From Elusimicrobia bacterium GWB2_63_22 (GTDB taxonomy: Bacteria > Elusimicrobiota > Elusimicrobia > Elusimicrobiales > UBA9959), in the NCBI GenBank assembly GCA_001799735.1, contig MGUA01000001.1:94554-158553 (forward strand): a DNA stretch of 64,000 nt. Direction: 5' to 3'. This document shows, one piece after another, positions 1 through 64,000 of this stretch (the stretch's first letter is position 1; each line of letters begins with the position of its first letter). A model generated the notes under the pieces. It searched no databases. It was not told where the DNA came from and was given only the letters and a program-made list of their open reading frames with translations. The position numbers and the translations under genes are program-made.

Positions 1-338
1 ATGGCCATCATGTCTTTGGACTGTTCGGCCACCCCGCCGAAATCCTGCTCCTTGATTATGCTGATGGCGCCCGCCGAATTCACGGAGGAGGTGGAGAGGC
101 CTTTGCGGTAGCCGGGGACCATGGAAGCCGTGGGAGGAGGCGCGCCGTACCTGGCGGCGTTGAGCGCCTGCTGGGCCAGGTCCGCGGCGCTTTCCGGGGG
201 CCTGGACTCTTCCTGCCCGGCCAGCTCGGAAGGCCTGCCTGTTACGCTGCCGATATAATTTACCAGTATGAGCAGGGAGAAGACTACAATAAGCCCTAAA
301 AAGATGTAGATCAGCGTTTTGAGGAATCTGGCTTCCAT
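1..338 (-). CDS. Truncated single-pass membrane protein (N-terminal 112 residues)
   Basis: The reading frame opens with an ATG at 336-338, preceded on the minus strand by AGGAATA, and stays open to the window edge, so the C-terminus is missing. A short basic start (MEARFLK) is followed by one hydrophobic segment, about residues 8-28, typical of a signal anchor. After it comes a polar, Ala/Pro/Ser-rich linker and the start of a possible domain (residues about 85-112). It is divergent from the gene at 480, with 141 bp between them. I recognise no family; the topology would suit a periplasmic envelope or secretion-accessory protein. Function unknown. Confidence 0.75.
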   Translation of the reverse strand, partial: MEARFLKTLIYIFLGLIVVFSLLILVNYIGSVTGRPSELAGQEESRPPESAADLAQQALNAARYGAPPPTASMVPGYRKGLSTSSVNSAGAISIIKEQDFGGVAEQSKDMMA

Positions 339-479
339 AAGTTATTCCTATTCTACAAAAAGGATTTAACTATTAGTTATTATTTCTGTAACAGGGTAAG
401 GGTAGAATAATATAGTCATGAACATAATCCTTTATACAAGGGTTCGCGCCTTTTTGGCGGCGGCAATGGAGACTGAGCT

Positions 480-2402
480 ATGAAATACTGGGCATACGTC
501 AATAACGAGATCCTTGGCCCCTTTGAGAAAGATAAACTGCTTGAGCTCCCCTCTTTTTCTCCGTCGCTGCTGGTCTGCCCCCAGACCCCGGTCGGAGAGA
601 AGACCGAAGACTGGAAAGAAACTTCCACCTACCCGGAACTCGCGGCCCTGATAGGCGCCGGAGCAGGCAAGGCCTCGGCGCCCGCGCCTGATCCCCAGCC
701 GGCCCCCGCGCCGGCGCAGGAAAGCGCCCCCCCTCGCGATGTGGTGGAGCCTGGACCCGCGATAACCACTTTCAAGCCCCTCAAAGCCGCCTCTATAGAA
801 CCCATGGCCCCCGCCGAACACAAGCTGGGCGGCGTGGAGATAGCGGTCAACCGCCTCGGCAAAGCCGGCGGGGAGGCCGCCCCCGCGGCCGCGCAGCCCG
901 CCCCCTCGGCCTTCGACCCTATAAGCCTCTCCACCATAGTCCGCCGCACGGAGAACATGTCCGGCCAGGACGCAGCCGCGGACGGCATAGCCAAAGAGCC
1001 TCCTAAAGCTTTCGGGGACCTCTCTCCCGACGCGGCCGGGTCCGCCGGCCTGGAGATCTCCGCCATAACCAGGGAGAACGCCGCGCCCGCCCCGGCCCCC
1101 TCTGAGGATTTCACACCCCAGCGCTTCGGCGAGCCCGCCCCCGCGGCCGCCGCGCCCGCGCCGCAGCCGGAACCAGCTAGCGCGCCGCAGCCCGAGGCGT
1201 ATCAATCCGGCGCCCAGGAACAGGCCGCCCAGCCCGCTGCGGCCTCGGCGCCCGTAACCGACACCGCCGGCCTGGCCACCCTGCTGCAGCGGCTGGACTA
1301 CATGGCCAAGTCCGCCGTGAACAGGCAGGACATCAACGCGGCGGTGGAACCGCTGCGCTCGAAGCTGGACCAGATGGGCGAGGTGATCTCCGCCATAAAG
1401 AATTCCCAGTTCCAGCGTGAAGTGATGGACAAGCTGAGCTACCTGGAAAACTCCGTCGCTGAAATGAAAGCGGCGGTCAAGAATATCCAGGCGGCCCCCG
1501 CCCCGGCGCAGCCGGCGCCGCAGCCGACGGTCTCCATGGAGAAAGCTTCGGACGTTTTTATGGGCGTGCAGTCCCCGCCCAAGGCCGCGCCCAAGCCCGA
1601 GCCGGTCAAGGAAGAGGCCAAGCCCGCCGAGATAGTGGACCAGGGCAGCAAGCCCTCCAGGCTGGTGCCCGCCCTGAAAAAGGCGGCCAAAGCCCTGGTG
1701 ACCGTGGTGCTGCTCATTGCCGTAGCGCTGGGCGCAGTGATCGGCCTGAAGAACTTCGGCATCTTCGACGCGACTAAATTCATCCCGTTCCAGCTGCCTT
1801 TCGTGGCGGCGGACGCCCAGCCGGGCGGCGAGCAGCCGGCCGACGGGCAGGCCGCGGCTGACGCCATAGCCGCCATGGCCGCGGCGGAGCAGCAGATCGC
1901 GCAGGCGGAAGCCGGCCAGGCCGCGCCGGCCCAGCCCCAGGAGCAGCCCCAGCCCGCGGCCGCCCCGGAACGCGCGCCCGAAGTGATCTATTTCACCCGC
2001 ACCTTCAAGCTGAAGGCCGACGGCCCCACCCTGGAGGACAAGATCTCCGAACATGCCGCCCGGTCCGGCGGCGACTATAACCGCGCCGACTGGCAGGTGA
2101 AGCAGGCCGTCCCCGGCGTCTTTGAAATAGCCGGGGTAGTGCCCGCCAAGGACGCCAACCTTACCTACACCTTCACCGTGAACCTGGAAGGCAAGACCCT
2201 GCAGCCCGGGGACGACTACGGCAAGACGGCCTACGCCGCCCTGGCCGCCGCCGCGCCCAAACCCAGGGCGCCCAGGCAGCGGGCTGGCAAGGCCGCGGCA
2301 AAGCCGCAGCCTAAAAAAGCCGCCCCAAAAAAGCTGGCCCCGCCCCCCGCCGAAGAGGAGTACGAATACGTCTACGAGGACGAGGACGGCACCGCGCAGT
2401 AA
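480..2402 (+). CDS. GYF_2-like domain protein with Pro/Ala-rich linker, one TM helix and a C-terminal domain
   Basis: 640 residues. Residues 1-58 look like a GYF_2 (DUF4339) domain: Trp/Tyr-rich strand MKYWAYV, the NEILGPF turn, then a later LLVCP and a W-containing end. Residues about 60-260 and 335-400 are low-complexity Pro/Ala. Residues about 261-337 are amphipathic and probably coiled coil. One TM helix lies at about 404-424, so the GYF-like part is cytoplasmic and the C-terminus is periplasmic if topology is N-in. A compact domain at about 500-590 (begins RTFKLKAD) is followed by a Lys/Pro tail and an acidic EEEYEYVYEDEDG end. GGAG precedes the ATG by about 9 nt. It is the only plus-strand gene and ends at a strong hairpin. 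GYF_2 domains often mediate binding to Pro-rich partners; no specific role can be assigned. Confidence 0.8.
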   Translation: MKYWAYVNNEILGPFEKDKLLELPSFSPSLLVCPQTPVGEKTEDWKETSTYPELAALIGAGAGKASAPAPDPQPAPAPAQESAPPRDVVEPGPAITTFKPLKAASIEPMAPAEHKLGGVEIAVNRLGKAGGEAAPAAAQPAPSAFDPISLSTIVRRTENMSGQDAAADGIAKEPPKAFGDLSPDAAGSAGLEISAITRENAAPAPAPSEDFTPQRFGEPAPAAAAPAPQPEPASAPQPEAYQSGAQEQAAQPAAASAPVTDTAGLATLLQRLDYMAKSAVNRQDINAAVEPLRSKLDQMGEVISAIKNSQFQREVMDKLSYLENSVAEMKAAVKNIQAAPAPAQPAPQPTVSMEKASDVFMGVQSPPKAAPKPEPVKEEAKPAEIVDQGSKPSRLVPALKKAAKALVTVVLLIAVALGAVIGLKNFGIFDATKFIPFQLPFVAADAQPGGEQPADGQAAADAIAAMAAAEQQIAQAEAGQAAPAQPQEQPQPAAAPERAPEVIYFTRTFKLKADGPTLEDKISEHAARSGGDYNRADWQVKQAVPGVFEIAGVVPAKDANLTYTFTVNLEGKTLQPGDDYGKTAYAALAAAAPKPRAPRQRAGKAAAKPQPKKAAPKKLAPPPAEEEYEYVYEDEDGTAQ

Positions 2403-2418
2403 ACCCTTATAAAAAGAA

Positions 2419-2475
2419 GCGCCGGCCAGGGCGGCCGGCGCAGGATAGGCCCGCAGGCAGCGGGCCTATTTTCTT
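2419..2475 (+). terminator. Tandem hairpins, intrinsic terminator after the GYF_2 gene
   Basis: Two adjacent perfect hairpins: GCGCCGGCC/GGCCGGCGC (2419-2441, 5-nt loop) and ATAGGCCCGC/GCGGGCCTAT (2445-2469, 5-nt loop). The second is followed by TTTCTT on the plus strand. Its right arm overlaps the stop codon of the convergent ddl gene, so it separates the two opposing transcripts. Confidence 0.85.
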
Positions 2476-3545
2476 GCCGTGGTAAGGCGCCGCCGGGCAG
2501 CCATGGAGCGTTCCGCTATGACAACCAGCCGCTTCAGCACCGCTTCCGGCTTCAGGCCGGTCCTGGCCCACAGCCGGGGATACAGGCTGTGCGAGGTAAA
2601 GCCTGGCAGGGTGTTGATCTCGCAGAAGAACACCCGGCGCTCGTCCTTAGGGTCCACCAGGAAGTCCACCCTGGCCAGCCCCGAACCGCCCAGCGCCAGG
2701 AAGATCCTGACCGCCAGCTCCCTCAGCCGCGCCGCGGTGGCGGGGGCCAGCGGGGCCGGCAGCCGCAGCTCCATGCCATTGTCGTCGAGATACTTGGCCT
2801 CGTAATCGTAGAACTCGTGCGCGCCCTTGGGGACCACTTCCCCGCAGACGCTGGCCCTGGCGCCCTCGTGGGACCCCAGCACGCCGCAGACTATTTCGCG
2901 CGCCCGGTCTATCCCCTTTTCCACGATGACCGCGGTATCGAACCTGAAGGCGTTAAGCACGGCGGCGCGCAGGTCGCCGGCCCTCTTTACTTTTGTGATG
3001 CCCACGGACGACCCCTGGGCCACCGGCTTTACGAAAAGCGGGAAGCCGAGGCGCGCGGCTTTTTTCAGCAGCGGGCCCAGGTCCTTCTTCTGGTGCGCCC
3101 GTATCACCACGTGCGGCAGCACCGGCGCGCCGTCGAGAGCCGCGAGCTCCTTGGAAATAACCTTATCCATGCCCACGGCGGAAGCGGTGACGCCGCAGCC
3201 GGTGTACGGGATGCCCACCAGCTCCAGCAGGCCCTGCAGCACCCCGTCCTCGCCGGTGGAGCCGTGGATGATGGGGAAAAGCGCGTCGGGGCGGAAGGTC
3301 CCGCCGCCTTTCTTCACGAAGCAGCCGCGGCCCAGGGCCGGCTCTATCTCCGGGCCTTTCAGCGGGCGGCCGGCCAGCAGGTCCTTGAGGGCCGGCAGGC
3401 GCCAGGCGCCGGCGCGCGGCACGTAGACCGGGACGGCCCTGAACCCGGCGGCCTCGAAGCGGTCGCAGACCGTCTTGGCCGACTCTATGGAAACCTCGTG
3501 CTCCGGGGATTTACCGCCAAAGATCACGCCTATGGTTTTTTTCAT
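2466..3545 (-). CDS. ddl: D-alanine--D-alanine ligase
   Basis: ATP-grasp ligase that joins two D-alanines for peptidoglycan precursors, in the cytoplasm. 359 residues, typical length. Visible signatures: the N-terminal GGKSPEHEVS loop (catalytic Glu of the HEVS motif), the omega-loop FYDYEAKYLDD with the Tyr usual for D-Ala-D-Ala enzymes, and the C-terminal metal-binding CEINTLPGFTSHSLYP. The glycine loop reads QGSSVGITKV, with Gln where Glu is common. The ATG at 3543-3545 overlaps the mnmA stop as ATGA, so translation is probably coupled. Transcription runs from mnmA into ddl and ends in the convergent terminator at 2419-2475. Confidence 0.97.
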   Translation of the reverse strand: MKKTIGVIFGGKSPEHEVSIESAKTVCDRFEAAGFRAVPVYVPRAGAWRLPALKDLLAGRPLKGPEIEPALGRGCFVKKGGGTFRPDALFPIIHGSTGEDGVLQGLLELVGIPYTGCGVTASAVGMDKVISKELAALDGAPVLPHVVIRAHQKKDLGPLLKKAARLGFPLFVKPVAQGSSVGITKVKRAGDLRAAVLNAFRFDTAVIVEKGIDRAREIVCGVLGSHEGARASVCGEVVPKGAHEFYDYEAKYLDDNGMELRLPAPLAPATAARLRELAVRIFLALGGSGLARVDFLVDPKDERRVFFCEINTLPGFTSHSLYPRLWARTGLKPEAVLKRLVVIAERSMAARRRLTTARK

Positions 3546-4609
3546 ATTATCTTTCCTTCTATTATTCCCCCGCCGATAACCCTGTCGCCCTCGTAGAACA
3601 CGGCCGACTGCCCGGCGGCCACCGCGAACTGCGCCTCATCCATGCGCACCTCGGCGCGACTCCCCGGCAGAGGCTTGACCAGGCAGGGGGCCGGCTTGTG
3701 CCGGTAGCGGATCTGCGCCGCGCTCCGGAACTCCCCGCGCGGCGCGTCCGTCAGCCAGTTCAGACCCTTCATGGAAAAAGCCGGAGCGCCGGCGGCGGCC
3801 AGCGGGCCCAGCACCACCTCGTTGGTCTCCGGCCGGAGCTCCGTCACGTAAAGCCGCGAGCCGCCGTACACCCCGGTGCCGCGGCGCTGGCCCACGGTAA
3901 AATTAAAGAAACCTGTATGCCGCCCCAGGCGTTTGCCGGCCATGTCCAGGATCCAGCCGGGCCGAGGCTTGACCCCGGCGTTCTTGCGCAGGTAGAGGTC
4001 GTAATTCCCCTCGGTCACAAAACAGATGTCGTTGGATTCCGGCGCGGAGGCCGTGGGCAGCGCGAACTCCGCCGCCAGCCGGCGCACTTCTTTCTTGGTC
4101 ATCGCGCCCAGCGGAAAAAGAACCCGGTCCAGCTGCTCGCGCCTGAGGCAGTAGAGAAAATAGCTCTGGTCCTTCAGCGGGTCGGCGCCGCGGTAAAGGC
4201 CGTACTCGCCGGCCTCTTTCTTTATCACGGCGTAATGGCCGGTGGCCAGGCACTCGGCCCCCAGGGAGCGGGCCAGCCCGTAGAGGTAGTCGAACTTCAG
4301 GTGGCGGTTGCACTCCACGCAGGGGTTGGGGGTGGCGCCGGACAGGTAGCCGCGCACAAAATCGTCTATCACCGTCTTCGAGAACAGGCCCTGGGCGCTC
4401 TTGAAATAATGCCGTATCCCTATGGCGTCCGCCGAGGCCCGGGCCGCGGCGGCGCTATCGGCCCCCCCGCAGCACTTCACGGCCCCTTTGCGTTCGGCGA
4501 ACAGGCGCAGCGTCACGCCGATGACCTCGTAGCCCTCCGCCTTCAGCAGGGCCGCGGTCACCGACGAGTCCACTCCGCCCGACATTGCCACGACGATTTT
4601 CTTCTTCAC
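3542..4609 (-). CDS. mnmA: tRNA-specific 2-thiouridylase MnmA
   Basis: Installs the 2-thio group on U34 of Lys, Glu and Gln tRNAs, using ATP and persulfide sulfur. 355 residues, normal length. The PP-loop SGGVDSS is at residues 10-16. The two catalytic cysteine regions are visible: NPCVECN and ESNDICFV. The tRNA-binding GHYA and the FNFTVGQRRG loop are also present. The start codon is GTG (4607-4609); only a weak G-rich ribosome site precedes it. It lies just downstream of the terminator at 4642-4676, so it must have its own promoter or depend on readthrough. It overlaps ddl by 4 nt. Confidence 0.97.
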   Translation of the reverse strand: MKKKIVVAMSGGVDSSVTAALLKAEGYEVIGVTLRLFAERKGAVKCCGGADSAAAARASADAIGIRHYFKSAQGLFSKTVIDDFVRGYLSGATPNPCVECNRHLKFDYLYGLARSLGAECLATGHYAVIKKEAGEYGLYRGADPLKDQSYFLYCLRREQLDRVLFPLGAMTKKEVRRLAAEFALPTASAPESNDICFVTEGNYDLYLRKNAGVKPRPGWILDMAGKRLGRHTGFFNFTVGQRRGTGVYGGSRLYVTELRPETNEVVLGPLAAAGAPAFSMKGLNWLTDAPRGEFRSAAQIRYRHKPAPCLVKPLPGSRAEVRMDEAQFAVAAGQSAVFYEGDRVIGGGIIEGKII

Positions 4610-4641
4610 CCCAATATTCTATCTATTTAGCGACGGCAAAT

Positions 4642-4676
4642 AAAAAAGAGGGACCGGGGTCCCTCTTTTTTCTTTG
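4642..4676 (-). terminator. Bidirectional intrinsic terminator after the motor operon
   Basis: GAGGGAC/GTCCCTC with loop CGGG, flanked by an A-run on the left and T-run on the right, so the full A/T-tailed stem is about 13 bp. It lies 15 nt beyond the lipoprotein stop codon and 33 nt before the mnmA start. It marks the end of the six-gene motor operon. Confidence 0.9.
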
Positions 4677-4690
4677 AGCGAGCGGCTGTA

Positions 4691-5449
4691 TTACTGGCCG
4701 AAATCGAACCCCTTGAACAGGTCCTCTTCAGCGTTGCCGGCGGCCGGGGCCGGGGCTGCGGTCTCGCCGGCGGCCGGCCTGGCGGGCTCGGGCGCCCTGG
4801 AGCCGGGCAGGTTCTGCATGCGGCCCTTGCCCTCGCCAATCGGCTGCACGATCACCTTGCGCACGCCCTCGGCGAAAGCCAGGAAGCCGCTGTCGAGGTT
4901 GTAGTACATCCTGAAAGACGATTCCTTCATCTGCGGCTCGTAAGCCTTGCCCAGGTTGAGCTTCTGCTGGTCCCAGCCCGGGTTATAGACCAGCTTGCCG
5001 CGCACGTCCACTTCTTCGTCCACCACGGGCAGCGAGAAATGTATCTTGAACATGCCCATCGTGTCGGTTATGCCGGGCGCGAAAGAGAGGTTTATGGAGG
5101 CGTTGGCGTTCTCCTCCATGCCGGCGAATTCATCCCCGGCGCCTTCGCCGCCGCCGGTCTTGGACTTGGCGGCGTCGGGCAGCACCTTTACGGTGACCCC
5201 CTCTATGGGGTTACCCTGGTAATCGGTTATGATGCCCTGGATATTGCCTTCAAGGAAGATCCCCATCTTGGTGGTGGAGAAAAAGAGGAATTCTTTTTTG
5301 CCCGTCACCTTTTTAGTCAGCGACAGGTCCCCCACCCGGGCGTCGGTGTAGTCCACCACTTTAAGGCGTTTAAGCCCGCCGAAACAGCCGGCCAGGGGGG
5401 CGGCCAGCAGCGCGATGACGAGGATCCTGAGATAGCGGTGTTTGATCAT
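4691..5449 (-). CDS. Lipoprotein with carboxypeptidase-regulatory-like beta domain, last gene of motor operon
   Basis: 252 residues. Signal peptide with lipobox LAGC, lipidated Cys22. Residues about 70-90 (IQGIITDYQGNPIEGVTVKV) fit the strand pattern of CarboxypepD_reg-like seven-stranded beta-sandwich domains. A disordered acidic/Gly stretch splits this domain from a second beta-rich part that contains the pattern GKLVYNPGWDQQ. The C-terminus is Pro/Ala-rich and acidic. The gene is 15 bp downstream of motB and precedes the operon terminator. Given the context it may anchor or guide the stator or rotor assembly at the envelope, as lipoproteins do in other MotAB machines. That role is inferred only. 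Confidence 0.85.
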   Translation of the reverse strand: MIKHRYLRILVIALLAAPLAGCFGGLKRLKVVDYTDARVGDLSLTKKVTGKKEFLFFSTTKMGIFLEGNIQGIITDYQGNPIEGVTVKVLPDAAKSKTGGGEGAGDEFAGMEENANASINLSFAPGITDTMGMFKIHFSLPVVDEEVDVRGKLVYNPGWDQQKLNLGKAYEPQMKESSFRMYYNLDSGFLAFAEGVRKVIVQPIGEGKGRMQNLPGSRAPEPARPAAGETAAPAPAAGNAEEDLFKGFDFGQ

Positions 5450-5464
5450 ATGTGCTGCCTGGGA

Positions 5465-6274
5465 CTATTGCCCGCCCTCGGCCTCCGGCTCGGCGGCCTG
5501 GGGGATCTCCCCTTCCTGCGCCGGCGTCTCCGGGACGGCCTGCGGTTCAACCGGGGCGGCTTCAGCGGGAGCTTCGGCGGCGGCCTCGCCGGCCTCCCCC
5601 GCCGGGGCGCCTTCCTTCTTGACCGGCGCCGGGGGCCCGGTAGCCGGCGTGTCCGGGTACGGGGTGTTCTTTATAAAGAAAACCACCCTGCGGTTCTTTT
5701 TCCTGTTCACTGCGCTGTCGTTGGGCACTATCGGGTGGTTTTCCCCGTAGCCCACGGCGGACAGCCGCTTGGCCTGGAATTTATCGGCCAGCAGGAACTT
5801 GACCACGCTGGTGGCGCGGGCGGAGGAGAGTTCCCAGTTGCTGGCGTACAGCCGGGTGGCTATCGGAATATCGTCCGTGTGCCCTTCCACCACGATGTCG
5901 TGCTTCTCGGAAAGTTTTAAAAGGACCGGGGCCAGCTTACCCATCTGCACGCGCATCTGGTCGGTCAGGTCGGCCTTGCCGCTCTCGAAGAAAGCCACCT
6001 GGCTCTGCTCCTCCATGGTGATGCGCATGCCCTCTTTGTCCATCTGCACCTGGCCGGACATCTTGCCCTCTTTGATCATCTCCTGCACGTCCTGCTGGGC
6101 CTTCTGCATGTCCTTGTTGAGGGCGGCCGAGAGGGCGTAGAGGATGACGAAGAAGCAGACCAGCTCGGTCATCAGGTCGGCGTAATTGACCATCCACGGG
6201 GGCGCGGGTTCGCCGACGGGCGCCACGCGCCTGTCGTCCTCCGGGATCATGCCTTTTACAGCTCTAATGGGCAT
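5465..6274 (-). CDS. motB: MotB-like stator protein with extended acidic tail
   Basis: Stator subunit that forms an ion channel with MotA and anchors it to peptidoglycan. 269 residues. One TM helix at about 26-48 carries WMVNYADLMTELVCFF, with Asp33 in the place of the proton-carrying aspartate. A plug/linker follows. The OmpA-type peptidoglycan-binding domain (about 100-205) has the hallmark VEGHTDDIPI and LSSARATSVVKFL. About 60 residues after this domain are Pro/Ala/Glu-rich, a tail that ordinary MotB lacks. The ribosome site AAGG overlaps the motA stop, 9 bp away. The Glu in MTELV, in place of the usual Leu, puts a second acid one turn below Asp33. Confidence 0.95.
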   Translation of the reverse strand: MPIRAVKGMIPEDDRRVAPVGEPAPPWMVNYADLMTELVCFFVILYALSAALNKDMQKAQQDVQEMIKEGKMSGQVQMDKEGMRITMEEQSQVAFFESGKADLTDQMRVQMGKLAPVLLKLSEKHDIVVEGHTDDIPIATRLYASNWELSSARATSVVKFLLADKFQAKRLSAVGYGENHPIVPNDSAVNRKKNRRVVFFIKNTPYPDTPATGPPAPVKKEGAPAGEAGEAAAEAPAEAAPVEPQAVPETPAQEGEIPQAAEPEAEGGQ

Positions 6275-6283
6275 AGGGTTGCC

Positions 6284-7069
6284 TTAAGCGGCGGATTCTT
6301 TCTTCACCGCCGCGCGGGCGGCGGGGTCGAGGTAGGCCTTCAGGTTGGCCTCCACTATGCTGGGCGTGGCGCCGCTCTGCAGCAGCAGCACGCCGCGGAT
6401 GATAATTTCTTTTACGAACAGCTCCTCGTCGGAGCGGTTCTTGAGCTTGCCGCCCATGGGCATGAACAGCCAGTAGCCCGACGCCAGGCCGTAGAAGGCG
6501 GCCGCCAGGGCCAGCGCCATGCGGCGGGGCACCTGGGCCACGTCGTCGATGGAGGAAAGCATCAGGATCATGCCCAGCACCGTGCCGATGATGCCGAAGG
6601 CGGGGGCGTAGGTGCCCAGCGCGTTGAAGATCTCGCGGCCGTTCTTGTGGCGCTCGCGGATAAAGTCGATCTCGGTCTCGAGCATGTTGCGGATGAACTC
6701 GTGGTCGGCGCCGTCGATGACCAGCTGCACGCCGCGCTTGAGGAAGTCGTTGTCGATCGTTTTAACGTCGGGCTCCAGGGCCAGGAAGCCCTCTTTCTTG
6801 GCCTTCTGCGACAGCGACACGAAGGTGGTGACAAGCTTGGAGGTGTCCTCGCCCTTGGTGGTGAGCACCTTCTTGAGGATCTTGCCGGAGCCGATCACGG
6901 AGGAGAGCGGGAAGTTGACGAGCAGCGCGCAGAAGGTGCCGCCCATGACGATCAGGAAGGCCTCGATGTTCATGAAGGGCTTGAAGCCCGCGATGCCTTC
7001 CTGCAGGTAGACGGACCCCAGCACGAAGCCCATGAAGACCACAATACCGCTTAATGTGCCTATATCCAT
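6284..7069 (-). CDS. motA: MotA-like stator protein
   Basis: Four-helix stator subunit coupling ion flow to torque. 261 residues, normal length. TM1 is at about 5-22 and TM2 at about 33-52, then a large cytoplasmic loop with charged residues, then TM3 carrying the conserved Pro motif PAFGIIGTVLGM and TM4 with LFMPMGGKLKNRS. The equivalents of the functional prolines (Pro173 and Pro222 of E. coli MotA) are present. AGGAG overlaps the flbD stop codon and supports the ATG at 7067-7069. It belongs to the same operon as the FliF-FliG fusion. Confidence 0.96.
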   Translation of the reverse strand: MDIGTLSGIVVFMGFVLGSVYLQEGIAGFKPFMNIEAFLIVMGGTFCALLVNFPLSSVIGSGKILKKVLTTKGEDTSKLVTTFVSLSQKAKKEGFLALEPDVKTIDNDFLKRGVQLVIDGADHEFIRNMLETEIDFIRERHKNGREIFNALGTYAPAFGIIGTVLGMILMLSSIDDVAQVPRRMALALAAAFYGLASGYWLFMPMGGKLKNRSDEELFVKEIIIRGVLLLQSGATPSIVEANLKAYLDPAARAAVKKESAA

Positions 7070-7084
7070 GAGAGCAGCGTCTCC

Positions 7085-7309
7085 TTACTTTTTTTCGAAA
7101 CCCTCCAGCGGGTTTACGCAGTTCCTTTCGGAATAAACTTTCTTCTTGTACTCTACGACCAGGGCGATGACGTCCTCCACCGGGTTCTTCACCAGGTAGC
7201 GGTTGCCGGTGGCCAGGTTGATCACGGTGTCGGGCCCCGCCTCTACGCTCTCTATAAGTTCGGCGTTGACCACCACCATGGTCCCGTTGAGTTTCTCGAG
7301 CTTTATCAT
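7085..7309 (-). CDS. flbD: FlbD/SwrD family protein
   Basis: 74 residues, the usual size of the FlbD (SwrD) family. The family pattern is clear: MIKLEKLNGT, an NAELIE segment, and a PDTVINLATGNRYLVKN strand pair. In Bacillus subtilis SwrD is needed for full stator-driven torque during swarming, and the gene normally sits just upstream of motA or inside flagellar operons. Here it precedes motA by 15 bp. Its presence supports reading the operon as a motor, not as an isolated MotAB-like transporter. Confidence 0.9.
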   Translation of the reverse strand: MIKLEKLNGTMVVVNAELIESVEAGPDTVINLATGNRYLVKNPVEDVIALVVEYKKKVYSERNCVNPLEGFEKK

Positions 7310-7315
7310 CTTGAT

Positions 7316-7331
7316 AATTATACTTATAATT
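7316..7331 (-). promoter_or_regulatory. AT-rich inverted repeat just upstream of flbD
   Basis: AATTATA-CT-TATAATT, a perfect 7-bp inverted repeat 6 nt upstream of the flbD start. On the minus strand it contains TATAAG/TATAAT, so it could be an internal promoter -10 region or an operator. I see no -35 box at a suitable distance, so the call is weak. The rest of the 106-bp gap before flbD holds a GC-rich imperfect hairpin. Confidence 0.3.
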
Positions 7332-7415
7332 GCCGCCCCGCGAAATTAATGAGGCGGGGGCAAGGACGCTGTCCGCACCCCCGGCACCCCGCCGCAGCCT
7401 GCCTCTGGCAGGGCG

Positions 7416-9842
7416 CTAGTCCTGCCCCTTGGCCGGTCCTTTTATAGCCCACTTCAGCCTGTCGGAGAACGAAGCCTCCAGCGATTTAAAGCGTTCCAGC
7501 TCGGCCGCGATCTCGGCGGCCCGCGCCTCGGCGGCGGCCTGCTGCTCGGCGGCGTAGGCCCTGGCCGCTTCAGCTTCGGCCCGCTCGGAGTCCAGCACGG
7601 AGGCGGTCTCCTGGGCGGCCAGTTCCATCTGCTGTATCTTCTGCTTGAGGAAGAGCAGTTCGGATTCGAAGCGGCTGCGGTTCTCGCTCTCCACCCGGAG
7701 GTTCTCCCCCTGGGCCTTGAGCGCTTCGGAAAGTTTGGCAAGTTCGGCGTCGGCGGCCGCTTTCTGGGCCGCCAGCGCGGCGAACTGCTCGCGGATGGCC
7801 GCGTAGTCGGAGGAGACCTTCTGGTATTCCCCGGCGGAGTCGCGGGCGTACTTGCCGGCTTCGCGGGCGGCGTTCTCGGCCTCGGCCTTCTGCGCCGAGG
7901 CGGTCTTCACCACCTCCTCCTGGCGCTTCAGGTCGGCCTCAAAGCGGGCGAGCCGCTCTTCATATTCTTTTACCCTGGCGGACATGGTCCTGTCGAAATC
8001 GGCGGCCACGGCGGCGAGGCGGCGGTTCTCCATCTCCAGCTTCAGCACGGCGTCGCCGGCGGAGGCTCCCGCGTCGCGGGCCTCTTTCAGTTTGGCCTCG
8101 TACTCGGCCGTCAGCTGCCGGCGTATAGCCTCTTTCTCGGCTTCCGCGCCGGATTCTATCTTCATGCGCAGCTGGGAGACGCGCTCTTCAGCGTCGCCCT
8201 CGCGGGCGGCGGCCATCCTGGCCATCTCGGCCTGGAAGTCGGCGGTCATCCTGGCGATCTCGGCCTGGTGGGCCGACGCCATCTTGGCTACCTCGGCCTG
8301 GTGCGCCGCGGCGGTCCTGGCGGCCTCGTCCTGGATTATCCCGTTGAGCCGGGACACGTCGGCCTGGTGGGAGGTCACGGCGTTGGAAAGTTCTATCTGG
8401 TGGGCGGTCGAGAGCCTTGACAGCTCCTCCTGGTGCGTGCGGGCGGAGGCGGCCAGCTCTTCGGCGTGCTTGTGGGCCAGCTCGGCGCCGTAGCCGTTCT
8501 TTATCCGGGCTATCTCGGCCTTCATGGCCACGGCCTGGGCGTCCAGCTCGCTCTGGTGGGCGGCCTTTATGCTGTCCAGGTCCTGCTTCTGGCGCTTTAT
8601 CTCCTCCAGCTGGGCGGCCATGTTCTGGGCGAGCTGCATCTTCTCCAGCTTCAGCTGGCCGCGCTCCTTGTCGAGCACGGCGTTGATGGCCTGCACCCTG
8701 GAGATGAAGCCTTTTATCTTGACGAGCTCGGAGACGGCGCGGATCTTCTCGCCGGAGACGTCGGCGATGACCTTCTCCTTCTCCTGCAGCTGGCCCTCGA
8801 AGCGGGCCTGGAGACTTTTGATCTCCTCGTTCTTCTCCGCGTTCTTGCGGTCTGAAAGCGTGCCTATCTCGGACTGCAGGCGGCCTATCTCCTTCTGCAG
8901 TTTCTCCATCTCGTAGCCGAACCGCTCCTCGCGGTGCTTGGACTCGGCCAGGTGCTGTCCCTCGCGGCCGCGCAGGATTGCGGCTTCGGAGCGCAGCTCG
9001 GCAATTTCCCGCTCTTTGTCGGGGATGATCTTTATATAGGACTCGACGGAGGCCTTCTCGCGCTCGGCGCGGGCCACCTCGTCCTTAAGCTTGGCGGCTT
9101 CCCGCTCCAGCATGGACTTCTCCATGGAGGTCTTGCGGAATTCGTCCTCCACTTCGCGCAGGCGCTCGGAAGAGGATTTCAGGGTGCGGATCGTGTCCTC
9201 GCGGACGGAAATCTCTTTCTGCCACTGGGCCTTCTCGTCCAGCCAGCGGCGCTCCATCTCCTGGAGGCGGTAGATGAAGTGCCCTTCCACGTCGCGGCCC
9301 TGGGTCTCGCGCTCGGACATCTGGTCCTTGAGCGTCTGCATCCAGGTCTCGCGCTCCTGCGACAGGCGGGTCTCCAGCTCCTTGATCTTGGACTTCAGCG
9401 TGAGCCGCTCTTCCTCGACCTCGTGGTCACGGCGGTCCCGGCGCATCTTGTCCTGGATGTCCTTGAGCGAGGATTCCACCCGGGAGGACAGGGCTTCGTC
9501 CTGCTGGTTCTTCAGCGTGGCGAGCAGGGCCTTCTCCTTCTCGGCCGAAAGGGTCTTCTCCATCTCGGAGATCTTGCGCTCCAGCTTGTCCTTCTCCTCC
9601 TGCATGCGCCTGGCCTCTTCGGCGGCGGCGTCCCTGGAAGGGGCGGACGGCTGGGGCTGGGAGAACTGGGGAGAGAAAGAGGGCTGGGGCATGCCGGGGG
9701 AAGGCATCGCGCCGAAAGGCTGCTGGGGCATGGGCGGCATAGCGGGCTTTCCGCCCTGCAGGGGCGGAAAACTGGGCTTCATCATGCCCGGGGGAAGCGG
9801 GGGCATGCCTGGCTTGGAAATTTTCTTGTCCTTGTCGTCCAT
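7416..9842 (-). CDS. Pro/Met-rich plus long coiled-coil protein of the motor operon
   Basis: 808 residues. Residues 1-70 are Pro/Met/Gln-rich (PGMPPLPPGMM, PQPSFSPQFSQPQP), followed by almost uninterrupted heptad sequence to about residue 790, rich in Glu, Lys, Gln, Arg and Ala. No signal peptide or TM helix, so it is cytoplasmic. Residues about 430-555 contain degenerate short repeats of the AHQAE(V/I)A(K/R)M type. A fully helical parallel dimer would be on the order of 100 nm long. The gene lies between the FliF-FliG fusion and flbD in the same operon, so it may be a scaffold or filament positioning the motor. No family was recognised, and composition alone would match many structural proteins. 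Confidence 0.85.
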   Translation of the reverse strand: MDDKDKKISKPGMPPLPPGMMKPSFPPLQGGKPAMPPMPQQPFGAMPSPGMPQPSFSPQFSQPQPSAPSRDAAAEEARRMQEEKDKLERKISEMEKTLSAEKEKALLATLKNQQDEALSSRVESSLKDIQDKMRRDRRDHEVEEERLTLKSKIKELETRLSQERETWMQTLKDQMSERETQGRDVEGHFIYRLQEMERRWLDEKAQWQKEISVREDTIRTLKSSSERLREVEDEFRKTSMEKSMLEREAAKLKDEVARAEREKASVESYIKIIPDKEREIAELRSEAAILRGREGQHLAESKHREERFGYEMEKLQKEIGRLQSEIGTLSDRKNAEKNEEIKSLQARFEGQLQEKEKVIADVSGEKIRAVSELVKIKGFISRVQAINAVLDKERGQLKLEKMQLAQNMAAQLEEIKRQKQDLDSIKAAHQSELDAQAVAMKAEIARIKNGYGAELAHKHAEELAASARTHQEELSRLSTAHQIELSNAVTSHQADVSRLNGIIQDEAARTAAAHQAEVAKMASAHQAEIARMTADFQAEMARMAAAREGDAEERVSQLRMKIESGAEAEKEAIRRQLTAEYEAKLKEARDAGASAGDAVLKLEMENRRLAAVAADFDRTMSARVKEYEERLARFEADLKRQEEVVKTASAQKAEAENAAREAGKYARDSAGEYQKVSSDYAAIREQFAALAAQKAAADAELAKLSEALKAQGENLRVESENRSRFESELLFLKQKIQQMELAAQETASVLDSERAEAEAARAYAAEQQAAAEARAAEIAAELERFKSLEASFSDRLKWAIKGPAKGQD

Positions 9843-9934
9843 ATATTAACGGCTGTCGTCGTTGCCTTCCTGTATATTCTAAAGGAAGCCGGTTTCAATT
9901 AAGTTAAAAAAATGTTAACAGGTTAATAAAGCCC

Positions 9935-11869
9935 CTATCTCCCCACCTGCTGTTTAAAGCCCGCCAGCCATTCCGAAGCCGCCGGGTCCCCGGAAAGGGC
10001 GGCGTACTTCTCATAGGCGGCCACGGCCTCGTCCACCCGCTGCAGGGCGTAGTAGGCGGCCCCGAGGTACTGCCAGGTAGCCGCGTCTCCGGGGTTGACC
10101 GAGGAGGCGTACTCCAGATACTGCAGGCTTTCCTGCACCTGGCCCTGGTTGTACATGTTGACGCCGGCGGCGGCGTACTGCCGGGCCTGCTCGGCCTGTT
10201 CCGGCGTGGGGCCCGCGGGGGCCTCGGCCTTGGGGGCGGCCATGCTCTCGAATTTGCGCTTGCGCTCGTCGCCGGAGGACATCTCGCCGCCGTCGATGAT
10301 ATAGACCTCCTGCGAGTTGCCCTGGCGCACGTTGATCTTGCCCTCGGCCTCCAGCGCCTTTATGGCGTCCATGATCTTCATCTGCGCCTCGTCCTGCTGG
10401 GCCGGGGTGATGTCGCCGGAGTACTCCATGATCTCCTTGATGGCGTTGACGGCGCCGGAGGACATGTTGGCGAAGAACTTGTCGGCTATGGCCGGGTCGG
10501 CCTTGGCCACGGCCTTGGCGATGTCCTCGTTGGACAGCGAGCGGATGATGGTCTGCATGTCGCGGTCCGGGAAGCCGACGATGTCCTCGAACATCATTAC
10601 GATGCGCTTGACCTTCTCGTAGATGTCGGGCTTCTGGGTCTTGAGGTACTCTATGATGTTCTTGCGGGTGCCCGGGTCGGAGTCGTCGAGCATCTTCACC
10701 AGGCGCTCTATGCCGCCCATCACAAAATCCACGTTCTCCCTGATATCCTTGTCTATGGCGTCTATCTGCTCGCGGGTGGCCTGGCGCACGGTCAGGGCTT
10801 CCAGCGCCACGCGGCTCTGCATCTCCACCGGCAGCATGGACAGGGCCTGGCGGGACAGGTCGGGCTTCATGTAGCTTAGCACCACGGCGATGACCCAGGG
10901 GTCCTCCTTCCTGAGGAGGAACAGGTAGATCAGGCGCTTGAGGTTCTCCTCGTTTAGGTAGGTAAAGGGCTCAAATTTCTTCATAAGGTCGTCCTCGTCT
11001 TCTTTCTTCTCCTCCTCTTTCTGGAGGAAGTTCATATCTATGCTCTGGTGCCCTTCGGTCTCCTGCTTGCCCTCCTCGCCGGCGCCGCCGCCCCCCTCCT
11101 CCATCTTCTGGTCTATGTTCACCTCCGCGCCGGGTTTGGCCAGCAGCGCCTTTATGTACTTGCGGAAGAAGCCCCAGAGCGGGCCGAAAAGGAATAATAG
11201 AAGTATAAGGAAAAGGAGCGCGTAAAGCAACGGCAGGTAGACCGAGGGCTTTTTCAGGTCGTCCATCGGGTTGGCGGCCTTGAACCTGGTGGGCTTGAAC
11301 AGTACCGTGGCGGCGTCCTTCTTTCTTATCTTGTAGGGGATCAGAAAATCGTCCACCCGCTCGCGGGCCAGTTTTATGGCCGCGGCCGGGAGCAGGTCGT
11401 CATGGATGACGGTCAGCTGGAAGCGGGTGATCTCGGTCTCGAGGCCGTAGCGGATCTCCTGCACGCCCTTGGCCTGCTGGGCCTGCTGGCCCTGGGCCGC
11501 CTCGGGGCGCTTGTTGGGGTTGTCCTTGCCCAGCACGCTCTTGGGCTTGGGGATGCCGGGCAGGATGAAATCTATGGCGGGGCTCTCCCCCTCGCCCCCC
11601 TGCTTCTCCTTGTACTTCTGGATGACGCCTACGCCTTCCTTGGTCTGCTCGGCCTTCTTGGAGATGACCTCCAGCTCCACGTCGGCGAAAACGAAGGATT
11701 TGTCCGCCCCGAGGATGGGGTCGAGGATCTCTTTCTTGATCTTGGTCTCGGTCTCGCGGCGCAGGGAGTCCTGGCGCTCCATGAGCGAAGAGTCCATGCC
11801 GGTCTGCGCGCGCAGGGGCGCGGCCAGTAACGGCAGGGCGAGCAGCAGTGGTAGCAACAGCCTCTTCAT
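9935..11869 (-). CDS. FliF(C-terminal)-FliG fusion protein with C-terminal TPR
   Basis: 644 residues. Residues 1-21 are a signal peptide ending LRAQ. Residues about 30-200 resemble the C-terminal periplasmic part of FliF: KIKKEILDPILGADKSFVF then ADVELEV, a disordered insert, then ITRFQLTVIHDDLLP. One TM helix at about 210-233 corresponds to FliF TM2. Residues about 300-370 fit FliG middle domain (EDPWVIAVVLSYMKPD for the EHPQ region). Residues about 410-500 fit FliG C-terminal domain (IVMMFEDIVGFPDRDMQTI, FFANMSSGA). A TPR pair ends the protein at about 560-640. The N-terminal half of FliF and the FliF-binding FliG_N domain are both absent; covalent fusion would make FliG_N unnecessary. It is first in the operon with a coiled-coil protein, FlbD, MotA, MotB and a lipoprotein. 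Confidence 0.88.
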   Translation of the reverse strand: MKRLLLPLLLALPLLAAPLRAQTGMDSSLMERQDSLRRETETKIKKEILDPILGADKSFVFADVELEVISKKAEQTKEGVGVIQKYKEKQGGEGESPAIDFILPGIPKPKSVLGKDNPNKRPEAAQGQQAQQAKGVQEIRYGLETEITRFQLTVIHDDLLPAAAIKLARERVDDFLIPYKIRKKDAATVLFKPTRFKAANPMDDLKKPSVYLPLLYALLFLILLLFLFGPLWGFFRKYIKALLAKPGAEVNIDQKMEEGGGGAGEEGKQETEGHQSIDMNFLQKEEEKKEDEDDLMKKFEPFTYLNEENLKRLIYLFLLRKEDPWVIAVVLSYMKPDLSRQALSMLPVEMQSRVALEALTVRQATREQIDAIDKDIRENVDFVMGGIERLVKMLDDSDPGTRKNIIEYLKTQKPDIYEKVKRIVMMFEDIVGFPDRDMQTIIRSLSNEDIAKAVAKADPAIADKFFANMSSGAVNAIKEIMEYSGDITPAQQDEAQMKIMDAIKALEAEGKINVRQGNSQEVYIIDGGEMSSGDERKRKFESMAAPKAEAPAGPTPEQAEQARQYAAAGVNMYNQGQVQESLQYLEYASSVNPGDAATWQYLGAAYYALQRVDEAVAAYEKYAALSGDPAASEWLAGFKQQVGR

Positions 11870-11892
11870 ATACTTAATTCTATCTTTACCTT

Positions 11893-11921
11893 ATTACAGG
11901 ATTGTTTCGAAAACGTTCTAA
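11893..11921 (-). promoter_or_regulatory. Possible promoter of the motor operon
   Basis: On the minus strand TTAGAA, 17 nt, TGTAAT, ending 23 bp upstream of the FliF-FliG fusion start. Both boxes deviate from consensus. The spacer holds the palindrome TTTCGAAA. It differs from the three strong riboswitch-linked promoters in the window. Confidence 0.35.
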
Positions 11922-11937
11922 TTAAATGCCTTGGGGA

Positions 11938-12124
11938 GGCGGCTGCCCCGCTGCGAGCGATTTTAGGGCGCAGGGCCAAGGTCCGCAGCGGACAGCCTAT
12001 CATTAGGGCTGCGGCGGAGACTGTCTGAGGAGCGCACTGTGTGCGCGACGAGTTCTCCGCCGGCGGAGGACCGCAGGCCCTCTTCCGCCGCGCCCGCTTA
12101 TGAGCGAGCAGCGGGGCAGCCGCC
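11938..12124 (+). repeat. Structured 187-bp interspersed repeat, copy 1
   Basis: Bounded by a perfect 17-bp inverted repeat, ggcggctgccccgctgc and gcagcggggcagccgcc. Inside are further pairings: gggcgc/gcgccc, agggcc/ggccct, GTCCG/CGGAC, gcgcac/gtgcgc and ggcggaga/tctccgcc, giving a long branched rod. The core is nearly identical to the copy at 14023-14213, whereas the outer arms differ in sequence but stay complementary. It fills most of the 310-bp gap between the PorV-TPR stop and the FliF-FliG start. No ORF is credible here. It could be a transcript-end structure, a structured RNA or a mobile palindromic element. Confidence 0.85.
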
Positions 12125-12179
12125 GACCCGGTTTGCGTTCCGTCCGCCCAAGGCGAGCCCACAACTCAGCGCTCCATCC

Positions 12180-13745
12180 TTATTGGACCTGCTTCAGGAA
12201 GTTCTTTATTATCTTGTTATTGGGGTTGATCTCAAGGACCTTCTCCCAGATGACCTTGGCCTTCTCCTTCTGGTCCATCAGGTAGAACGAGCTGCCCATG
12301 ATCTCGAGCGCGGTCTCGTTGTTGGGCTCGAGGTCCAGGATGTCCTGCGCGCGGCGCATGGCCAGGTCGTACTTGCCCTCGTAGATGGCCGCGCGGGCGT
12401 CGTAGGTGCGCTGGTCGATATAGGTGAAGATCTCCGGGCCCTCGGGCTTGCGGGTCAGCTCGCTCACGCCGGCCTCGCGCTCCACCATGTTCAGCAGGGA
12501 GAGCAGGCGGTCGTTCTTCGGGTCCTTGTTGAAGGCGTGGCGCAGCACGTTCACCGAGGCGCGCAGGTCCTTGCCGTCCACGTAGGAGATGATGCCGCGG
12601 CGGGTCAGGGTAGGCACTTCCTCGCCGCCGGTGGCGTCCGGCACGTAGTCTATGGCGCCGCCCAGGCGGGTCACCATGCGGCGGATCTCGGCGTTGCCGG
12701 GGTCGGCGTCCATGGCGGCGCGCAGCTTCTCCATCGCGCGGCCGAAGTAGCCGGACTTGAAGTACTGCAGGGCCTGGCGGACCAGCTCGCGGACCTCGCG
12801 GTCGTGCTTGGCCTTGTTGGAGCTGCCCATGCGCATCGTCACGGAAACGCGGGTGGTGGTGCCGAGCGCGTGCACGCCCTGGGCCACGTCAAAGCCCAGG
12901 TTCTTGTACTTGATGCCGAGGCCGAAGTCGGCCTCCTGGATGCCGGGGGTCCCCATCACGCCGAAGCGCAGCGCGGACCAGTACATCAGCCAGTACTCGC
13001 CGCCGAAGCGCCAGTTCATGGCGGAAGCCTGGGGCTTGGCGATGTCGAAGCCGAACACCAGGCTGCCCTTGAACAGGGAAAGGGCCTGGCCGAACTTTAT
13101 GGTCAGCGGGAGCTTGTCCTCGGTGTCGCCCGAAGCCATGGAGAAGACGTTCTGGATGCCTATCGCGGCGCGGTAGGTCTTGGAGAACTTCTGGAGCATC
13201 GCTATGTCGATGGCGTTGAAGGAGTCCACGGAGGTGTCGAGCGAGCGGCTGATGTTCTTGGCCATCACGCCGAAAGAGAGCTTGTCGGAAACCTCGCGCC
13301 CCCAGGAGAAGGCCAGGGCGCGCTCGTTGCTGTCGAAAGTGCCTTCGCTCCTGATGTCGATGATCTCGTCGCCGGCCGGGTTGGCGGTGATGGAGATCTT
13401 CTCGAAGCCGGTGGACTGCAGCTGGGTCATGCTGACGGCCCAGGTGCCCTTGGTGGTGGTGGGATGCGCGTAGGTGAAGAAGTTAAGCGTGGTAGCCTCG
13501 AACAGGGTCGCCTGCATGGCGGTGAACTCTTTGCGCTCGAGCATCGTCAGCGCGGCGGGGTTCCAGTAGGAGGCCGAAGCGTCGTCGGCCACCGCGAAGA
13601 AGGCGCCGCCCATGCCCAGGCTGCGGGCGCCGGCACCGTAGCTCATGAAGGCGCCGGGCTGGCCGCCGCTCTGCGCCAGGACCTGCACCGCCGAAAACGC
13701 AACAAAAAACCCCACGGCGGGGCTGAAGCGTATTATACGCTTCAC
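12180..13745 (-). CDS. PorV/PorQ-like outer-membrane beta-barrel fused to TPR domain
   Basis: The N-terminal part after the signal peptide has the PorV/UPF0164 hallmark: YGAGARSLGMGGAFFAVADD, then ASASYWNPAAL, followed by alternating amphipathic strands to about residue 310. PorV (LptO) is the outer-membrane shuttle protein that type IX cargo proteins bind. The C-terminal 190 residues are TPR-like helices (YFGRAMEKLRAAMDADPGNA; YDLAMRRAQDILDLEPNNE), an unusual fusion that would hang in the periplasm. I prefer the GTG at 13743-13745, which gives a standard signal peptide (VKRIIRFSPAVGFFVAF then VLA-Q, 522 residues). An upstream ATG at 13796 gives 538 residues but abuts the riboswitch and adds a second hydrophobic stretch. 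No good ribosome site precedes either start. The gene is next to the giant T9SS-tailed protein and follows a riboswitch. Confidence 0.85.
   Translation of the reverse strand: MKRIIRFSPAVGFFVAFSAVQVLAQSGGQPGAFMSYGAGARSLGMGGAFFAVADDASASYWNPAALTMLERKEFTAMQATLFEATTLNFFTYAHPTTTKGTWAVSMTQLQSTGFEKISITANPAGDEIIDIRSEGTFDSNERALAFSWGREVSDKLSFGVMAKNISRSLDTSVDSFNAIDIAMLQKFSKTYRAAIGIQNVFSMASGDTEDKLPLTIKFGQALSLFKGSLVFGFDIAKPQASAMNWRFGGEYWLMYWSALRFGVMGTPGIQEADFGLGIKYKNLGFDVAQGVHALGTTTRVSVTMRMGSSNKAKHDREVRELVRQALQYFKSGYFGRAMEKLRAAMDADPGNAEIRRMVTRLGGAIDYVPDATGGEEVPTLTRRGIISYVDGKDLRASVNVLRHAFNKDPKNDRLLSLLNMVEREAGVSELTRKPEGPEIFTYIDQRTYDARAAIYEGKYDLAMRRAQDILDLEPNNETALEIMGSSFYLMDQKEKAKVIWEKVLEINPNNKIIKNFLKQVQ
13704..13743 (-). 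terminator. Candidate riboswitch-controlled terminator at start of PorV-TPR gene
   Basis: On the minus strand CCCC-gccgt-GGGG followed by TTTTTT (13722 down to 13704), directly preceded by a 19-nt palindrome gaagcgtattatacgcttc (13725-13743) that could compete for folding. It lies about 55-90 nt past the riboswitch core, a usual distance for an expression platform, but overlaps the signal-peptide codons of the downstream gene. The stem is short, so the call is tentative. Confidence 0.5.
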
Positions 13746-13796
13746 GGTAGCCCATATAGCCATGAGGGCAACGGCAATACAATAATTGCGTTTCAT

Positions 13797-13882
13797 CGTT
13801 TTCGGCAGCCTGACCCCCGCCTACTTAGCGGGTCTTAGCTTTGCGCCGCCGGTTTTCACCGGCTTTGCTATTATCGTAACAA
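13797..13882 (-). ncRNA. GEMM/cyclic-di-GMP-I-type riboswitch 1 (PorV-TPR gene)
   Basis: The minus-strand RNA reads UAGCAAAGC, a hairpin GCCGGU-GAAA-ACCGGC, GGCGCAAAGCU, a second stem GACCCGC/GCGGGGGUC, and AGGCUGCCGAA. These are the signature blocks of GEMM-I aptamers: GCAAA, GNRA-capped P1b, CGCAAAGC receptor and CAGGCUGCCGA closing strand. The usual GGACGCAAAGC is GGCGCAAAGC here, in all three copies of the window. It stands between a strong promoter and the PorV-TPR gene. The ligand could be c-di-GMP or 3',3'-cGAMP; the sequence alone does not let me decide. Confidence 0.9.
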
Positions 13883-13921
13883 TACGGCATTACAAACTCG
13901 TTACAGATTTACGGCATTAAT

Positions 13922-13971
13922 ATTATAGCAGATAAAACGGCATTGTCAAGACCCCCCTCTTGACCTGTCAA
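13922..13971 (-). promoter_or_regulatory. Promoter 1 with upstream TTGAC-NN-GTCAA palindrome
   Basis: On the minus strand the -35 TTGACA (13944-13949) and -10 TATAAT (13922-13927) are 16 bp apart, with the extended -10 TGC. The palindrome TTGACAGGTCAA (13960-13971) lies 10 bp upstream of the -35. The same arrangement precedes the giant gene and the HEAT operon. The octamer ACGGCATT occurs three times here (13884, 13911, 13937; spacing 27 and 26 bp), one copy inside the spacer. Confidence 0.9.
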
Positions 13972-13978
13972 CCCCCAT

Positions 13979-14007
13979 ATTATACCACCCATTTCCCCGG
14001 TCCGCAA
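13979..14007 (-). promoter_or_regulatory. Second, tandem promoter upstream of promoter 1
   Basis: On the minus strand TTGCGG (14002-14007), 17 bp, TATAAT (13979-13984) with an extended TGG. It points into promoter 1 and would add a longer leader containing the palindrome. It is weaker than promoter 1 at the -35. Confidence 0.5.
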
Positions 14008-14022
14008 GCCCCCCCATTTACA

Positions 14023-14213
14023 GCGCGGGAGGGCTCCCTGCGAGCGATTTTAGGGCGCAGGGCCAAGGTCCGTAGCGGACAGCCTATCATTAGGGCTGCG
14101 GCCGAGATTGTTTGAGCGAGGCACTGTGTGCCGAGCGAGTTCGAGGCCGGCGGAGGACCGCAGGCCCTCTTCTGCCGCGCCCGCTTATGAGCGAGCAGGG
14201 AGTCCTCCCGCGC
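14023..14213 (+). repeat. Structured 191-bp interspersed repeat, copy 2
   Basis: Outer arms gcgcgggagggctccctgc and gcagggagtcctcccgcgc are complementary except one position, which is G-U if read as plus-strand RNA. The core from the first gcgagcgattttagg block to the final cttatgagcgagca matches copy 1 (11938-12124) closely. Several inner stems keep pairing through paired changes, e.g. cgcac/gtgcg in copy 1 and ggcac/gtgcc here. It begins 1 bp beyond the stop of the giant gene (minus direction), as copy 1 begins shortly beyond the PorV-TPR stop. Confidence 0.85.
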
Positions 14214-14214
14214 C

Positions 14215-14540
14215 TTAGTGGATCACGCCCACCTTGCGCATGATAACCTTGCTGCCCTTGGGGCTGGAGGCCTTCACGCGCACTATATAGCCGCCCTTGC
14301 CCACAATACCGCCCAGGCCGTTCTTGCCGTCCCAGAGCACGTGGTTGGGGCCCAGCTGGCCTCCCGGGGTACCGCTGCCGAACTTGAATTCCCTGACCAC
14401 GTAGCCCAGGAGGTCATAGATGGTCATAGTGACCTCGGCATTATCATTAAGGTTATAAGAGATATCCACCCTGCCCTCAACGCCACCCTTGCGCAGGTCC
14501 ACCGGGTTCGGGTAGCTGGTAACCTTGGTCAGCAGCTCCT
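14215..14540 (-). other. T9SS type A sorting / FlgD-Ig-like C-terminal domain of giant protein
   Basis: The last ~108 residues contain the ordered blocks SYPNPVDL, ISYNLNDNAEVTMTIYDLLG, YVVREF, a Gly-rich turn, HVLWDGKNGLG, KGGYIVRVKA and a terminal RKVGVIH. This is the standard layout of T9SS C-terminal (PorSS type A) and FlgD-Ig domains, in which the terminal strand carries the export signal recognised by the translocon/PorV. Its adjacency to a PorV-like gene supports an export role. Confidence 0.8.
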
Positions 14541-17500
14541 CTCCTATAGTAGTACCCGCGGGAGTAGAGACAGGCGACCATTCAGACCGCAGGCCGGCGA
14601 AGTTCCAGGTGCGCACCCGGTAGGTGTAGTACTTGCCGAACGGGCGCGGCGTTTCCCCGGGGTTCACCGGGTCGCCTATGGTATAGATATTGTTAATGGC
14701 GCCGCCCGTCTTGAAGCCGGGGATAGCCGCCACGGTAACCCAGACGGGGCTGGTACCCTCGCGCTCCTGTATTTCATAGGAGGCCACGTTGGACTCCTTG
14801 TCCTCGCCGGCGGTCCACTTGAGCGTATAGGACTGGCCCGAGGCCACGCCCTTGGCCACCTGGGGCTCCGGGGCCCCGGGCGCGGAGGGATAGGTGGTGT
14901 CGATGCGGTAGATCATGATCGGCGTGCCGGTCTCGCTGGGGATATAGCGGCCGTCGGCCATCTGGCCGCGCACGCTCAGCACGTAGCCGCGGTCCGACAC
15001 GGTCTCGCCCCACGCGGTATGCGGCCCCTTGAAAGAGCCCTGCATGCCGCGCTCGTCTATCCGGAAGGTCTTCGCGTCCAGCTTGGTGACCAGGAGAATC
15101 TCGTTGCCCACGTAGACTATGCCCTCGGCCGCGAACCCTTCCGTGGACTCCACGCTGAAAGAAGAGGTCTGCACCTCGATACGGCTGGTCAGGCGCGTAA
15201 AGTGGCCGGGAGACAGCGCCACGTTGGTGACCTTGCCGCCCAGCAGGGGGCCTGCGGGCTGCCAGGCGTTCTTGATGCCGGTCGGGTCCGCGTAGCTGCC
15301 GCCCAGCGAAAGCTCATAACCGGTCATTGCCCCGGAGGCGGGATTCCACATGGCCGGCAGCTCGGTGGTCTTGGAATACCAGACCGAGGGCACGGCGCCG
15401 AGGTCGGAGACGGCCAGCAGCAGCCTGACGTTCTGCACGTTATCGCCCACAAAGTACAGCGGCTTGCCGGTGCCGTCGTCCACGATCCTGTCCGGCACGT
15501 AGTCCATGTTGCTCTCGAAGTCCAGCAGGTGGTCGCCGTCGATATCGAAGGAAGGCAGGCCGGAATTATTCAGGCTGATATTGCGGCACTTGCCGGTGGC
15601 ATAGTAGTCGAAGTTGTCGGGCTTGCCGTCGCCATTGATGTCCACCAGCGGCTCCTCCGCCTTACAGCCGCTGTTGGGATAATTGTAGATCCAGCGGCTG
15701 GGGTCCGCCACCGGGACATTGCCGGTCCCCAGCACCACGTTGCCGCTCGAGTCCAGCAGGGCGTAGGCGGGGTAGCCGTTGGAGGCCAGCATCAGGCTGC
15801 TGTAGACCGGCGTCAGCGGGATGATGGCCGGCGAGATCATCACCTCGTTGGAGCCCATCGGGTAGGAGTCGCTGTAGTTCTGGCCCGCGGCCAGCGGGAG
15901 GCCGGAGACGCCGCGCAGGTCCGTAAAGGCGGACAGCGAGACGCCGGCGAAATGGCCCATCGTGTCAGCCCCGGACAGGTCGGTGGCGGAGCTGACGTCG
16001 CAGGCCAGGTGCAGGATCACGGTCTGCGTGGTGATTATCAGGTAGGGCAGGTTCCCGTCCATGATGCTCACCGGGATGAACGGCTCGAACGACAGGGTGG
16101 AAGAATTGACGGTATAGCCCAGCCTGGAGTCGGCCACAGGGCTGAACGCGCCGTCGCCGTCGTCCTTCCAGAGCGCGAGGCCCACCAGGTCGCCGTCGCC
16201 GAAACCCACGGTAGTGCTGCTGATCGTGCCGGTCTGCGTGAAGTTTATCTGGCCCACGGCCACGTAGTCGGACAGCGTGCTCAGGTTAAAGGTCATCAGC
16301 GGCACGTTCTTGCTGCCCTTCTCCACGGACTTGGGCGAGATATTCAGCCCCTCCGCGGTAAGGGTTACGGCCCGTATCGGCACCAGGCTCGAGCTGAAAG
16401 GATAGATGTCCTGGTACACGCCCTTGGGCAGGGCCTTGTTGATGCCCACGTAGACCAGGCCGGAGATGTCGTGAGGGGAGTTCACCGTTATCCACGACTT
16501 GTCGCGGATCATCAGGCCCACCTTGTTGGCCTTCATCGCCATTTCGCCGATGTCGAGCACGGCGAAGAAGGTCTGGGCCAGCGGGCTGAGGGTCTGGAGC
16601 TGCGAGAGCGTCACGGTTATCTGCGTGTTCAGGGGGTTGTCCTGGTCGAACAGGTCCACCTTGCGCGCCACGGCGCGCGCGGGATGGTTCATTTTCGGCG
16701 TGTCGAAATCGCCGAGCTTCTCCCCCCTCGAGACGACGTTCAGGTACGGGTAGCCGGAGGGAGCGATGCCGCTGCCGGAGTAGGTGACCAGCTCGGCCTC
16801 GCTCAGGTACATGCGGCCAGCCGCGGGGAAGCCGGCGGTGGACTGCAGCACCAGCTGGAACGGCGAGTCCACGGAGACCGTGTCGGTGGAGGCAAAGTAC
16901 GAGAGCATGATCGTCCTGGCCTCGGAGATGTTCATGTCGTTGACATCCAGCACGTCGTTCTGGTTCGAGTCCTGATAGATAGTCACGAATTTAACGTCGT
17001 TATTCTTGCCGAACGGCGTGTTCGGGTCGTTGGAGGCGCCGGTGCGCTGCAGCTTTATGCCGGACCACTTGGCGTTGCCGGCTTCGGTGACCAGGTTGAA
17101 GCGGAGCATGGGGACCTTCAGCTGCGCCTGGCCTACGCCGCCGGCCAGCACCAGTTCGGCGGCCACATCGTTGGCGCCCATCTCCACGTTGGACGGAATC
17201 TCCTTGACTATCATGGGCATCGTGGCGATAGGCCAGGTGGAGAGTTGTATGGTGTTCGGGATGCCGATGGTGAAGCTGGGCGCCGAGGAGATGACCACGG
17301 CGGCGCTGGAGCCCACCAGGGCGAACTGCGACAGGTCGTAGCTGATAAAGGCGCAGGCGGGCGTGGTGGTGACCACGATCTCTTTCTTCAGCACCACGTT
17401 CACCGTGCTGGACGAATAGGACTCGTTGCCGTAGCTCATCAGGTTCGGGTAGTTGCCGGTGGAGTCGCTGGAGATGTCCGCGGAGTCCAGCAGGCAGTTC

Positions 17501-20500
17501 TCGTTGGAGTCCTGCCAGACCTTTATCAGGTCGATGTCGGAGTCGTTGGCTGTGCCGCGCCGCAGCAGCTTGATCGCCTGCACCTTGGCCGAGGTCTTGT
17601 CGGTGACCATGCGCATGGACAGCAGCCCGACGTTCTTGTCGTTCTGCGTCACGTTGACCGGGGAGATATCCTCGGGCGTCATCGAGATCATGTTCAGCGT
17701 GGGCATCACCACGTTGACCTGGCTGAGGGCCTGGTTCAGGAACTGCGCGGTATGCCCGGAGTTCTCGGGGCCGAAGATGAAGTTGGCCTCGAACGGGATG
17801 TCCACGCCCAGCACGTCGTTGGGCGGGGTAAGCTGCTCGTGCGAGAACCTGGAAGCCCGGTCGATGTCCATCGACACGTAGATGAGCGTGGGCGTGGAGC
17901 TGATGACGACGTAGTTCTGGTTGTTCAGCGCCGGGTCGGCGACTTCTATAGTGGCCTTGCCGACCGGGTCGTTGACGCCGAACCTGCCGTAGCCTATCAG
18001 CACGTCCGAAGTGTTGAGGCCGCTGGCCGCGTCGCGGTCGAACACGCGGTTGCCGTTGTCCTTCCAGATCTTTATCACGCCCACGTCTTCGTCGTAGCCG
18101 TTCAGGCTGGAGGGCTGCTTGCGCACCAGCTTCAGGCCCTGCCAGCGGACGCCGAAGCCAGGGGTGGTCAGCGTCATCTTCATGAAGGGATAGTTGATCC
18201 AGCCCTGCTGCACCATACCGCCCAGGGTAGAGCCGGAGGGGTGGACGCTGATGGGCGAGCCGAAAGCGCCGCGGGTCACGTCCACCAGCACGCCGCCGGC
18301 CGTGCCGGAGTAACCGATGATCTCATTGTCCACCATGGCGTAGCCGGAGGACGGGATGCCGGCCGTGGAAACCACCATCCAGGCGGCGTCGCCGGCGCCA
18401 GTGGTGATTATATCCTGGGCCAGCCGCATGGAGTCCATGTCGCCGGCGCCGCCGGGAGAGAAGATGGGGTCGGTAAGCACGGTCACCGTGCTGGGCGAAG
18501 ACACGATCTCGCGCACCCGCGAGATGAAGGGCAGGTTGGACAGCTCCGCGGAGAAGGCGTTGGGCAGGGACAAGGCGTTCCTGGCGGCGTCCTCCACGGA
18601 GGGGCTGTTCTGCGGCAGCGATTCGGCCTTGATATAGGCGCCGAGGTAGCGCGGGTTGCCCATCGAATCGTTGGGCATAGCGGAGTCCCTGATGTCGTAG
18701 GTCACGAAATAGCGCTGGGCGACGTTCTTGGCGGAAGCTTCCGTCTCGGTGACGATCAGCTGTTCCGCGTCGAAGTTCACCCTCGACACCAGGGGGCCGT
18801 AGATGGTATTGCCGAAGGTGCCAGAGCCTATCATCACGTCCGTGCCGCCGAGGAAACCGTTCTTGTCGTTGTCGTACCAGACCTTTACGGCCGAGACGTC
18901 GTTGATGGCCGAGCCTTCGGAGATCACGGTGCCGGTGGCGTAGATCAGCACCCAGCGCCAGAGGGCGTCGGCCACGTCGGTCTTCATGGTGAAGTCGAGC
19001 ACCGGCTGGTTGACGGCCTGCTGCTGCAGGGTGGCGCCGGTGATGGTGTCGGTCGCCTTGACGGTCACGCTGTCGGCGTACTCGCGCACGCGGCCTATCA
19101 GCGAGACCGATTTGCCGGGGGCCGTGACGCCGACGTTGGACGAGCTGAGTATCTTCGGGGCCTCTATGTAGAAGTAGTCCGTGGTGCGTATGGCCGCGCC
19201 CAGGTACGAGAAGTTGGAGACGTTGGCCAGCGGGGCGATGTCATAGGTTATAAAGTAGTCTTTCGGCGAGGTGTAGATCACCTGGCCGTCGAGGGTGCTG
19301 CCTTCGCCTATCAGGGGCAGCACGGCCTGGCCGGAGACCACGGTGCCGCTGGACCAGGTCACCTTGGCGGTGCCTTCGCGGGCGCGCTGCAGGTCGCCGA
19401 AGGAGTTGGTCATGACGTCCACGGAGCCGAAGTAGACCACCTCTTTGAGCGCGGGATCCTCCTGGCCGTCGTTCATGATAAGCCGGCCGGGGGCCATCGG
19501 GAAAGGGCTGTCGCTCGGGAAGAAGAGCTGGATGTCGTTGACCCTTATGACCGTATCGGTAGAGACCAGCGGGGTCTTTAGGGTGTCGTACGGGAAGGTG
19601 CGGGGTTTGGTCCCCACCAGCAGCACCTCGGTGTCCTTGACCGTGGTGGTGGTCTCCAGCAGGCCGTTGAGGGTGGAATCCTGCCAGACGCTGATCTTCC
19701 GGACGTCCGTCACCTTGTTCCAGGCGGCGGTGTCGCCGTTCTCGGCGGCGGTTATCCAGCGGTCCAGCTTGAGGCCGCGCCAGACGGCCGAGCCCTGCGA
19801 GCCGTTGATCTCCATGGTCAGGCGCATCATGGCCTTGTTGGTATCGTTCTGCGTCACGAACGACGGCGTCGCGAAGCCGCTGGGCTGCGACTTGTTCACG
19901 TCGGTCAGGTAGACGATGTCCGAGGTGGCGTAGAGGGGCACCGTCGAGGAAGTGATCGGCTGGAACGCGCCCACCACGCCGTCTATCAGCGTCACGCCGG
20001 CGTTCTCTATGCGGGCGCCGTGCGTCTGGTTGGGGATGGCGTCGGGGCCGAATTCGTACACCACGAAGAAGGTGCGCGTGCTGACCGAGACGGCGCCGTC
20101 CAGCCCCGGGTTATAGAACGGCAGCACGAAGGTGCCCGGGTCGTTGGGGTCGTAGGCCGGCGGGTTATTGGGGTCGGTGATCTCTTTATCGATGCTGGCC
20201 GCGTAGACGCCGTCGCCCAGCTCCGGGTCTCCGCCGGAGGAGTCCAGGAACAGGCGCACGCTCCTGAGGTCGGCGCCCGAGCCGGTGCCGGTCTTGAGGA
20301 TCTTGATGGACTTTATGGTGCCGAGGAAGTTATCGGTCCAGGCCTGGATCTTGAGGAAGCCGACGCGGCCCTGGCCCTGCTCCACGTAGGCGTACTGGCC
20401 CAGCGTAAGCGTGGTGGTGCCCACTATCGGCTGCCACCAGGCGCCGATGTCGGTGCCTTTCACCTGCACGGTGGCCGGCTGGTTGCGCACCGGCGCGGTG

Positions 20501-23500
20501 GCGGTGGCTATCGGGAAGTTGTTGTAGGCCACGCCGACGAAAGTGGAGTTCAGCACCACGAAGGACGGGTTATCCAGCACCAGCGCGAAGCTGCGCGGGG
20601 TCGCGGCCACGGTGGACATGCGCACCGCGAAGAAGAAGTTGCGGGGCGTGTTGGACACGATGGCCGCGGTGGAGACCTTGATGTTCAGGTCGTTGAAGCT
20701 CCAGGCCATCAGCCCGGGGTCGTAGGTGCCGCTCGACATCAGGATGTCCACGGGGGCGCCGCCCAGCACGGTCTCGCCGTCGAAGGCGCCCAGCTGGCCG
20801 TAGGTCGGGTTGTCCGCGTACATGTTGATCTGCACGATGTCGGCGTAGTTCAGCGTGCCGGAGCTCTTGACCTGCACCGACTTCAGGTAGGCTGGCGGCG
20901 CGCCTATCGGCGAGGTCTGCATGGTCAGGCGGACCATCGGCACGGGGGAAGGCACCCCGTCTATGGAACCGTCGCCCTGGTAGATGGCGTATTTGCTGAT
21001 GCCGATGGAGGTCTTGGCTACGGGCAGCGGGTCCTCGGGGGCCAGGTCCGTCGGGGTGATGACCAGGCCGGACAGGATCACGTCGGGGCTGGAGCCGATG
21101 GGCATGCCGCGGGAACTGTCCCCGGTGTAGCCGAACAGCGTCGGCTTGGCGTAGTCGGTAACGCTCACCTTCAGCGTCTCCACCATGGTGTCTTCCAGTC
21201 GCAGGGACCGCTCGCCGGCGTCGGCCGGGACGAAGGTGTAGTCGGTGGTGCCGCCCAGCCAGTCGCGCAGGTCGGCGGACCCCCTGGAATTGGTAGCCAT
21301 CTTTATCTTGCCGGTGTAGTACTTCCCGTTCACGGTGTCGCCGGTGGCGACGTTGCCGAACTTGTCGCGGGCGCGCAGGGTCAGGGTGCCGGGGGTCAGC
21401 ACGCGCAGCGGGCTGGCCAGGCTGTAGTCGTGGTGCAGCGTAAAGTAGGCGGCGGTGCTGGGCGTTATGTACTGCTCTTGGGAAACGGCCCCCATAGCTA
21501 TGTTGTTAAGCGTGGTAGCCGCGGTGATCGTGGCCGTCCCCACCCGGGTGTCCCAGACGTAGATATTGGCGTAGGAGTTGCCCGCCAGGATCGGGATCTC
21601 CACGTTGCTGGTGTTGAGCAGCTTCCATTTCGGGTTGGAGGAGATCACTTCCTCCTGGGGCTCTATGCCGCCGTAGGTGCTGGTGCGCGTCGCGGAGAAC
21701 TTCACGGTGGCCACGGTAGTCGTGGTGGTGGTATTGTCAAAAGCGTCCTTCAGCGCCACGGTGATGACCGTGGGGGTGGTCAGGTCGGTCAAGTAATTGG
21801 CGTACTGGATGGTAGTGCCGGCCACCAGGCGCCGGGACGGCGTGTGGAACATCACGTGGTCCGGGCCGGCGGGGATGACGGTGTAGGAGGAAACGGCCGG
21901 CAGCCAGCCCTTGGCCAGGGCGGTGTTGACCGTAAGCTGGTGCGTGGGCTGGGAGGAGAGCGTATCCAGCAGGTAGAAGCCGGTGGTATCCTGACCCAGG
22001 GGTATCGTGGCGCCGCCGGGCTGGGCGACGAACCCTTCCGGAGAAGGCGAGGCGAAGCGCACGTTGCCGGCTGAATTGGAATTCAGCGTGAACGCGATGT
22101 AGGACGTGCCTTCGTCCTCCTGCCCGGAGATGACGGGCGTCGGGTTGCCGTACATGTCCTCTACCGAGATCAGGAACATCTGCGAGGTCACGCCGGCGGT
22201 AAGCACCTGGCCGGCGCCTGAGCTGACGTTGACCCGGTAGGTGAAGTCCGGCAGCACCGTGACCGACTGCGTGGAGGCGGCCCAGCCTTCGCGCTCAGGC
22301 ACCGACAGCCTGAGGATGGGCCTTATCGGCGTGGCGGAGGACGGGTAGACGCTGGAAGCCGTGGTATCGAGGTAGTAGAAAGTGGCCGAATAGGCGTCCA
22401 GCGGGATGGCCAGGCTCGTGACCGGGGTCTCGAACACCGGCGGGAACGCGCCGGAGATGGCGCTGGACGCCGAGAAGGAGAACGAGTCGTTGATGAGCGA
22501 ATTCTGCCTGGTATAGGTGGACAGCAGCACCTGCACCGGGGCCGTGGTCAGCGCCGGGTTGGCGAACATGTCGCGCAGCTCGGCGTCAAAGGTCTGCACG
22601 TCGGCGAACGTGTCCGTGATCTTGCCGGCTATCAGCTCCCGGCGCGGGTTGCCGAAGGAGACCTGGGCCACGCTGATCGGGTCCATCCGCAGCTGGTGGC
22701 TGGCCTCCTGCATGGAGCCGGAGTTGGCCTTTATGGTCCAGTAGCCGGGCCGCCCGCCCTCGAAAGTGTTGGACGAAGGCGAGACCCCGGAGTACGACGA
22801 GGTCCGGTCATGGTAGCGGAAGGAAACCTGGGTCGAATTGGGCGCTATGCTGACCGCGCCGATGAACTGCTCGTTGGCGGAGTTGCGGAAACCATAGTCG
22901 GCCAGGCTGCCGAAAGTGCCCAGGGTCCTGCCCAGGGCCGTATGCACCGTCATCTGGGCGTTCGGGATGGTCAGGTAGACGATGGACTGGCCCTGCTTGG
23001 TCACGTTGTCGAAGTCGTCGCGGCGCTCCAGCGTGAACGCGGCGCCGGCGCCGGCCACGTCCTTGACGCCCACGGTGGCGGCGGCCTGGCTGGAAATGAA
23101 CACCAGCTTGGAAGGCGTGCCGCCGGTAGTGGTCAGCTGGCCGCTCAGGTTCTGCCTGGCCGCGGCGTAGGTGGCGTAGGTGGCCGGGTTTATGGTGGTG
23201 GTGCCTATCCAGACGCGCACCGTGTCCCCCGCCTTGCTGGAAACCTTGTAGGCGATCGGCGTGGAGACGCCCACCTGGCCCACGTCGTCCGTATAGATGG
23301 TGGTAGAGGCGCCGAAGTCCAGCCAGGCGCCGGCGCTCTGGTACTGCAGCACGCCCGTGGAGCCGTAGACCTCGGCCACGGTCATGAAGGCGTTCACGCC
23401 CGCGGAGGCGATATTGTTGTCGTAAGCGTCGGAGAGCTGCGCGGTGAGCAGCTGGCGGCCAGGCTCCAGGTTGGAACCCGCGGGCACCTCCACGTCCGAC

Positions 23501-26500
23501 GTAGGCACGACGCGGTAGATGTTGGGCGGGCCGGGCGAGACATAAACCTCGACCAGCGGGGTAATATTGATGGAGTTGTCTACCTGGTCGTAGGCGCCTA
23601 TGTAATCCAGGCCGGCCCGGCGCAGCGTGAACCAGCTGTCCAGGTTCTTCACGCCGAACTCCGTCGCCACGAAAGAAACGGTAGGCGAGGACAGGCTGGG
23701 GTCCTGGTTGGGGTTTACCTGGTCCGTGGCCACCAGCGTGGCCGTACCCAGATAGACGTTGGGGCCCGTGGAGCAGATATTGTCGAAAGTGTCCTTCACG
23801 AGCAGGAAGGCGGAGAACGGGGTGCCGGCCGACACGTTGGTGGAGGCCAGGACGTAAGCCATGTGCGTGGGCGGCCCGGGATTTACGGCCACGGTGGAAA
23901 CGCCGGTGGCGTAGTAGGCCGCCGAAGCCGGCGTGGTGGCGGCCACCAGCGTGTAGGTGCTGAACGAGGTATGCGGGTCCATCGAGAAGAGGGCGCTGCC
24001 GTTGGTTATGGTCTGCGGCGCCAGGGGCGTGATCTTCCAGTCGCCGGGCGCGGCGACGGCCACTTCGGGCATCACGGCGGGCGGGTTGGTATCCTGCGCC
24101 GCCCCGGACGCCTCGGTGGCCTTGTTGTAGAACCTGTCGGTCAGGTACACGCCCACGGACAGCAGGTCGGTGCCGCCGATCGTATATTCGGCGGGCGGCC
24201 CGCTCCGGCCGGGCCACGCCACGCCGGCGTCGCGGCAGGGCGGGCTTATGTTGCACTTGCCTTCCGCGAGGCTCTGGCCGGGCAGCACCACTTCGAACCG
24301 CACTCCGGTGGAGGCGTACACCTTGAAGGAGGCCTTGGCGGCGGCGTCGTCGTTGCGGCAGATGCTGCCGAAATTGGCGGGGCACACCGAGTTGGCCGGC
24401 GGCGAGTCGGCGCGCGGGAACACTTTAACGGAGGCCGCGACGGCCTTGGTCACCAGGGCCAGCGGGATCTGCAGCGAACCGTTGTTGAGGATCACGCTCG
24501 AAGAATCCATGTCATAAGCGTCGGAAGTGACGGCGTAGACCGTCGGGCCGGCCGACAGGTCCTGGTAGACGTTCATGTAATGGTCCACCAGGTTCACGGT
24601 CACGTTGAAGTAGGCGCCGGCCGTCTGCGTAGAGGCGCCTACGGACACCTTGCCCCCGTTGGGGTAATCGCCGGAACCGGGCACGGCGGTCTCGCCGGGC
24701 ATGAGCAGCTGCAGGCCCTTGGGCAGGGCCGGCCGCACGGTGAAAGTGGAGGACTGCGGGTCGTCGGAGTAGGTGGACGAACCGCCGAAATCGGTGACGG
24801 CCAGGTAATGCGTGGCCGCGCGGTGCATGTTCACCTTTATAGGCGCCGTGTAGCCGAACGCGGTGTTTATGGCCGCGGTGCTGACCGCGGGGGCGTAAAG
24901 GTCGGTAGGCGTCTTAACGCGCACGTCGGCGGGCTGGCCGGGGCAGAGGTTGAAGAACGAGTCCACCACGCCCACCTGCACGTTGAAGTCGGTGCCGGCC
25001 GTCTGGACCGGCACATTGCCGACCCTGCCGGTAGGGGAACCCTGGCTGAAAGATTCGCCGGGCAGCAGCAGCAGGAAGCGGCTCGGGTCGCCGGGCTGGA
25101 CGCTGACCACGCTGGCCACGTCGGAGTTGAGCGTCGGCGCCCCCGGCCACGGCGGCACGGCGCTGACCATCTCCACCGAAACCGTGGTGTTGCCGGCCCG
25201 CTTGGGCAGCACGCTGAAGGTGCCGGAGCCGATTATGATCTGGCTGGCCGGGGTGACGATGGAGAACGGGTCGTCGGAGAGCAGGCGGATCTCCTGGCTG
25301 GCACCGGGGGTAAGGTTCCAGAAAGTGTCGGTGATATCCACCACCACGTCGAAGGCCTCGCCGGCCTTCCTCGGCGTGGGGGTGCCCGTGCGGCCGTCCA
25401 CGGTGTCGCCGGACAGCCTGCTCTCGCCGGGCACCATAGCGCGCAGCCTGGTGGGGTTGTTCGGGTTGAGCAGGAAGCCGCCGCTCACGGTGGCGCCCAG
25501 GGACGGGGTGGCGCCGCTCTGGTCGGTGGCGGTCAGGGTCCTGGCGCCCGCGCTGCGGAGGGTGACATTGCTCACGGTAACGCTGCCGCCGGTCATGTTG
25601 TACAGGCCGACGTTGGGCATGAACGGATCGTTGGAGGCGACGCGGATATTATTCCTGTCCACCGTGTTCACCATGTTATAGCGGGTGTCGGCGGCGTAGA
25701 GCGTGGCGGTGAACTGTATGCCGGCCGTCTGCGTGGAGATGCTGCCGGCCACGCCGTAGGGCGGCACGACCTTGCCGGGCACCAGGTACTGCGTGGGCAG
25801 CAGGACGATAAGGTTGGACGGGCTGCCAGGGACCACGGTGATGCCGGCATCGGTGGCGGTAGACAATTTAGGCATTATGCTGTCGCTGTCCACGGCGTCC
25901 ACCACCAGGTTGCCCGTGGCGGCGCTGGGGATGAACCCGACGATGGTGGCGATACCGCTGGCCATGGGCTGGGCGGGCGGATGCACGGCGTAGATGTCGT
26001 TGGACTCGATGCGGACTATGCGGCCATCGGTGGTCAGGTTGCCGAACACGTCCACGGCGCGCACCGAGATGGTGTACGTGGCGCCGGCGGTCAGCGGGCC
26101 GGCGGTGCCGGTCTTGCCGCCGAGAGCGCCTTCGACCGCGGTCTCGGTGGGCACCAGCAGCAGCAGCGAGGAGGCGACGGCCGGGTTGACCCTGATGCCG
26201 CTTACGGTATCCGTGCTGTAGAAGGTGGCGTTAGCCAGCCCCGTATCGGTCACCTGCACCGACAGGCCGGAGGACTGGTTGCGGGTGACCGGGATCACGC
26301 TAAAGTTGGTGGTGCCGGAGAACAGGCTGCGCTGGTACGGGTTCGGGTGCATGCCGCGCAGCTGTATATTGGGGTCGTTCGGGAAATCTATCTGTACTAT
26401 CGGCTGATTGGACGAGACCGCCAGGAAAGGCGTGGTGCCGGAGACCACGTTATAGTAGTTGTCGGTCAGATACACCGTCATCTGCGTGGTCACGCCGGCC

Positions 26501-29500
26501 ATCAGCTCCGAGAGCGTGCCGGTCTTGCCGCCGTCCGAGGGATTGGTGGTGTAGGGCGGCAGGCCCGGCCTGAGCTGCTGGCCGGCCGCTATCAGGTGCA
26601 GCTTCGAGGGACTGGCCCACCAGACCTTCACCGCGGTAGGCGTGTAATAGACGGAAGTGGCCGGCGGCAGAGAAGCCGACTGCGTTTTTATGGTCTGGGT
26701 GGCCGCCACTATCGGGGTGAATACGAAGGTAGTGCTGCCGGCAGCCAGATTCTGCAGCGCGGGTGAAACGTCGTACGGGTCGGTGTCGATATAGGCGCCG
26801 ACCTGGAAGACGGCCGTGGGATCCGTGTTGTAGTACGGGTCCACGCCGTAGACCACTACTCCGGTAGTGGAGCCGGCCACCCAGTCCTGCGGCGTGCCGG
26901 TCTTGCCGTAGGGCTGCACGGCGTACTTGCCCTGCACCCTGGTCTCGCCGGGGAGCAGCGCCAGCAGGCGGTCGGCGTCCTGGGCTATCACGGGCACGTT
27001 GGACGACGGGTTGCGCGCGTTGGTATAGAGGCCCTGGCCGTAGACCGTCATGTTCCAGCCCGTCGGGTCGGCCGAGACGAAAGTGCGGTAGATCGTGGTG
27101 GACCCGTAGAAAGTCTCGTAGACGTCGGCGGAAGCGGCGGCGTTGTTGGGGTCGGTGTCGGTCACAAAGACGTTCGTGGCCTGCGAGGAGGCCAGGTTCC
27201 AGTAGCGGTCCGTCACCTGCACCAGGAAGGGGATGCTGGTGCCGGCGGTCTTGGTGCGCGGCGTGCCGGTGCTGCCCTCCACGCCGGACTCCATGCGCCC
27301 GGGCGCGGGCAGCTGGCCGGCCGGGTCGAAATCGGCTATCACCTGCACCTGGTAGGCCGCGGTGGGGTTGACCGTGCCGTTGCGGGAACCGAAGATGGCG
27401 GGGTTGTCCTGGTCTTCGGCGCGGAACATGCGGTCCCCGGCCTTGCGGGGCCGGAACGTGAAGGTATGCAGACCGCGGTCGCCCGAGGTGTAAGTGTACT
27501 GCTTCGGCAGGCCGTAGGTGTCGTCCACGTTATCGTCGGTGTCCATGGACTCGGGACCGCCGGGCACGCCGTCGACGTAGAATTTGACGGTGCCGTTATA
27601 GGCGGCGGCCCTGTTGCCCGTGCCGTTCGCGCCGTCCTTCGCCTCCACGGTCATGTTCACGTTGTCGCCGGCCGTCATGGGGTCGGCCGAGACGGTTATC
27701 AGGAAGCTCTGGGCCGGGGCGGCGATGTAGAAGAGCGGGCCCTGGTCGATTATGGTCTCGGTATTGCCGGCGTTGTCGGTCACCTTGACCCACGCCGCGT
27801 ACGAGACGCCGCGTACCCAGCAGCCGTAGGCCGCGCGCTCGGCGTCGTCTTCGCAGGTCAGGCCGGAGTACTGCCAGTTGCCCAGGGTGTCCAGAGCGGC
27901 GGGCCGCCAGACCGCGCCGTCGGTAGAGGGCGTCCAGGTGGAGCCGTTCCAGAAGTACCCGGAGGCGTCCCAGGAACCGTAGATGATGGGCCCGGCGGAA
28001 GGCAGGCCGGGGTCGGCGTCGCGGAACACCGCCACCTCGGCCTTGCCGTTCTGCCAGGGCAGGCCGCCGGCGGGGTAAACGCCGGAGCCGGTGCCGCTTA
28101 TGCCGGAGGTGAAGCCGGTGTCGGAGAAGTTGCCCAGCAGCACCTTGTTGTCGTTGTAAACCGTGGAGTTGACCGGGTTCACCACCGAGGACTGCGGCTC
28201 GGTCAGGTCCGCCAGGAACCGGGACTGCCCGACCACGGACTGCACGTTGCCGATGGAATCGGTGGCCGAAGACTTAACGATATAGTGCCGCTGGTCCACG
28301 AAGTTCATCAGGCCGGCGGTAAAGGTCCAGGAGGACGGGTACAGGTCGGTCGCGGGCAGCCAGGTCTCCTGGTCGTTGACGAAAGCGGTGCCGTTGAAGT
28401 ACTTGCCGGCCCCCTCGTCCTGGCTCAGGATCGAGATCTTGACGTCCGCGACGGTAGTGACCGCGTCGGCCGCGGTGCCCCAGAGCGTGAAGTTATTCGA
28501 GTTGTACGAAGTGTCGATGCCGGGCATCACCGGGGCCGAGAGCGGCGGCACGTTGTCGAAGACGAAGGTCCTGGTGGTCAGGTCGGTCTGCCAGTTGGTG
28601 GTGGCGTCCACCGACCGCGTCACGATATGGAAGGTCTTGCCGTTGCCTGCGTCGTGGGTGCTCTCTTTCCAGGCGAAATCTATGCCGGCCGCGCTGAAGT
28701 CCGGGTTGGTATAGCTCCAGTTGTTCTCGCCCTTCGGGCCGGGGCCGTTGGCTATGGAAACCCAGTTCTCGGAAAGCTCCCAATGCGGGGCTACGGCCTG
28801 CCAGTAATAGGTGGTGGGGCCGCTGAGGTACCAAATCTTGACGTACACGGCGGTAATGGCGGAAGTCTGGTCGCGCGACGTGCCCGAAATGGACGTCATG
28901 GAGGAATAGAGCGTGCCGTCCACCGGCGGATAGAGGGTCAGCGAGCTGGGAGGCGTGTCGTCGAAGCTGAACGTGGAGGAGAAGATGGAGAAGTTGCCGG
29001 CCGCGTCCGCGGCCTTGGCCTCCACGCGCAGGCCGCTGTCGCGGTCGGGCCAGGGCAGCGCGGCCGTATTATAGGTCCAGCCGAAGCTGCCGGACGCCGA
29101 AGAGGAGGAAGAAGCCGTGTTCCAGACCTCGGGGAAGGCGCCGCAGGTGTCGCCCACCCAGCCGGGCAGCGTGGCGTCGCCGCAGGTGCCGGAGCCTTCC
29201 ATCCAGTAGCGGTTGAGCGGCACGTCGTAAACGCGCACCCGCGGGAAATCCACGTTCCAGGCGTCCGCGGCCGTGCCGGCCACCAGGGGCAGGGTGTTGA
29301 AGCGGAGCGTGTTGAGCGGCTGGGAGACGAACGCGGTGGGGCTCGACACGTCGAAGCGGAACGAGTTGCCGGCCATCGGGACGGACTCGGTGTTGCCGGC
29401 TACGTCGTAGGCGCGCGTCTGCACCGTGTAGAGCACGCCGTCCAGCAGGCCGCCGGCGGTATTATTGGCCTGCGGCAGGTTATTGGTCTTGGTCCAGGGC

Positions 29501-32500
29501 GAGAGGCCGGAAGTGTCCAGCCAGGTCTCGGAGCCCCAGACGCTGCCGGTCCAGTACAGGGTGCTGGTGTTGTTGCGTATCTTCAGCTGGCTGCCCGCGA
29601 CCCCTGAAGGGTTGGTGTTCTGGTCGGCCGCGACGCCGTCTATCTCCGACAGGCTGTTGATAAAGCTGTTATTCGCGGGGCTGGTCGGGTTGGACAGCGG
29701 CTCCGTGGTGTCATACCGTATGGTCACGGGGCTGGGCGGGGTAAGGACGTTGCCGGCCACGTCGTCGGCCCGCACCTGCAGGTTGTAATCCTTGTTGTCC
29801 GTCAGCAGCGGAGCGGCTACGGTCCAGTTATAGTTGCCGCCGGCGCCGCCGGTTATCGCCGCCGTTATCCACTTGGGAGTGCCGGACGGGGAACTGAAAG
29901 CCAAAGTCTCGGGATCGTAATAATTACCCGAGAGCGCCTCCTGCACCGAGATCGAGGCGGACTTGATGGTGAACTGCTCATAGGCGGTGCCGGCGACGAT
30001 GAAGGGCGCCTTCAGGTTGGCGGCCGAAGCGGGGAAAGAGATGTTGGCCGCCGGGGGCGTGGTATCGTAGGTAAAGGTGACCGACGAGATCTCGGTCTCC
30101 ACGTTGGCCGGGGAGACGTCGTCCGATGCCTTGATCTTCATGCGGTAGGTGTAGCCGTCCCGCAGCATCGTATTGGAAATGGTGAAGCTCCAGTCCGTGC
30201 CGGCGTACACGGCTCCGAGCGACGGCTGGTTGAGCGGCTGGAAGGTCTCGGCGGTGAGCGTGAAGGTGCCGGCGAAAACCCCGGTCCAGTGGCCGGCGGC
30301 CGGCGCCACCTCGGCGATGCTGACCAGGACCTGCGCAAGCGAGGAGATGCCCGCAAGGTTGTCGGCGGCCGTACCGGTTATGGTAGTGAGCGTGCGCACC
30401 TTGGAGCCTTCTATCGGGCTGGTGATCCTGGAGACGGGCTTGGTCACGTCGTAGATCACGTTGGCGTTGGTCGCCACGTTGGCCAGCAGGGCGGCGGGGT
30501 TCGGCACGGGCAGGGCGTCGTCCTGGGCGCGGGCCCGGAAGCGGTACACCTTGTCGGCCACCATCGCGGAGGCCAGGCCGGCGGGCGCGTAGATCCAGGT
30601 ACCGGAGGAGGGCCCCTGGGGGGTCCACAGGTCGGCCTGGTGCCAGTAGCCGGTGTCGTCCGCGGCGGAGAGGAAGCCGTTGGCGTTGTCGTAATAGTAG
30701 GTCACGGTCCCCTGCAGGTAGGAGACCTGTGCCTGTATATTGGCCTGGCCGGCTATGCCGGAATTGGTGTTCCAGTTGGGGTCGTCGGCGGTACCGGTGA
30801 GGGAGGCCACGGACGCGATCTTGGAACCGGCGGCCGGGGTCAACACGGCCAGCGCCGGCGGGGTCTGGTCCGTGGTGAAGGTCACCGAGGAGCCGTTGCC
30901 CGAGAAATTGGTCTGCACGTTGCCGGCCTTGTCGGTGGCTTCCGCCCAGAGCGTGTAGGTGTCGTCGTCCGCCCAGACCGGCAGCGCGCTCACGGCCCAG
31001 GAGGACTGGTACACCGAAGCGGCCGTGAATACCGTGGGGTTGCCGATCCAGCCGGTCCCGTTCCAGTACTGGCCGGTGTCTTTGTTGTAGATCTTCACCT
31101 TGACGCCCTGGATCTGCACGCCGGGCTGCTGGCCGAAGTTCGCCAGCACCAGGTCCTCGGTCAGGGTACCGCTGGCCACGCTGACGGCGGAACGCTTCTG
31201 GCCCGCGTAGACGGAGGTGACCACCGCCGTGGGCACGGTGACGTCGTAGCTGAACAGGATGCCGCCGGTCGGGAAATCGGCCGCGAAGTCGGATTCGGTA
31301 CCCTCGAAGGAGGCGTTGTTGTAGGTAGTATCCAGCGCCTTGGCCCTGGCCTGGTACTGGATGCCGTTGGAGAAGGCCGCGGTCGGGTAGCTGACGGTAT
31401 ACTCCCACGAGGAGACGCCGACAAAGTAGGCGGACTGGTTGCCGGCCTGGTTCCAGAGGGCCGTATAGGTGGAGGTGGCGTTGTCCCAGAAAGTCTTGCC
31501 GGCGGCCACCTGAGGCCCGTTGGCCGCGGAGAGCTCGCCCCACATCCTGTTGACGCCGGACGCCGGCGGGTTGGCGCCGGGCGGGTCCACGGCGGTACCA
31601 CCGAGCCTGGGCATGACGTTATAGTATAGCTGGGCCGCGGCCGGCAGCTGCACAAAGGCGGACGGCCGCTGCGTATCATAATAAGACTGGTTCACGGCCG
31701 GGGTAAGCTCGTAAACGTCCGACAGGCTCTTGCCGATGGAGCGGAAGGTGTACGACGAGCCGCTCACCAGCTCAGGCAGATTCGTGGTCTTGCTCCAGAC
31801 CAGGTCGGGGGCGCCGGCCGAAGGGATGACGGTGGAGGAAGAGGCCGTCTGCTGCCAGCTCCCCGCGAAATTCCAGTACCAGTTGTCGCTCAGGCGGCGG
31901 ATCTCTATGGCGACGTCCTTGGTATCGTGGTTGGCGGTGCCGCTCACCTGGGTGAGGGCCTTGTAATACTTCAGGTTATCGGGCACCAGCACCTTGGTAT
32001 AGGAGGGCGGCGGCGTGAACTTGAAGCGCATGGAACCCCAGCTGAGCTCGCCGTTGTTGACGTTGTCGGCGGCGCTGGAGGTTATCACGTAGTAGCACTG
32101 GGCCTTGAAATCCACGCGCGGCGCGCCGGTCTCCTGCGGGTCCAGCTTCCACGAAACGGAATTGGCGGAAACGAACGGGTTGACGCCCAGCCAGGCCTCG
32201 GGGCCCTGCCAGGAGACTCCGCCCCAGTAGCGGCCGTTGAGGCTGCCGTTGGAACAGTCCAGTTCGGGGCCCTGATTGGTATCCTGCTGTATGCGCAGCT
32301 GCACGGTAGAGATGGCCGCGTTATAGTCCGAGGCCGTGCCGGCGATGCTGGAGATCTCCACTATGAAGCCGTCGGCCACGCCGGGGAAGGTCACCTTGGA
32401 GTCGGGCAGGATGTTGTCGAAAGTGAAGGTGGAATAGTTCACCGTAAAGCCGGTGTAGTTCCCCGACCTGTCGGTCACCTTGGTGCGCAGCAGGAACGTG

Positions 32501-35500
32501 GCGCTGGAGCGGCCCACCGCCCAGGAATTATTTCCCGTATCCGCGTTGACCGGGATGGCGGTCATGGTCCAGTTCGCCGCAGGCGCGGTAACGCTGGAGA
32601 CATAGCCCGCCTGCCAGAGCCCGGTGTTGAAGTTCCAGTAGCGGTGCGGGTTGGCGTCGGTATCGGTAAGGTCGTACTCTATCGACAGCAGCCCCGAAGG
32701 AATATTGCCCCCGGCCACGGGGTCGGCCGCCGTGCCGGAGAGCGAAGAGAGCGTGCGGAAATGGCTCAGGTGCAGCGGCTGCTGGATGAAAGCCGTGGGC
32801 GTGCTGAAGTCCATCAGGAACGTGGACGTGGCGTAGAGCACCTCGGTATTGGGCCCGCCGTTGACGGGCTCGGTATTGTCCATGGCCTCGGCCTGCAGCT
32901 CGAAGCGGTAGCCGTCGGCGTTATTGGCGCCGGTAAAGGCCGTAGCGGGGATGGCCCGGGTCCAGGCTATGGTGTTGCCGTCGGCGGTAGGCAGCGGCCC
33001 GGCCGCCGTCTGGAAGCTCCAGGAGAGCGCGCTGGCCACCCAGTTCTGGTCGCCCCAGTCGTAGTAGGTCCTGGCGCTCGCGGAATTCAGCCGCGAGATC
33101 CTGACGCGGACCCTTTCCAGGCCGGAAGGCGCGCCGTTGCTGAAATCCGAAGCCGTGCCGCCCAGGGAGGCCACCGGCGCGTTAAGATAGGCCGCGCCCG
33201 CGGGCGACGTAATGCCCGAGGTGGGCACTATCGGGTCCAGGGTGAAGACCACCGCGCCCGTAACGGGCAGGGCGTCCGGCCGGGAGACATTGTCAACGAT
33301 GTCCTTGGCCCGCACGAAGACCCTGAACTGCCGCGAGAAGTTGGACCCGGGCAGGGTATTGAAATAAGCTATCAGCGCGGCGTCGTTATAGACCCAGTTA
33401 TCGGCGTCCGTCAGCGCGGCGTTGCGCCAGTGCGTGGTGGTGGTCCCGGTGGTGATAAAGGTGGCGCCGTCCCAGTAGGCGTCGTTGGAGACCAGCTGCA
33501 CCACCACCTGCACGGCGCCGGCGGCGCTGAACCGGCTCACCTTCTCGGCTACCGTGCCGTAGATGGACGGCATGGAGGCGTAGGCGAAGTTGCCCGGCAT
33601 GGTGACGGTGGCCGTAGGCGCGGAGGCGTCGTAGCAGAAAGACCTCTCCACGTAGTTCTCCAGGTTGCGGGAACGGTCCAGGGAGCGCGTGCGCACCGTG
33701 TAGGTGCTGGCCTCCACCAGCAGCGGCGGCCAGGCGTCGGGGGCTTTGGGATAAGACCAGGAGGCGGCCGAGATTATGTTCACGCCGATGATGGCGTCGG
33801 TGTTCTGCGTGGTCGGGGTAAAGTTGGCCATGCGCCAGAAGTCGCCCACCGCGAAACCGGTGCCGTTGAAGGCCTCGTTGGAGGCGTTCAGGATCTGCAC
33901 CGACACGCCGTCCGCCGCCAGGCCGCTCATCGCCTCTATGGCGCCGTTATTGACCCAGTCGGAAGCCGCGCCCGAGAACTGCAGCGCCTGCGCGGCGTTC
34001 TGGAAGGCCGCCGACGGGACGGCTATAGTGGTGGAAGGCTTGTTGACGTCATAGATGAATTCGCGGGTGTACGTGCCGTCGGGCACCTGGTTGCCGGCGT
34101 TATCTATACCCCAGAACTCGGCCCTGAACCGCTTATTTTCGGTCCAGGCCGGCGGGTCGAACGACCACGGCGCGGCCCCGGAAACGATCATCCAGGTGGA
34201 CGCGACCACGCTCCAGGCCGAGCCGTCCCATTTAGGTTTGGGCGAACCCGCCTCGGAAAGATTGGACAGCTGCATCTTCAACGGCGGCACTATGCCGGCG
34301 GGGCTGTCGGCCGAACTGCCGAGCAGCTGCCCGGTGGCCCTGGCCGGCCCGTAGAAGGCGCTGACGCCGGCCATGGGCGTGGAGATGGAGATGGACGGGT
34401 AGTTGAAGTCGGAGGTCACCGAGATGGCCGCGGGCGCCTCCTCGTTGCCGGCCTTGTCCACGCCGGCGATGGAGATGGTGTAGACGTGGTTGTTGGTGGA
34501 GATGGTCGGCGGCTCGTAGGTGGCCGGGGGATAGGTCCACGTAATGGTGGAGGCCGAGGACGTGTAGGACACCGGCAGGTCCGTCGGCGTGTTCATGGCC
34601 CAGCCCAGCGCCGTGGTACCGCGCCAGTAATAGGTGTCTATGCCCACGGTGTGGGAGATCCGCAGCTTCAGGCCGCCGGTAGCGGCCTGGCCAGACAGGC
34701 CGCCGTAGCTGGTACCGGAGATCTCCGCCAGGCTGGCCTGGATAAAGCTGTTGGCGGTAGGCGTGGACACGCGCGAGACCGGCGGCGTGCCGTCCACCAT
34801 GAAGTTCACCACGGTGTAGGGGTTCTGCTCGTTGCCGCCGTTGGGGCCGGTGAAAGGCGTGGCCGTATCGAAGGCGCGGGTGCGTATGGTATACGGCCTG
34901 TCCGATACCCACTTGGCGCCGTCGAAAGGATACCGCCAGGGATTTACGTCTATCACCGTCTGCCAGGCGGTGTCGTAGGTCACGGTCCAGGAACTGAAGG
35001 CGGCGCCGGTCCAGTAATAGGTATCGCCGTCCTGCAGGTAGGACAGGTGCATCTGCACCCGGTTGATATGGTTCGCGATGTAGGGCAGCGTGCCGTCGGT
35101 GGCCGTACCATTGAGCGGGCTCACGCCGGTCAGCACGGAAGGCGTGTAGTTTCCCCCCTCCACGGGCTGTATCAGGAAGCTCTGCGGCGGCGTGGTGTCC
35201 CAGACGAAAGTCAGGGACGAGACATTATGGGTGAACAGCGTCTGCGGGCTGCCGCCGCGGTCCACGGCGCTGGACTGCAGGATGTAGTACCGGCCGGTCT
35301 CCAGCTTGGAGGCCAGGTCGACGGCGTCGAAACTCCAGGTGTCGGTGCCGGAGACGATGTTGAAACTGGAGCTCAGCACGGAGAAAGCGGTGTCGCCGCT
35401 GTGCCACCACTTGTTGCCGGTCTGGTCGTAGATCTGCAGTTCCACCCTGTCCAGGTCGGTCTTCAGGTTAGGGGGATAGGTGCCGTCGGGGTCGAAGGCC

Positions 35501-38500
35501 GTGCCGGTTATGGTGGTGAGCGTGCGCAGCACGGCCAGGGGCGCGGGGTACTGGATGCGCGACACGGGGACCGAGGTGTCGTAGGTGACGGTATACTGCG
35601 GCGCGTCCGCCTCGGTGCGGGTGTTGCCGGCCTTGTCCTCCAGCTTGGCGTAAATAGTGTAGCTGCGGCCGTCGCGCAGGGCCGGCGTGACCAGGGTGAC
35701 CGTGCTCCAGTTCACCGTGCCGGTGGCCAGGATGTCGCTCGAGGACATGGCCACGTCGAAATTGAGGCCGTTCCAGTAGGAGCCGGTGTCGTCCTTGATC
35801 ATCACTACCACCCGGTTCATGCCTTCCTTGTAGGCGGTCGGCAGGGCGTCACGGCCCGGGTCCAGCGCGGTGCCGCTTATCGCCGGCATGGTATTTACGT
35901 ACGGGGAAGCGGGCGAAAGGACCAGGCCCACGGGCAGGGTGTCGTCCACGATTATCGTGCGCACCGTGGCGGGGATCTCGGCCTCGTTGGCCGAGTTGTA
36001 GCCCACGCTCGACAGCGTGTAGCTGGAGTTGCCCAGGGTGAAAGCCAGCGCGCCGGAAATGCCGCGCGACCAGGCGCCGCCGGTGGCGTTGACGTAGGTA
36101 TAGGTATCGACGGCTATCCAGTTCTTGTTGACCTCGTCCCAGTATTTTTTATCGGTCTGGCGCTGCACGCGCACCTGCACGCTGTTGGTGGCCCGCAGGT
36201 TGGTGCCGTTGCCGATGATGGAGAGCACGCTGCCGCCCTTCAGGTTGGCCCACTCGGTGCCCGGCGTGGTTATGAAAGTGTCGGCGTAAGGGGACTGGAA
36301 ATTGAAGGTCAGGTCCGGGGAATTCTGGCCGGGGTAAACGCGCGTGTTGCCGGCCTTGTCCACGGCCACGGCCTGCAGGTCGTAGGAGGCGCCGTTCTCC
36401 CAGTTTATCGGCGGCGTCAGCGCGGCCACGTTCCAGGCCCAGTTGCCGGGCTGGCCCTGCGGGTCGCTGATGGTGGCGGTGGAGAACCACAGGCGGTCGT
36501 TGGGGTATTCAAAGCCGCCGCCGCTGGGGCAGGTTTCCCAGGAGATGGTGGCGTTATTGTAGCAGGCCTGCGGCTCGGTGATCTTGCGCAGGGCGATGCG
36601 CACCACGTCGGAATTGCGCAGTTCGCCGGGCAGGGTGTCCTGCGCGGTGCCGGTGATGCTGGTGACGGAGGAGATCTGCACCGTCGGGTACAGGGCGCGG
36701 GAGGTGGGCGGCGTGGTGTCGCCGGTGAAATAGTTGGTGGTGTATTCGGTCTGCAGGTTGCTGACCAGGTCTATCACGCGGCTCATGGCGTAATAGGTGG
36801 TGCCGTCGGCTATGGCCCCCGCCCCGATGTTATAGACCCAGGTGCCGGAGGAGGCCCCGGTGAAAGCGGCGGTGTTCCAGAACCTCGAGGCCTCGCTGAA
36901 GCCGGTATTCTTCCACCACTTGTTGGTCTTGAGTTCCTGTATGGCCACCTGCACGCCGGCGGCGCCAATGCCTGCCTCGTAGGTGCGGCCGGCGCCCCAG
37001 CCGTCAGCCGCGTGCAGGTTCTCCACCGAGTCGTCGGCGGTGCCGGTGATGGCCGGCACGGAACCGATGAAGCTGTTATGCACGGGGAAGGAGATCTTCG
37101 AGGTGGGCGTGGTCATGTCCACGGTAAAAGTGAACGTGGAGAAATACGCGCTGTCGGTATTATTGGCGGCGTTGTCGCGGGCGGAATGGTAGATATAGTA
37201 CTGGTACCCGTCCTGCTGGGGGGCGTTGACAAAACGGCTCCAGGGATTGGGGCCGGTGGTGGGATAATTATTCGAAGCCGGAGCCGTCCATTCGCCGTTG
37301 TCGAAGTTATGATAAGCCCCGTCGGAACGCTTCATCCTGATCTTGACCGCCGATAGCCCCGAGGGCAGCGGCAGCCCGGGGTCTATGGAAGTGCCCACAA
37401 AGCGGCCGGTTGAATTGGCCACCAAGTAATTTTCCGGCACGGTAACAAAGGTCTCCGGCAGCGTAGTATCATAGCCGAAATAGTACGCCGCGGAACCGCC
37501 GCCGGCCACCTGGTTGGCGTCTATGTTGGCGTTGGTAGGGGTAGCTTGCACGTTGCCGGCCAGGTCCGTAGCGCGGCCCCAGACTACTATGCGGCTATTG
37601 TTGACGACGGTGTTCATGGAAGGAGGAAGCGTCACGGACCAAGCGCCGTTGGCCAAAACAACCGGCAGCCAGTGATTGTACATGCTGCCGGTGTCTCCGT
37701 CCCAGTCGTCAGTATTACCGGCCATGCCGCCGGTCCAGGTCTTCTCGTAGCCCGCCGCCTTTATCAGCACTTCCACTCCGGCGACAACTCCGGTATCGTA
37801 TGCAATTCCGTAAATATGGGTCGCGGTGTTCCGATAGAGGCCGCTGACCGGCGCGGTGGCCTCGGCCACGGGTATGACGTTGTCGTATTTTACTATACGC
37901 CCCACGCCGGCGGGTACCGTGGCGTTGGTCGGGTAGCCGGAAGGGGCGCCGAATTCCCTGTTGAGGGCCAGGTCGTAGGCCCAGGGCACTATCAGGTAGT
38001 CCTTGCGGCCCCAGCTGGAGATCGCGCTCTGCATATCGCCCGGCAGAGTATAGGTCCAGTTGCCGAACGTGGCGGCGGCGGTGCTGACAGAGGCCTCGTA
38101 CCAGAGAGGCTCGCTCCTGTCGAAATCGGTAGAGCCGTTCCACCAGTTGCTGCCCACCTGGCGGATGGCCACCCGGAGGGTATAGGTGCTCAGGCTGGCC
38201 TCGTTGCTCTTATCGCCATAGGGATCGTCGGAGGCGGTGCCCTGCACAAGCGTCAGGGTTTTAACATACTCGGAAGCCTGCGAGGTGACCGTGGAGGTGG
38301 GCTTGTCCAGGTCGTACTTGGTGGTCACGGCGGTTACGCCGGAGTAATTGCCCGCGTAATCCTCGGCCCTGACCTCGTACTTATACAGTTTGTCGCTGAC
38401 GAAAACCAGCCCGGGAGCGGCATACTCCCAGTTGGGCAGAATGCCCTGCGCCGGCTGCCAGAGCGGCGCGGAGCAGCCTACGAAAGAGGCGCCGTTGAAG

Positions 38501-41500
38501 CAGTTGAGGTAGGCGCCCACGCCGGAGACCTCGCTGATGGCCACCGCCACGGTGCTGGCGGCGGTATTGGCCGAGCCCTGCGGATTGGTGGTGGCACCCA
38601 GGGCCGGGGTAGAGACGAAGATCTGCGAATAGGTCGCGTTATTGAGCGGGTAGGTGAGCGTGACCTGCGGGCCGGTGAGGTCGTAAGTGACGGTATAAGT
38701 AGAGTAGACCGAGGCGTAGTTGCCGGCGTAGTCCAGGGCGCGGGCCACGGCGGTATAGGCCGCGTCGTCGGCCAGCATGGCCGGGTTGACGGTATAGTAC
38801 CACGAGGTGTCCCCGAGCCGCGTGGTGGCCAGCCAGACGGCGGGGTCGCTGACGTTGTCGGTCCAGCCGCCGGGAGTCCAGTAGCGCTGGTCGGCGCCGG
38901 CTCCGGTGGAGATCTTTATTTCGGCGGCGCTGAAACCCGCGATATCGGCGTTGACCGTGCCGCCTATGCCGGGCAGCTGGCGCACGGCCAGAGCGGTAGG
39001 CGTGGTTATCAGGACGGAAGGCGGCGTGTCGTCCAGGATGAAATGGCGCAGGTTAGCGCCGCGGGACTGGGTGGTTTCCCACCAGCCGTCGCCAACGCCG
39101 TTTGCCGGCCTGGCGTCGTCCATGACCTTGCTCTCTGTCCTGTATTCCCGGTCCCCGGCGGGCCAGGCGATGTCCTGCAGATAGGTCCAGTTATAGGGAG
39201 GCGCGGCGCCCATGGAGACGACGTGCCAGGCGGTGTCATAGGCGCCGGCGCTGACGAAAGCCGAACCGTTCCAGTAATGCGTGGTGTTGCCGTCCAGGTA
39301 CGACAGCCGGATCAGGCCGCTCTTGACCCCTGCGTTATAGGTGGTATAAAAATCGTCCCGCGCGGAACCGCGCAGCAGCGAGGTGGTGGCGTCCTTGCCG
39401 GCGTTGGCGGACTTGTAGCGGCCGCTGTAAGGCAGCAGGTCGTCGGCGGGAAAGCTGAACTGCGAAGACGGCCGGGCCTTGTCCACCTTTACCGCCACAG
39501 AGGACTCGGCGAGGGTGAAGATCTCCTGCTGGTTCCCGGCGACGTCGTGCGCCTTTACCAGGACCAGGTACTTGAGGCCGCTGCCGGCAGGGCTGAAATC
39601 GTCGTCCAGGCCGGACGGGGAATAGGACCAGGTCCTGGCGTCGGCCGCCAGGTAGCCGCTGGTGTTGCCGCGCAGCGCTATCCAGTTGGGCTCCACCTGG
39701 TTCACGGTGAAAGCCAGGTCGGAATTGCTGTACCAGAGGCCGGAAGAGTCCAGCTTCTTTATCGCCAGCGAGATGTCGTAGTTGTCGAAGTTGTCGGCGG
39801 CCGTGCCGCTGATGACCGCCATCTCCCTGACGCCGCTATCGTTGGCGTCGACGGGGGAGGTAAACCTGGCGGAGGGAGAGGACACGTCCACCGTGAACGG
39901 GAAGGCGACGGCCGAACCGATATTGCCGGCCTTATCCGTAAGCGAGATCTCCACGGAATAGCTATGGTCTGGCTCGAACACCAGGGAGGTGGTGAAGGCC
40001 GTGGTGGTATAACTGACTGTACCTGTCTTTGTAACGTCGTTCCAGGCAAGGCTGGCGGGCAGGTCCGTATAGGTCCCGGCCACGGTAAAGGTGGAGGCCT
40101 GCCAGTTCCAGAACTTGTCAGCGCCCTGCTTGACCCTGAAATAGGCTGAGACCACGATGCCCGGAGTTACGTCCGAAACCGTGCCGGTCAGCGCCGACAG
40201 AGACCGCATGTAGCCGCGGTCCGGCATGGTGACCCCGGCCTCCGGGGCGGCGGAGTCGACTATGAACTCGCGGTAAACGGAGGGCGTCTCCTCGGTACCG
40301 AAGATGGTGTTCGCGCCCCTGGCGGTGACGCGGTATTGCCTGTTGCCGGTCCAGGAAGGGGCGGTCCACTGCCAGTCGGGAGGATTAAACACATCCACGC
40401 CCACATACCCTGTGAAAGTAGTGGTGGAAACCCAGTCTACCCCGTTCCAGACCTTGTCGTCGTTGCCTGTGCCGTAAGTCTGGTCAAGGCCGTAATCTAT
40501 GACGCGCAGGGCCACGGTAGACGAGTAGATGGCCGTACCGGCCAGCGCCGGCACCGCGCTCACCCTGTAATGGGGCGTGGTAGTGTTAGGCGTGGTCACC
40601 GCCGAGACCGGCAGCGGCGGCTTCAGCGTGAACTGTATATACGGAGAGGCAGCCCCGAAAGAGCCGGGCTTGGGAGTCTCGTTGCCGGCCTGGTCCACCG
40701 CCTTGGCGAAGATCTGGTACGCGATGCCGGTCTCGTTATTGAACACCCAGGTAGGCGTGGAAATGCCGGTGGCCTGCCAGGCGCCGCCGCCCACGGTAGT
40801 GGCGTCGTAGAAGAGCTCGGTGTTGGAAGTCCAGCCCGCCGCGCCGTCCCGGTTCCAGTACTTGCCGGAGCAGATGCCGGAAGCGCAGTAGTAGGAGAGG
40901 CGCACCTTGTCCAGCGTGCCGCCGATATCCGAGGCCGACCCGGAGATCACGCTGGCCTCGGCCTGTATCAGCGAACCGTTGGCGGGGTAGGTTATCGTCG
41001 AGATAGGGGCCTCGAAATCGGCCTTCACGTTGGTCGCGGTGGCGTAGGTCAGCTGGTAATTGCCGGCCTTGTCCGCGGCCCAGGCGTTGATCTCGTAAAT
41101 TTCACCGCTCTGCCAGGGCGCGGGACTGGTAGTAAGCTGCCACCAGGTCGCTCCAGGGCTGAGAATGCCGGCGGGCAGCACGGGATTGGGCGTATTGGTC
41201 ACAGTCCAGGCGTCGGCGGTGGCGTCCCAGTACTGCCCGGCGTTGGCCCCGACAGTCTGCTTTATGCGAACAAAGACGTTGTCCACCACGCCGTTGGGCA
41301 CGTCGTAGGAACCGCCGCTGACCTTGCCGGTCTGGCTGACGTAGCCGTTGTCTATCGGGTAGAAGATGGCGGCGGTGGGCCGGGTGACGTCGTAGACGAA
41401 GGACATCTTTACGCCGTAGCCCTCGTAGGTGCCGGCGGCGTCGCGCGCGTTGGTCTCTATGGTGAAGCGGCGGCCGTCATTATTGGCGAACATGTCCGGG

Positions 41501-44500
41501 AGTATGGTCCAGGTCCAGTTGTCGAAAGGCGCGCTGGCGCCCAGCGTGATGGGGTTGAGGCTCCAGCCGGTGTTGCCGTTCCAGTACGGGAGAGCCGGGT
41601 TGCCGTCCCGGGAAACGTAGAGGTAAATATTGGACACACCGGAAGCGCCGGGATCGGTGCTGGTACCCTGCACCAGCCCGGGCATGTAATTCAGATAGGC
41701 GCCCGAAGCGGGCACAGTAACTGTAGACACGGGGGCCAGGCTGTCGTAGCGGAAAGTAGCGGTGGTATAGACCGTATCGTAGTTGCCGGCATTATCCAGG
41801 GCGCGGGCGCGGATGCGGATGATGGAGCCGTCCATGTAGCCGGAGGCGGAGAAGGTGGTGTTCTGTATGTTGTAGGACCAGGTGGAGGAGCTCTGCCACA
41901 GCGTCTCCGCGACGGGGAGCCACGGCGCGTTGCCCTCCGACTCGCCGGTCAGGGACCAGGCCCCGCTGATAGAGGGGTCGTAATACATCGTCTGCGAAAC
42001 GTTGAACACCGAGATCCAGGTCCGGTTGACCGACACGTTATCCTTGGTGGTACCGACAATGGTCTCCAGCGAGCTGTAGGGCCTGTCGTTGGGGGGCGCC
42101 GGCATGGTGATATAGCTGACCGGCTTCTCGTTGTCGTATGTGAACACTATGCCGTTGCCGGCGGGGATATGCGCCGCCTGCGGCAGGCCGGTATTGGGGC
42201 CGTATTCCGGGTTCAGGGCCCTGTCGTAGGACCAGGGCACCACGCGGTAGGAGGAATTCTGGTTGGCCGGGTCGGTAAGGTAGCCCTGCAGGCCGGAGGG
42301 CAGGGCGTAGGTGAATTTGCCGGCGTTAGCGCCGTAGGTGGACATTACCGCCTCGTACCAGGTGGGGTTGGTATTGCCGACGGCGAAATCCGAGCCGTTC
42401 CACCAGCCGGTCTCCGAGACCGAGCCGCTCAGGCGCCTGAAAGCCAGTTTAACCGTGTACGTGCCGATGCCGGCCTGGTAGGCGTCAGCCCCGTCGCCGG
42501 CGGTGCCGCGTATGAGCGTGAAGCCGGTGGTAAGGCCGGCCAGCGGGTAGGTGACGGTGGAAGTGGGCTTGGCCACGTCGAACTTTATGGTGACCACGGC
42601 CAGGGCGGACTCGTTGCCGGCATAGTCTATGGCCTTGGCGTCGATGCGGTACTGCTTGTTGCCGGCGAAATCCAGCAGCGCGTTGCTGTAGGTCCAGGCG
42701 GCGGGGGTGACGCCCTGGGCCGGCTGCCAGCTGGGGCAGGCGTCGAAGCTGGCGCCGTTGAAGCAGACGGCCCCGTCGATATCCGTTATCTGCACCGCCA
42801 CGGTGCTGACCTTGGCGTACGTGGAGACCTGGCCGGTCTGCGACGAACCGCCGGCCACGGGCGTAGACAGGCGTATGCGGGAATAGGTCTGGTCGGTCTC
42901 GGGGAAAGTCAGCGTAACAGCCGGAGGAGTAGTGTCGTAAGTGAACACGGAGGTGGCGTAGGTGACGGAATAATTACCGGCGTAGTCCAGCGTCCTGGCA
43001 GAGATCGTATAGACGGTGTCGTCGAGCAGCATGAGCGGCGGCACGGTGTAGTACCAGGAAGTCGGGTAATTCAGGGTCGCCTGTATCCAGGTCTCCGGCG
43101 CGTTCACCCAGGCGGAATCGTTCCAGTACTTGGTGCCGTCCACCCCGGTGGTGGAGATACGCACCTCCGTCCACCGGTGGCCGGAAAGGGCCGCCGCCGC
43201 GTTGCCGTCTATGCGCGTGAGGGCGGTGAGCGCCAGCACCGAGGGCGTGGTGATCTCCACCGTGGGCGGCGTATTGTCCACTATAAAGTTATGCCGCGCG
43301 AAGGTGGTCCAATCCTCCACGTTGCCGTTGCCGCCCACCGGGTCGTCGGCGGCCCTGGCCAGGTCGCGCGCCTTGGACTCAAGGGTGTATTCCCTGTCCC
43401 CGGCCGGCCAGGTCACAAAGCCGGTATACTCCCAGATCCAAGGCGGCGCGGTGGTGCCGTCCAGGGCGGTGTTCAGCCAGGCCGTCTCGGAACTGACGTC
43501 CACAAAGGCCCCGCCGAACCAGTAATAGGTGGTGACGCCGGACAGGTAAGAGAGCCGCACCTTCACGTCCCCGACCCCGGAATAGTTCAGCGAGGGATTG
43601 TCCAGCGCTGTGCCGCGTATATCGTCCTGGCCTACCACGCCGGGCTTATACCTGCCGGCCACGCCGGCGTCGTCCACGGGGTAGGCGATGAAGGAGGCCG
43701 GCGCGCTCTTGTCCACTTTCACTATCATCGAAGAGATGTCGGTGGCGAACTGGTCCTGTTCATTGCCGGCCACGTCGCGGGCGCGGACGAGGATATTGTA
43801 AAGGCCGCCGCTCTCGAGGGCGCTGTCGAGACCCGCCGGCGCGTAGGTCCAGGAGGTGGCGTTGGGGGAAAGGAAACCGACGGCATTGGTCACGTCCAGC
43901 CACTTGGGCAGCGTGCCGGAGCCGGTGAAGCCGGCGCCCTCGTACCAGCGCGGGGTGCCTGTCAGGCGGCGGATGGCCACCTCCACCCCGGTGCTGCGCC
44001 AGAGGTCGTAGGCGGTGCCGGAAATGGAGGGCATCGTTTTCACGTTATTCTTGTTGGCGGGCAGCGGGATGAGCAGCCTCGCCGACGGGGAAGAGATGTC
44101 GAACGTGAACGTCATCTCCGAAACGTCGGAGGCATTCAGGGCCTTGTCCTGCGAATACAGCTGCGCCACGTAGGTCTTGTCCGGCTCGAAGGCCCGGTTG
44201 TCCTGAAAATAATCCGTGGTATAGGAGGCCAGGCCGGAAACCACCGTGGCGGTAAGGTTGGTGTCCCCCCCGGCGAGAGCCGTAAAGGTGGAGGTCTTCC
44301 AGTTCCAGTATTCGGCCGCGGTCTGCCGCTTCAGCCTGAAGTAGGTGGACTGCACCGCCCCCGGTTCTATGTCCGTAACGGCGCCCTGAAGGTTGCCGTT
44401 GATATTGGAAAGGCTCTTCATGTAGAGCTGGCCGGGGAAGGAGACCGAGGTCACCGGCGCGCTGGAGTCTATAATGAACTCGGCGGAGGGACCGGCGGCC

Positions 44501-47500
44501 TCGGGAACGGCGGCCAGCCAGGCCTTGGAAGTGAGGCGGTACTGGCGGTTGCCGTTCCAGGCCGTGACCGGCATGCTGAACTGCCAGACGTTCCCGTCGA
44601 AGGCGTGGACCCCGGTGTAGAGGGTGTCGTTGGGCGCGCCGGCCGGCAGCCAGGAAACGCCGTCGTAGACCAGGTCGTCGGCCGTATCCTCGGCCTTGTC
44701 GCCGCCGTAATCCACTATGCGCACCTGCACGGTGCTGGCGAAGATGGCCGTGCCGGAGATGGTGGGGGTCGGGTTGGGCTTCCAGTGGGGGATCGTCGCG
44801 TCGGGGGCGATTATCACCGAGGCCGGCGTAGGGGTGCGCAGTTTGAACTGCACGTAAGCGGTGTCCAGGCCGGTAGCCCCCGGCTTGGTCACCTCGTTGC
44901 CGGCCCTGTCCACGGCCTTGGCGAAGATGCGGTAATCCACGCCGGTGTCGGTGGTCCTCCAGGTCGGGGTGGACGCGCCGGTGGCGGCCCAGGTTTTCAG
45001 CGCCACGTTAACGGTGGTGGCTTCGTAGAAGAGCTCTTCGTTGGAAGTCCAGCCCGCCACGCCGTCCCGGTTCCAGTACTTGCCGGCGCAGATATCGGTA
45101 ACGCAGTAGTAGGACAGCATTACCTTGTCCACCGTGCCGGGCAGAATGTCGGAGGCGGAACCGCGGATGACCGTCAGGTCGGTGGTAAGGTCGTCGAGAT
45201 GGGCCGGGTAGGTGACGCTGGAACTGGGCGCGGTAAAGTCGGCGGCCACATTGGACGCAGTACTGTAGCTCAGACCCCAGTTGCCGGCCTTGTCCCGCAG
45301 CTTGACGTTAACTTCGTAGACCACGTTGCTCACCCACGGCGTAGCGTTAAGCTGCCACCAGGTCCCATTGGCGCTTAGGGTGCCGTAGAGAGAGACGTCG
45401 TTCCAGATCTCGGGCGCGCCGACGCTGGTCCAACCGCCGCTGGGCGCGATGGAACTGTTCCAGTACTTGGTCCCCTCCACTCCGGTAGTGGAGATCCGCA
45501 CGTAAACATTATTGGGCCGCCCGGGCCAGTTATCGGCCGCGGTGCCTTCCACCTTGCCGACCGCGGAAACGTAGCCGTCGGTCACCGGATACGTTATCGT
45601 AGCCGTCGGGGCCTCCACCTCGTACACGAACGTGGAGGTGGTGCGTTCCTTCTCGTAGTTGCCGGCCTGGTCATGGCCTTCGGCATAGATATAATACGCG
45701 ATATTGGGGGCCCACACCGCAGGGCCGTCAGGCATCTTGCAGTCGCCGGGGCCGCAGGTAAAGGCCTCCTCCGAGGTGTCGAAAGGAGGAACATTGGCAT
45801 CACCCTCCGACCAGAAGTTCGTATTCGAAGGGATATCGCCGACGGTCCAGGTGACGCCGTTCCAATACGAGGTGGTGCCTCCCTCTATCTTTTTCATGAT
45901 AAGTTTGACGCGGGCAACCTTGCCTATGGGCGGATTATCCGTGGCCGTACCGTGGATGGTGGTAAGCGTGGACCAGTTATTGGTGTGATAATCATCCGCC
46001 GGGAACGCGACTATGCTGCCCGGGGCCTCGGTGGGCATGGGCTGGTAAACGTCAAATGTAAAAGTGCGGGTGGCCAGCGTGGCATCGTAATTGCCGGCCC
46101 GGTCCGTGGTCTTGGGCACGATGCGATAGGTGTTGCCGTGAGACCACTTTGCGTCTCCTATGGCATACGACCAGGTACCGGAGGAATAGCCGACAAAAGC
46201 CGCGTCCACCCAGTGGTCGGCGTCAAAGAGCTCGCCATTGTCCCAGTTGAGCGTGGTCTTGTTGAAAGTCTGCACCGGCGGCGGGCTCTGTTTATAGACG
46301 TGCAGCTTTACACCGTCGATGACCGGGGTATAGTTCACCGAGGCATCGCTGTCGCTGGCGGTGCCGTTAATAACCGGCAGTGTATTGGCGTAGCCGGACG
46401 CCGCTATGTTGGTGATGGCGGTGGCGGGCCTCTTGGGGTCGTAGACAAGCGTTGTGGAGGCGAGACTGGCGTAAACGCCGTTCTTCTCCCTGTTGCCGGC
46501 CGGCGGCCAGGCATTGCCGGGGTTGGCGGAGTCGCGGGCCTCCGACTTTACCCTGAACGTGCCGCCGTTGGACCACAGGCCGCCTCCCGTCTCCCAGGTA
46601 ACCGCGGCGGTATTCAGTTCCCAGCCGTAAGCGGTAAGCGTGGCGCTGTTCTTCACCGGGCCCACGTCATTACGCCACATGCTATTGGCGGCGTCCCAGT
46701 AGTACGCCTGGGCGGGGGCGTCGGCCTTTTCTATATACACGTAGACGCCGGCCACGCCGCCGTACGGCGCGGCAGGGAGGTCCTCGGCCGTGCCCTGTAT
46801 CTTGGACATCCCCTTGAAGAACACATCCGAAACAGGCTGGTCGGCCCCGTCCTCCGTAATGAGCGTCACCGCCGAGGTGGGAACCGAGACGTCGTACTTG
46901 AACCGGCGCTCGTTGACGCCGGCGGAATACACCTCATCCTTGTTGCCGATGTTGTCCACGGCCCTGGCGCGGATGCGGTACTCTATGCCCTCCTGCCAGT
47001 TGATCCCGGCCGGGACATTATAGGTCCACGAAGGATAGCCCCCGGAGATATAAGTATAGGTGCTGAAATCTCCGCCCGAGGCCAGCCAGGCGGCCCCGTC
47101 CCAGGCGAAAGCGGGGCTTTCGGCCGGGTAGATTATCTCAAGCTCCACTTTGGAGATCTGGGAGGCCTGGGGAGCGTCCTGCGCCGTACCGCTTATCACG
47201 GTGAGGGCGTTGCGGAAGGCCGTGTTGGGCGTATCTATATAACCGGAAGGGTCCTGGTTGTCGCAGATGAAATTATTGGAGGAGGTCCCCAGCGACCAGG
47301 ACGTCTGGTAATTCCCGGGCAAAGAACTGTCCTTCGCGGTAGTGATAAGCAGGTACTGGTTGCCGCCGGCCAGCGGCGGGGAGGCGTAAGTCCACGATGA
47401 GACCCAGATGTCGGCGTCCGGCATCTGCGTAACCGTGGGCGGCGTGGTACGCCAGTCGCCGCCGTAATACCAGAGCTTGTTGGTCTTGTCGTAAAGGTGC

Positions 47501-49686
47501 ACCTTAACGCTGCCGCCCGCCGGGCTTATGCCGGAATGCTGGTCGAGATAAGTGCCGTAGAAGACGGGGCTGGTGCCGGCCACGCCGCCGTCCACGGGAT
47601 AGCTTATGGCGGAGGAAGGCGGCACCGCGTCCCAGTAGAAGGTGAACGTGGACAGCGTGATCTCCTTGTTCGCGTCCGCCGACCCCACATCGTCGACTAC
47701 GCTGTCCTGCGCGCGCGTCGCTATGTAATAGGTGGCGCCGGTGGTCAGCTGGGCCGGCGGCGGGATCTGGCCGTTCATGTAATACTCGTTCCAGTTCACC
47801 AGCGAGGAGCCGCTGCCGTCGTCCGAGTTCAGCCAGTAGGTGTCCACGTCCGCCGGCGGGGCGCCGGCCTGCCACAGCGAGCCGTCCCACCAGGAACCGA
47901 CGCGCCACAGCATCCATTTCACCAGGCTTATCTTGCCGTTGGGAGAATTATCCAAAGCCGTGCCGCTGATGGTATCGAGCGCGCTGGCGAAGATCCCGTT
48001 GGACGGGAAGGTCATGGTGGAATCGGGGACCTCGGCCGGGGCGGGCTGGTACTGGTCGTAATAGAAAGTGGTGGTGCTCCAGCCGGAGCTGTAATTATTG
48101 ACGCTGTCCTTGGAACGCATATAAATGTCGTAGCGGGTATTGTGCGCCCAGGTCATGGCGTAGGACCAGTTAATGACCGCGCCCTTGGAGGGAGAAGCCG
48201 GGCCGGCGGTGACCCAGACCGGGCTGCCCCCCCAGTCCGTCCAGACGCTGCCCGTCCACACCTTGCCGGCGGTTATATTCCTTATCGTCAGTTCAACGCC
48301 GCCGGCGCGCAGATAATAATTATCATAAGCCGTGCCGGTAACGGCCGGCATGTCTTTGCGGGCGGAGTTATGTATAGGCTGGGTTATCACGGACTCCGGC
48401 GGATCGTTGTCGCAGGTCAGCATTACCGGGATGTCGCCGTACGTGCTGGCGTAAGGCCGCGAGAAGCCGCCGGCATTGTTAATATTCGCGTTGTAAACGT
48501 AATAGTCCGCCACGCCGTTGGCGGTTATAACGTTGGCGCCGGCCGCCGTATTGCCGGAATAGTCATTGGTGTCCATCAGCGCGAAACGGTAATGGTTGCC
48601 GTTAAAGCTGCCGGGGGAGAAGAAATAGACGTAATAGGCGTTGCCTGGCGTGAGCGTACCGCCGGGGAAATCGGCGCCGTCGGCGGGCTGCCAGCCCCAG
48701 GTGGCGGCCAGGCCCCCGGCGGTGGAATAGACCGTGGTGTCCAGGGCCACGGCATACGGTGGCGCGGCCCTGATAACGCGCACATAGAGGGCGTCCGCCG
48801 GGGTGCCCACTTTCTGGAGGAAAGATTTCAACTTGACGATATTCCTGGTGTTGGCGTCGGCCGTGAAATAATAGCCCACGCCGCGGGTGCCGTAGATATT
48901 GCCCTGGTCCAGCGTATTTTGCAGCGTGTTGGGGGTAGTCGCGCTTATACCGCCCTCGGCGCTGGTCAGGCCCTCGTTCCAGGACGTGGTCAGGGCGCCG
49001 TAGGGCTGGCCCTGGTAATTGGCGCCGGAATCGTAGCGCAGCACAAAGGTGGGCATGGCGCCGGAGATAAAGGCGTAGGGCTCGATGTTGCTCTTGGAAT
49101 AGTAGACCTGCAGGTTATTGTCGGGGACCCCGTCGGGATAGATCAGGTTCAGGCCCCCGTCCACGGTGTTGGCGTTGGAATGGCCGAAAATCGTACCCAT
49201 CCGGAACGTGCCGCCGCTGGTGAGGGCGTTAGCCCGCATCAGCAGGTAATAGTCCTGGCCGGCGTTCACCGGCGTGGCGCTGGTGGCCTGCACCTGCCAA
49301 TAGGCGTAGCCGGAAATGGCGCCTACCTGGTTGACGCTGGCATTGGCCAGCCAGGTCTGGGCCGCGGCGCTGGCGCCGAGGCTTTCGGCGATGCCCATGT
49401 ACATGGACTGGTTGGAGGTGGGGCCGCGGCCAATCAGCATGGCAATCTGGTCTATGGTGCCGCTATAGCGGGCCGTGAAGCGGAAAGCGATGGTGGCATT
49501 GGCCAGCCGCGAGTTCCAGTTGCGCCCGTGCAGTTCGTACATGGCGTAGTTGACGCCCCACTCGTAGTCGGCGGCGGCGGCTTCCCCCGCCGGCAGCAGG
49601 GCGGCCAGGAATAAAAACGGCAGCGCCGCGGCCCGGGCCAGCCGGGTCGCAAGTCTTACCGTTTTCTCTTTACCTTTCAGCGCCAT
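14215..49686 (-). CDS. Giant multi-domain surface protein (about 11,820 residues) with T9SS/FlgD-like C-terminus
   Basis: One uninterrupted frame of 35.5 kb, about 1.2 MDa. A signal peptide (hydrophobic ALPFLFLAALLPAG, then EAAAA-D) precedes a beta-rich N-terminal region with two related jelly-roll-like halves (to about residue 425). Then come about 65 Ig-like repeats of 90-120 residues (pattern GTAxD, WNG or YW, Wx(Y/F), A.D.AGN, TFxYD; to about 7,320), about 19 repeats of a second type (about 7,330-9,510), 8 repeats of about 215 residues with Asp/Asn-rich possible Ca2+ loops (about 9,530-11,280), a Ca2+-loop region, an FN3-like domain and a C-terminal sorting-like domain. I prefer the ATG at 49684-49686 (GGAAAAC upstream) over the in-frame TTG at 49698. 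Probable secreted adhesin or surface fibre. It has its own promoter and riboswitch. Confidence 0.95.
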   Translation of the reverse strand: MALKGKEKTVRLATRLARAAALPFLFLAALLPAGEAAAADYEWGVNYAMYELHGRNWNSRLANATIAFRFTARYSGTIDQIAMLIGRGPTSNQSMYMGIAESLGASAAAQTWLANASVNQVGAISGYAYWQVQATSATPVNAGQDYYLLMRANALTSGGTFRMGTIFGHSNANTVDGGLNLIYPDGVPDNNLQVYYSKSNIEPYAFISGAMPTFVLRYDSGANYQGQPYGALTTSWNEGLTSAEGGISATTPNTLQNTLDQGNIYGTRGVGYYFTADANTRNIVKLKSFLQKVGTPADALYVRVIRAAPPYAVALDTTVYSTAGGLAATWGWQPADGADFPGGTLTPGNAYYVYFFSPGSFNGNHYRFALMDTNDYSGNTAAGANVITANGVADYYVYNANINNAGGFSRPYASTYGDIPVMLTCDNDPPESVITQPIHNSARKDMPAVTGTAYDNYYLRAGGVELTIRNITAGKVWTGSVWTDWGGSPVWVTAGPASPSKGAVINWSYAMTWAHNTRYDIYMRSKDSVNNYSSGWSTTTFYYDQYQPAPAEVPDSTMTFPSNGIFASALDTISGTALDNSPNGKISLVKWMLWRVGSWWDGSLWQAGAPPADVDTYWLNSDDGSGSSLVNWNEYYMNGQIPPPAQLTTGATYYIATRAQDSVVDDVGSADANKEITLSTFTFYWDAVPPSSAISYPVDGGVAGTSPVFYGTYLDQHSGISPAGGSVKVHLYDKTNKLWYYGGDWRTTPPTVTQMPDADIWVSSWTYASPPLAGGNQYLLITTAKDSSLPGNYQTSWSLGTSSNNFICDNQDPSGYIDTPNTAFRNALTVISGTAQDAPQASQISKVELEIIYPAESPAFAWDGAAWLASGGDFSTYTYISGGYPSWTYNVPAGINWQEGIEYRIRARAVDNIGNKDEVYSAGVNERRFKYDVSVPTSAVTLITEDGADQPVSDVFFKGMSKIQGTAEDLPAAPYGGVAGVYVYIEKADAPAQAYYWDAANSMWRNDVGPVKNSATLTAYGWELNTAAVTWETGGGLWSNGGTFRVKSEARDSANPGNAWPPAGNREKNGVYASLASTTLVYDPKRPATAITNIAASGYANTLPVINGTASDSDASVNYTPVIDGVKLHVYKQSPPPVQTFNKTTLNWDNGELFDADHWVDAAFVGYSSGTWSYAIGDAKWSHGNTYRIVPKTTDRAGNYDATLATRTFTFDVYQPMPTEAPGSIVAFPADDYHTNNWSTLTTIHGTATDNPPIGKVARVKLIMKKIEGGTTSYWNGVTWTVGDIPSNTNFWSEGDANVPPFDTSEEAFTCGPGDCKMPDGPAVWAPNIAYYIYAEGHDQAGNYEKERTTSTFVYEVEAPTATITYPVTDGYVSAVGKVEGTAADNWPGRPNNVYVRISTTGVEGTKYWNSSIAPSGGWTSVGAPEIWNDVSLYGTLSANGTWWQLNATPWVSNVVYEVNVKLRDKAGNWGLSYSTASNVAADFTAPSSSVTYPAHLDDLTTDLTVIRGSASDILPGTVDKVMLSYYCVTDICAGKYWNRDGVAGWTSNEELFYEATTVNVALKTWAATGASTPTWRTTDTGVDYRIFAKAVDRAGNEVTKPGATGLDTAYVQFKLRTPTPASVIIAPDATIPHWKPNPTPTISGTAIFASTVQVRIVDYGGDKAEDTADDLVYDGVSWLPAGAPNDTLYTGVHAFDGNVWQFSMPVTAWNGNRQYRLTSKAWLAAVPEAAGPSAEFIIDSSAPVTSVSFPGQLYMKSLSNINGNLQGAVTDIEPGAVQSTYFRLKRQTAAEYWNWKTSTFTALAGGDTNLTATVVSGLASYTTDYFQDNRAFEPDKTYVAQLYSQDKALNASDVSEMTFTFDISSPSARLLIPLPANKNNVKTMPSISGTAYDLWRSTGVEVAIRRLTGTPRWYEGAGFTGSGTLPKWLDVTNAVGFLSPNATSWTYAPAGLDSALESGGLYNILVRARDVAGNEQDQFATDISSMIVKVDKSAPASFIAYPVDDAGVAGRYKPGVVGQDDIRGTALDNPSLNYSGVGDVKVRLSYLSGVTTYYWFGGAFVDVSSETAWLNTALDGTTAPPWIWEYTGFVTWPAGDREYTLESKARDLARAADDPVGGNGNVEDWTTFARHNFIVDNTPPTVEITTPSVLALTALTRIDGNAAAALSGHRWTEVRISTTGVDGTKYWNDSAWVNAPETWIQATLNYPTSWYYTVPPLMLLDDTVYTISARTLDYAGNYSVTYATSVFTYDTTPPAVTLTFPETDQTYSRIRLSTPVAGGSSQTGQVSTYAKVSTVAVQITDIDGAVCFNGASFDACPSWQPAQGVTPAAWTYSNALLDFAGNKQYRIDAKAIDYAGNESALAVVTIKFDVAKPTSTVTYPLAGLTTGFTLIRGTAGDGADAYQAGIGTYTVKLAFRRLSGSVSETGWWNGSDFAVGNTNPTWYEAVMSTYGANAGKFTYALPSGLQGYLTDPANQNSSYRVVPWSYDRALNPEYGPNTGLPQAAHIPAGNGIVFTYDNEKPVSYITMPAPPNDRPYSSLETIVGTTKDNVSVNRTWISVFNVSQTMYYDPSISGAWSLTGESEGNAPWLPVAETLWQSSSTWSYNIQNTTFSASGYMDGSIIRIRARALDNAGNYDTVYTTATFRYDSLAPVSTVTVPASGAYLNYMPGLVQGTSTDPGASGVSNIYLYVSRDGNPALPYWNGNTGWSLNPITLGASAPFDNWTWTILPDMFANNDGRRFTIETNARDAAGTYEGYGVKMSFVYDVTRPTAAIFYPIDNGYVSQTGKVSGGSYDVPNGVVDNVFVRIKQTVGANAGQYWDATADAWTVTNTPNPVLPAGILSPGATWWQLTTSPAPWQSGEIYEINAWAADKAGNYQLTYATATNVKADFEAPISTITYPANGSLIQAEASVISGSASDIGGTLDKVRLSYYCASGICSGKYWNRDGAAGWTSNTELFYDATTVGGGAWQATGISTPTWVFNNETGIAYQIFAKAVDQAGNETPKPGSFGAASPYIQFTLKPPLPVSAVTTPNTTTPHYRVSAVPALAGTAIYSSTVALRVIDYGLDQTYGTGNDDKVWNGVDWVSTTTFTGYVGVDVFNPPDWQWTAPSWTGNRQYRVTARGANTIFGTEETPSVYREFIVDSAAPEAGVTMPDRGYMRSLSALTGTVSDVTPGIVVSAYFRVKQGADKFWNWQASTFTVAGTYTDLPASLAWNDVTKTGTVSYTTTAFTTSLVFEPDHSYSVEISLTDKAGNIGSAVAFPFTVDVSSPSARFTSPVDANDSGVREMAVISGTAADNFDNYDISLAIKKLDSSGLWYSNSDLAFTVNQVEPNWIALRGNTSGYLAADARTWSYSPSGLDDDFSPAGSGLKYLVLVKAHDVAGNQQEIFTLAESSVAVKVDKARPSSQFSFPADDLLPYSGRYKSANAGKDATTSLLRGSARDDFYTTYNAGVKSGLIRLSYLDGNTTHYWNGSAFVSAGAYDTAWHVVSMGAAPPYNWTYLQDIAWPAGDREYRTESKVMDDARPANGVGDGWWETTQSRGANLRHFILDDTPPSVLITTPTALAVRQLPGIGGTVNADIAGFSAAEIKISTGAGADQRYWTPGGWTDNVSDPAVWLATTRLGDTSWYYTVNPAMLADDAAYTAVARALDYAGNYASVYSTYTVTYDLTGPQVTLTYPLNNATYSQIFVSTPALGATTNPQGSANTAASTVAVAISEVSGVGAYLNCFNGASFVGCSAPLWQPAQGILPNWEYAAPGLVFVSDKLYKYEVRAEDYAGNYSGVTAVTTKYDLDKPTSTVTSQASEYVKTLTLVQGTASDDPYGDKSNEASLSTYTLRVAIRQVGSNWWNGSTDFDRSEPLWYEASVSTAAATFGNWTYTLPGDMQSAISSWGRKDYLIVPWAYDLALNREFGAPSGYPTNATVPAGVGRIVKYDNVIPVAEATAPVSGLYRNTATHIYGIAYDTGVVAGVEVLIKAAGYEKTWTGGMAGNTDDWDGDTGSMYNHWLPVVLANGAWSVTLPPSMNTVVNNSRIVVWGRATDLAGNVQATPTNANIDANQVAGGGSAAYYFGYDTTLPETFVTVPENYLVANSTGRFVGTSIDPGLPLPSGLSAVKIRMKRSDGAYHNFDNGEWTAPASNNYPTTGPNPWSRFVNAPQQDGYQYYIYHSARDNAANNTDSAYFSTFTFTVDMTTPTSKISFPVHNSFIGSVPAITGTADDSVENLHAADGWGAGRTYEAGIGAAGVQVAIQELKTNKWWKNTGFSEASRFWNTAAFTGASSGTWVYNIGAGAIADGTTYYAMSRVIDLVSNLQTEYTTNYFTGDTTPPTSRALYPTVQISSVTSITGTAQDTLPGELRNSDVVRIALRKITEPQACYNNATISWETCPSGGGFEYPNDRLWFSTATISDPQGQPGNWAWNVAALTPPINWENGASYDLQAVAVDKAGNTRVYPGQNSPDLTFNFQSPYADTFITTPGTEWANLKGGSVLSIIGNGTNLRATNSVQVRVQRQTDKKYWDEVNKNWIAVDTYTYVNATGGAWSRGISGALAFTLGNSSYTLSSVGYNSANEAEIPATVRTIIVDDTLPVGLVLSPASPYVNTMPAISGTALDPGRDALPTAYKEGMNRVVVMIKDDTGSYWNGLNFDVAMSSSDILATGTVNWSTVTLVTPALRDGRSYTIYAKLEDKAGNTRTEADAPQYTVTYDTSVPVSRIQYPAPLAVLRTLTTITGTAFDPDGTYPPNLKTDLDRVELQIYDQTGNKWWHSGDTAFSVLSSSFNIVSGTDTWSFDAVDLASKLETGRYYILQSSAVDRGGSPQTLFTHNVSSLTFVWDTTPPQSFLIQPVEGGNYTPSVLTGVSPLNGTATDGTLPYIANHINRVQMHLSYLQDGDTYYWTGAAFSSWTVTYDTAWQTVIDVNPWRYPFDGAKWVSDRPYTIRTRAFDTATPFTGPNGGNEQNPYTVVNFMVDGTPPVSRVSTPTANSFIQASLAEISGTSYGGLSGQAATGGLKLRISHTVGIDTYYWRGTTALGWAMNTPTDLPVSYTSSASTITWTYPPATYEPPTISTNNHVYTISIAGVDKAGNEEAPAAISVTSDFNYPSISISTPMAGVSAFYGPARATGQLLGSSADSPAGIVPPLKMQLSNLSEAGSPKPKWDGSAWSVVASTWMIVSGAAPWSFDPPAWTENKRFRAEFWGIDNAGNQVPDGTYTREFIYDVNKPSTTIAVPSAAFQNAAQALQFSGAASDWVNNGAIEAMSGLAADGVSVQILNASNEAFNGTGFAVGDFWRMANFTPTTQNTDAIIGVNIISAASWSYPKAPDAWPPLLVEASTYTVRTRSLDRSRNLENYVERSFCYDASAPTATVTMPGNFAYASMPSIYGTVAEKVSRFSAAGAVQVVVQLVSNDAYWDGATFITTGTTTTHWRNAALTDADNWVYNDAALIAYFNTLPGSNFSRQFRVFVRAKDIVDNVSRPDALPVTGAVVFTLDPIVPTSGITSPAGAAYLNAPVASLGGTASDFSNGAPSGLERVRVRISRLNSASARTYYDWGDQNWVASALSWSFQTAAGPLPTADGNTIAWTRAIPATAFTGANNADGYRFELQAEAMDNTEPVNGGPNTEVLYATSTFLMDFSTPTAFIQQPLHLSHFRTLSSLSGTAADPVAGGNIPSGLLSIEYDLTDTDANPHRYWNFNTGLWQAGYVSSVTAPAANWTMTAIPVNADTGNNSWAVGRSSATFLLRTKVTDRSGNYTGFTVNYSTFTFDNILPDSKVTFPGVADGFIVEISSIAGTASDYNAAISTVQLRIQQDTNQGPELDCSNGSLNGRYWGGVSWQGPEAWLGVNPFVSANSVSWKLDPQETGAPRVDFKAQCYYVITSSAADNVNNGELSWGSMRFKFTPPPSYTKVLVPDNLKYYKALTQVSGTANHDTKDVAIEIRRLSDNWYWNFAGSWQQTASSSTVIPSAGAPDLVWSKTTNLPELVSGSSYTFRSIGKSLSDVYELTPAVNQSYYDTQRPSAFVQLPAAAQLYYNVMPRLGGTAVDPPGANPPASGVNRMWGELSAANGPQVAAGKTFWDNATSTYTALWNQAGNQSAYFVGVSSWEYTVSYPTAAFSNGIQYQARAKALDTTYNNASFEGTESDFAADFPTGGILFSYDVTVPTAVVTSVYAGQKRSAVSVASGTLTEDLVLANFGQQPGVQIQGVKVKIYNKDTGQYWNGTGWIGNPTVFTAASVYQSSWAVSALPVWADDDTYTLWAEATDKAGNVQTNFSGNGSSVTFTTDQTPPALAVLTPAAGSKIASVASLTGTADDPNWNTNSGIAGQANIQAQVSYLQGTVTYYYDNANGFLSAADDTGYWHQADLWTPQGPSSGTWIYAPAGLASAMVADKVYRFRARAQDDALPVPNPAALLANVATNANVIYDVTKPVSRITSPIEGSKVRTLTTITGTAADNLAGISSLAQVLVSIAEVAPAAGHWTGVFAGTFTLTAETFQPLNQPSLGAVYAGTDWSFTISNTMLRDGYTYRMKIKASDDVSPANVETEISSVTFTYDTTPPAANISFPASAANLKAPFIVAGTAYEQFTIKSASISVQEALSGNYYDPETLAFSSPSGTPKWITAAITGGAGGNYNWTVAAPLLTDNKDYNLQVRADDVAGNVLTPPSPVTIRYDTTEPLSNPTSPANNSFINSLSEIDGVAADQNTNPSGVAGSQLKIRNNTSTLYWTGSVWGSETWLDTSGLSPWTKTNNLPQANNTAGGLLDGVLYTVQTRAYDVAGNTESVPMAGNSFRFDVSSPTAFVSQPLNTLRFNTLPLVAGTAADAWNVDFPRVRVYDVPLNRYWMEGSGTCGDATLPGWVGDTCGAFPEVWNTASSSSSASGSFGWTYNTAALPWPDRDSGLRVEAKAADAAGNFSIFSSTFSFDDTPPSSLTLYPPVDGTLYSSMTSISGTSRDQTSAITAVYVKIWYLSGPTTYYWQAVAPHWELSENWVSIANGPGPKGENNWSYTNPDFSAAGIDFAWKESTHDAGNGKTFHIVTRSVDATTNWQTDLTTRTFVFDNVPPLSAPVMPGIDTSYNSNNFTLWGTAADAVTTVADVKISILSQDEGAGKYFNGTAFVNDQETWLPATDLYPSSWTFTAGLMNFVDQRHYIVKSSATDSIGNVQSVVGQSRFLADLTEPQSSVVNPVNSTVYNDNKVLLGNFSDTGFTSGISGTGSGVYPAGGLPWQNGKAEVAVFRDADPGLPSAGPIIYGSWDASGYFWNGSTWTPSTDGAVWRPAALDTLGNWQYSGLTCEDDAERAAYGCWVRGVSYAAWVKVTDNAGNTETIIDQGPLFYIAAPAQSFLITVSADPMTAGDNVNMTVEAKDGANGTGNRAAAYNGTVKFYVDGVPGGPESMDTDDNVDDTYGLPKQYTYTSGDRGLHTFTFRPRKAGDRMFRAEDQDNPAIFGSRNGTVNPTAAYQVQVIADFDPAGQLPAPGRMESGVEGSTGTPRTKTAGTSIPFLVQVTDRYWNLASSQATNVFVTDTDPNNAAASADVYETFYGSTTIYRTFVSADPTGWNMTVYGQGLYTNARNPSSNVPVIAQDADRLLALLPGETRVQGKYAVQPYGKTGTPQDWVAGSTTGVVVYGVDPYYNTDPTAVFQVGAYIDTDPYDVSPALQNLAAGSTTFVFTPIVAATQTIKTQSASLPPATSVYYTPTAVKVWWASPSKLHLIAAGQQLRPGLPPYTTNPSDGGKTGTLSELMAGVTTQMTVYLTDNYYNVVSGTTPFLAVSSNQPIVQIDFPNDPNIQLRGMHPNPYQRSLFSGTTNFSVIPVTRNQSSGLSVQVTDTGLANATFYSTDTVSGIRVNPAVASSLLLLVPTETAVEGALGGKTGTAGPLTAGATYTISVRAVDVFGNLTTDGRIVRIESNDIYAVHPPAQPMASGIATIVGFIPSAATGNLVVDAVDSDSIMPKLSTATDAGITVVPGSPSNLIVLLPTQYLVPGKVVPPYGVAGSISTQTAGIQFTATLYAADTRYNMVNTVDRNNIRVASNDPFMPNVGLYNMTGGSVTVSNVTLRSAGARTLTATDQSGATPSLGATVSGGFLLNPNNPTRLRAMVPGESRLSGDTVDGRTGTPTPRKAGEAFDVVVDITDTFWNLTPGASQEIRLLSDDPFSIVTPASQIIIGSGTFSVLPKRAGNTTVSVEMVSAVPPWPGAPTLNSDVASVVSVQPGDPSRFLLLLPGESFSQGSPTGRVGNVPVQTAGTDFNVQVGVVDSFFNLCPGQPADVRVKTPTDLYAPAVSTAAINTAFGYTAPIKVNMHRAATHYLAVTDFGGSSTYSDDPQSSTFTVRPALPKGLQLLMPGETAVPGSGDYPNGGKVSVGASTQTAGAYFNVTVNLVDHYMNVYQDLSAGPTVYAVTSDAYDMDSSSVILNNGSLQIPLALVTKAVAASVKVFPRADSPPANSVCPANFGSICRNDDAAAKASFKVYASTGVRFEVVLPGQSLAEGKCNISPPCRDAGVAWPGRSGPPAEYTIGGTDLLSVGVYLTDRFYNKATEASGAAQDTNPPAVMPEVAVAAPGDWKITPLAPQTITNGSALFSMDPHTSFSTYTLVAATTPASAAYYATGVSTVAVNPGPPTHMAYVLASTNVSAGTPFSAFLLVKDTFDNICSTGPNVYLGTATLVATDQVNPNQDPSLSSPTVSFVATEFGVKNLDSWFTLRRAGLDYIGAYDQVDNSINITPLVEVYVSPGPPNIYRVVPTSDVEVPAGSNLEPGRQLLTAQLSDAYDNNIASAGVNAFMTVAEVYGSTGVLQYQSAGAWLDFGASTTIYTDDVGQVGVSTPIAYKVSSKAGDTVRVWIGTTTINPATYATYAAARQNLSGQLTTTGGTPSKLVFISSQAAATVGVKDVAGAGAAFTLERRDDFDNVTKQGQSIVYLTIPNAQMTVHTALGRTLGTFGSLADYGFRNSANEQFIGAVSIAPNSTQVSFRYHDRTSSYSGVSPSSNTFEGGRPGYWTIKANSGSMQEASHQLRMDPISVAQVSFGNPRRELIAGKITDTFADVQTFDAELRDMFANPALTTAPVQVLLSTYTRQNSLINDSFSFSASSAISGAFPPVFETPVTSLAIPLDAYSATFYYLDTTASSVYPSSATPIRPILRLSVPEREGWAASTQSVTVLPDFTYRVNVSSGAGQVLTAGVTSQMFLISVEDMYGNPTPVISGQEDEGTSYIAFTLNSNSAGNVRFASPSPEGFVAQPGGATIPLGQDTTGFYLLDTLSSQPTHQLTVNTALAKGWLPAVSSYTVIPAGPDHVMFHTPSRRLVAGTTIQYANYLTDLTTPTVITVALKDAFDNTTTTTTVATVKFSATRTSTYGGIEPQEEVISSNPKWKLLNTSNVEIPILAGNSYANIYVWDTRVGTATITAATTLNNIAMGAVSQEQYITPSTAAYFTLHHDYSLASPLRVLTPGTLTLRARDKFGNVATGDTVNGKYYTGKIKMATNSRGSADLRDWLGGTTDYTFVPADAGERSLRLEDTMVETLKVSVTDYAKPTLFGYTGDSSRGMPIGSSPDVILSGLVITPTDLAPEDPLPVAKTSIGISKYAIYQGDGSIDGVPSPVPMVRLTMQTSPIGAPPAYLKSVQVKSSGTLNYADIVQINMYADNPTYGQLGAFDGETVLGGAPVDILMSSGTYDPGLMAWSFNDLNIKVSTAAIVSNTPRNFFFAVRMSTVAATPRSFALVLDNPSFVVLNSTFVGVAYNNFPIATATAPVRNQPATVQVKGTDIGAWWQPIVGTTTLTLGQYAYVEQGQGRVGFLKIQAWTDNFLGTIKSIKILKTGTGSGADLRSVRLFLDSSGGDPELGDGVYAASIDKEITDPNNPPAYDPNDPGTFVLPFYNPGLDGAVSVSTRTFFVVYEFGPDAIPNQTHGARIENAGVTLIDGVVGAFQPITSSTVPLYATSDIVYLTDVNKSQPSGFATPSFVTQNDTNKAMMRLTMEINGSQGSAVWRGLKLDRWITAAENGDTAAWNKVTDVRKISVWQDSTLNGLLETTTTVKDTEVLLVGTKPRTFPYDTLKTPLVSTDTVIRVNDIQLFFPSDSPFPMAPGRLIMNDGQEDPALKEVVYFGSVDVMTNSFGDLQRAREGTAKVTWSSGTVVSGQAVLPLIGEGSTLDGQVIYTSPKDYFITYDIAPLANVSNFSYLGAAIRTTDYFYIEAPKILSSSNVGVTAPGKSVSLIGRVREYADSVTVKATDTITGATLQQQAVNQPVLDFTMKTDVADALWRWVLIYATGTVISEGSAINDVSAVKVWYDNDKNGFLGGTDVMIGSGTFGNTIYGPLVSRVNFDAEQLIVTETEASAKNVAQRYFVTYDIRDSAMPNDSMGNPRYLGAYIKAESLPQNSPSVEDAARNALSLPNAFSAELSNLPFISRVREIVSSPSTVTVLTDPIFSPGGAGDMDSMRLAQDIITTGAGDAAWMVVSTAGIPSSGYAMVDNEIIGYSGTAGGVLVDVTRGAFGSPISVHPSGSTLGGMVQQGWINYPFMKMTLTTPGFGVRWQGLKLVRKQPSSLNGYDEDVGVIKIWKDNGNRVFDRDAASGLNTSDVLIGYGRFGVNDPVGKATIEVADPALNNQNYVVISSTPTLIYVSMDIDRASRFSHEQLTPPNDVLGVDIPFEANFIFGPENSGHTAQFLNQALSQVNVVMPTLNMISMTPEDISPVNVTQNDKNVGLLSMRMVTDKTSAKVQAIKLLRRGTANDSDIDLIKVWQDSNENCLLDSADISSDSTGNYPNLMSYGNESYSSSTVNVVLKKEIVVTTTPACAFISYDLSQFALVGSSAAVVISSAPSFTIGIPNTIQLSTWPIATMPMIVKEIPSNVEMGANDVAAELVLAGGVGQAQLKVPMLRFNLVTEAGNAKWSGIKLQRTGASNDPNTPFGKNNDVKFVTIYQDSNQNDVLDVNDMNISEARTIMLSYFASTDTVSVDSPFQLVLQSTAGFPAAGRMYLSEAELVTYSGSGIAPSGYPYLNVVSRGEKLGDFDTPKMNHPARAVARKVDLFDQDNPLNTQITVTLSQLQTLSPLAQTFFAVLDIGEMAMKANKVGLMIRDKSWITVNSPHDISGLVYVGINKALPKGVYQDIYPFSSSLVPIRAVTLTAEGLNISPKSVEKGSKNVPLMTFNLSTLSDYVAVGQINFTQTGTISSTTVGFGDGDLVGLALWKDDGDGAFSPVADSRLGYTVNSSTLSFEPFIPVSIMDGNLPYLIITTQTVILHLACDVSSATDLSGADTMGHFAGVSLSAFTDLRGVSGLPLAAGQNYSDSYPMGSNEVMISPAIIPLTPVYSSLMLASNGYPAYALLDSSGNVVLGTGNVPVADPSRWIYNYPNSGCKAEEPLVDINGDGKPDNFDYYATGKCRNISLNNSGLPSFDIDGDHLLDFESNMDYVPDRIVDDGTGKPLYFVGDNVQNVRLLLAVSDLGAVPSVWYSKTTELPAMWNPASGAMTGYELSLGGSYADPTGIKNAWQPAGPLLGGKVTNVALSPGHFTRLTSRIEVQTSSFSVESTEGFAAEGIVYVGNEILLVTKLDAKTFRIDERGMQGSFKGPHTAWGETVSDRGYVLSVRGQMADGRYIPSETGTPIMIYRIDTTYPSAPGAPEPQVAKGVASGQSYTLKWTAGEDKESNVASYEIQEREGTSPVWVTVAAIPGFKTGGAINNIYTIGDPVNPGETPRPFGKYYTYRVRTWNFAGLRSEWSPVSTPAGTTIGEELLTKVTSYPNPVDLRKGGVEGRVDISYNLNDNAEVTMTIYDLLGYVVREFKFGSGTPGGQLGPNHVLWDGKNGLGGIVGKGGYIVRVKASSPKGSKVIMRKVGVIH
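14560..14885 (-). other. Fibronectin type III-like domain of giant protein
   Basis: Single FN3-like unit just before the sorting domain, starting TYPSAPGAPEPQ, with the conserved strand Trp in YTLKWTAGED, a VASYEIQERE strand and the YYTYRVRTWNFAG block. It is a likely spacer between the repeat arrays and the C-terminal signal. Confidence 0.75.
15880..21090 (-). repeat. Third repeat array in giant protein: 8 units of about 215 residues
   Basis: Units share a start like VTQND(K/T)N or VEKGSKNVPLM, a middle AxWxGIKLxRTG, and a loop rich in Asp/Asn: WQDSNENCLLDSAD, YQDSNQNDVLDVND, WKDNGNRVFDRD, WYDNDKNGFLGGTD, WQDSTLNGLLE. These loops resemble dockerin or EF-hand Ca2+ sites (D-x-N-x-N-x-x-x-D). 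A further DxNGDGKPD motif follows at about 15,640. The unit count is by eye. Confidence 0.75.
21100..27720 (-). repeat. Second repeat array in giant protein: about 19 units of about 110-120 residues
   Basis: Units have the pattern LLLPGE(S/T)xxxG, GKTGTP, QTAG, F.V.V...D.(Y/F)(Y/F)N, VxVxSxDP, and end with an AG..T.xATD strand. They resemble Ig-like filamin/big-type domains and differ from the first array. The array starts where the fifth super-repeat marker would lie. Confidence 0.75.
27730..48430 (-). repeat. Main Ig-like array of giant protein, about 65 units
   Basis: Tandem beta-sandwich units each end with a strand like TFxYD and start with PxSxIxxP, followed by the GTAxD turn, a W-rich centre and (A/S)xDxAGN. 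Four super-repeats can be seen from the marker FKL/FTL/FNF/FKF(x)xPxPxS: marker Phe codons at 44845, 40630, 36304 and 32023, and a fifth remnant (LFYIAAPAQS) at 27730. Spacings are 4215, 4326, 4281 and 4293 nt, all multiples of three. Confidence 0.9.
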
Positions 49687-49821
49687 TCTGTTTTCCAAAC
49701 GGCAAAGAACGACCCGGCGGGGAATTTATTTTCCTCGGTCGGGTAGTTCAGTGCCATGATATTATAATAAATAATTAATGTTACGAAAAGGTTGCAGGGG
49801 GATATTTCTTTGAAAACAAAC

Positions 49822-49853
49822 AAAAAAGCCGCAACGGCGCAAGCCGCAACGGC
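49822..49853 (-). terminator. Switchable terminator after riboswitch 2
   Basis: On the minus strand two direct copies of GCCGUUGCGGC (49843-49853 and 49828-49838) separated by UUGC, then UUUUUU. The second copy folds locally (GCCG/CGGC) next to the U-run as a terminator. The CGGC of the first copy can instead pair with the GCCG of the second, breaking the terminator. A further hairpin GCGG-UUUUU-CCGC (49871-49884) joins it to the aptamer. The rest of the leader to the giant gene is AT-rich with no credible ORF. Confidence 0.7.
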
Positions 49854-49894
49854 CACATATAACGGATAAACGCGGAAAAACCGCTTTTCCATAT

Positions 49895-49978
49895 CGTATT
49901 CGGCAGCCTGACGCCCGGCAACATAACGGGTCACAGCTTTGCGCCGCCGGCTTTGGCCGGCTTTGCTATTATCGGTAC
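49895..49978 (-). ncRNA. GEMM/cyclic-di-GMP-I-type riboswitch 2 (giant gene)
   Basis: Minus-strand RNA with the same blocks as copy 1: UAGCAAAGC, hairpin GCCGGC-CAAA-GCCGGC, GGCGCAAAGCU, stem GACCCG/CGGGCGUC, AGGCUGCCGAA. The P1b loop is CAAA instead of GNRA, and the closing pair is C-G instead of the U-A of copy 1. It lies between promoter 2 and a terminator, about 210 nt ahead of the giant gene. Confidence 0.9.
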
Positions 49979-50003
49979 TTCACACGGTACCTTCTGCGTC
50001 TAT

Positions 50004-50058
50004 ATTATAGCAGAAGAAAGCCGTTTGTCAAGGCCCAGCAGGGGTTGACTTGTCAACC
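50004..50058 (-). promoter_or_regulatory. Promoter 2 with upstream palindrome (giant gene)
   Basis: On the minus strand TTGACA (50026-50031), 16 bp with extended TGC, TATAAT (50004-50009). The palindrome GGTTGAC-AA-GTCAACC (50043-50058) lies upstream. Promoter and palindrome overlap the last codons of the upstream TMTC-like gene, whose stop is at 50028-50030. Confidence 0.9.
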
Positions 50059-51800
50059 TTGGCCAGGTAAGCGGCAGCCTCCATATCCGCCGGCTCCAGC
50101 CTGAGCAGGGCGCGGTAGGCCTGCCCGGCCCCGCCCACGTCGCCGCGCCCGGACAGCAGCCTTGCGGTCATGCGCAGCGTCCTGGCGTTGTACGGGTTAA
50201 GGGCGGCGGCCTCGCGGAAATGCGCCAGGGCCTCGTCCCCGCGCCCCAGCGACGCCAGCAGCAGGCCCAGGTTGTAATGCGCGGCGTCCACCCACGGCGC
50301 CATGCGCAGAGCCTCGCGGTAGGCGGCCAGCGCCTCGTCCCGGCGCCCTTTCAGGGCATACAGCGCGGCAAGGTTGATCAGGGACTTGTAAGCCTTGCCG
50401 TCCGAATAGAACAGCGCTTTCTCAAAGTAGCCGATGCTCCTGTCATAAAGCCCCAGGTCATAACAGACGGCCCCGAGGGTATTATAGGCATCCACGTAGG
50501 AAGGGTCCAGTTTTATGGCTTCCAGGGCGTTCTCGTAAGCCTCAGTATGGCGCTTCTGGGCCGAAAGGACCACCGCCAGGTTATTATACACCCTGGGCGT
50601 GGGGCTCGCGGCCGCGGTTTTCTCCCACAACAGGGCCTCGCTGGCCCAATCACGGTTGCGCATTACGGAACGCGCCCCCAGCGCTAACGCCATCACCGCC
50701 AGCAGCGCGCCGGCGGCCAGGGCGGCCCGCCCGCCTTTCTCCCTGGCCGCGGCCAGCGCCCAGGCGGCGAACGCGCAGAAAGCCGCGGAAGGCAGGTACA
50801 TACGCTGCTCGGCCAGCGGGCGGCCGGGGATGTATTCCAGATTGAGCACCGGCACGCAGAGAAAGAAAAAGAGCAGCAGCCAGAAAGCGCCTTCCCGCCC
50901 GCGCAAGCGGTACAAAGCCGGCACGGCCGCGGCGGCGGCGAGGGCCGCCAGGGCGGCGCCCGCGCCCGTTGGCACCTGGCGCTCTATGGACAGGAAAGCC
51001 GGCCAGACCAGTATCCGCAGGTATTCCCCCGCGGTATTAAGGATGAATAGCAGGTGCGCGGCCGGGCCGCCGGGGTAGTCCGCCCCGCCGATCATGGCCT
51101 TTTCCCTGAAAAGCAGGTAGCCGGCCAGGAGGGCGAAATACGGGACCAGCCATTGCCAGCCCCGCGCCAGGCGCTCCCCCTCCCTCTTATTGACAAAAAG
51201 GAGCAGGAGGGCCGCGGCGAAAGGGAAAGTAAGCGCCATTTCCTTGGCCAGGAAGGCGAACGGGAGCAGCAGCAGGGAAAGGGCGTAGACCGCCCTGGAC
51301 CTGGCGCCCAGGAAAGCCGCGAAAGCCGAAAGGGCCGAGAGATAAAAGAGGGAACAGAGGATATCCGACCGATTCTTCACCCAGGCGATGGACTCCACGT
51401 GCACAGGATGCAGGGCGAAAAGAAGGCCCGCGGCCAGCGCCGCGAAGGGCGACCCGGAAACAAGAAGGCAGAGCAGCCACACCAGCGCGGCGACGGCCGC
51501 GTGCAGCAGCACGTTGGTCAGGTGGTAACCCCTGGGGTCGCTCTTCCAGAACGCGTAGTCAAGGGCCAGCGTAACGGTACGCAGCGGCCGGTAGCGGTTG
51601 CCCTGGCCGGACTCGTAAACATTCACGTAGCCCGGCCTGAAAAAGTGCGGGATATTCTTCAACGTGCGTATATGCACGTTCTCACTGACAATGGTCTCGT
51701 CCTCCCAGTGAAAAGAGGGCGTTATGGAGTTCGCGTGCGCCAGGAAGGCGGCAAGGAACACCAGCGCGGCGGCGCCGAGCTTATTTTTTAGCGTTTTCAC
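50028..51800 (-). CDS. TMTC-like multi-pass membrane protein with C-terminal TPR (paralogue B)
   Basis: 590 residues. The N-terminal ~380 residues have about ten hydrophobic helices and the GT-C/TMTC (DUF1736-type) signatures: an acidic first-loop motif FHWEDETIV, YRPLRTVTLALDY, HPVHVESIAWVKNRSDIL and LAEQRMYLPS. The remainder is TPR (YNNLAVVLSAQKRHTEAYENA, VDAYNTLGAVCYDLG). Eukaryotic TMTC1-4 are protein O-mannosyltransferases with this same order of domains; bacterial relatives are mostly uncharacterised. The start is GTG (51798-51800), overlapping the upstream gene by 20 nt, so expression is coupled. Adjacent to the giant gene; glycosylation of that secreted protein is a plausible but untested role. 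Confidence 0.85.
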   Translation of the reverse strand: MKTLKNKLGAAALVFLAAFLAHANSITPSFHWEDETIVSENVHIRTLKNIPHFFRPGYVNVYESGQGNRYRPLRTVTLALDYAFWKSDPRGYHLTNVLLHAAVAALVWLLCLLVSGSPFAALAAGLLFALHPVHVESIAWVKNRSDILCSLFYLSALSAFAAFLGARSRAVYALSLLLLPFAFLAKEMALTFPFAAALLLLFVNKREGERLARGWQWLVPYFALLAGYLLFREKAMIGGADYPGGPAAHLLFILNTAGEYLRILVWPAFLSIERQVPTGAGAALAALAAAAAVPALYRLRGREGAFWLLLFFFLCVPVLNLEYIPGRPLAEQRMYLPSAAFCAFAAWALAAAREKGGRAALAAGALLAVMALALGARSVMRNRDWASEALLWEKTAAASPTPRVYNNLAVVLSAQKRHTEAYENALEAIKLDPSYVDAYNTLGAVCYDLGLYDRSIGYFEKALFYSDGKAYKSLINLAALYALKGRRDEALAAYREALRMAPWVDAAHYNLGLLLASLGRGDEALAHFREAAALNPYNARTLRMTARLLSGRGDVGGAGQAYRALLRLEPADMEAAAYLAKVDKSTPAGP

Positions 51801-53697
51801 CCAGTTTTTTCCTTATCTCGGAAGCCTTGGCCGCCGCTCCCCGGTGCGCGGGGTTCCTGGCCAGCACCCTGGTGTATTCGGACAGGGCCTCCACGTACAT
51901 CTCTTTCCGGTAATAGATCCCGCCCAGGTTGTAGGCGGCCTGGTAGAAGCCCGGCACGGCGGCCGCCCTTTTAAAAAGCTCGATGGCGGCGGCCTCGTCG
52001 CCCCCCATATCTTTCAAGATGGCCAGGTTATTGAGGGCGTCGGCGTGGCCCGGTTCAACCGCGATAAGCCGCTCATAGGCGGCGGCGGCCTCAGGAGCGC
52101 GCCCCTGCGCGTAGCGCAGCATGGCCAGGTTGTAGAGGGCGCCCGCGTGGCCGGGGCTGGCCGCCGCGGCGGCCTCCAGCGCGCGCCCGGCCTCGTCCGG
52201 CCTGCCGCTCATGGCGTACACGGCGCCCAGCGAATTGAGGACGTCGGGGTCGGCGGGCTCCTTTTTAAGAAGGCCCAGCAGCAGCTCTTCGGCGGCCTCC
52301 CCCTCACCCGCCTCGGCCCTCAGCCTGGCCAGGCCGAGGGCAGCCTCCCGGCTCTCGGGATGCCTGGCATAGGCCTCCCCGTACACGGCCGCCGCCTCGG
52401 TGGAGCGGCCTACCGTGTAGAACAGGGCCGCCAGGTTGAGCACGGGCTTCTCTTCGGCCGGGTCAAGCGCGGCCGAAACGGAATACGCGCCGGCGGCCTC
52501 GTTATAACGCCCCGCCCTTTCATAGGCCAGGCCCAGGTTACTGTGCGCGCGCGCCGAGAGCGGGGAAGAGCGCGCGGCTTTCTCCCACAACCGCACCGGG
52601 TCCAGCCAGTCGAAATTGCGCGCGAAGGAGAAGCCGGCGAAAACCGCCATCAGGAGATAGAACGGATACCTGCGCCAGGCCTGCGCGCCCCGGTAAAGCG
52701 CCCCGGCAGCCAGGCCGAAACCCAGAGCCGCGGTGTAGAGCCGCTGCTCGGCTATGGGCCGCCCGCTCAGCAGCCTGTTATCCAGGAAGGGCACCAGGCT
52801 TATCACCATCCAGGCCAGCGCAAAAAGCCCGGCCCTATCCCCGCGGCGCAGGAACAGCCAGCCCAGCAGCAGCAGCAGGGCCGGCCCGGCCGCGTCGAGC
52901 AGCGTCACCACGGTCCTCTCCGCGCTCAGATCGAAAGGCAGGAAGAGCAGCCGGGAATACTGGGCGAAGGCCTTCAGCGAATGCAGCGGGTCGAAAGCGG
53001 CGTCCACCCCGCCCCTGCGCAGCGCCAGCACGGTGAAAGCCAGGAATACCACGGCCGCTATCCACATCGGCAGGGTCTTTTTCAGAGCGGAAAGCGGGCG
53101 CTCGCCCTTCAGCAGCACCAGCCAGCCGGAGAGCAGGGCCGGCAGCACCACCGCGTTCTCCTTGGAGAGCAGGGCCGGGATGAAAAGCAGGGCCGGCAGC
53201 CAGGCAGCCCTGCGCCCGGAGTCCTCCGCCTTGATGAAAAGGCAGGCCGCCAGGGCCGAGAAGATGAACATCAGGATATCGCTCAGGTTTTTTATCCAGG
53301 CCACCGACTCCACGTGTACCGGGTGCAGGGAGAACAGGAGCGCGGCCGCCAGCGCCGCCGCCGGGTCCTTAAGCAGCAGCAGGCACAGCCAGAAAGCCAG
53401 CAGCGCCGCGGCGGTGTTGAGAAGCAGGTTCACGGCGTGATAGCCCGCGGGGTTTTTCCCGAAAGCCTTCCACTCAAGGGTCAACAGCAGGGCCCTGACC
53501 GGCCGGTAACGCCGTTCGGCTCCGGGGAAGTCCCGCAGCCAGTATTCAGGCGAAAAGACCGCGGCAGGACCGGAAACGCTCTGTATCACCGGATCGCCCA
53601 GTATTATTTCCTCGTCGTCCCACATGAACCCGCCGAAGACAGAAGGCAGATACAGCAGGGCGGAGATGAACGCCAGTATTATTAGCCGGTTTCGCAT
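51781..53697 (-). CDS. TMTC-like multi-pass membrane protein with C-terminal TPR (paralogue A)
   Basis: 638 residues, same architecture as its downstream neighbour: first-loop acids in FMWDDEEIIL (Asp27, Asp28), RRYRPVRALLLTLEW, HPVHVESVAWIKNLSDIL, IAEQRLYTAALG, then at least seven TPRs from about residue 385 to the end (ARAHSNLGLAYERAGRYNEA; GALYNLAMLRYAQGR). The two genes look like a tandem duplication that has diverged. ATG at 53695-53697, 69 bp after the radical SAM gene, in the same direction as the HEAT/GT9/radical SAM operon. The donor would be a polyprenyl-linked sugar if it is a GT-C transferase. Confidence 0.85.
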   Translation of the reverse strand: MRNRLIILAFISALLYLPSVFGGFMWDDEEIILGDPVIQSVSGPAAVFSPEYWLRDFPGAERRYRPVRALLLTLEWKAFGKNPAGYHAVNLLLNTAAALLAFWLCLLLLKDPAAALAAALLFSLHPVHVESVAWIKNLSDILMFIFSALAACLFIKAEDSGRRAAWLPALLFIPALLSKENAVVLPALLSGWLVLLKGERPLSALKKTLPMWIAAVVFLAFTVLALRRGGVDAAFDPLHSLKAFAQYSRLLFLPFDLSAERTVVTLLDAAGPALLLLLGWLFLRRGDRAGLFALAWMVISLVPFLDNRLLSGRPIAEQRLYTAALGFGLAAGALYRGAQAWRRYPFYLLMAVFAGFSFARNFDWLDPVRLWEKAARSSPLSARAHSNLGLAYERAGRYNEAAGAYSVSAALDPAEEKPVLNLAALFYTVGRSTEAAAVYGEAYARHPESREAALGLARLRAEAGEGEAAEELLLGLLKKEPADPDVLNSLGAVYAMSGRPDEAGRALEAAAAASPGHAGALYNLAMLRYAQGRAPEAAAAYERLIAVEPGHADALNNLAILKDMGGDEAAAIELFKRAAAVPGFYQAAYNLGGIYYRKEMYVEALSEYTRVLARNPAHRGAAAKASEIRKKLGENAKK

Positions 53698-53765
53698 ATT
53701 GTCGTTTTAGAAATGAATTGTATTAAATAGCACGCCCGCCCCGCACGCCCCCGCGCCCTGCCGCC

Positions 53766-55172
53766 CTATTTTATCAAAGCACCGAGGACGCGGCGCGGGT
53801 AGATCTTAAAGTAAACCAGGAAACGGCGGTCGCCCTTGAGCAGGCCGGAGAGCAGTTCCAGCGGCTTCACTATAAAGCCGGGCACAAAACGGAACAGGCG
53901 CCAGAGCCCGGAGGCCGCCGCGGCGCGCAGTCCGACGTTCCCCAGCAGGCCGTAAAGCTTGAACAATTTCCGGAAAGCGGAGTTCGCGGCCCGCATGGCC
54001 GGAGCGGCGCGGTCGCCGCTGAAGAAGTCCCCGCGAGACAGCGCGGCCTCGTCCACCCATCCTTCTTTCAGGGCGTAATCGGTGATACCGAAACCCTTAT
54101 AATACACCAGGTTGTGGCATTTTATGCGGTTAAGCCGTTTCATACTGGAAAATTTAAGCGCCGCGGCCAGGTGATCGGCCTCGGTCTCTCCAGGCAGGCC
54201 GAAAATATAGTCGGCGTCATAGGCCAGGCCGGCGGTATCGCAGGCGGCGAAGGCCAGGGCCACGGCCTCCAGGCTTTCGGGACGCTTAAGCACCCGGGAG
54301 CGCAGTTCCCCGTTGAACGTCTGCAGGCCGAATTCCACGCAGTAGCAGCCGGAAGCCTTAAGCAGGGCCGCCGTCTCCGGGTCAAAGGCGTCGGCGCGGC
54401 CGAAGCACTTGAAAGGCAGGCCGATCTCCCGCCTGTAGAGGGCCAGGAAATCTTTAAGCCAGGCCCTGTCGGCCGTGAAGACGGAATCCTTGAAGGTGAT
54501 CTCGGCCGTACCGAAACTCTCTTTAACGGCCCTGAGCTCGGAGATGACCCGCGCCGGGCTGCGCTGGCGGGCGTAGCCGGCGCCATAGGCCTTGCGGTAG
54601 AACGGCTCTTCGCAGTAGGAGCAGGCCCCGGAACAGCCCTTGCCGGCGTAGGCCATATAGCTCAGGCTGAAATCCTCGTACCGGGAGAAAAGTCCCAGGT
54701 CCGGCAGCGGCAGGGTTTCAAGGTCGGCCAGCCCGTCTGTCCTTATCTCCGCCGGAACGCGGCCCGGCAGGGCCTTTAAAAAATCCGCGAACACCAGCTC
54801 CGGCTCGCCGTAGAGGTTGACCGAAGCCCCGGCGCTGCCGGAGCAGGCCAGCACCGCCGTCCCGCCTTTATGCCCGGTGGCGGCCAGCGCGGCCAGGCTG
54901 TCGGCTATCCACTGCTTATTATTCAGGTTTTCCAGCAGGACTACCCAGGCGGCACCGGCGGCGGCGGCTTTTTGGGCGGCTCCCGCGGGGCCAAACAGCA
55001 GGCGGTTGAGCCAGGGAAGGCTGACTACGTTGTCGGACACCCCGAAAAGGTCCCGGTCATAGACCAGGGCGGTCCCATGGCCGGCCGCCCTGGCCATGGC
55101 CGACAGCGTCTCCAGGGTGCGCGCCTCGCGCACCCAGTAGCGCCCTTTATACAGGAAGACCAGTTCAGCCAT
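53766..55172 (-). CDS. Radical SAM protein with B12-binding-like N-terminus (468 residues)
   Basis: Cluster motif CSGACSYC places the [4Fe-4S] ligands at Cys180, Cys184 and Cys187. The N-terminal ~165 residues form a Rossmann-like domain (VLLENLNNKQW, TAVLACSG) where B12-binding domains of this class lie, but the cobalamin DxHxxG signature is not evident. Downstream blocks ITFKDSVF, VEFGLQTFNGELRSRVLKR and YIFGLPGETEADHLAA follow the HemN/Elp3-like barrel order. The start ATG overlaps the end of the preceding radical SAM gene by 8 nt, with GGAAGG 6 nt upstream. Substrate unknown. The context with GT9 and TMTC-like enzymes suggests lipid, glycan or peptide modification. Confidence 0.88.
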   Translation of the reverse strand: MAELVFLYKGRYWVREARTLETLSAMARAAGHGTALVYDRDLFGVSDNVVSLPWLNRLLFGPAGAAQKAAAAGAAWVVLLENLNNKQWIADSLAALAATGHKGGTAVLACSGSAGASVNLYGEPELVFADFLKALPGRVPAEIRTDGLADLETLPLPDLGLFSRYEDFSLSYMAYAGKGCSGACSYCEEPFYRKAYGAGYARQRSPARVISELRAVKESFGTAEITFKDSVFTADRAWLKDFLALYRREIGLPFKCFGRADAFDPETAALLKASGCYCVEFGLQTFNGELRSRVLKRPESLEAVALAFAACDTAGLAYDADYIFGLPGETEADHLAAALKFSSMKRLNRIKCHNLVYYKGFGITDYALKEGWVDEAALSRGDFFSGDRAAPAMRAANSAFRKLFKLYGLLGNVGLRAAAASGLWRLFRFVPGFIVKPLELLSGLLKGDRRFLVYFKIYPRRVLGALIK

Positions 55173-56664
55173 TGCCGGCCTTCCACTTAAGGCGGCGCAG
55201 CACCACCTTGAAAATATTTTCCGGGTAGGCCAGGAAGCGGCCGCTCCCCTTGGAGAACAGCATAGCCAGGAAGGCCAGCGTCTTGCGCAAGAACTCCGAG
55301 AAAGAACGGCAGCGCAGCGCGTGGCGCAGCAGGAAGAGCGGGCGCGAGTGGTAGCTTACATAGGCCCAGTGCGCCAGCTCGTTGACCTCAGCGTTGGTAA
55401 GGGTTTTAAGCCAGGGGCGGGGCAGCTCCCGGTCGGTCTCCGTGCCCAGCACCCAGTCCCGCCAGTAGTCCTTGCCGGTGGCGGCCACCAGCTCGCGCCA
55501 GAGCGGGGTGAGCGGCTTGGCCAGCAGCTTCGAGAACTGCACATACTCCAGGTCCAGTTTCTTGGCGAAAGCCACGGTCTGGCGCACGCTCTCGCGCGTC
55601 TCTCCCTGCACGCCCACCAGGAAGAACCCGAGGTTCTCCAGCCCGGCCCGGCGGGAGGCCTTCATGGTCTCCATGACCTGCTCCAGTTTTATGCCTTTCT
55701 GCAGGGAATCCAGCACGGCCTGGGAGCCGCTCTCTATGCCCCAGTAGATGCGGCGGCAGCCGGCGGAATACATTTCCTTCATCAGCTCGGGGTCCGCGGT
55801 GTCCACGCGCGAGCGGCAGGCCCAGTGAATATCGAGTTTTTCTTTTTTTATGCCGGCGCAGATATCCAGCACGCGCTGGCGGGCGCCGGTGAACTCGTAG
55901 TCGAAGATGTCTATCTCGCGCACGCCGTGCTGCTCCACGCACTCCTTCATCTCGGCCACCACGGTGGCCGGGGAGCGCGGGTTGTATTCACAGCCGCCGG
56001 CCTCGCAGAAGGAGCATTTGAACGGGCAGCCCAGCGAGGTCACCATCGCCGTGAAGTTCTTGCGGCGCGTGGGGAACTCGGCGTACAGGTCGTTGGGCAG
56101 CAGGTCGCGGGCCGGGTTGGGAAAGAGGTCGAAATTTATTTTCTGCGGGTGCGGGTTCACCACTATCTCGGCGCCGCGCTTCCAGGCCAGGCCGGGCACG
56201 CCGGAGAGGTCCGTCTCCCCCCTTTCCAGGGCGGCCAGCAGGGCCGGCACGGTATAGTAGGCGTGCTCCACGCAGCCGAAATCTATCTCCGGGTGGCTGA
56301 TGGATTCTTTAGGATAGACCCGCAGGTTATAGCCGCCCACGAGCACGCGGCATTTTATGCCGGCGGCGTGCAGGTCGCCCCGCAGGTAGCGCAGCCAGGC
56401 GAGCGTTTCCGGGAACATGTAGGTGGTCATCATCGCGCCTATCACGTCGGGCCTGAATTTTTTAAGGGCCGCCGCCACCTCCGGCATGGTCAGGCGCAGC
56501 GTGCGGGCGTCTATCAGGATGACCTCGTGGCCTGCGGCCCGGGCGATAGCGGCCACCCAGCTCATGGACAGCGGCGGGAACAGGCCGAAATAGCGCTGCA
56601 CCGCGCGGAGGTTCTCCTCGTGCGCCTTATAGGAAAAGGGGTTGAAGACCAGGGCGAGTTTCAT
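55165..56664 (-). CDS. B12-binding radical SAM protein (499 residues)
   Basis: Residues about 1-190 are a B12-binding-type domain with FPPLSMSWVAAIARAAGHEV, DARTLRLT and a GGYNLRVYP strand. The radical SAM motif CPFKCSFC gives Cys213, Cys217 and Cys220. Following blocks are FDYEFTGARQRVLDI, RIYWGIESGSQAVLDSLQKG and GFFLVGVQGET, standard for the BchE/hopanoid-methylase-type class. No cobalamin-binding His motif is obvious, so it may not use B12. ATG overlaps the GT9 stop as ATGA. Substrate unknown. Confidence 0.9.
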   Translation of the reverse strand: MKLALVFNPFSYKAHEENLRAVQRYFGLFPPLSMSWVAAIARAAGHEVILIDARTLRLTMPEVAAALKKFRPDVIGAMMTTYMFPETLAWLRYLRGDLHAAGIKCRVLVGGYNLRVYPKESISHPEIDFGCVEHAYYTVPALLAALERGETDLSGVPGLAWKRGAEIVVNPHPQKINFDLFPNPARDLLPNDLYAEFPTRRKNFTAMVTSLGCPFKCSFCEAGGCEYNPRSPATVVAEMKECVEQHGVREIDIFDYEFTGARQRVLDICAGIKKEKLDIHWACRSRVDTADPELMKEMYSAGCRRIYWGIESGSQAVLDSLQKGIKLEQVMETMKASRRAGLENLGFFLVGVQGETRESVRQTVAFAKKLDLEYVQFSKLLAKPLTPLWRELVAATGKDYWRDWVLGTETDRELPRPWLKTLTNAEVNELAHWAYVSYHSRPLFLLRHALRCRSFSEFLRKTLAFLAMLFSKGSGRFLAYPENIFKVVLRRLKWKAGNG

Positions 56665-57770
56665 TTTTTGGCAAGCTGCTCTTCCATGGCCCGCAGCACC
56701 ATGTCAGGCGTTATCCCGGTGACGCAATCGTTGCCGCGCCGCACGCAATTAAGCTCCTTGCCCTTCAGCGCGTCTATGCAGGGACTGCAGGGCAGGCCCA
56801 GGTACAGCGCCCTGTGCCCAGCCCCGAGCGGGGCGTAGCCGGCCGGCGTCTCCGGCCCGAAGATAGAAACAGTGGGACAGCCCATGGCCGCCGCTATGTG
56901 CAGCGGGCCGCTGTCATGCGTGACGAACAGCGCGGCCTTTGCGAACAACCCCGCCAGGCCCCGGTAGTCCAGCCGGCCGGAAAGGTTCACCAGGCCGGGC
57001 GACGCCGGCAACTCCACGCGCCGCTGGCTTATGACTACGGCCCTGTAGCGGCCGGCGGCGAGTACCGCCGCCAGCACCGCCTCGTAGTGCTGCCTTGGCC
57101 AGGCCCGCTCGGGCATTATGTCCTTGCGGTCGAAATTAAAGACGATGAACGGCCCGGCGCCGGCGGCCTCCGCGCCTGCCGCGGAAGCTTCCAGCGGACG
57201 GCGGTCCTCTTCCGAGACCTGCGCGCCAACGGCGGAGAACAGGGCCGAATAATTGGCGGTCATGTGCGCCTGCGGGGAGAACTCCGCCGTTATGTCATGC
57301 GGCCGGCCGCGGAAGGTCCCGGCGGCCCGGAAGCCCGCCGAGCAGGCTGGAGCCACCAGCGAGGAGAGTATGGACGAGAACCGGCTCAGGAACTCCAGGT
57401 CCAGCAGCAGGTCGTAACGGGCGGCACGCAGGCCCGGCAGCACGGCCAGCAGGTCCCTGAAGAACACCGCCAGCCCCAGGCTTGCCCGCAGGGGGATTAT
57501 TTTATCCGCGACGCCGAGCATCCCGCAGATCTGCGCGTTCAGGTCCAGCGTAAGGAAATGTATTTCGGCCCCTGGATAGCGCCGCCTGAGGGCCCTGTAC
57601 CAGGGCGCCCCCATGGCTATCAGGCCGCCCTCCCAGAATTTCAGCACCAGCAGCCTGCGGGGGGCGGTTGGCAGCGGCCTGCCGCCGCGCCCGAAGGCGT
57701 ACAGCAGGGCGCAGAGGGCCTGGCCCGCGTAGCGGTCCAGCAGTCTGGCCGAGGCCGCGATACGTTTCAT
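56661..57770 (-). CDS. Glycosyltransferase family 9 (heptosyltransferase-like)
   Basis: 369 residues. C-terminal nucleotide-sugar half contains the GT9 motif VTHDSGPLHIAAAMGCPTVS, then IFGPETPAGYAPLG. Four Cys follow in a SPCID....C....C pattern common in GT9 proteins near the end. The N-terminal half has LLVLKFWEGGLIAMGAPWYRAL, the usual acceptor-side start. GT9 enzymes transfer heptose or related sugars from ADP-activated donors to LPS-type acceptors at the cytoplasmic face. Here the gene is translationally coupled on both sides (ATGA at 57767-57770 and 56661-56664), between a HEAT protein and radical SAM enzymes, and not in an LPS core cluster. Confidence 0.92.
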   Translation of the reverse strand: MKRIAASARLLDRYAGQALCALLYAFGRGGRPLPTAPRRLLVLKFWEGGLIAMGAPWYRALRRRYPGAEIHFLTLDLNAQICGMLGVADKIIPLRASLGLAVFFRDLLAVLPGLRAARYDLLLDLEFLSRFSSILSSLVAPACSAGFRAAGTFRGRPHDITAEFSPQAHMTANYSALFSAVGAQVSEEDRRPLEASAAGAEAAGAGPFIVFNFDRKDIMPERAWPRQHYEAVLAAVLAAGRYRAVVISQRRVELPASPGLVNLSGRLDYRGLAGLFAKAALFVTHDSGPLHIAAAMGCPTVSIFGPETPAGYAPLGAGHRALYLGLPCSPCIDALKGKELNCVRRGNDCVTGITPDMVLRAMEEQLAKK

Positions 57771-58447
57771 CTCTTCGCGGCGGGCTTCTTTTTAGTTTTG
57801 GCGGGTTTCGGCTTGGCCGGTGTCCTGGAAGAAACCGAGGCCCTGATCTCTTTATCAGGATCGGCGGCATGCTTTAAAAGTTCCGCGTCGGCTTCCTTGT
57901 TCTTCATCCTGGCGAGGGAGGCGGCGGCTTCCCGGCGCAGCATCGGCGTCGCCGCCTTATCCGCCAGCACACCGCCCACGATGGCCGCGGCGGCGGCGCC
58001 GGGGTGCTGCTGCATGGCGTTCACCACCGCCGCGCGCACGTTTTCAGAAGGGTCCGCAGCGAGAGCGCCGAGCTGCTTATTGGCCTCGGCCGCGCCGGTC
58101 CGCTGGGCTATGGCGCCCGCGGCCGCCTGCCGCACAGCCTGGTTGCCGTCGGCGGCGGCCAGCCCGGCGCAGGCATAAGCCCAGGTAGAGCCGGCCACAT
58201 CCAGGGCCTCCACTATCTGCACCCGGAGGTAGGCGTCTTTTTCGGAAGCAAAATGGCCGGCGAGGGTTTCAAAATCCCGCGCCATGGCCAGGTAACTTAT
58301 AGCCTGCAGCCTGTCCTTGGCGGCGGCGCTGGAGAGCGCGGAGCGCGCGCCGGCCGCGTCGCTGATCGGCACGGCGGCGGTCTGGGCCGCGCAAGGCGCG
58401 GCAGAGATGAAAGCGGACACGAATATTATAAAAAGCAGTTGTTTCAT
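57767..58447 (-). CDS. Exported HEAT-repeat protein
   Basis: 226 residues from the ATG at 58445-58447, which gives a clean signal peptide (MKQLLFIIFVSAFISAAP then CAA-Q). Upstream in-frame starts would only add a charged leader. The mature part is five or so HEAT-like helical pairs (ARSALSSAAAKDRLQAISYL, AAADGNQAVRQAAAGAIAQR, DPSENVRAAVVNAMQQHPG). It ends in a basic Lys/Pro tail. HEAT repeats give protein-protein contacts; no catalytic role is seen. Its start overlaps the stop of a 51-codon ORF (ATGA). First recognised gene of the riboswitch-3 operon. Confidence 0.85.
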   Translation of the reverse strand: MKQLLFIIFVSAFISAAPCAAQTAAVPISDAAGARSALSSAAAKDRLQAISYLAMARDFETLAGHFASEKDAYLRVQIVEALDVAGSTWAYACAGLAAADGNQAVRQAAAGAIAQRTGAAEANKQLGALAADPSENVRAAVVNAMQQHPGAAAAAIVGGVLADKAATPMLRREAAASLARMKNKEADAELLKHAADPDKEIRASVSSRTPAKPKPAKTKKKPAAKR

Positions 58448-58599
58448 GATAAGAACCGGCCTGCCCCGCCGCGCCGGCTTTTCGCCGGGGCAAGGCGCTG
58501 ACGTACACAATTATAATACATAAAGATTGGTCCGGAAAAGTTAAATTCCCGGGCCGAAGCAAGGCAGCCTTGCCTGGACGCCGCTAAAAAGGCGCGCAT
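58444..58599 (-). CDS. Small ORF (51 residues), possible leader peptide of the HEAT operon
   Basis: Starts at an ATG (58597-58599) with the best ribosome site in this region, GGGAGGAG 2 nt upstream, and stops in an ATGA overlap with the HEAT gene, so it can couple translation. The predicted peptide starts MRAFLAASRQGCLAS and ends RRGGAGRFLS; it has no recognisable domain. A TATAAT inside it (minus strand) might be a weak internal promoter. It could be a real small protein, a translational leader, or chance. Confidence 0.5.
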   Translation of the reverse strand: MRAFLAASRQGCLASAREFNFSGPIFMYYNCVRQRLAPAKSRRGGAGRFLS

Positions 58600-58620
58600 G
58601 ACTCCTCCCTGGTTTACGGC

Positions 58621-58694
58621 AAAAAAAAGGCCGCTTCAGCTCTCTTCGCCTTAACCCGGTCTGGGCTAATACCCCGAAGACAGCCAAAACGGCC
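58621..58694 (-). terminator. Intrinsic terminator after riboswitch 3
   Basis: On the minus strand 5' arm GGCCGTTTTGGCTGTCTTC and 3' arm GAAGAGAGCTGAAGCGGCC pair over 18 of 19 positions (with G-U pairs), then TTTTTTTT. The 28-nt apical part contains further pairing. It lies 24 nt past the aptamer and 22 nt ahead of the small ORF, the classic position for a transcriptional riboswitch. Confidence 0.9.
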
Positions 58695-58718
58695 AATAAA
58701 TGGTCGTGACTATTTCAT

Positions 58719-58796
58719 CTTCGGCAGCCTGACTCCCGCGTAGTTAGCGGGTCACAGCTTTGCGCCGCCGGCTTTAGCCGGCTTTGCTATTATCGG
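58719..58796 (-). ncRNA. GEMM/cyclic-di-GMP-I-type riboswitch 3 (HEAT/GT9/radical SAM operon)
   Basis: Minus-strand RNA: UAGCAAAGC, hairpin GCCGGC-UAAA-GCCGGC, GGCGCAAAGCU, stem GACCCGC/GCGGGAGUC, AGGCUGCCGAA. The blocks match copies 1 and 2, with stem changes that keep pairing and a P1b loop of UAAA. It is followed by a strong terminator. Confidence 0.92.
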
Positions 58797-59035
58797 ATAC
58801 TGCTCTGAGTAAACGTCCCGCCCTTTTGGGACACACACCGCGCACTGCACACTCCACACCGCGTCTGTCTGCGACCGCCACTGCACCGCTTCAACGACCG
58901 CACCGCAACTGCACTGTACCTAGCCAAAAGGGCGGGACACCGCAACCGCACCGCACTGCGACTACGCCGCACTGCCACCGCGCTGAACCGCACCGATACG
59001 ACAACCGCACCGCAACTACACCGCGCTGCAATCAT
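58797..59035 (-). repeat. Low-complexity leader between promoter 3 and riboswitch 3
   Basis: About 240 bp made of degenerate CACCGCA / CACTGCA-like units (plus strand) such as CCGCACCGCAACTGCACTG. No credible ORF. It contains a perfect 15-bp inverted repeat, GTCCCGCCCTTTTGG (58815-58829) and its complement (58924-58938), 94 bp apart. Promoters 1 and 2 have far shorter leaders before their aptamers (about 30-40 nt), so this is an insertion or expansion. Confidence 0.7.
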
Positions 59036-59086
59036 ATTATAGCAGAAATAGCGTCATTGTCAAGGGGTCAAACATTGACAAGTCAA
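59036..59086 (-). promoter_or_regulatory. Promoter 3 with upstream palindrome (HEAT operon)
   Basis: On the minus strand TTGACA (59058-59063), 16 bp with extended TGC, TATAAT (59036-59041). The palindrome TTGACTTGTCAA (59075-59086) is 11 bp upstream of the -35. It begins 12 bp beyond the stop of the S41-like gene. Confidence 0.9.
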
Positions 59087-59098
59087 CACCGGCCGCGC

Positions 59099-60214
59099 CT
59101 ATTTCAGGGCGGCGGCCAGCACAGGGTCCGCCCCGGCGAGGGCGGGCGGGAAATCGGTGGAATAAGCGTATTCCCCGTCGATAGGGTCCTTGACCGGCAG
59201 GTCGGGGACCAGGCCCTTGCCCTCCAGGTCCAGGCCGGCCGGGGTTACCAGGCGCGCCACCGTCATGCGCAGGGCGCCGCCGCGGGACAGGCGGAAAGTC
59301 TTGGTGACCGACACGTCCCCGGGGGTCTTGCCCCCGGCGATAACGGCCCGGCCGGCCTCCCTGAGGGAGGCCGCAAAGACCTCGGCCCGCGAGACGGTGC
59401 CGGAATCGGTGAGCAGGGTCAGCTTAAGGCCGGCGAAAGGCCCGGCCGACGGGGCGGAGAAATCCCTGGAATAGCCCTGGTGCCTGGAGACGGCCCGGAA
59501 CACCGGCCCGGGCCGGGCCGCGAACAGGCCCAGCGTCTCCTCCAGCGTCTCCAGCGAGCCGCCGTAGTTGTGCCGCAGGTCTATGACCGCGCTTCTGGCG
59601 CCGGCCTTGACCAGCGCGCCCAGTTCCTTCCTGACCTGGGCCGGCGTGCCCGCGGAAAAGGAGATGAGCCGCAGGTAGGCGGTGCGGGTGCCGGGCACCA
59701 TGAAGCCCCAGACCAGCGGCACGGCCCCGAAATTGCGGATCAGCGTGCCGGAGAGGGCCCGGCCCTCCCGGGTCTCCGCGTCGTAGGAAAACCCGCCGCC
59801 TTTTTCACCCGAAAGAGCGTCTATAACGGCGGCGGGCGGCGCGTCGGCCGCGGTATGCCCGTCTATCTTTACCACCAGGTCGCCGTCCTTCAGGCCGGCC
59901 GACTCGGCGGGCGAACCGCGGAAAACCTTTACCGCCAGGAAACCCTCGCTGGTGCGCCAGAGCACCAGCCCGGCGCCGGACCTGGTCCGCACAGGATAAT
60001 CGCGCATCACCCGGCGCCCGGGGGCTATCACCGCGGCGCGGGCGTCCAGCAGGGCCAGCTCTTCTTTCCCGCCGTCAAAGGCCTGCTCCACCGCGGCCGG
60101 CTCGGCCGCGGCATAGCTGTGCCTGAGGAATATCTGCGTAAGTTCTTCTGGGTCCGCTTTGTTGCGGGAGCAGCCCGCCGCCAGGATCAGTGTTGCCAGT
60201 AAAAGTCGGTACAT
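59099..60214 (-). CDS. S41-family peptidase-like lipoprotein (CtpA-type, PDZ domain)
   Basis: 371 residues. Lipobox LAAGC, lipidated Cys15. A PDZ-like domain (about 85-140) contains VFRGSPAESAGLKDGDLVVKI. The S41 core (about 165-350) has YLRLISFSAGT, AVIDLRHNYGGSLE, DSGTVSRAEVFAASL with candidate nucleophile Ser275, and TVARLVTPAGLDLEGKG then LVPD. The usual G-x-T-x-GKG lysine loop reads GGKTPGDVSV, so the catalytic Lys of CtpA/Prc is replaced by Asp. It may use another base, be inactive, or the alignment may be shifted. Good ribosome site GGAGGAAGG before the ATG. It is 22 bp after the gene at 60237 and probably co-transcribed with it. Confidence 0.88.
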   Translation of the reverse strand: MYRLLLATLILAAGCSRNKADPEELTQIFLRHSYAAAEPAAVEQAFDGGKEELALLDARAAVIAPGRRVMRDYPVRTRSGAGLVLWRTSEGFLAVKVFRGSPAESAGLKDGDLVVKIDGHTAADAPPAAVIDALSGEKGGGFSYDAETREGRALSGTLIRNFGAVPLVWGFMVPGTRTAYLRLISFSAGTPAQVRKELGALVKAGARSAVIDLRHNYGGSLETLEETLGLFAARPGPVFRAVSRHQGYSRDFSAPSAGPFAGLKLTLLTDSGTVSRAEVFAASLREAGRAVIAGGKTPGDVSVTKTFRLSRGGALRMTVARLVTPAGLDLEGKGLVPDLPVKDPIDGEYAYSTDFPPALAGADPVLAAALK

Positions 60215-60236
60215 CCTTCCTCCGTTGCGTCAGCGG

Positions 60237-61508
60237 CTACATGCCGCCGCTGGTAAAATCGCCCAGGGTCATATCCGCCGAGCACTGGTCCGACGCCCCC
60301 GCCATCAGGCACATGCCGGCATTGGGATCTTCGCAGCCCAGTATGCCGCCGTCCTGGCCGAAGATGCAGGTCAGGCCGTCGCCGCAGGGCACCATGGTGT
60401 TGCCGTACTCGTCCGTCTGGTAGAGGCTCATCAGCCCGGCGGGCGAAGTGCCGCCGCCGTTCAGGTTGTTCACGTCGTCCGGGGCCACGTAGTCCTCGCC
60501 GTCGTCCGACCCGGATTTGGCCACCCCGGAGAACAGCCCGTTGAGCACGCCGTCGGTCACGTCCTTGCCCATGTTATTCTTCTGGAATTCCTTGTCCTCT
60601 TTCAGGGCCGCCTTGGTGCCGTCCAAGTCCCCTTCGGGCTTGCCCACCTTGGCCGCGGTGAGGGTCTTGGCCTCGGCCGCGCTGATGTCCTGCTCGCGCA
60701 GGAACTTGGGAATGGAATTGGGGTTTACCACGTCCAGCTTGGCCTTCATCTTGTCTTCGTACTCGATGGCCGTAGTGGCTTCCGCGTTGGCGTCGAAAGC
60801 CCGGGCTACCCAGCTCTTGGCCGAGTCCTGGGAGGCGATGCGCGCCCCGTAGAGGGTGGCGCGGAAGGCGCCCTTCAGGGCGTCCATAACCCCCCCGCCG
60901 CCGGATTTTTTGGGAGTGGCGGCCCTGGTCTCTTTCTGAACGGAGGCTTTGCCTATCTCGGCGCCGCTGAACTGCATGGGCGCCGCCGGGGCCGAAGTCT
61001 TGTTGGCGGCGGGCGCCGAAGGCTTGAACCCGGCCTTGGCCTGCAGCCTGGCGCCCATGGCGCCGTCGTTATCCTGCGGAGCGGAAGAAGCGCGCCCCGC
61101 GCCCCCCTGCTCGGCCCGCTCGTCCTGCTCCGGCGAGCCGCCGGCCTGCGAGCCGCTCCCCCCGCCGGAGGCGGAACGGGAGGCGACCATCTCTTTCACC
61201 CAGCCGGGCTTGAGTTCCGGGTTCAGGGCCGAACCGGCGCCCTTCTGCGGCGCCGCGGCAGCCTCTTCCGCGCTGAAAACCGTTTCGGCCGCCCCGGCCT
61301 GGCGGCCCGCCGCGCTGTAAAGGCTATCGTCTGTAAGTTCGCCCTGGTTGGCGTCGGAGGCCAGTTTATGCGCGGCGTCCTTCATGGAGTTGAGCGCGTA
61401 AAAACCGCCGCCGGCAAGGAAGAACAGCAGCAGCAGCAGGGTCAGCCCCCACCTGGCGGGTTTGCCTTTATTCTTCAGGGTTTCGTCGTTTTTATCTTCA
61501 GGAGCCAT
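60237..61508 (-). CDS. Unknown single-pass membrane protein with Cys-rich C-terminus
   Basis: 423 residues. A charged N-terminus (MAPEDKNDETLKNKGKPARW) and one TM helix at about 20-38 suggest a signal anchor with the bulk outside. Residues about 55-200 are Gly/Ser/Ala-rich and probably disordered. A helical region (about 210-260) contains DALKGAFRATLYGARIASQD. The C-terminal 60 residues hold five Cys (PCGDGLTCIFGQ, LGCEDPNAGMCLM, DQCSAD), likely disulfide-bonded. GGGAGGA lies 5 nt before the ATG. It leads the two-gene unit with the S41-like lipoprotein. I recognise no family. Confidence 0.8.
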   Translation of the reverse strand: MAPEDKNDETLKNKGKPARWGLTLLLLLFFLAGGGFYALNSMKDAAHKLASDANQGELTDDSLYSAAGRQAGAAETVFSAEEAAAAPQKGAGSALNPELKPGWVKEMVASRSASGGGSGSQAGGSPEQDERAEQGGAGRASSAPQDNDGAMGARLQAKAGFKPSAPAANKTSAPAAPMQFSGAEIGKASVQKETRAATPKKSGGGGVMDALKGAFRATLYGARIASQDSAKSWVARAFDANAEATTAIEYEDKMKAKLDVVNPNSIPKFLREQDISAAEAKTLTAAKVGKPEGDLDGTKAALKEDKEFQKNNMGKDVTDGVLNGLFSGVAKSGSDDGEDYVAPDDVNNLNGGGTSPAGLMSLYQTDEYGNTMVPCGDGLTCIFGQDGGILGCEDPNAGMCLMAGASDQCSADMTLGDFTSGGM

Positions 61509-61555
61509 ATATCCTCCCGCCTGTCTTGGAACAAAAAAACATAAGGTCCGGGGAC

Positions 61556-61626
61556 TGACCCGTCCGGGTCATCTCCTAGGCCTTTATTCACCTAAATGTT
61601 ATAGCAGAGGAAATCCATTTTTTCAA
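61556..61626 (-). promoter_or_regulatory. Promoter and 5'-UTR hairpin of the 61508-59099 unit
   Basis: On the minus strand TTGAAA (61621-61626), 17 bp, TATAAC (61598-61603) with the same extended TCTGC as promoters 1-3 but no palindrome and no riboswitch. The expected leader carries the perfect hairpin TGACCCG-TC-CGGGTCA (61556-61571). Confidence 0.75.
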
Positions 61627-61679
61627 GACCCAGAAAGGACAGGTAACTGAAGTCACTTCCGGGGCGGCCGCTACCGGGC

Positions 61680-63308
61680 TCAGGCCCCGCCCTCGCGCTT
61701 CAGCGGCCGGGGCGGCTTGCCGTATTCGGAGAAGACCAGGGCGATCTCGTCGTAGTCCAGCTCCTCCCTTGCCAGCAGTTCCTTGACGAAGCGCTCCACC
61801 ACCTGCCAATTCTCCTTCAACAGGGCGTCCACCGCGGCGTACTGCTCTTTTATGATCTCCTGGGTCTCGCGGTTTAGCGCGTCGCTCATGTCCCCGGAGC
61901 GCTCGTGCTGCGGGATCACGGTAAAATCCCCTATAAAGCCGCTTTTGCCCATGCCGAGACGCCACACCATGTCGTGCGCCAGGGTGGTGGCCTTGGCAAA
62001 ATCGGACCGGACGCCCTCGGTGGTGACGCCGTACTTTATCTTCTCGGCCGCGTAGCCGCCCAGGGCCGTGCGGATATGGGCCAGCAGGGTATCCCGGTCG
62101 GCGGCGTAGATCTCCTCGGTCGGGGTAGAGTGCACCACGCCCAGGGACCCGCCCCGGTTGAGGATGGAAACCTTGAAAACGTCGCTGGTGGGGTGGGTCA
62201 GGTACAGCGCCAGCAGGTGGCCCGCCTCGTGGAAGGCGGTCATCTCCTTCTCGCGCGGGTTCAGGCTCAGGCGGTGCGCCACGCCCAGCTCCACCCGCTC
62301 TATGGCCTCGCTGAAATCCTTGTAGGTCACCCGGTCGCGCCCGCTGCGGGCCGCTATCAGCGCGGCCTCCTTCACCACGTTCTCTATCTCGGCGGGGGTC
62401 TTGTGCACGGCCTTGCGGGCCAGGCGGGCGACCTCCAGCTCGGGGTCGTACTTCACCTTGCCAAGGTAGTAGGCGAACAGGGCCTCCCGCTCGTCCAGGT
62501 TGGGCCTGCCCACAAAGATCTTGCGGTCAAAGCGCCCGGGCCGCAGCAGCGCGTCGTCGAGGATATCCTCCAGGGCGTTGGTGGCGGCGAACACCACCAC
62601 GTTGGCGCCTGACTCCAGGCCGTCCATCTCCACCAGCAGCTGGTTCTGCGTGCTGTTGGTCTCGGAGCCGCCGCCGAAAGCGTCGTAGAGCACGCGCTTG
62701 CGGCCGATAACTTCGATCTCGTCGATGAAAATAATGCAGGAGCCGTGCGCCTGGGCGTAATCTTTGGCCTGCTTGAACAGCTTGCGCACGCGGCTGGCCC
62801 CCACGCCCACGAACACCTCCACGAACTCCGAGCCGGAGATGGAGATGAACGGCACGCCCGCCTCGGTGGCCACGGCCTTGGCCAGCATGGTCTTGCCGCA
62901 GCCGGGCGGGCCCACCAGCAGCACGCCCTTGAGGATCTTGCCGCCTATGGCCTTCACCCGGGTGCGGTCCTTGATGAGCTGCACCACCTCCCAGGCCTCG
63001 CGCTTGGCCTCGGTCAGGCCCACCACGTCCGAGAACTTGATATTGACGGCACGGGCGTCTATTTTGGTCTTTTTCAGGGCGCTGAAGCCGCCCGACTGCA
63101 TCAGGTACAGGAAACCGACGAAGATGATGGTGTTGAGCACCATCCACGGCATGCTGGCCACGTTCATGCTGATGATGTAGCGGCGGGTGTTCTCCTCCAC
63201 GCCGGCCAGGTACCAGACCGGGAACAGCACCGCCACCACGGCCAGCAGGCCTATGGAGAGGCCCAGCCAGTGGTTCTGCAGGAAGAGTCGTATTTTGAAC
63301 CAGAACAT
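61680..63308 (-). CDS. FtsH-like membrane AAA+ zinc metalloprotease
   Basis: 542 residues, about 100 shorter than E. coli FtsH. Two TM helices (about 14-36 and 52-70) flank a very short external loop, so the usual periplasmic domain is reduced. The AAA module has Walker A GPPGCGKT (133-140), the pore loop EVFVGVG, Walker B IIFIDEIE and the arginine-finger [12 protein letters not shown]. The protease has HEAGH (His360, Glu361, His364) and a downstream [10 protein letters not shown] for the third zinc ligand Asp. It degrades membrane and regulatory proteins with ATP in known homologues. The gene is 3 bp after the TadE-like gene, an unusual place for ftsH, so this may be a dedicated paralogue for that pilus system. 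Confidence 0.93.
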
Positions 63309-63311
63309 AGT

Positions 63312-63896
63312 TTACTTGAGGCCCGGCAGCACGAAATTTATGGGGCGGTCGCGGTTAGGCACGTACTTTATGACTTCCAGCTGCTTGCCGCCCTTGCAAA
63401 GGTAGTCGTGGCCGTCCAGGCAGGCCTGGCCGTAGGGGAAGGTGCAGACGGCCTGCTTGGAGTACTTGCACAGCATCTTTACCCCGGCGGGGCTGGTGAT
63501 GACGGTAATGGTGATCACGTTCCAGACCTGGGTGCGCACCACGTCGAGCTTGAGGTCCTTGAGGTTGAGGAACTTGGTCACCGCGGGGGTTTCGAAACCG
63601 ATATAGCCGCGCACGTTCTTCTCTATGTCCTTTTTCAGCGTGCCGTCGTCCCAGCCGGCGTAGTCGGCGTTGAGGTGCGACTCCAGCTGCCAGCGCCGGG
63701 CGGCGTAGTAGGAGGCGATCTCCATTTTCTGCACCAGCACCAGCAGCGCGAAGATCTTGGCCGTGATGAACACGATCATCAGGAAGATGGGGAACAGCAG
63801 CACCACCTCGGTCATGGCCTGGCCGGAGCGGCCCGCGCGCAGGTGGGAGGCGGCGCGCCGGCAGCGCCCGGCTATGGTCTTCAGGGCGGTCCTCAT
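63312..63896 (-). CDS. TadE/TadG-like pilus assembly protein
   Basis: 194 residues. A basic N-terminus of about 25 residues precedes GRSGQAMTEVVLLFPIFLMI, the TadE-like pseudopilin motif (G-x-x-x-x-E then hydrophobic helix). The rest is mixed alpha/beta with Cys pairs (CKYSKQAVCTFPYGQACLDG). TadE/TadG proteins are minor pseudopilins of Flp/Tad pili and work at the inner membrane. The ATG (63894-63896) lies 1 bp past the upstream stop, and the FtsH-like gene follows at 3 bp. Confidence 0.85.
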   Translation of the reverse strand: MRTALKTIAGRCRRAASHLRAGRSGQAMTEVVLLFPIFLMIVFITAKIFALLVLVQKMEIASYYAARRWQLESHLNADYAGWDDGTLKKDIEKNVRGYIGFETPAVTKFLNLKDLKLDVVRTQVWNVITITVITSPAGVKMLCKYSKQAVCTFPYGQACLDGHDYLCKGGKQLEVIKYVPNRDRPINFVLPGLK

Positions 63897-63897
63897 A

Positions 63898-64000
63898 TCA
63901 AGGGTACAGCCTCGTCTGGTACTTGGGCGTGGGGTTGGGCCACACGCAGTTGTTGCCGGAGGAGAGCTGCGGGCACTGGGTGGTGACCAGCGCGTGCACG
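63898..64000 (-). CDS. C-terminal fragment of an upstream gene, probably Tad-like
   Basis: The last 33 codons of a minus-strand gene cut by the window edge, ending TGA at 63898-63900. The visible tail (LVTTQCPQLSSGN then NCVWPNP) has two Cys like the extracytoplasmic part of TadE/TadG proteins. Its close spacing with the TadE-like gene suggests one operon. Too short for family assignment. Confidence 0.6.
   Translation of the reverse strand, partial: VHALVTTQCPQLSSGNNCVWPNPTPKYQTRLYP

Follow-up and report, generated by a model that had tools for sequence, protein, structure and literature searches.

The 64,000-nt stretch of an Elusimicrobiota genome analysed here (the window; genome 95% complete) probably, though far from certainly, encodes a non-flagellar rotary motor under c-di-GMP control that moves giant T9SS-type surface proteins or helps to export them. 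The parts, their conserved order, the SprA translocon, the riboswitches and the lack of flagellar export, switch and rod genes in this genome are read from sequence data, and the coupling of the motor to a surface system is well supported; assembly of a ring, its rotation, contact between rotor and carrier, surface movement and any phenotype are all inferred.

Motor genes and their transcription unit

ORF calls confirmed six motor genes at 4691-11869 on the minus strand, to which all coordinates below refer. The set named in the first-pass annotation (FliF-FliG fusion, coiled coil, FlbD, MotA, MotB, lipoprotein) proved to be real, correctly placed and, for the fusion, FlbD, MotA and MotB, backed by family matches. 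The fusion gene (9935-11869) encodes 644 amino acids in the order FliF(RBM3/collar)-TM-FliG(M+C)-TPR. The FliG middle and C-terminal (torque) domains lie at about residues 300-523 (10301-10972; PF14841, FliG_M 2e-10; PF01706, FliG_C 8e-25; TIGR00207 4.9e-33) and give a profile match to FliG 1lkv at 2e-62. About 200 residues precede the single TM helix, and residues 22-204 (11258-11806) form a periplasmic FliF RBM3/collar-like domain, modelled as helix-strand-(insert)-strand-helix-strand; the presence of RBM3 with its collar insertion was supported by hhalign to FliF (95.3%, E 2.3e-8). The AF2 model of the full-length fusion, built together with seven close relatives, was of low quality (pLDDT 53) and was not used for structure search; the periplasmic domain was folded alone for the Foldseek comparison, in which the best 18 PDB matches to the predicted fold were all FliF (E from 7.6e-5). 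The reported fusion therefore stands, with a FliF part limited to RBM3/collar and one TM helix: TM1, RBM1 and RBM2 of FliF are missing, the profile alignment starting at FliF residue 218, and the C-terminal TPR had been overlooked. Alignment to E. coli FliG revealed Gly in place of R281, Glu at D288 and a variable D289; the change at R281 and the variability at D289 suggest an altered stator interface. An argument for loss of the C-ring from the missing FliM-binding motif EHPQ was abandoned, since the flagellated genome G032 also lacks this motif.

MotA (6284-7069; MotA_ExbB 1e-28) is full length and of the flagellar type. PDB profile matches to Clostridium MotA (8ucs, 1e-50) and PomA (8bri, 2e-45) cover the whole protein with a complete cytoplasmic domain, and no ExbB/TolQ occurred among the PDB matches. 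Alignment to the E. coli proteins showed conservation of MotA P173 and P222 and of the ion-binding Asp of MotB (D32 in E. coli), while the position of MotA R90, which belongs to the charged FliG-MotA contact pairs, is occupied by Lys/Arg. MotB (5465-6274) carries a plug (PF13677, MotB_plug, 7e-12) and an OmpA-like peptidoglycan-binding domain (PF00691, 1e-18). The remaining genes encode an FlbD-family protein of 74 aa (7085-7309; PF06289 8.5e-24), a coiled-coil protein of 808 aa (7416-9842) and a lipoprotein of 252 aa with the lipobox LAGC (4691-5449). The coiled-coil protein has no Pfam match and no signal peptide, its N-terminus is proline-rich and its N-terminal region is conserved; homologues were found in 41 of 90 FliG neighbourhoods. 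For the lipoprotein, a Pfam search returned no family over cut-off, and homologues occur in 24 of the 90.

The clear terminator described earlier was recovered as a hairpin followed by a U-run at 4635-4690 (-21.2 kcal/mol, z -4.4). The other boundary, placed at 11869, did not hold. A sigma-70-like promoter, TTGACA-16-TATAAT (13922-13949; 12/12 match, TG ahead of the second hexamer), and a c-di-GMP-I riboswitch precede the gene at 12180-13796, which encodes the outer-membrane carrier and is thus probably the first gene of the transcription unit, one before the fusion gene.

Carrier, giant surface protein and riboswitches

The carrier belongs to the PorV/PorQ family and bears a C-terminal TPR (NF033709 PorV_fam 1.1e-30, 107.4 bits against a curated cut-off of 90; PorV 6h3i_F 8e-13). 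Next to it, on the upstream side at 14215-49698, lies the ORF of a giant surface protein of 11,827 aa with a signal peptide, repetitive Ig-like regions and a type IX-like (T9SS/FlgD-like) C-terminal domain. This sorting-type domain (14263-14478) rests on a weak family match only, FlgD_ig (PF13860) at 29.5 bits, which is over cut-off and was obtained in the whole-genome search (G000:C1:108816-109031). Giants occupy the same place in relatives (14,428 aa and at least 15,482 aa) and measure at least 7,000-15,000 aa across families. Giant proteins have already been reported as common in Elusimicrobiota (PMC11573180, PMC12057145), and the motor-carrier-giant unit offers a role for them. The first-pass description of a minimal machine had missed both carrier and giant, and the system is larger than it implied.

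The giant-carrier-motor order recurs across families in dozens of relatives and is for this reason more than chance; judged by it, the giant belongs with the motor-carrier unit. Conservation of gene order in relatives without flagella, named in the first-pass annotation as a check, was found in the set of 90 FliG neighbourhoods. A PorV-like gene is present in 73 of these (71 at 3 kb or less) and a CTD protein in 55, against a background of roughly 30 carrier-like copies in the 3.06-Mb source genome. Carriers adjoining FliG mostly have the extra TPR and measure 523-775 aa. At some loci (e.g. L042, L048) MotAB is absent from the examined stretch and is encoded elsewhere in the genome.

Both riboswitches of the window exceed the Rfam gathering score of RF01051: the one at 13801-13879 ends 5 nt ahead of the carrier start codon (59.5 bits, E 4e-9) and the other lies upstream of the giant gene (49899-49977; 55.1 bits). 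Of the window-class loci examined, 17/17 have a c-di-GMP riboswitch in front of the carrier-motor operon; the three paralogous FliG modules of the source genome showed none nearby. These riboswitches, together with histidine kinases encoded in a paralogous FliG module, would also suit an envelope or mechanosensing machine, in which rotor and stator act on peptidoglycan or sense surface contact and signal by c-di-GMP and kinases, the adjoining surface genes being merely co-regulated. We consider this improbable, because no other genes accompany FliG as constantly as those for the carrier, with its periplasmic TPR, and for the giant CTD protein.

Flagellar and type IX genes across the phylum

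Genome-wide gene presence was judged by family searches, which detected no FlhA, no FliM/FliN and no rod/hook (PF00460) genes in the source genome; the complete flagellar set that would have refuted a non-flagellar motor was therefore not found. Among 150 sampled Elusimicrobiota genomes, FlhA was present in one, FliM/FliN only in G032 and PF00460 in two (G032 and a single match in G100), and G032 alone is clearly flagellated. FliG is encoded by 92 of 248 genomes, mostly in intact frames and in up to eight copies, and FliG-MotAB modules are often several per genome (four in the source genome). Flagellar-type MotA accompanies FliG in all 92 and occurs without it in 4; the copy numbers of the two correlate (rho 0.88, the relatives not being independent). 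A scan of genome contigs with one query sequence, which did not test other phyla, gave matches only in Elusimicrobia. The flagellar descent of the motor parts could point to the remnant of a decaying flagellum, an idea we find scarcely credible: the frames are mostly intact and multiplied, the genes are fused and keep their order together with non-flagellar genes, and fliF and fliG are separate in the single flagellated genome. The position of the motor beside genes for giant surface proteins and outer-membrane carriers, in a phylum almost without flagella, suggests instead that it drives surface proteins rather than a propeller, probably for crawling or export.

SprA was detected in 213 of 248 genomes, including the source genome (G000:C39), with a phylum-specific profile (A1) that matches SprA 6h3i at 1e-32; Pfam SprA_N alone found it in only 29 of 150. 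A SprA/PorV/CTD type IX-like system is thereby placed almost throughout Elusimicrobiota, contrary to reviews that call the T9SS Bacteroidota-specific. No GldM (PF12081) exceeded the cut-off in 150 genomes, where distant versions could escape, and the PorU sortase (PF01364) was found only in G006 of the 150 and not in the source genome. Given the difference between the two SprA searches, these negatives are to be taken with caution. One paralogous module encodes an outer-membrane protein of the PorP/SprF type (5e-11) adjoining a CHU_C type IX signal protein.

It is conceivable, if rather doubtful, that FliG-MotAB takes the place of GldLM and serves only to energise outer-membrane export of the giant through SprA, with no surface motility involved. 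SprA, a carrier and a CTD substrate are all present and GldM was undetected; moreover, energy input in the T9SS pulls the carrier off SprA (PMC10994853). However, many SprA-positive genomes lack FliG, so that secretion itself does not depend on this motor, and most of the carrier-like places in the source genome are not beside any of its four FliG genes; general export must accordingly have another power source.

Proposed mechanism and related systems

According to the favoured reading, a motor that moves giant surface proteins or assists their export, the fusion would form a membrane ring with RBM3/collar in the periplasm, one TM helix and the FliG domains in the cytoplasm, turned by peptidoglycan-anchored, ion-driven MotAB. 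The ring would turn no rod; it would act across the periplasm on the PorV-family carrier, probably through the TPR domains, and the carrier would hold the giant protein, itself exported via SprA. Giant adhesins would then be moved over the cell surface, in gliding or tethered traction, and carrier and cargo might also be pulled off the translocon. The riboswitches would set the joint expression of motor, carrier and adhesin. On the opposite side of the balance, there is no experiment, no cultured FliG-positive member was identified, and no protein is proven to join rotor and carrier physically. The changed FliG residues, the poor model of the whole fusion, the weak match of the giant's C-terminal domain, the SprA-positive genomes without FliG and the loci lacking a nearby MotAB likewise weigh against it. 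Movement of surface adhesins in the manner of GldLM, put forward in the first-pass annotation, gains strong indirect support from the adjoining carrier and giant CTD protein, SprA and the shared riboswitches; the motion itself remains inferred.

Slightly less firmly, and only just on the favourable side, we hold that this phylum has converted the flagellar rotor and stator into rotary engines without a rod, frequently several of them in one genome. These would be linked to carriers in the outer membrane and to surface proteins, and would serve to move giant type IX-like adhesins, with c-di-GMP in control. If true, this would add another type of rotary machine for gliding or secretion, in a mostly uncultured phylum, and would readily explain of what use half a flagellar motor can be. 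The literature searched, which excluded bioRxiv preprints, contained no description of a flagellum-free FliG-MotAB machine.

With the flagellar motor the system shares FliF RBM3/collar, FliG M and C domains, flagellar-type MotA and MotB, and differs in its fused FliF and FliG parts, the extra TPR, the tie to outer-membrane surface proteins and the lack of FliM/FliN, export gate, rod and hook. MotAB-related ion channels also occur in the Agl-Glt system of Myxococcus, where AglRQS is proposed to move surface adhesins, much as suggested here; to our knowledge, AglRQS has no FliG rotor ring. Bacteroidota gliding and T9SS (SprB-SprF-SprA-GldKLMN) likewise combine a giant CTD surface protein, an adjoining gene for its cognate outer-membrane carrier, a SprA-type translocon and an ion-driven inner-membrane motor. 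The Elusimicrobiota motor is FliG-MotAB instead of GldLM, GldM and PorU being undetected by the searches above, and its carrier is PorV/PorQ-like with TPR. In F. johnsoniae, SprB is anchored by SprF, which couples it to the moving track (PMC12635249). An RBM3-type ring domain is also present in a non-flagellar structure, the SpoIIIAG ring (weak profile match to 5wc3, E 0.0065), which differs from the Elusimicrobiota motor in having neither FliG nor stator.

Motor operon and proposed rotor protein

The first-pass annotation had proposed a six-gene motor operon, and all six genes were indeed present on the minus strand from 11869 to 4691, in the order FliG protein, 808-aa coiled coil, FlbD, MotA, MotB and lipoprotein. 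Their family matches far exceed chance. A strong terminator closes the operon, in which successive genes are separated by 92, 106, 15, 9 and 15 nt. The relatives detected by sequence are Elusimicrobia MAGs.

The FliG half of the rotor protein spans the middle and C-terminal domains (PDB 1lkv, 2e-62) and is followed by a C-terminal TPR. The region N-terminal to the membrane helix was examined by profile-profile comparison and by predicted structure of the periplasmic domain. The comparison (26 relatives) matched FliF 218-433, corresponding to RBM3 and collar, with 95.3% probability (E 2.3e-8). The domain modelled on its own had a core pLDDT of 70-89 and a predicted order of helix, strand, long insert, strand, helix and strand; each of its top 18 PDB matches was a FliF MS-ring structure, with E values starting at 7.6e-5. 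The rmsd to these was high, a probable effect of poor modelling of the insert, and for this reason the model gives fold-level support only. The rotor protein lacks the first transmembrane helix, RBM1 and RBM2 of FliF, which in flagella surround the export gate.

MotA aligned over its full length with flagellar MotA/PomA (1e-50, 2e-45), with no ExbB/TolQ match at E 0.01. The aspartate of MotB and the prolines of MotA are kept. In the window's class (the group of FliG loci to which the window's belongs), the MotA R90 position is Lys or Arg and the FliG D288 position is always Glu; at FliG R281, Gly or Asn is found and Arg is not kept.

The annotation had left a flagellar set elsewhere in the genome to be checked for, and no FlhA, FliM/FliN or rod/hook gene was found in the source genome (3.06 Mb, 95% complete). 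Among 150 sampled genomes, FlhA and FliM/FliN were each detected only in G032, and rod/hook genes only there plus a single match in another genome. Judged by these export, switch and rod/hook genes, the FliG-MotAB system is not a flagellum. FliG_C is present in 92 of 248 genomes, all 92 with flagellar-type MotA, while MotA without FliG occurs in only four; copy numbers are correlated (rho 0.88), and co-occurrence is significant (Fisher p 6e-64), although ignoring kinship overstates independence. G032, the only clearly flagellated genome sampled, has separate fliF and fliG, the latter without the EHPQ motif, together with FlhA, FliM/N and rod genes (L166, L167).

The source genome carries FliG and MotA in four copies each, one pair to each of four modules. 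Besides the window's, L036 and probably L037 contain histidine kinases, and L038 encodes a secreted TPR protein along with two copies of MotB.

Outer-membrane carrier, giant protein and riboswitches

The carrier gene (12180-13796, minus strand) encodes a PorV/PorQ-family protein with C-terminal TPR, whose family match exceeds the curated cut-off and whose profile matches PorV in the T9SS translocon structure (8e-13). PorV-like barrel genes occur in 73 of 90 FliG neighbourhoods, some of which share a genome, and 71 have such a gene no more than 3 kb from FliG; in the window's class the gene is immediately upstream in 38/41. With ~30 such genes per 3 Mb, we estimate that about one fifth of 20-kb stretches would contain one by chance. 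FliG-adjacent carriers are mostly 523-775 aa because of the TPR extension; instead, the module on contig C12 has a short carrier, and its secreted TPR protein is encoded separately. The module on C31 includes a member of the PorP/SprF family, next to a protein that bears a CHU_C type IX secretion signal. On the evidence of gene neighbourhood, the FliG-MotAB motor would be wired to the outer membrane.

Upstream of the carrier, an 11,827-aa ORF (14215-49698, minus strand) carries a signal peptide and ends in a FlgD/T9SS-like C-terminal domain (CTD). Giants in the same place in relatives reach 14,428 aa (complete) or run off the stretch at lengths from at least 7,312 to at least 15,482 aa; some relatives have none of that length. 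Several CTD proteins encoded at other places in the source genome are also near a PorV-like gene. Small secreted proteins of ~120-180 aa, with little beyond the CTD, are encoded immediately before the carrier at loci L042, L043, L045-L048, L067, L100, L103, L104 and others.

A c-di-GMP-I riboswitch lies 5 nt ahead of the carrier start codon, with a perfect promoter match ~40 nt upstream of the riboswitch; a second riboswitch is ~200 nt upstream of the giant gene. Riboswitches of the same clan precede the carrier in 17/17 window-class loci examined and the giant gene in G111, a relative; none was found in other source-genome stretches examined, nor beside its three other FliG modules. Judged from sequence, motor/carrier and giant gene would be under shared c-di-GMP control. 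A third (58720-58798, minus strand) precedes the genes at 58510-50028, directly before the giant gene. They encode a HEAT-repeat protein, a GT9 glycosyltransferase, a pair of radical SAM enzymes and two PMT_2-TPR proteins similar to O-mannosyltransferases, and their products may glycosylate the giant protein.

Probable type IX-like export and the proposed role of the motor

A SprA profile, for which 15 ORFs of about 1,800 aa were taken from Elusimicrobiota, matched Flavobacterium SprA (1e-32) and was positive in 213/248 genomes, including the source genome (C39, 55437-60584; L168). This SprA-type translocon is almost phylum-wide, small-genome lineages without FliG included. In 150 sampled genomes GldM was not detected, and the PorU family (PF01364) was matched only in G006; a type IX-like route therefore probably exists without the known motor, although diverged versions of both are not excluded.

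In F. johnsoniae, the carrier SprF both anchors the SprB adhesin and links it to a track that moves (PMC12635249). Here, one locus holds the genes for a carrier, a giant CTD protein and a rotary motor. Most simply, MotAB would turn the FliF/FliG ring, and the ring, by way of TPR contacts, would drive the complex of carrier and adhesin; turning of the ring, its contact with the carrier and the resulting movement are all inferred. The main rival is that the motor powers export only, T9SS energy input being known to detach carrier and cargo from SprA by pulling (PMC10994853); however, SprA-positive genomes without FliG exist, which argues against a general dependence of export on this motor.

As far as could be checked, FliG-MotAB outside flagella and SprA in Elusimicrobiota are new: no literature on either was found, preprints and most subscription papers being outside the search. 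Adjoining the fourth FliG module, a clostripain-family (C11) peptidase (L038, 9129-10382) may substitute for the absent PorU sortase.
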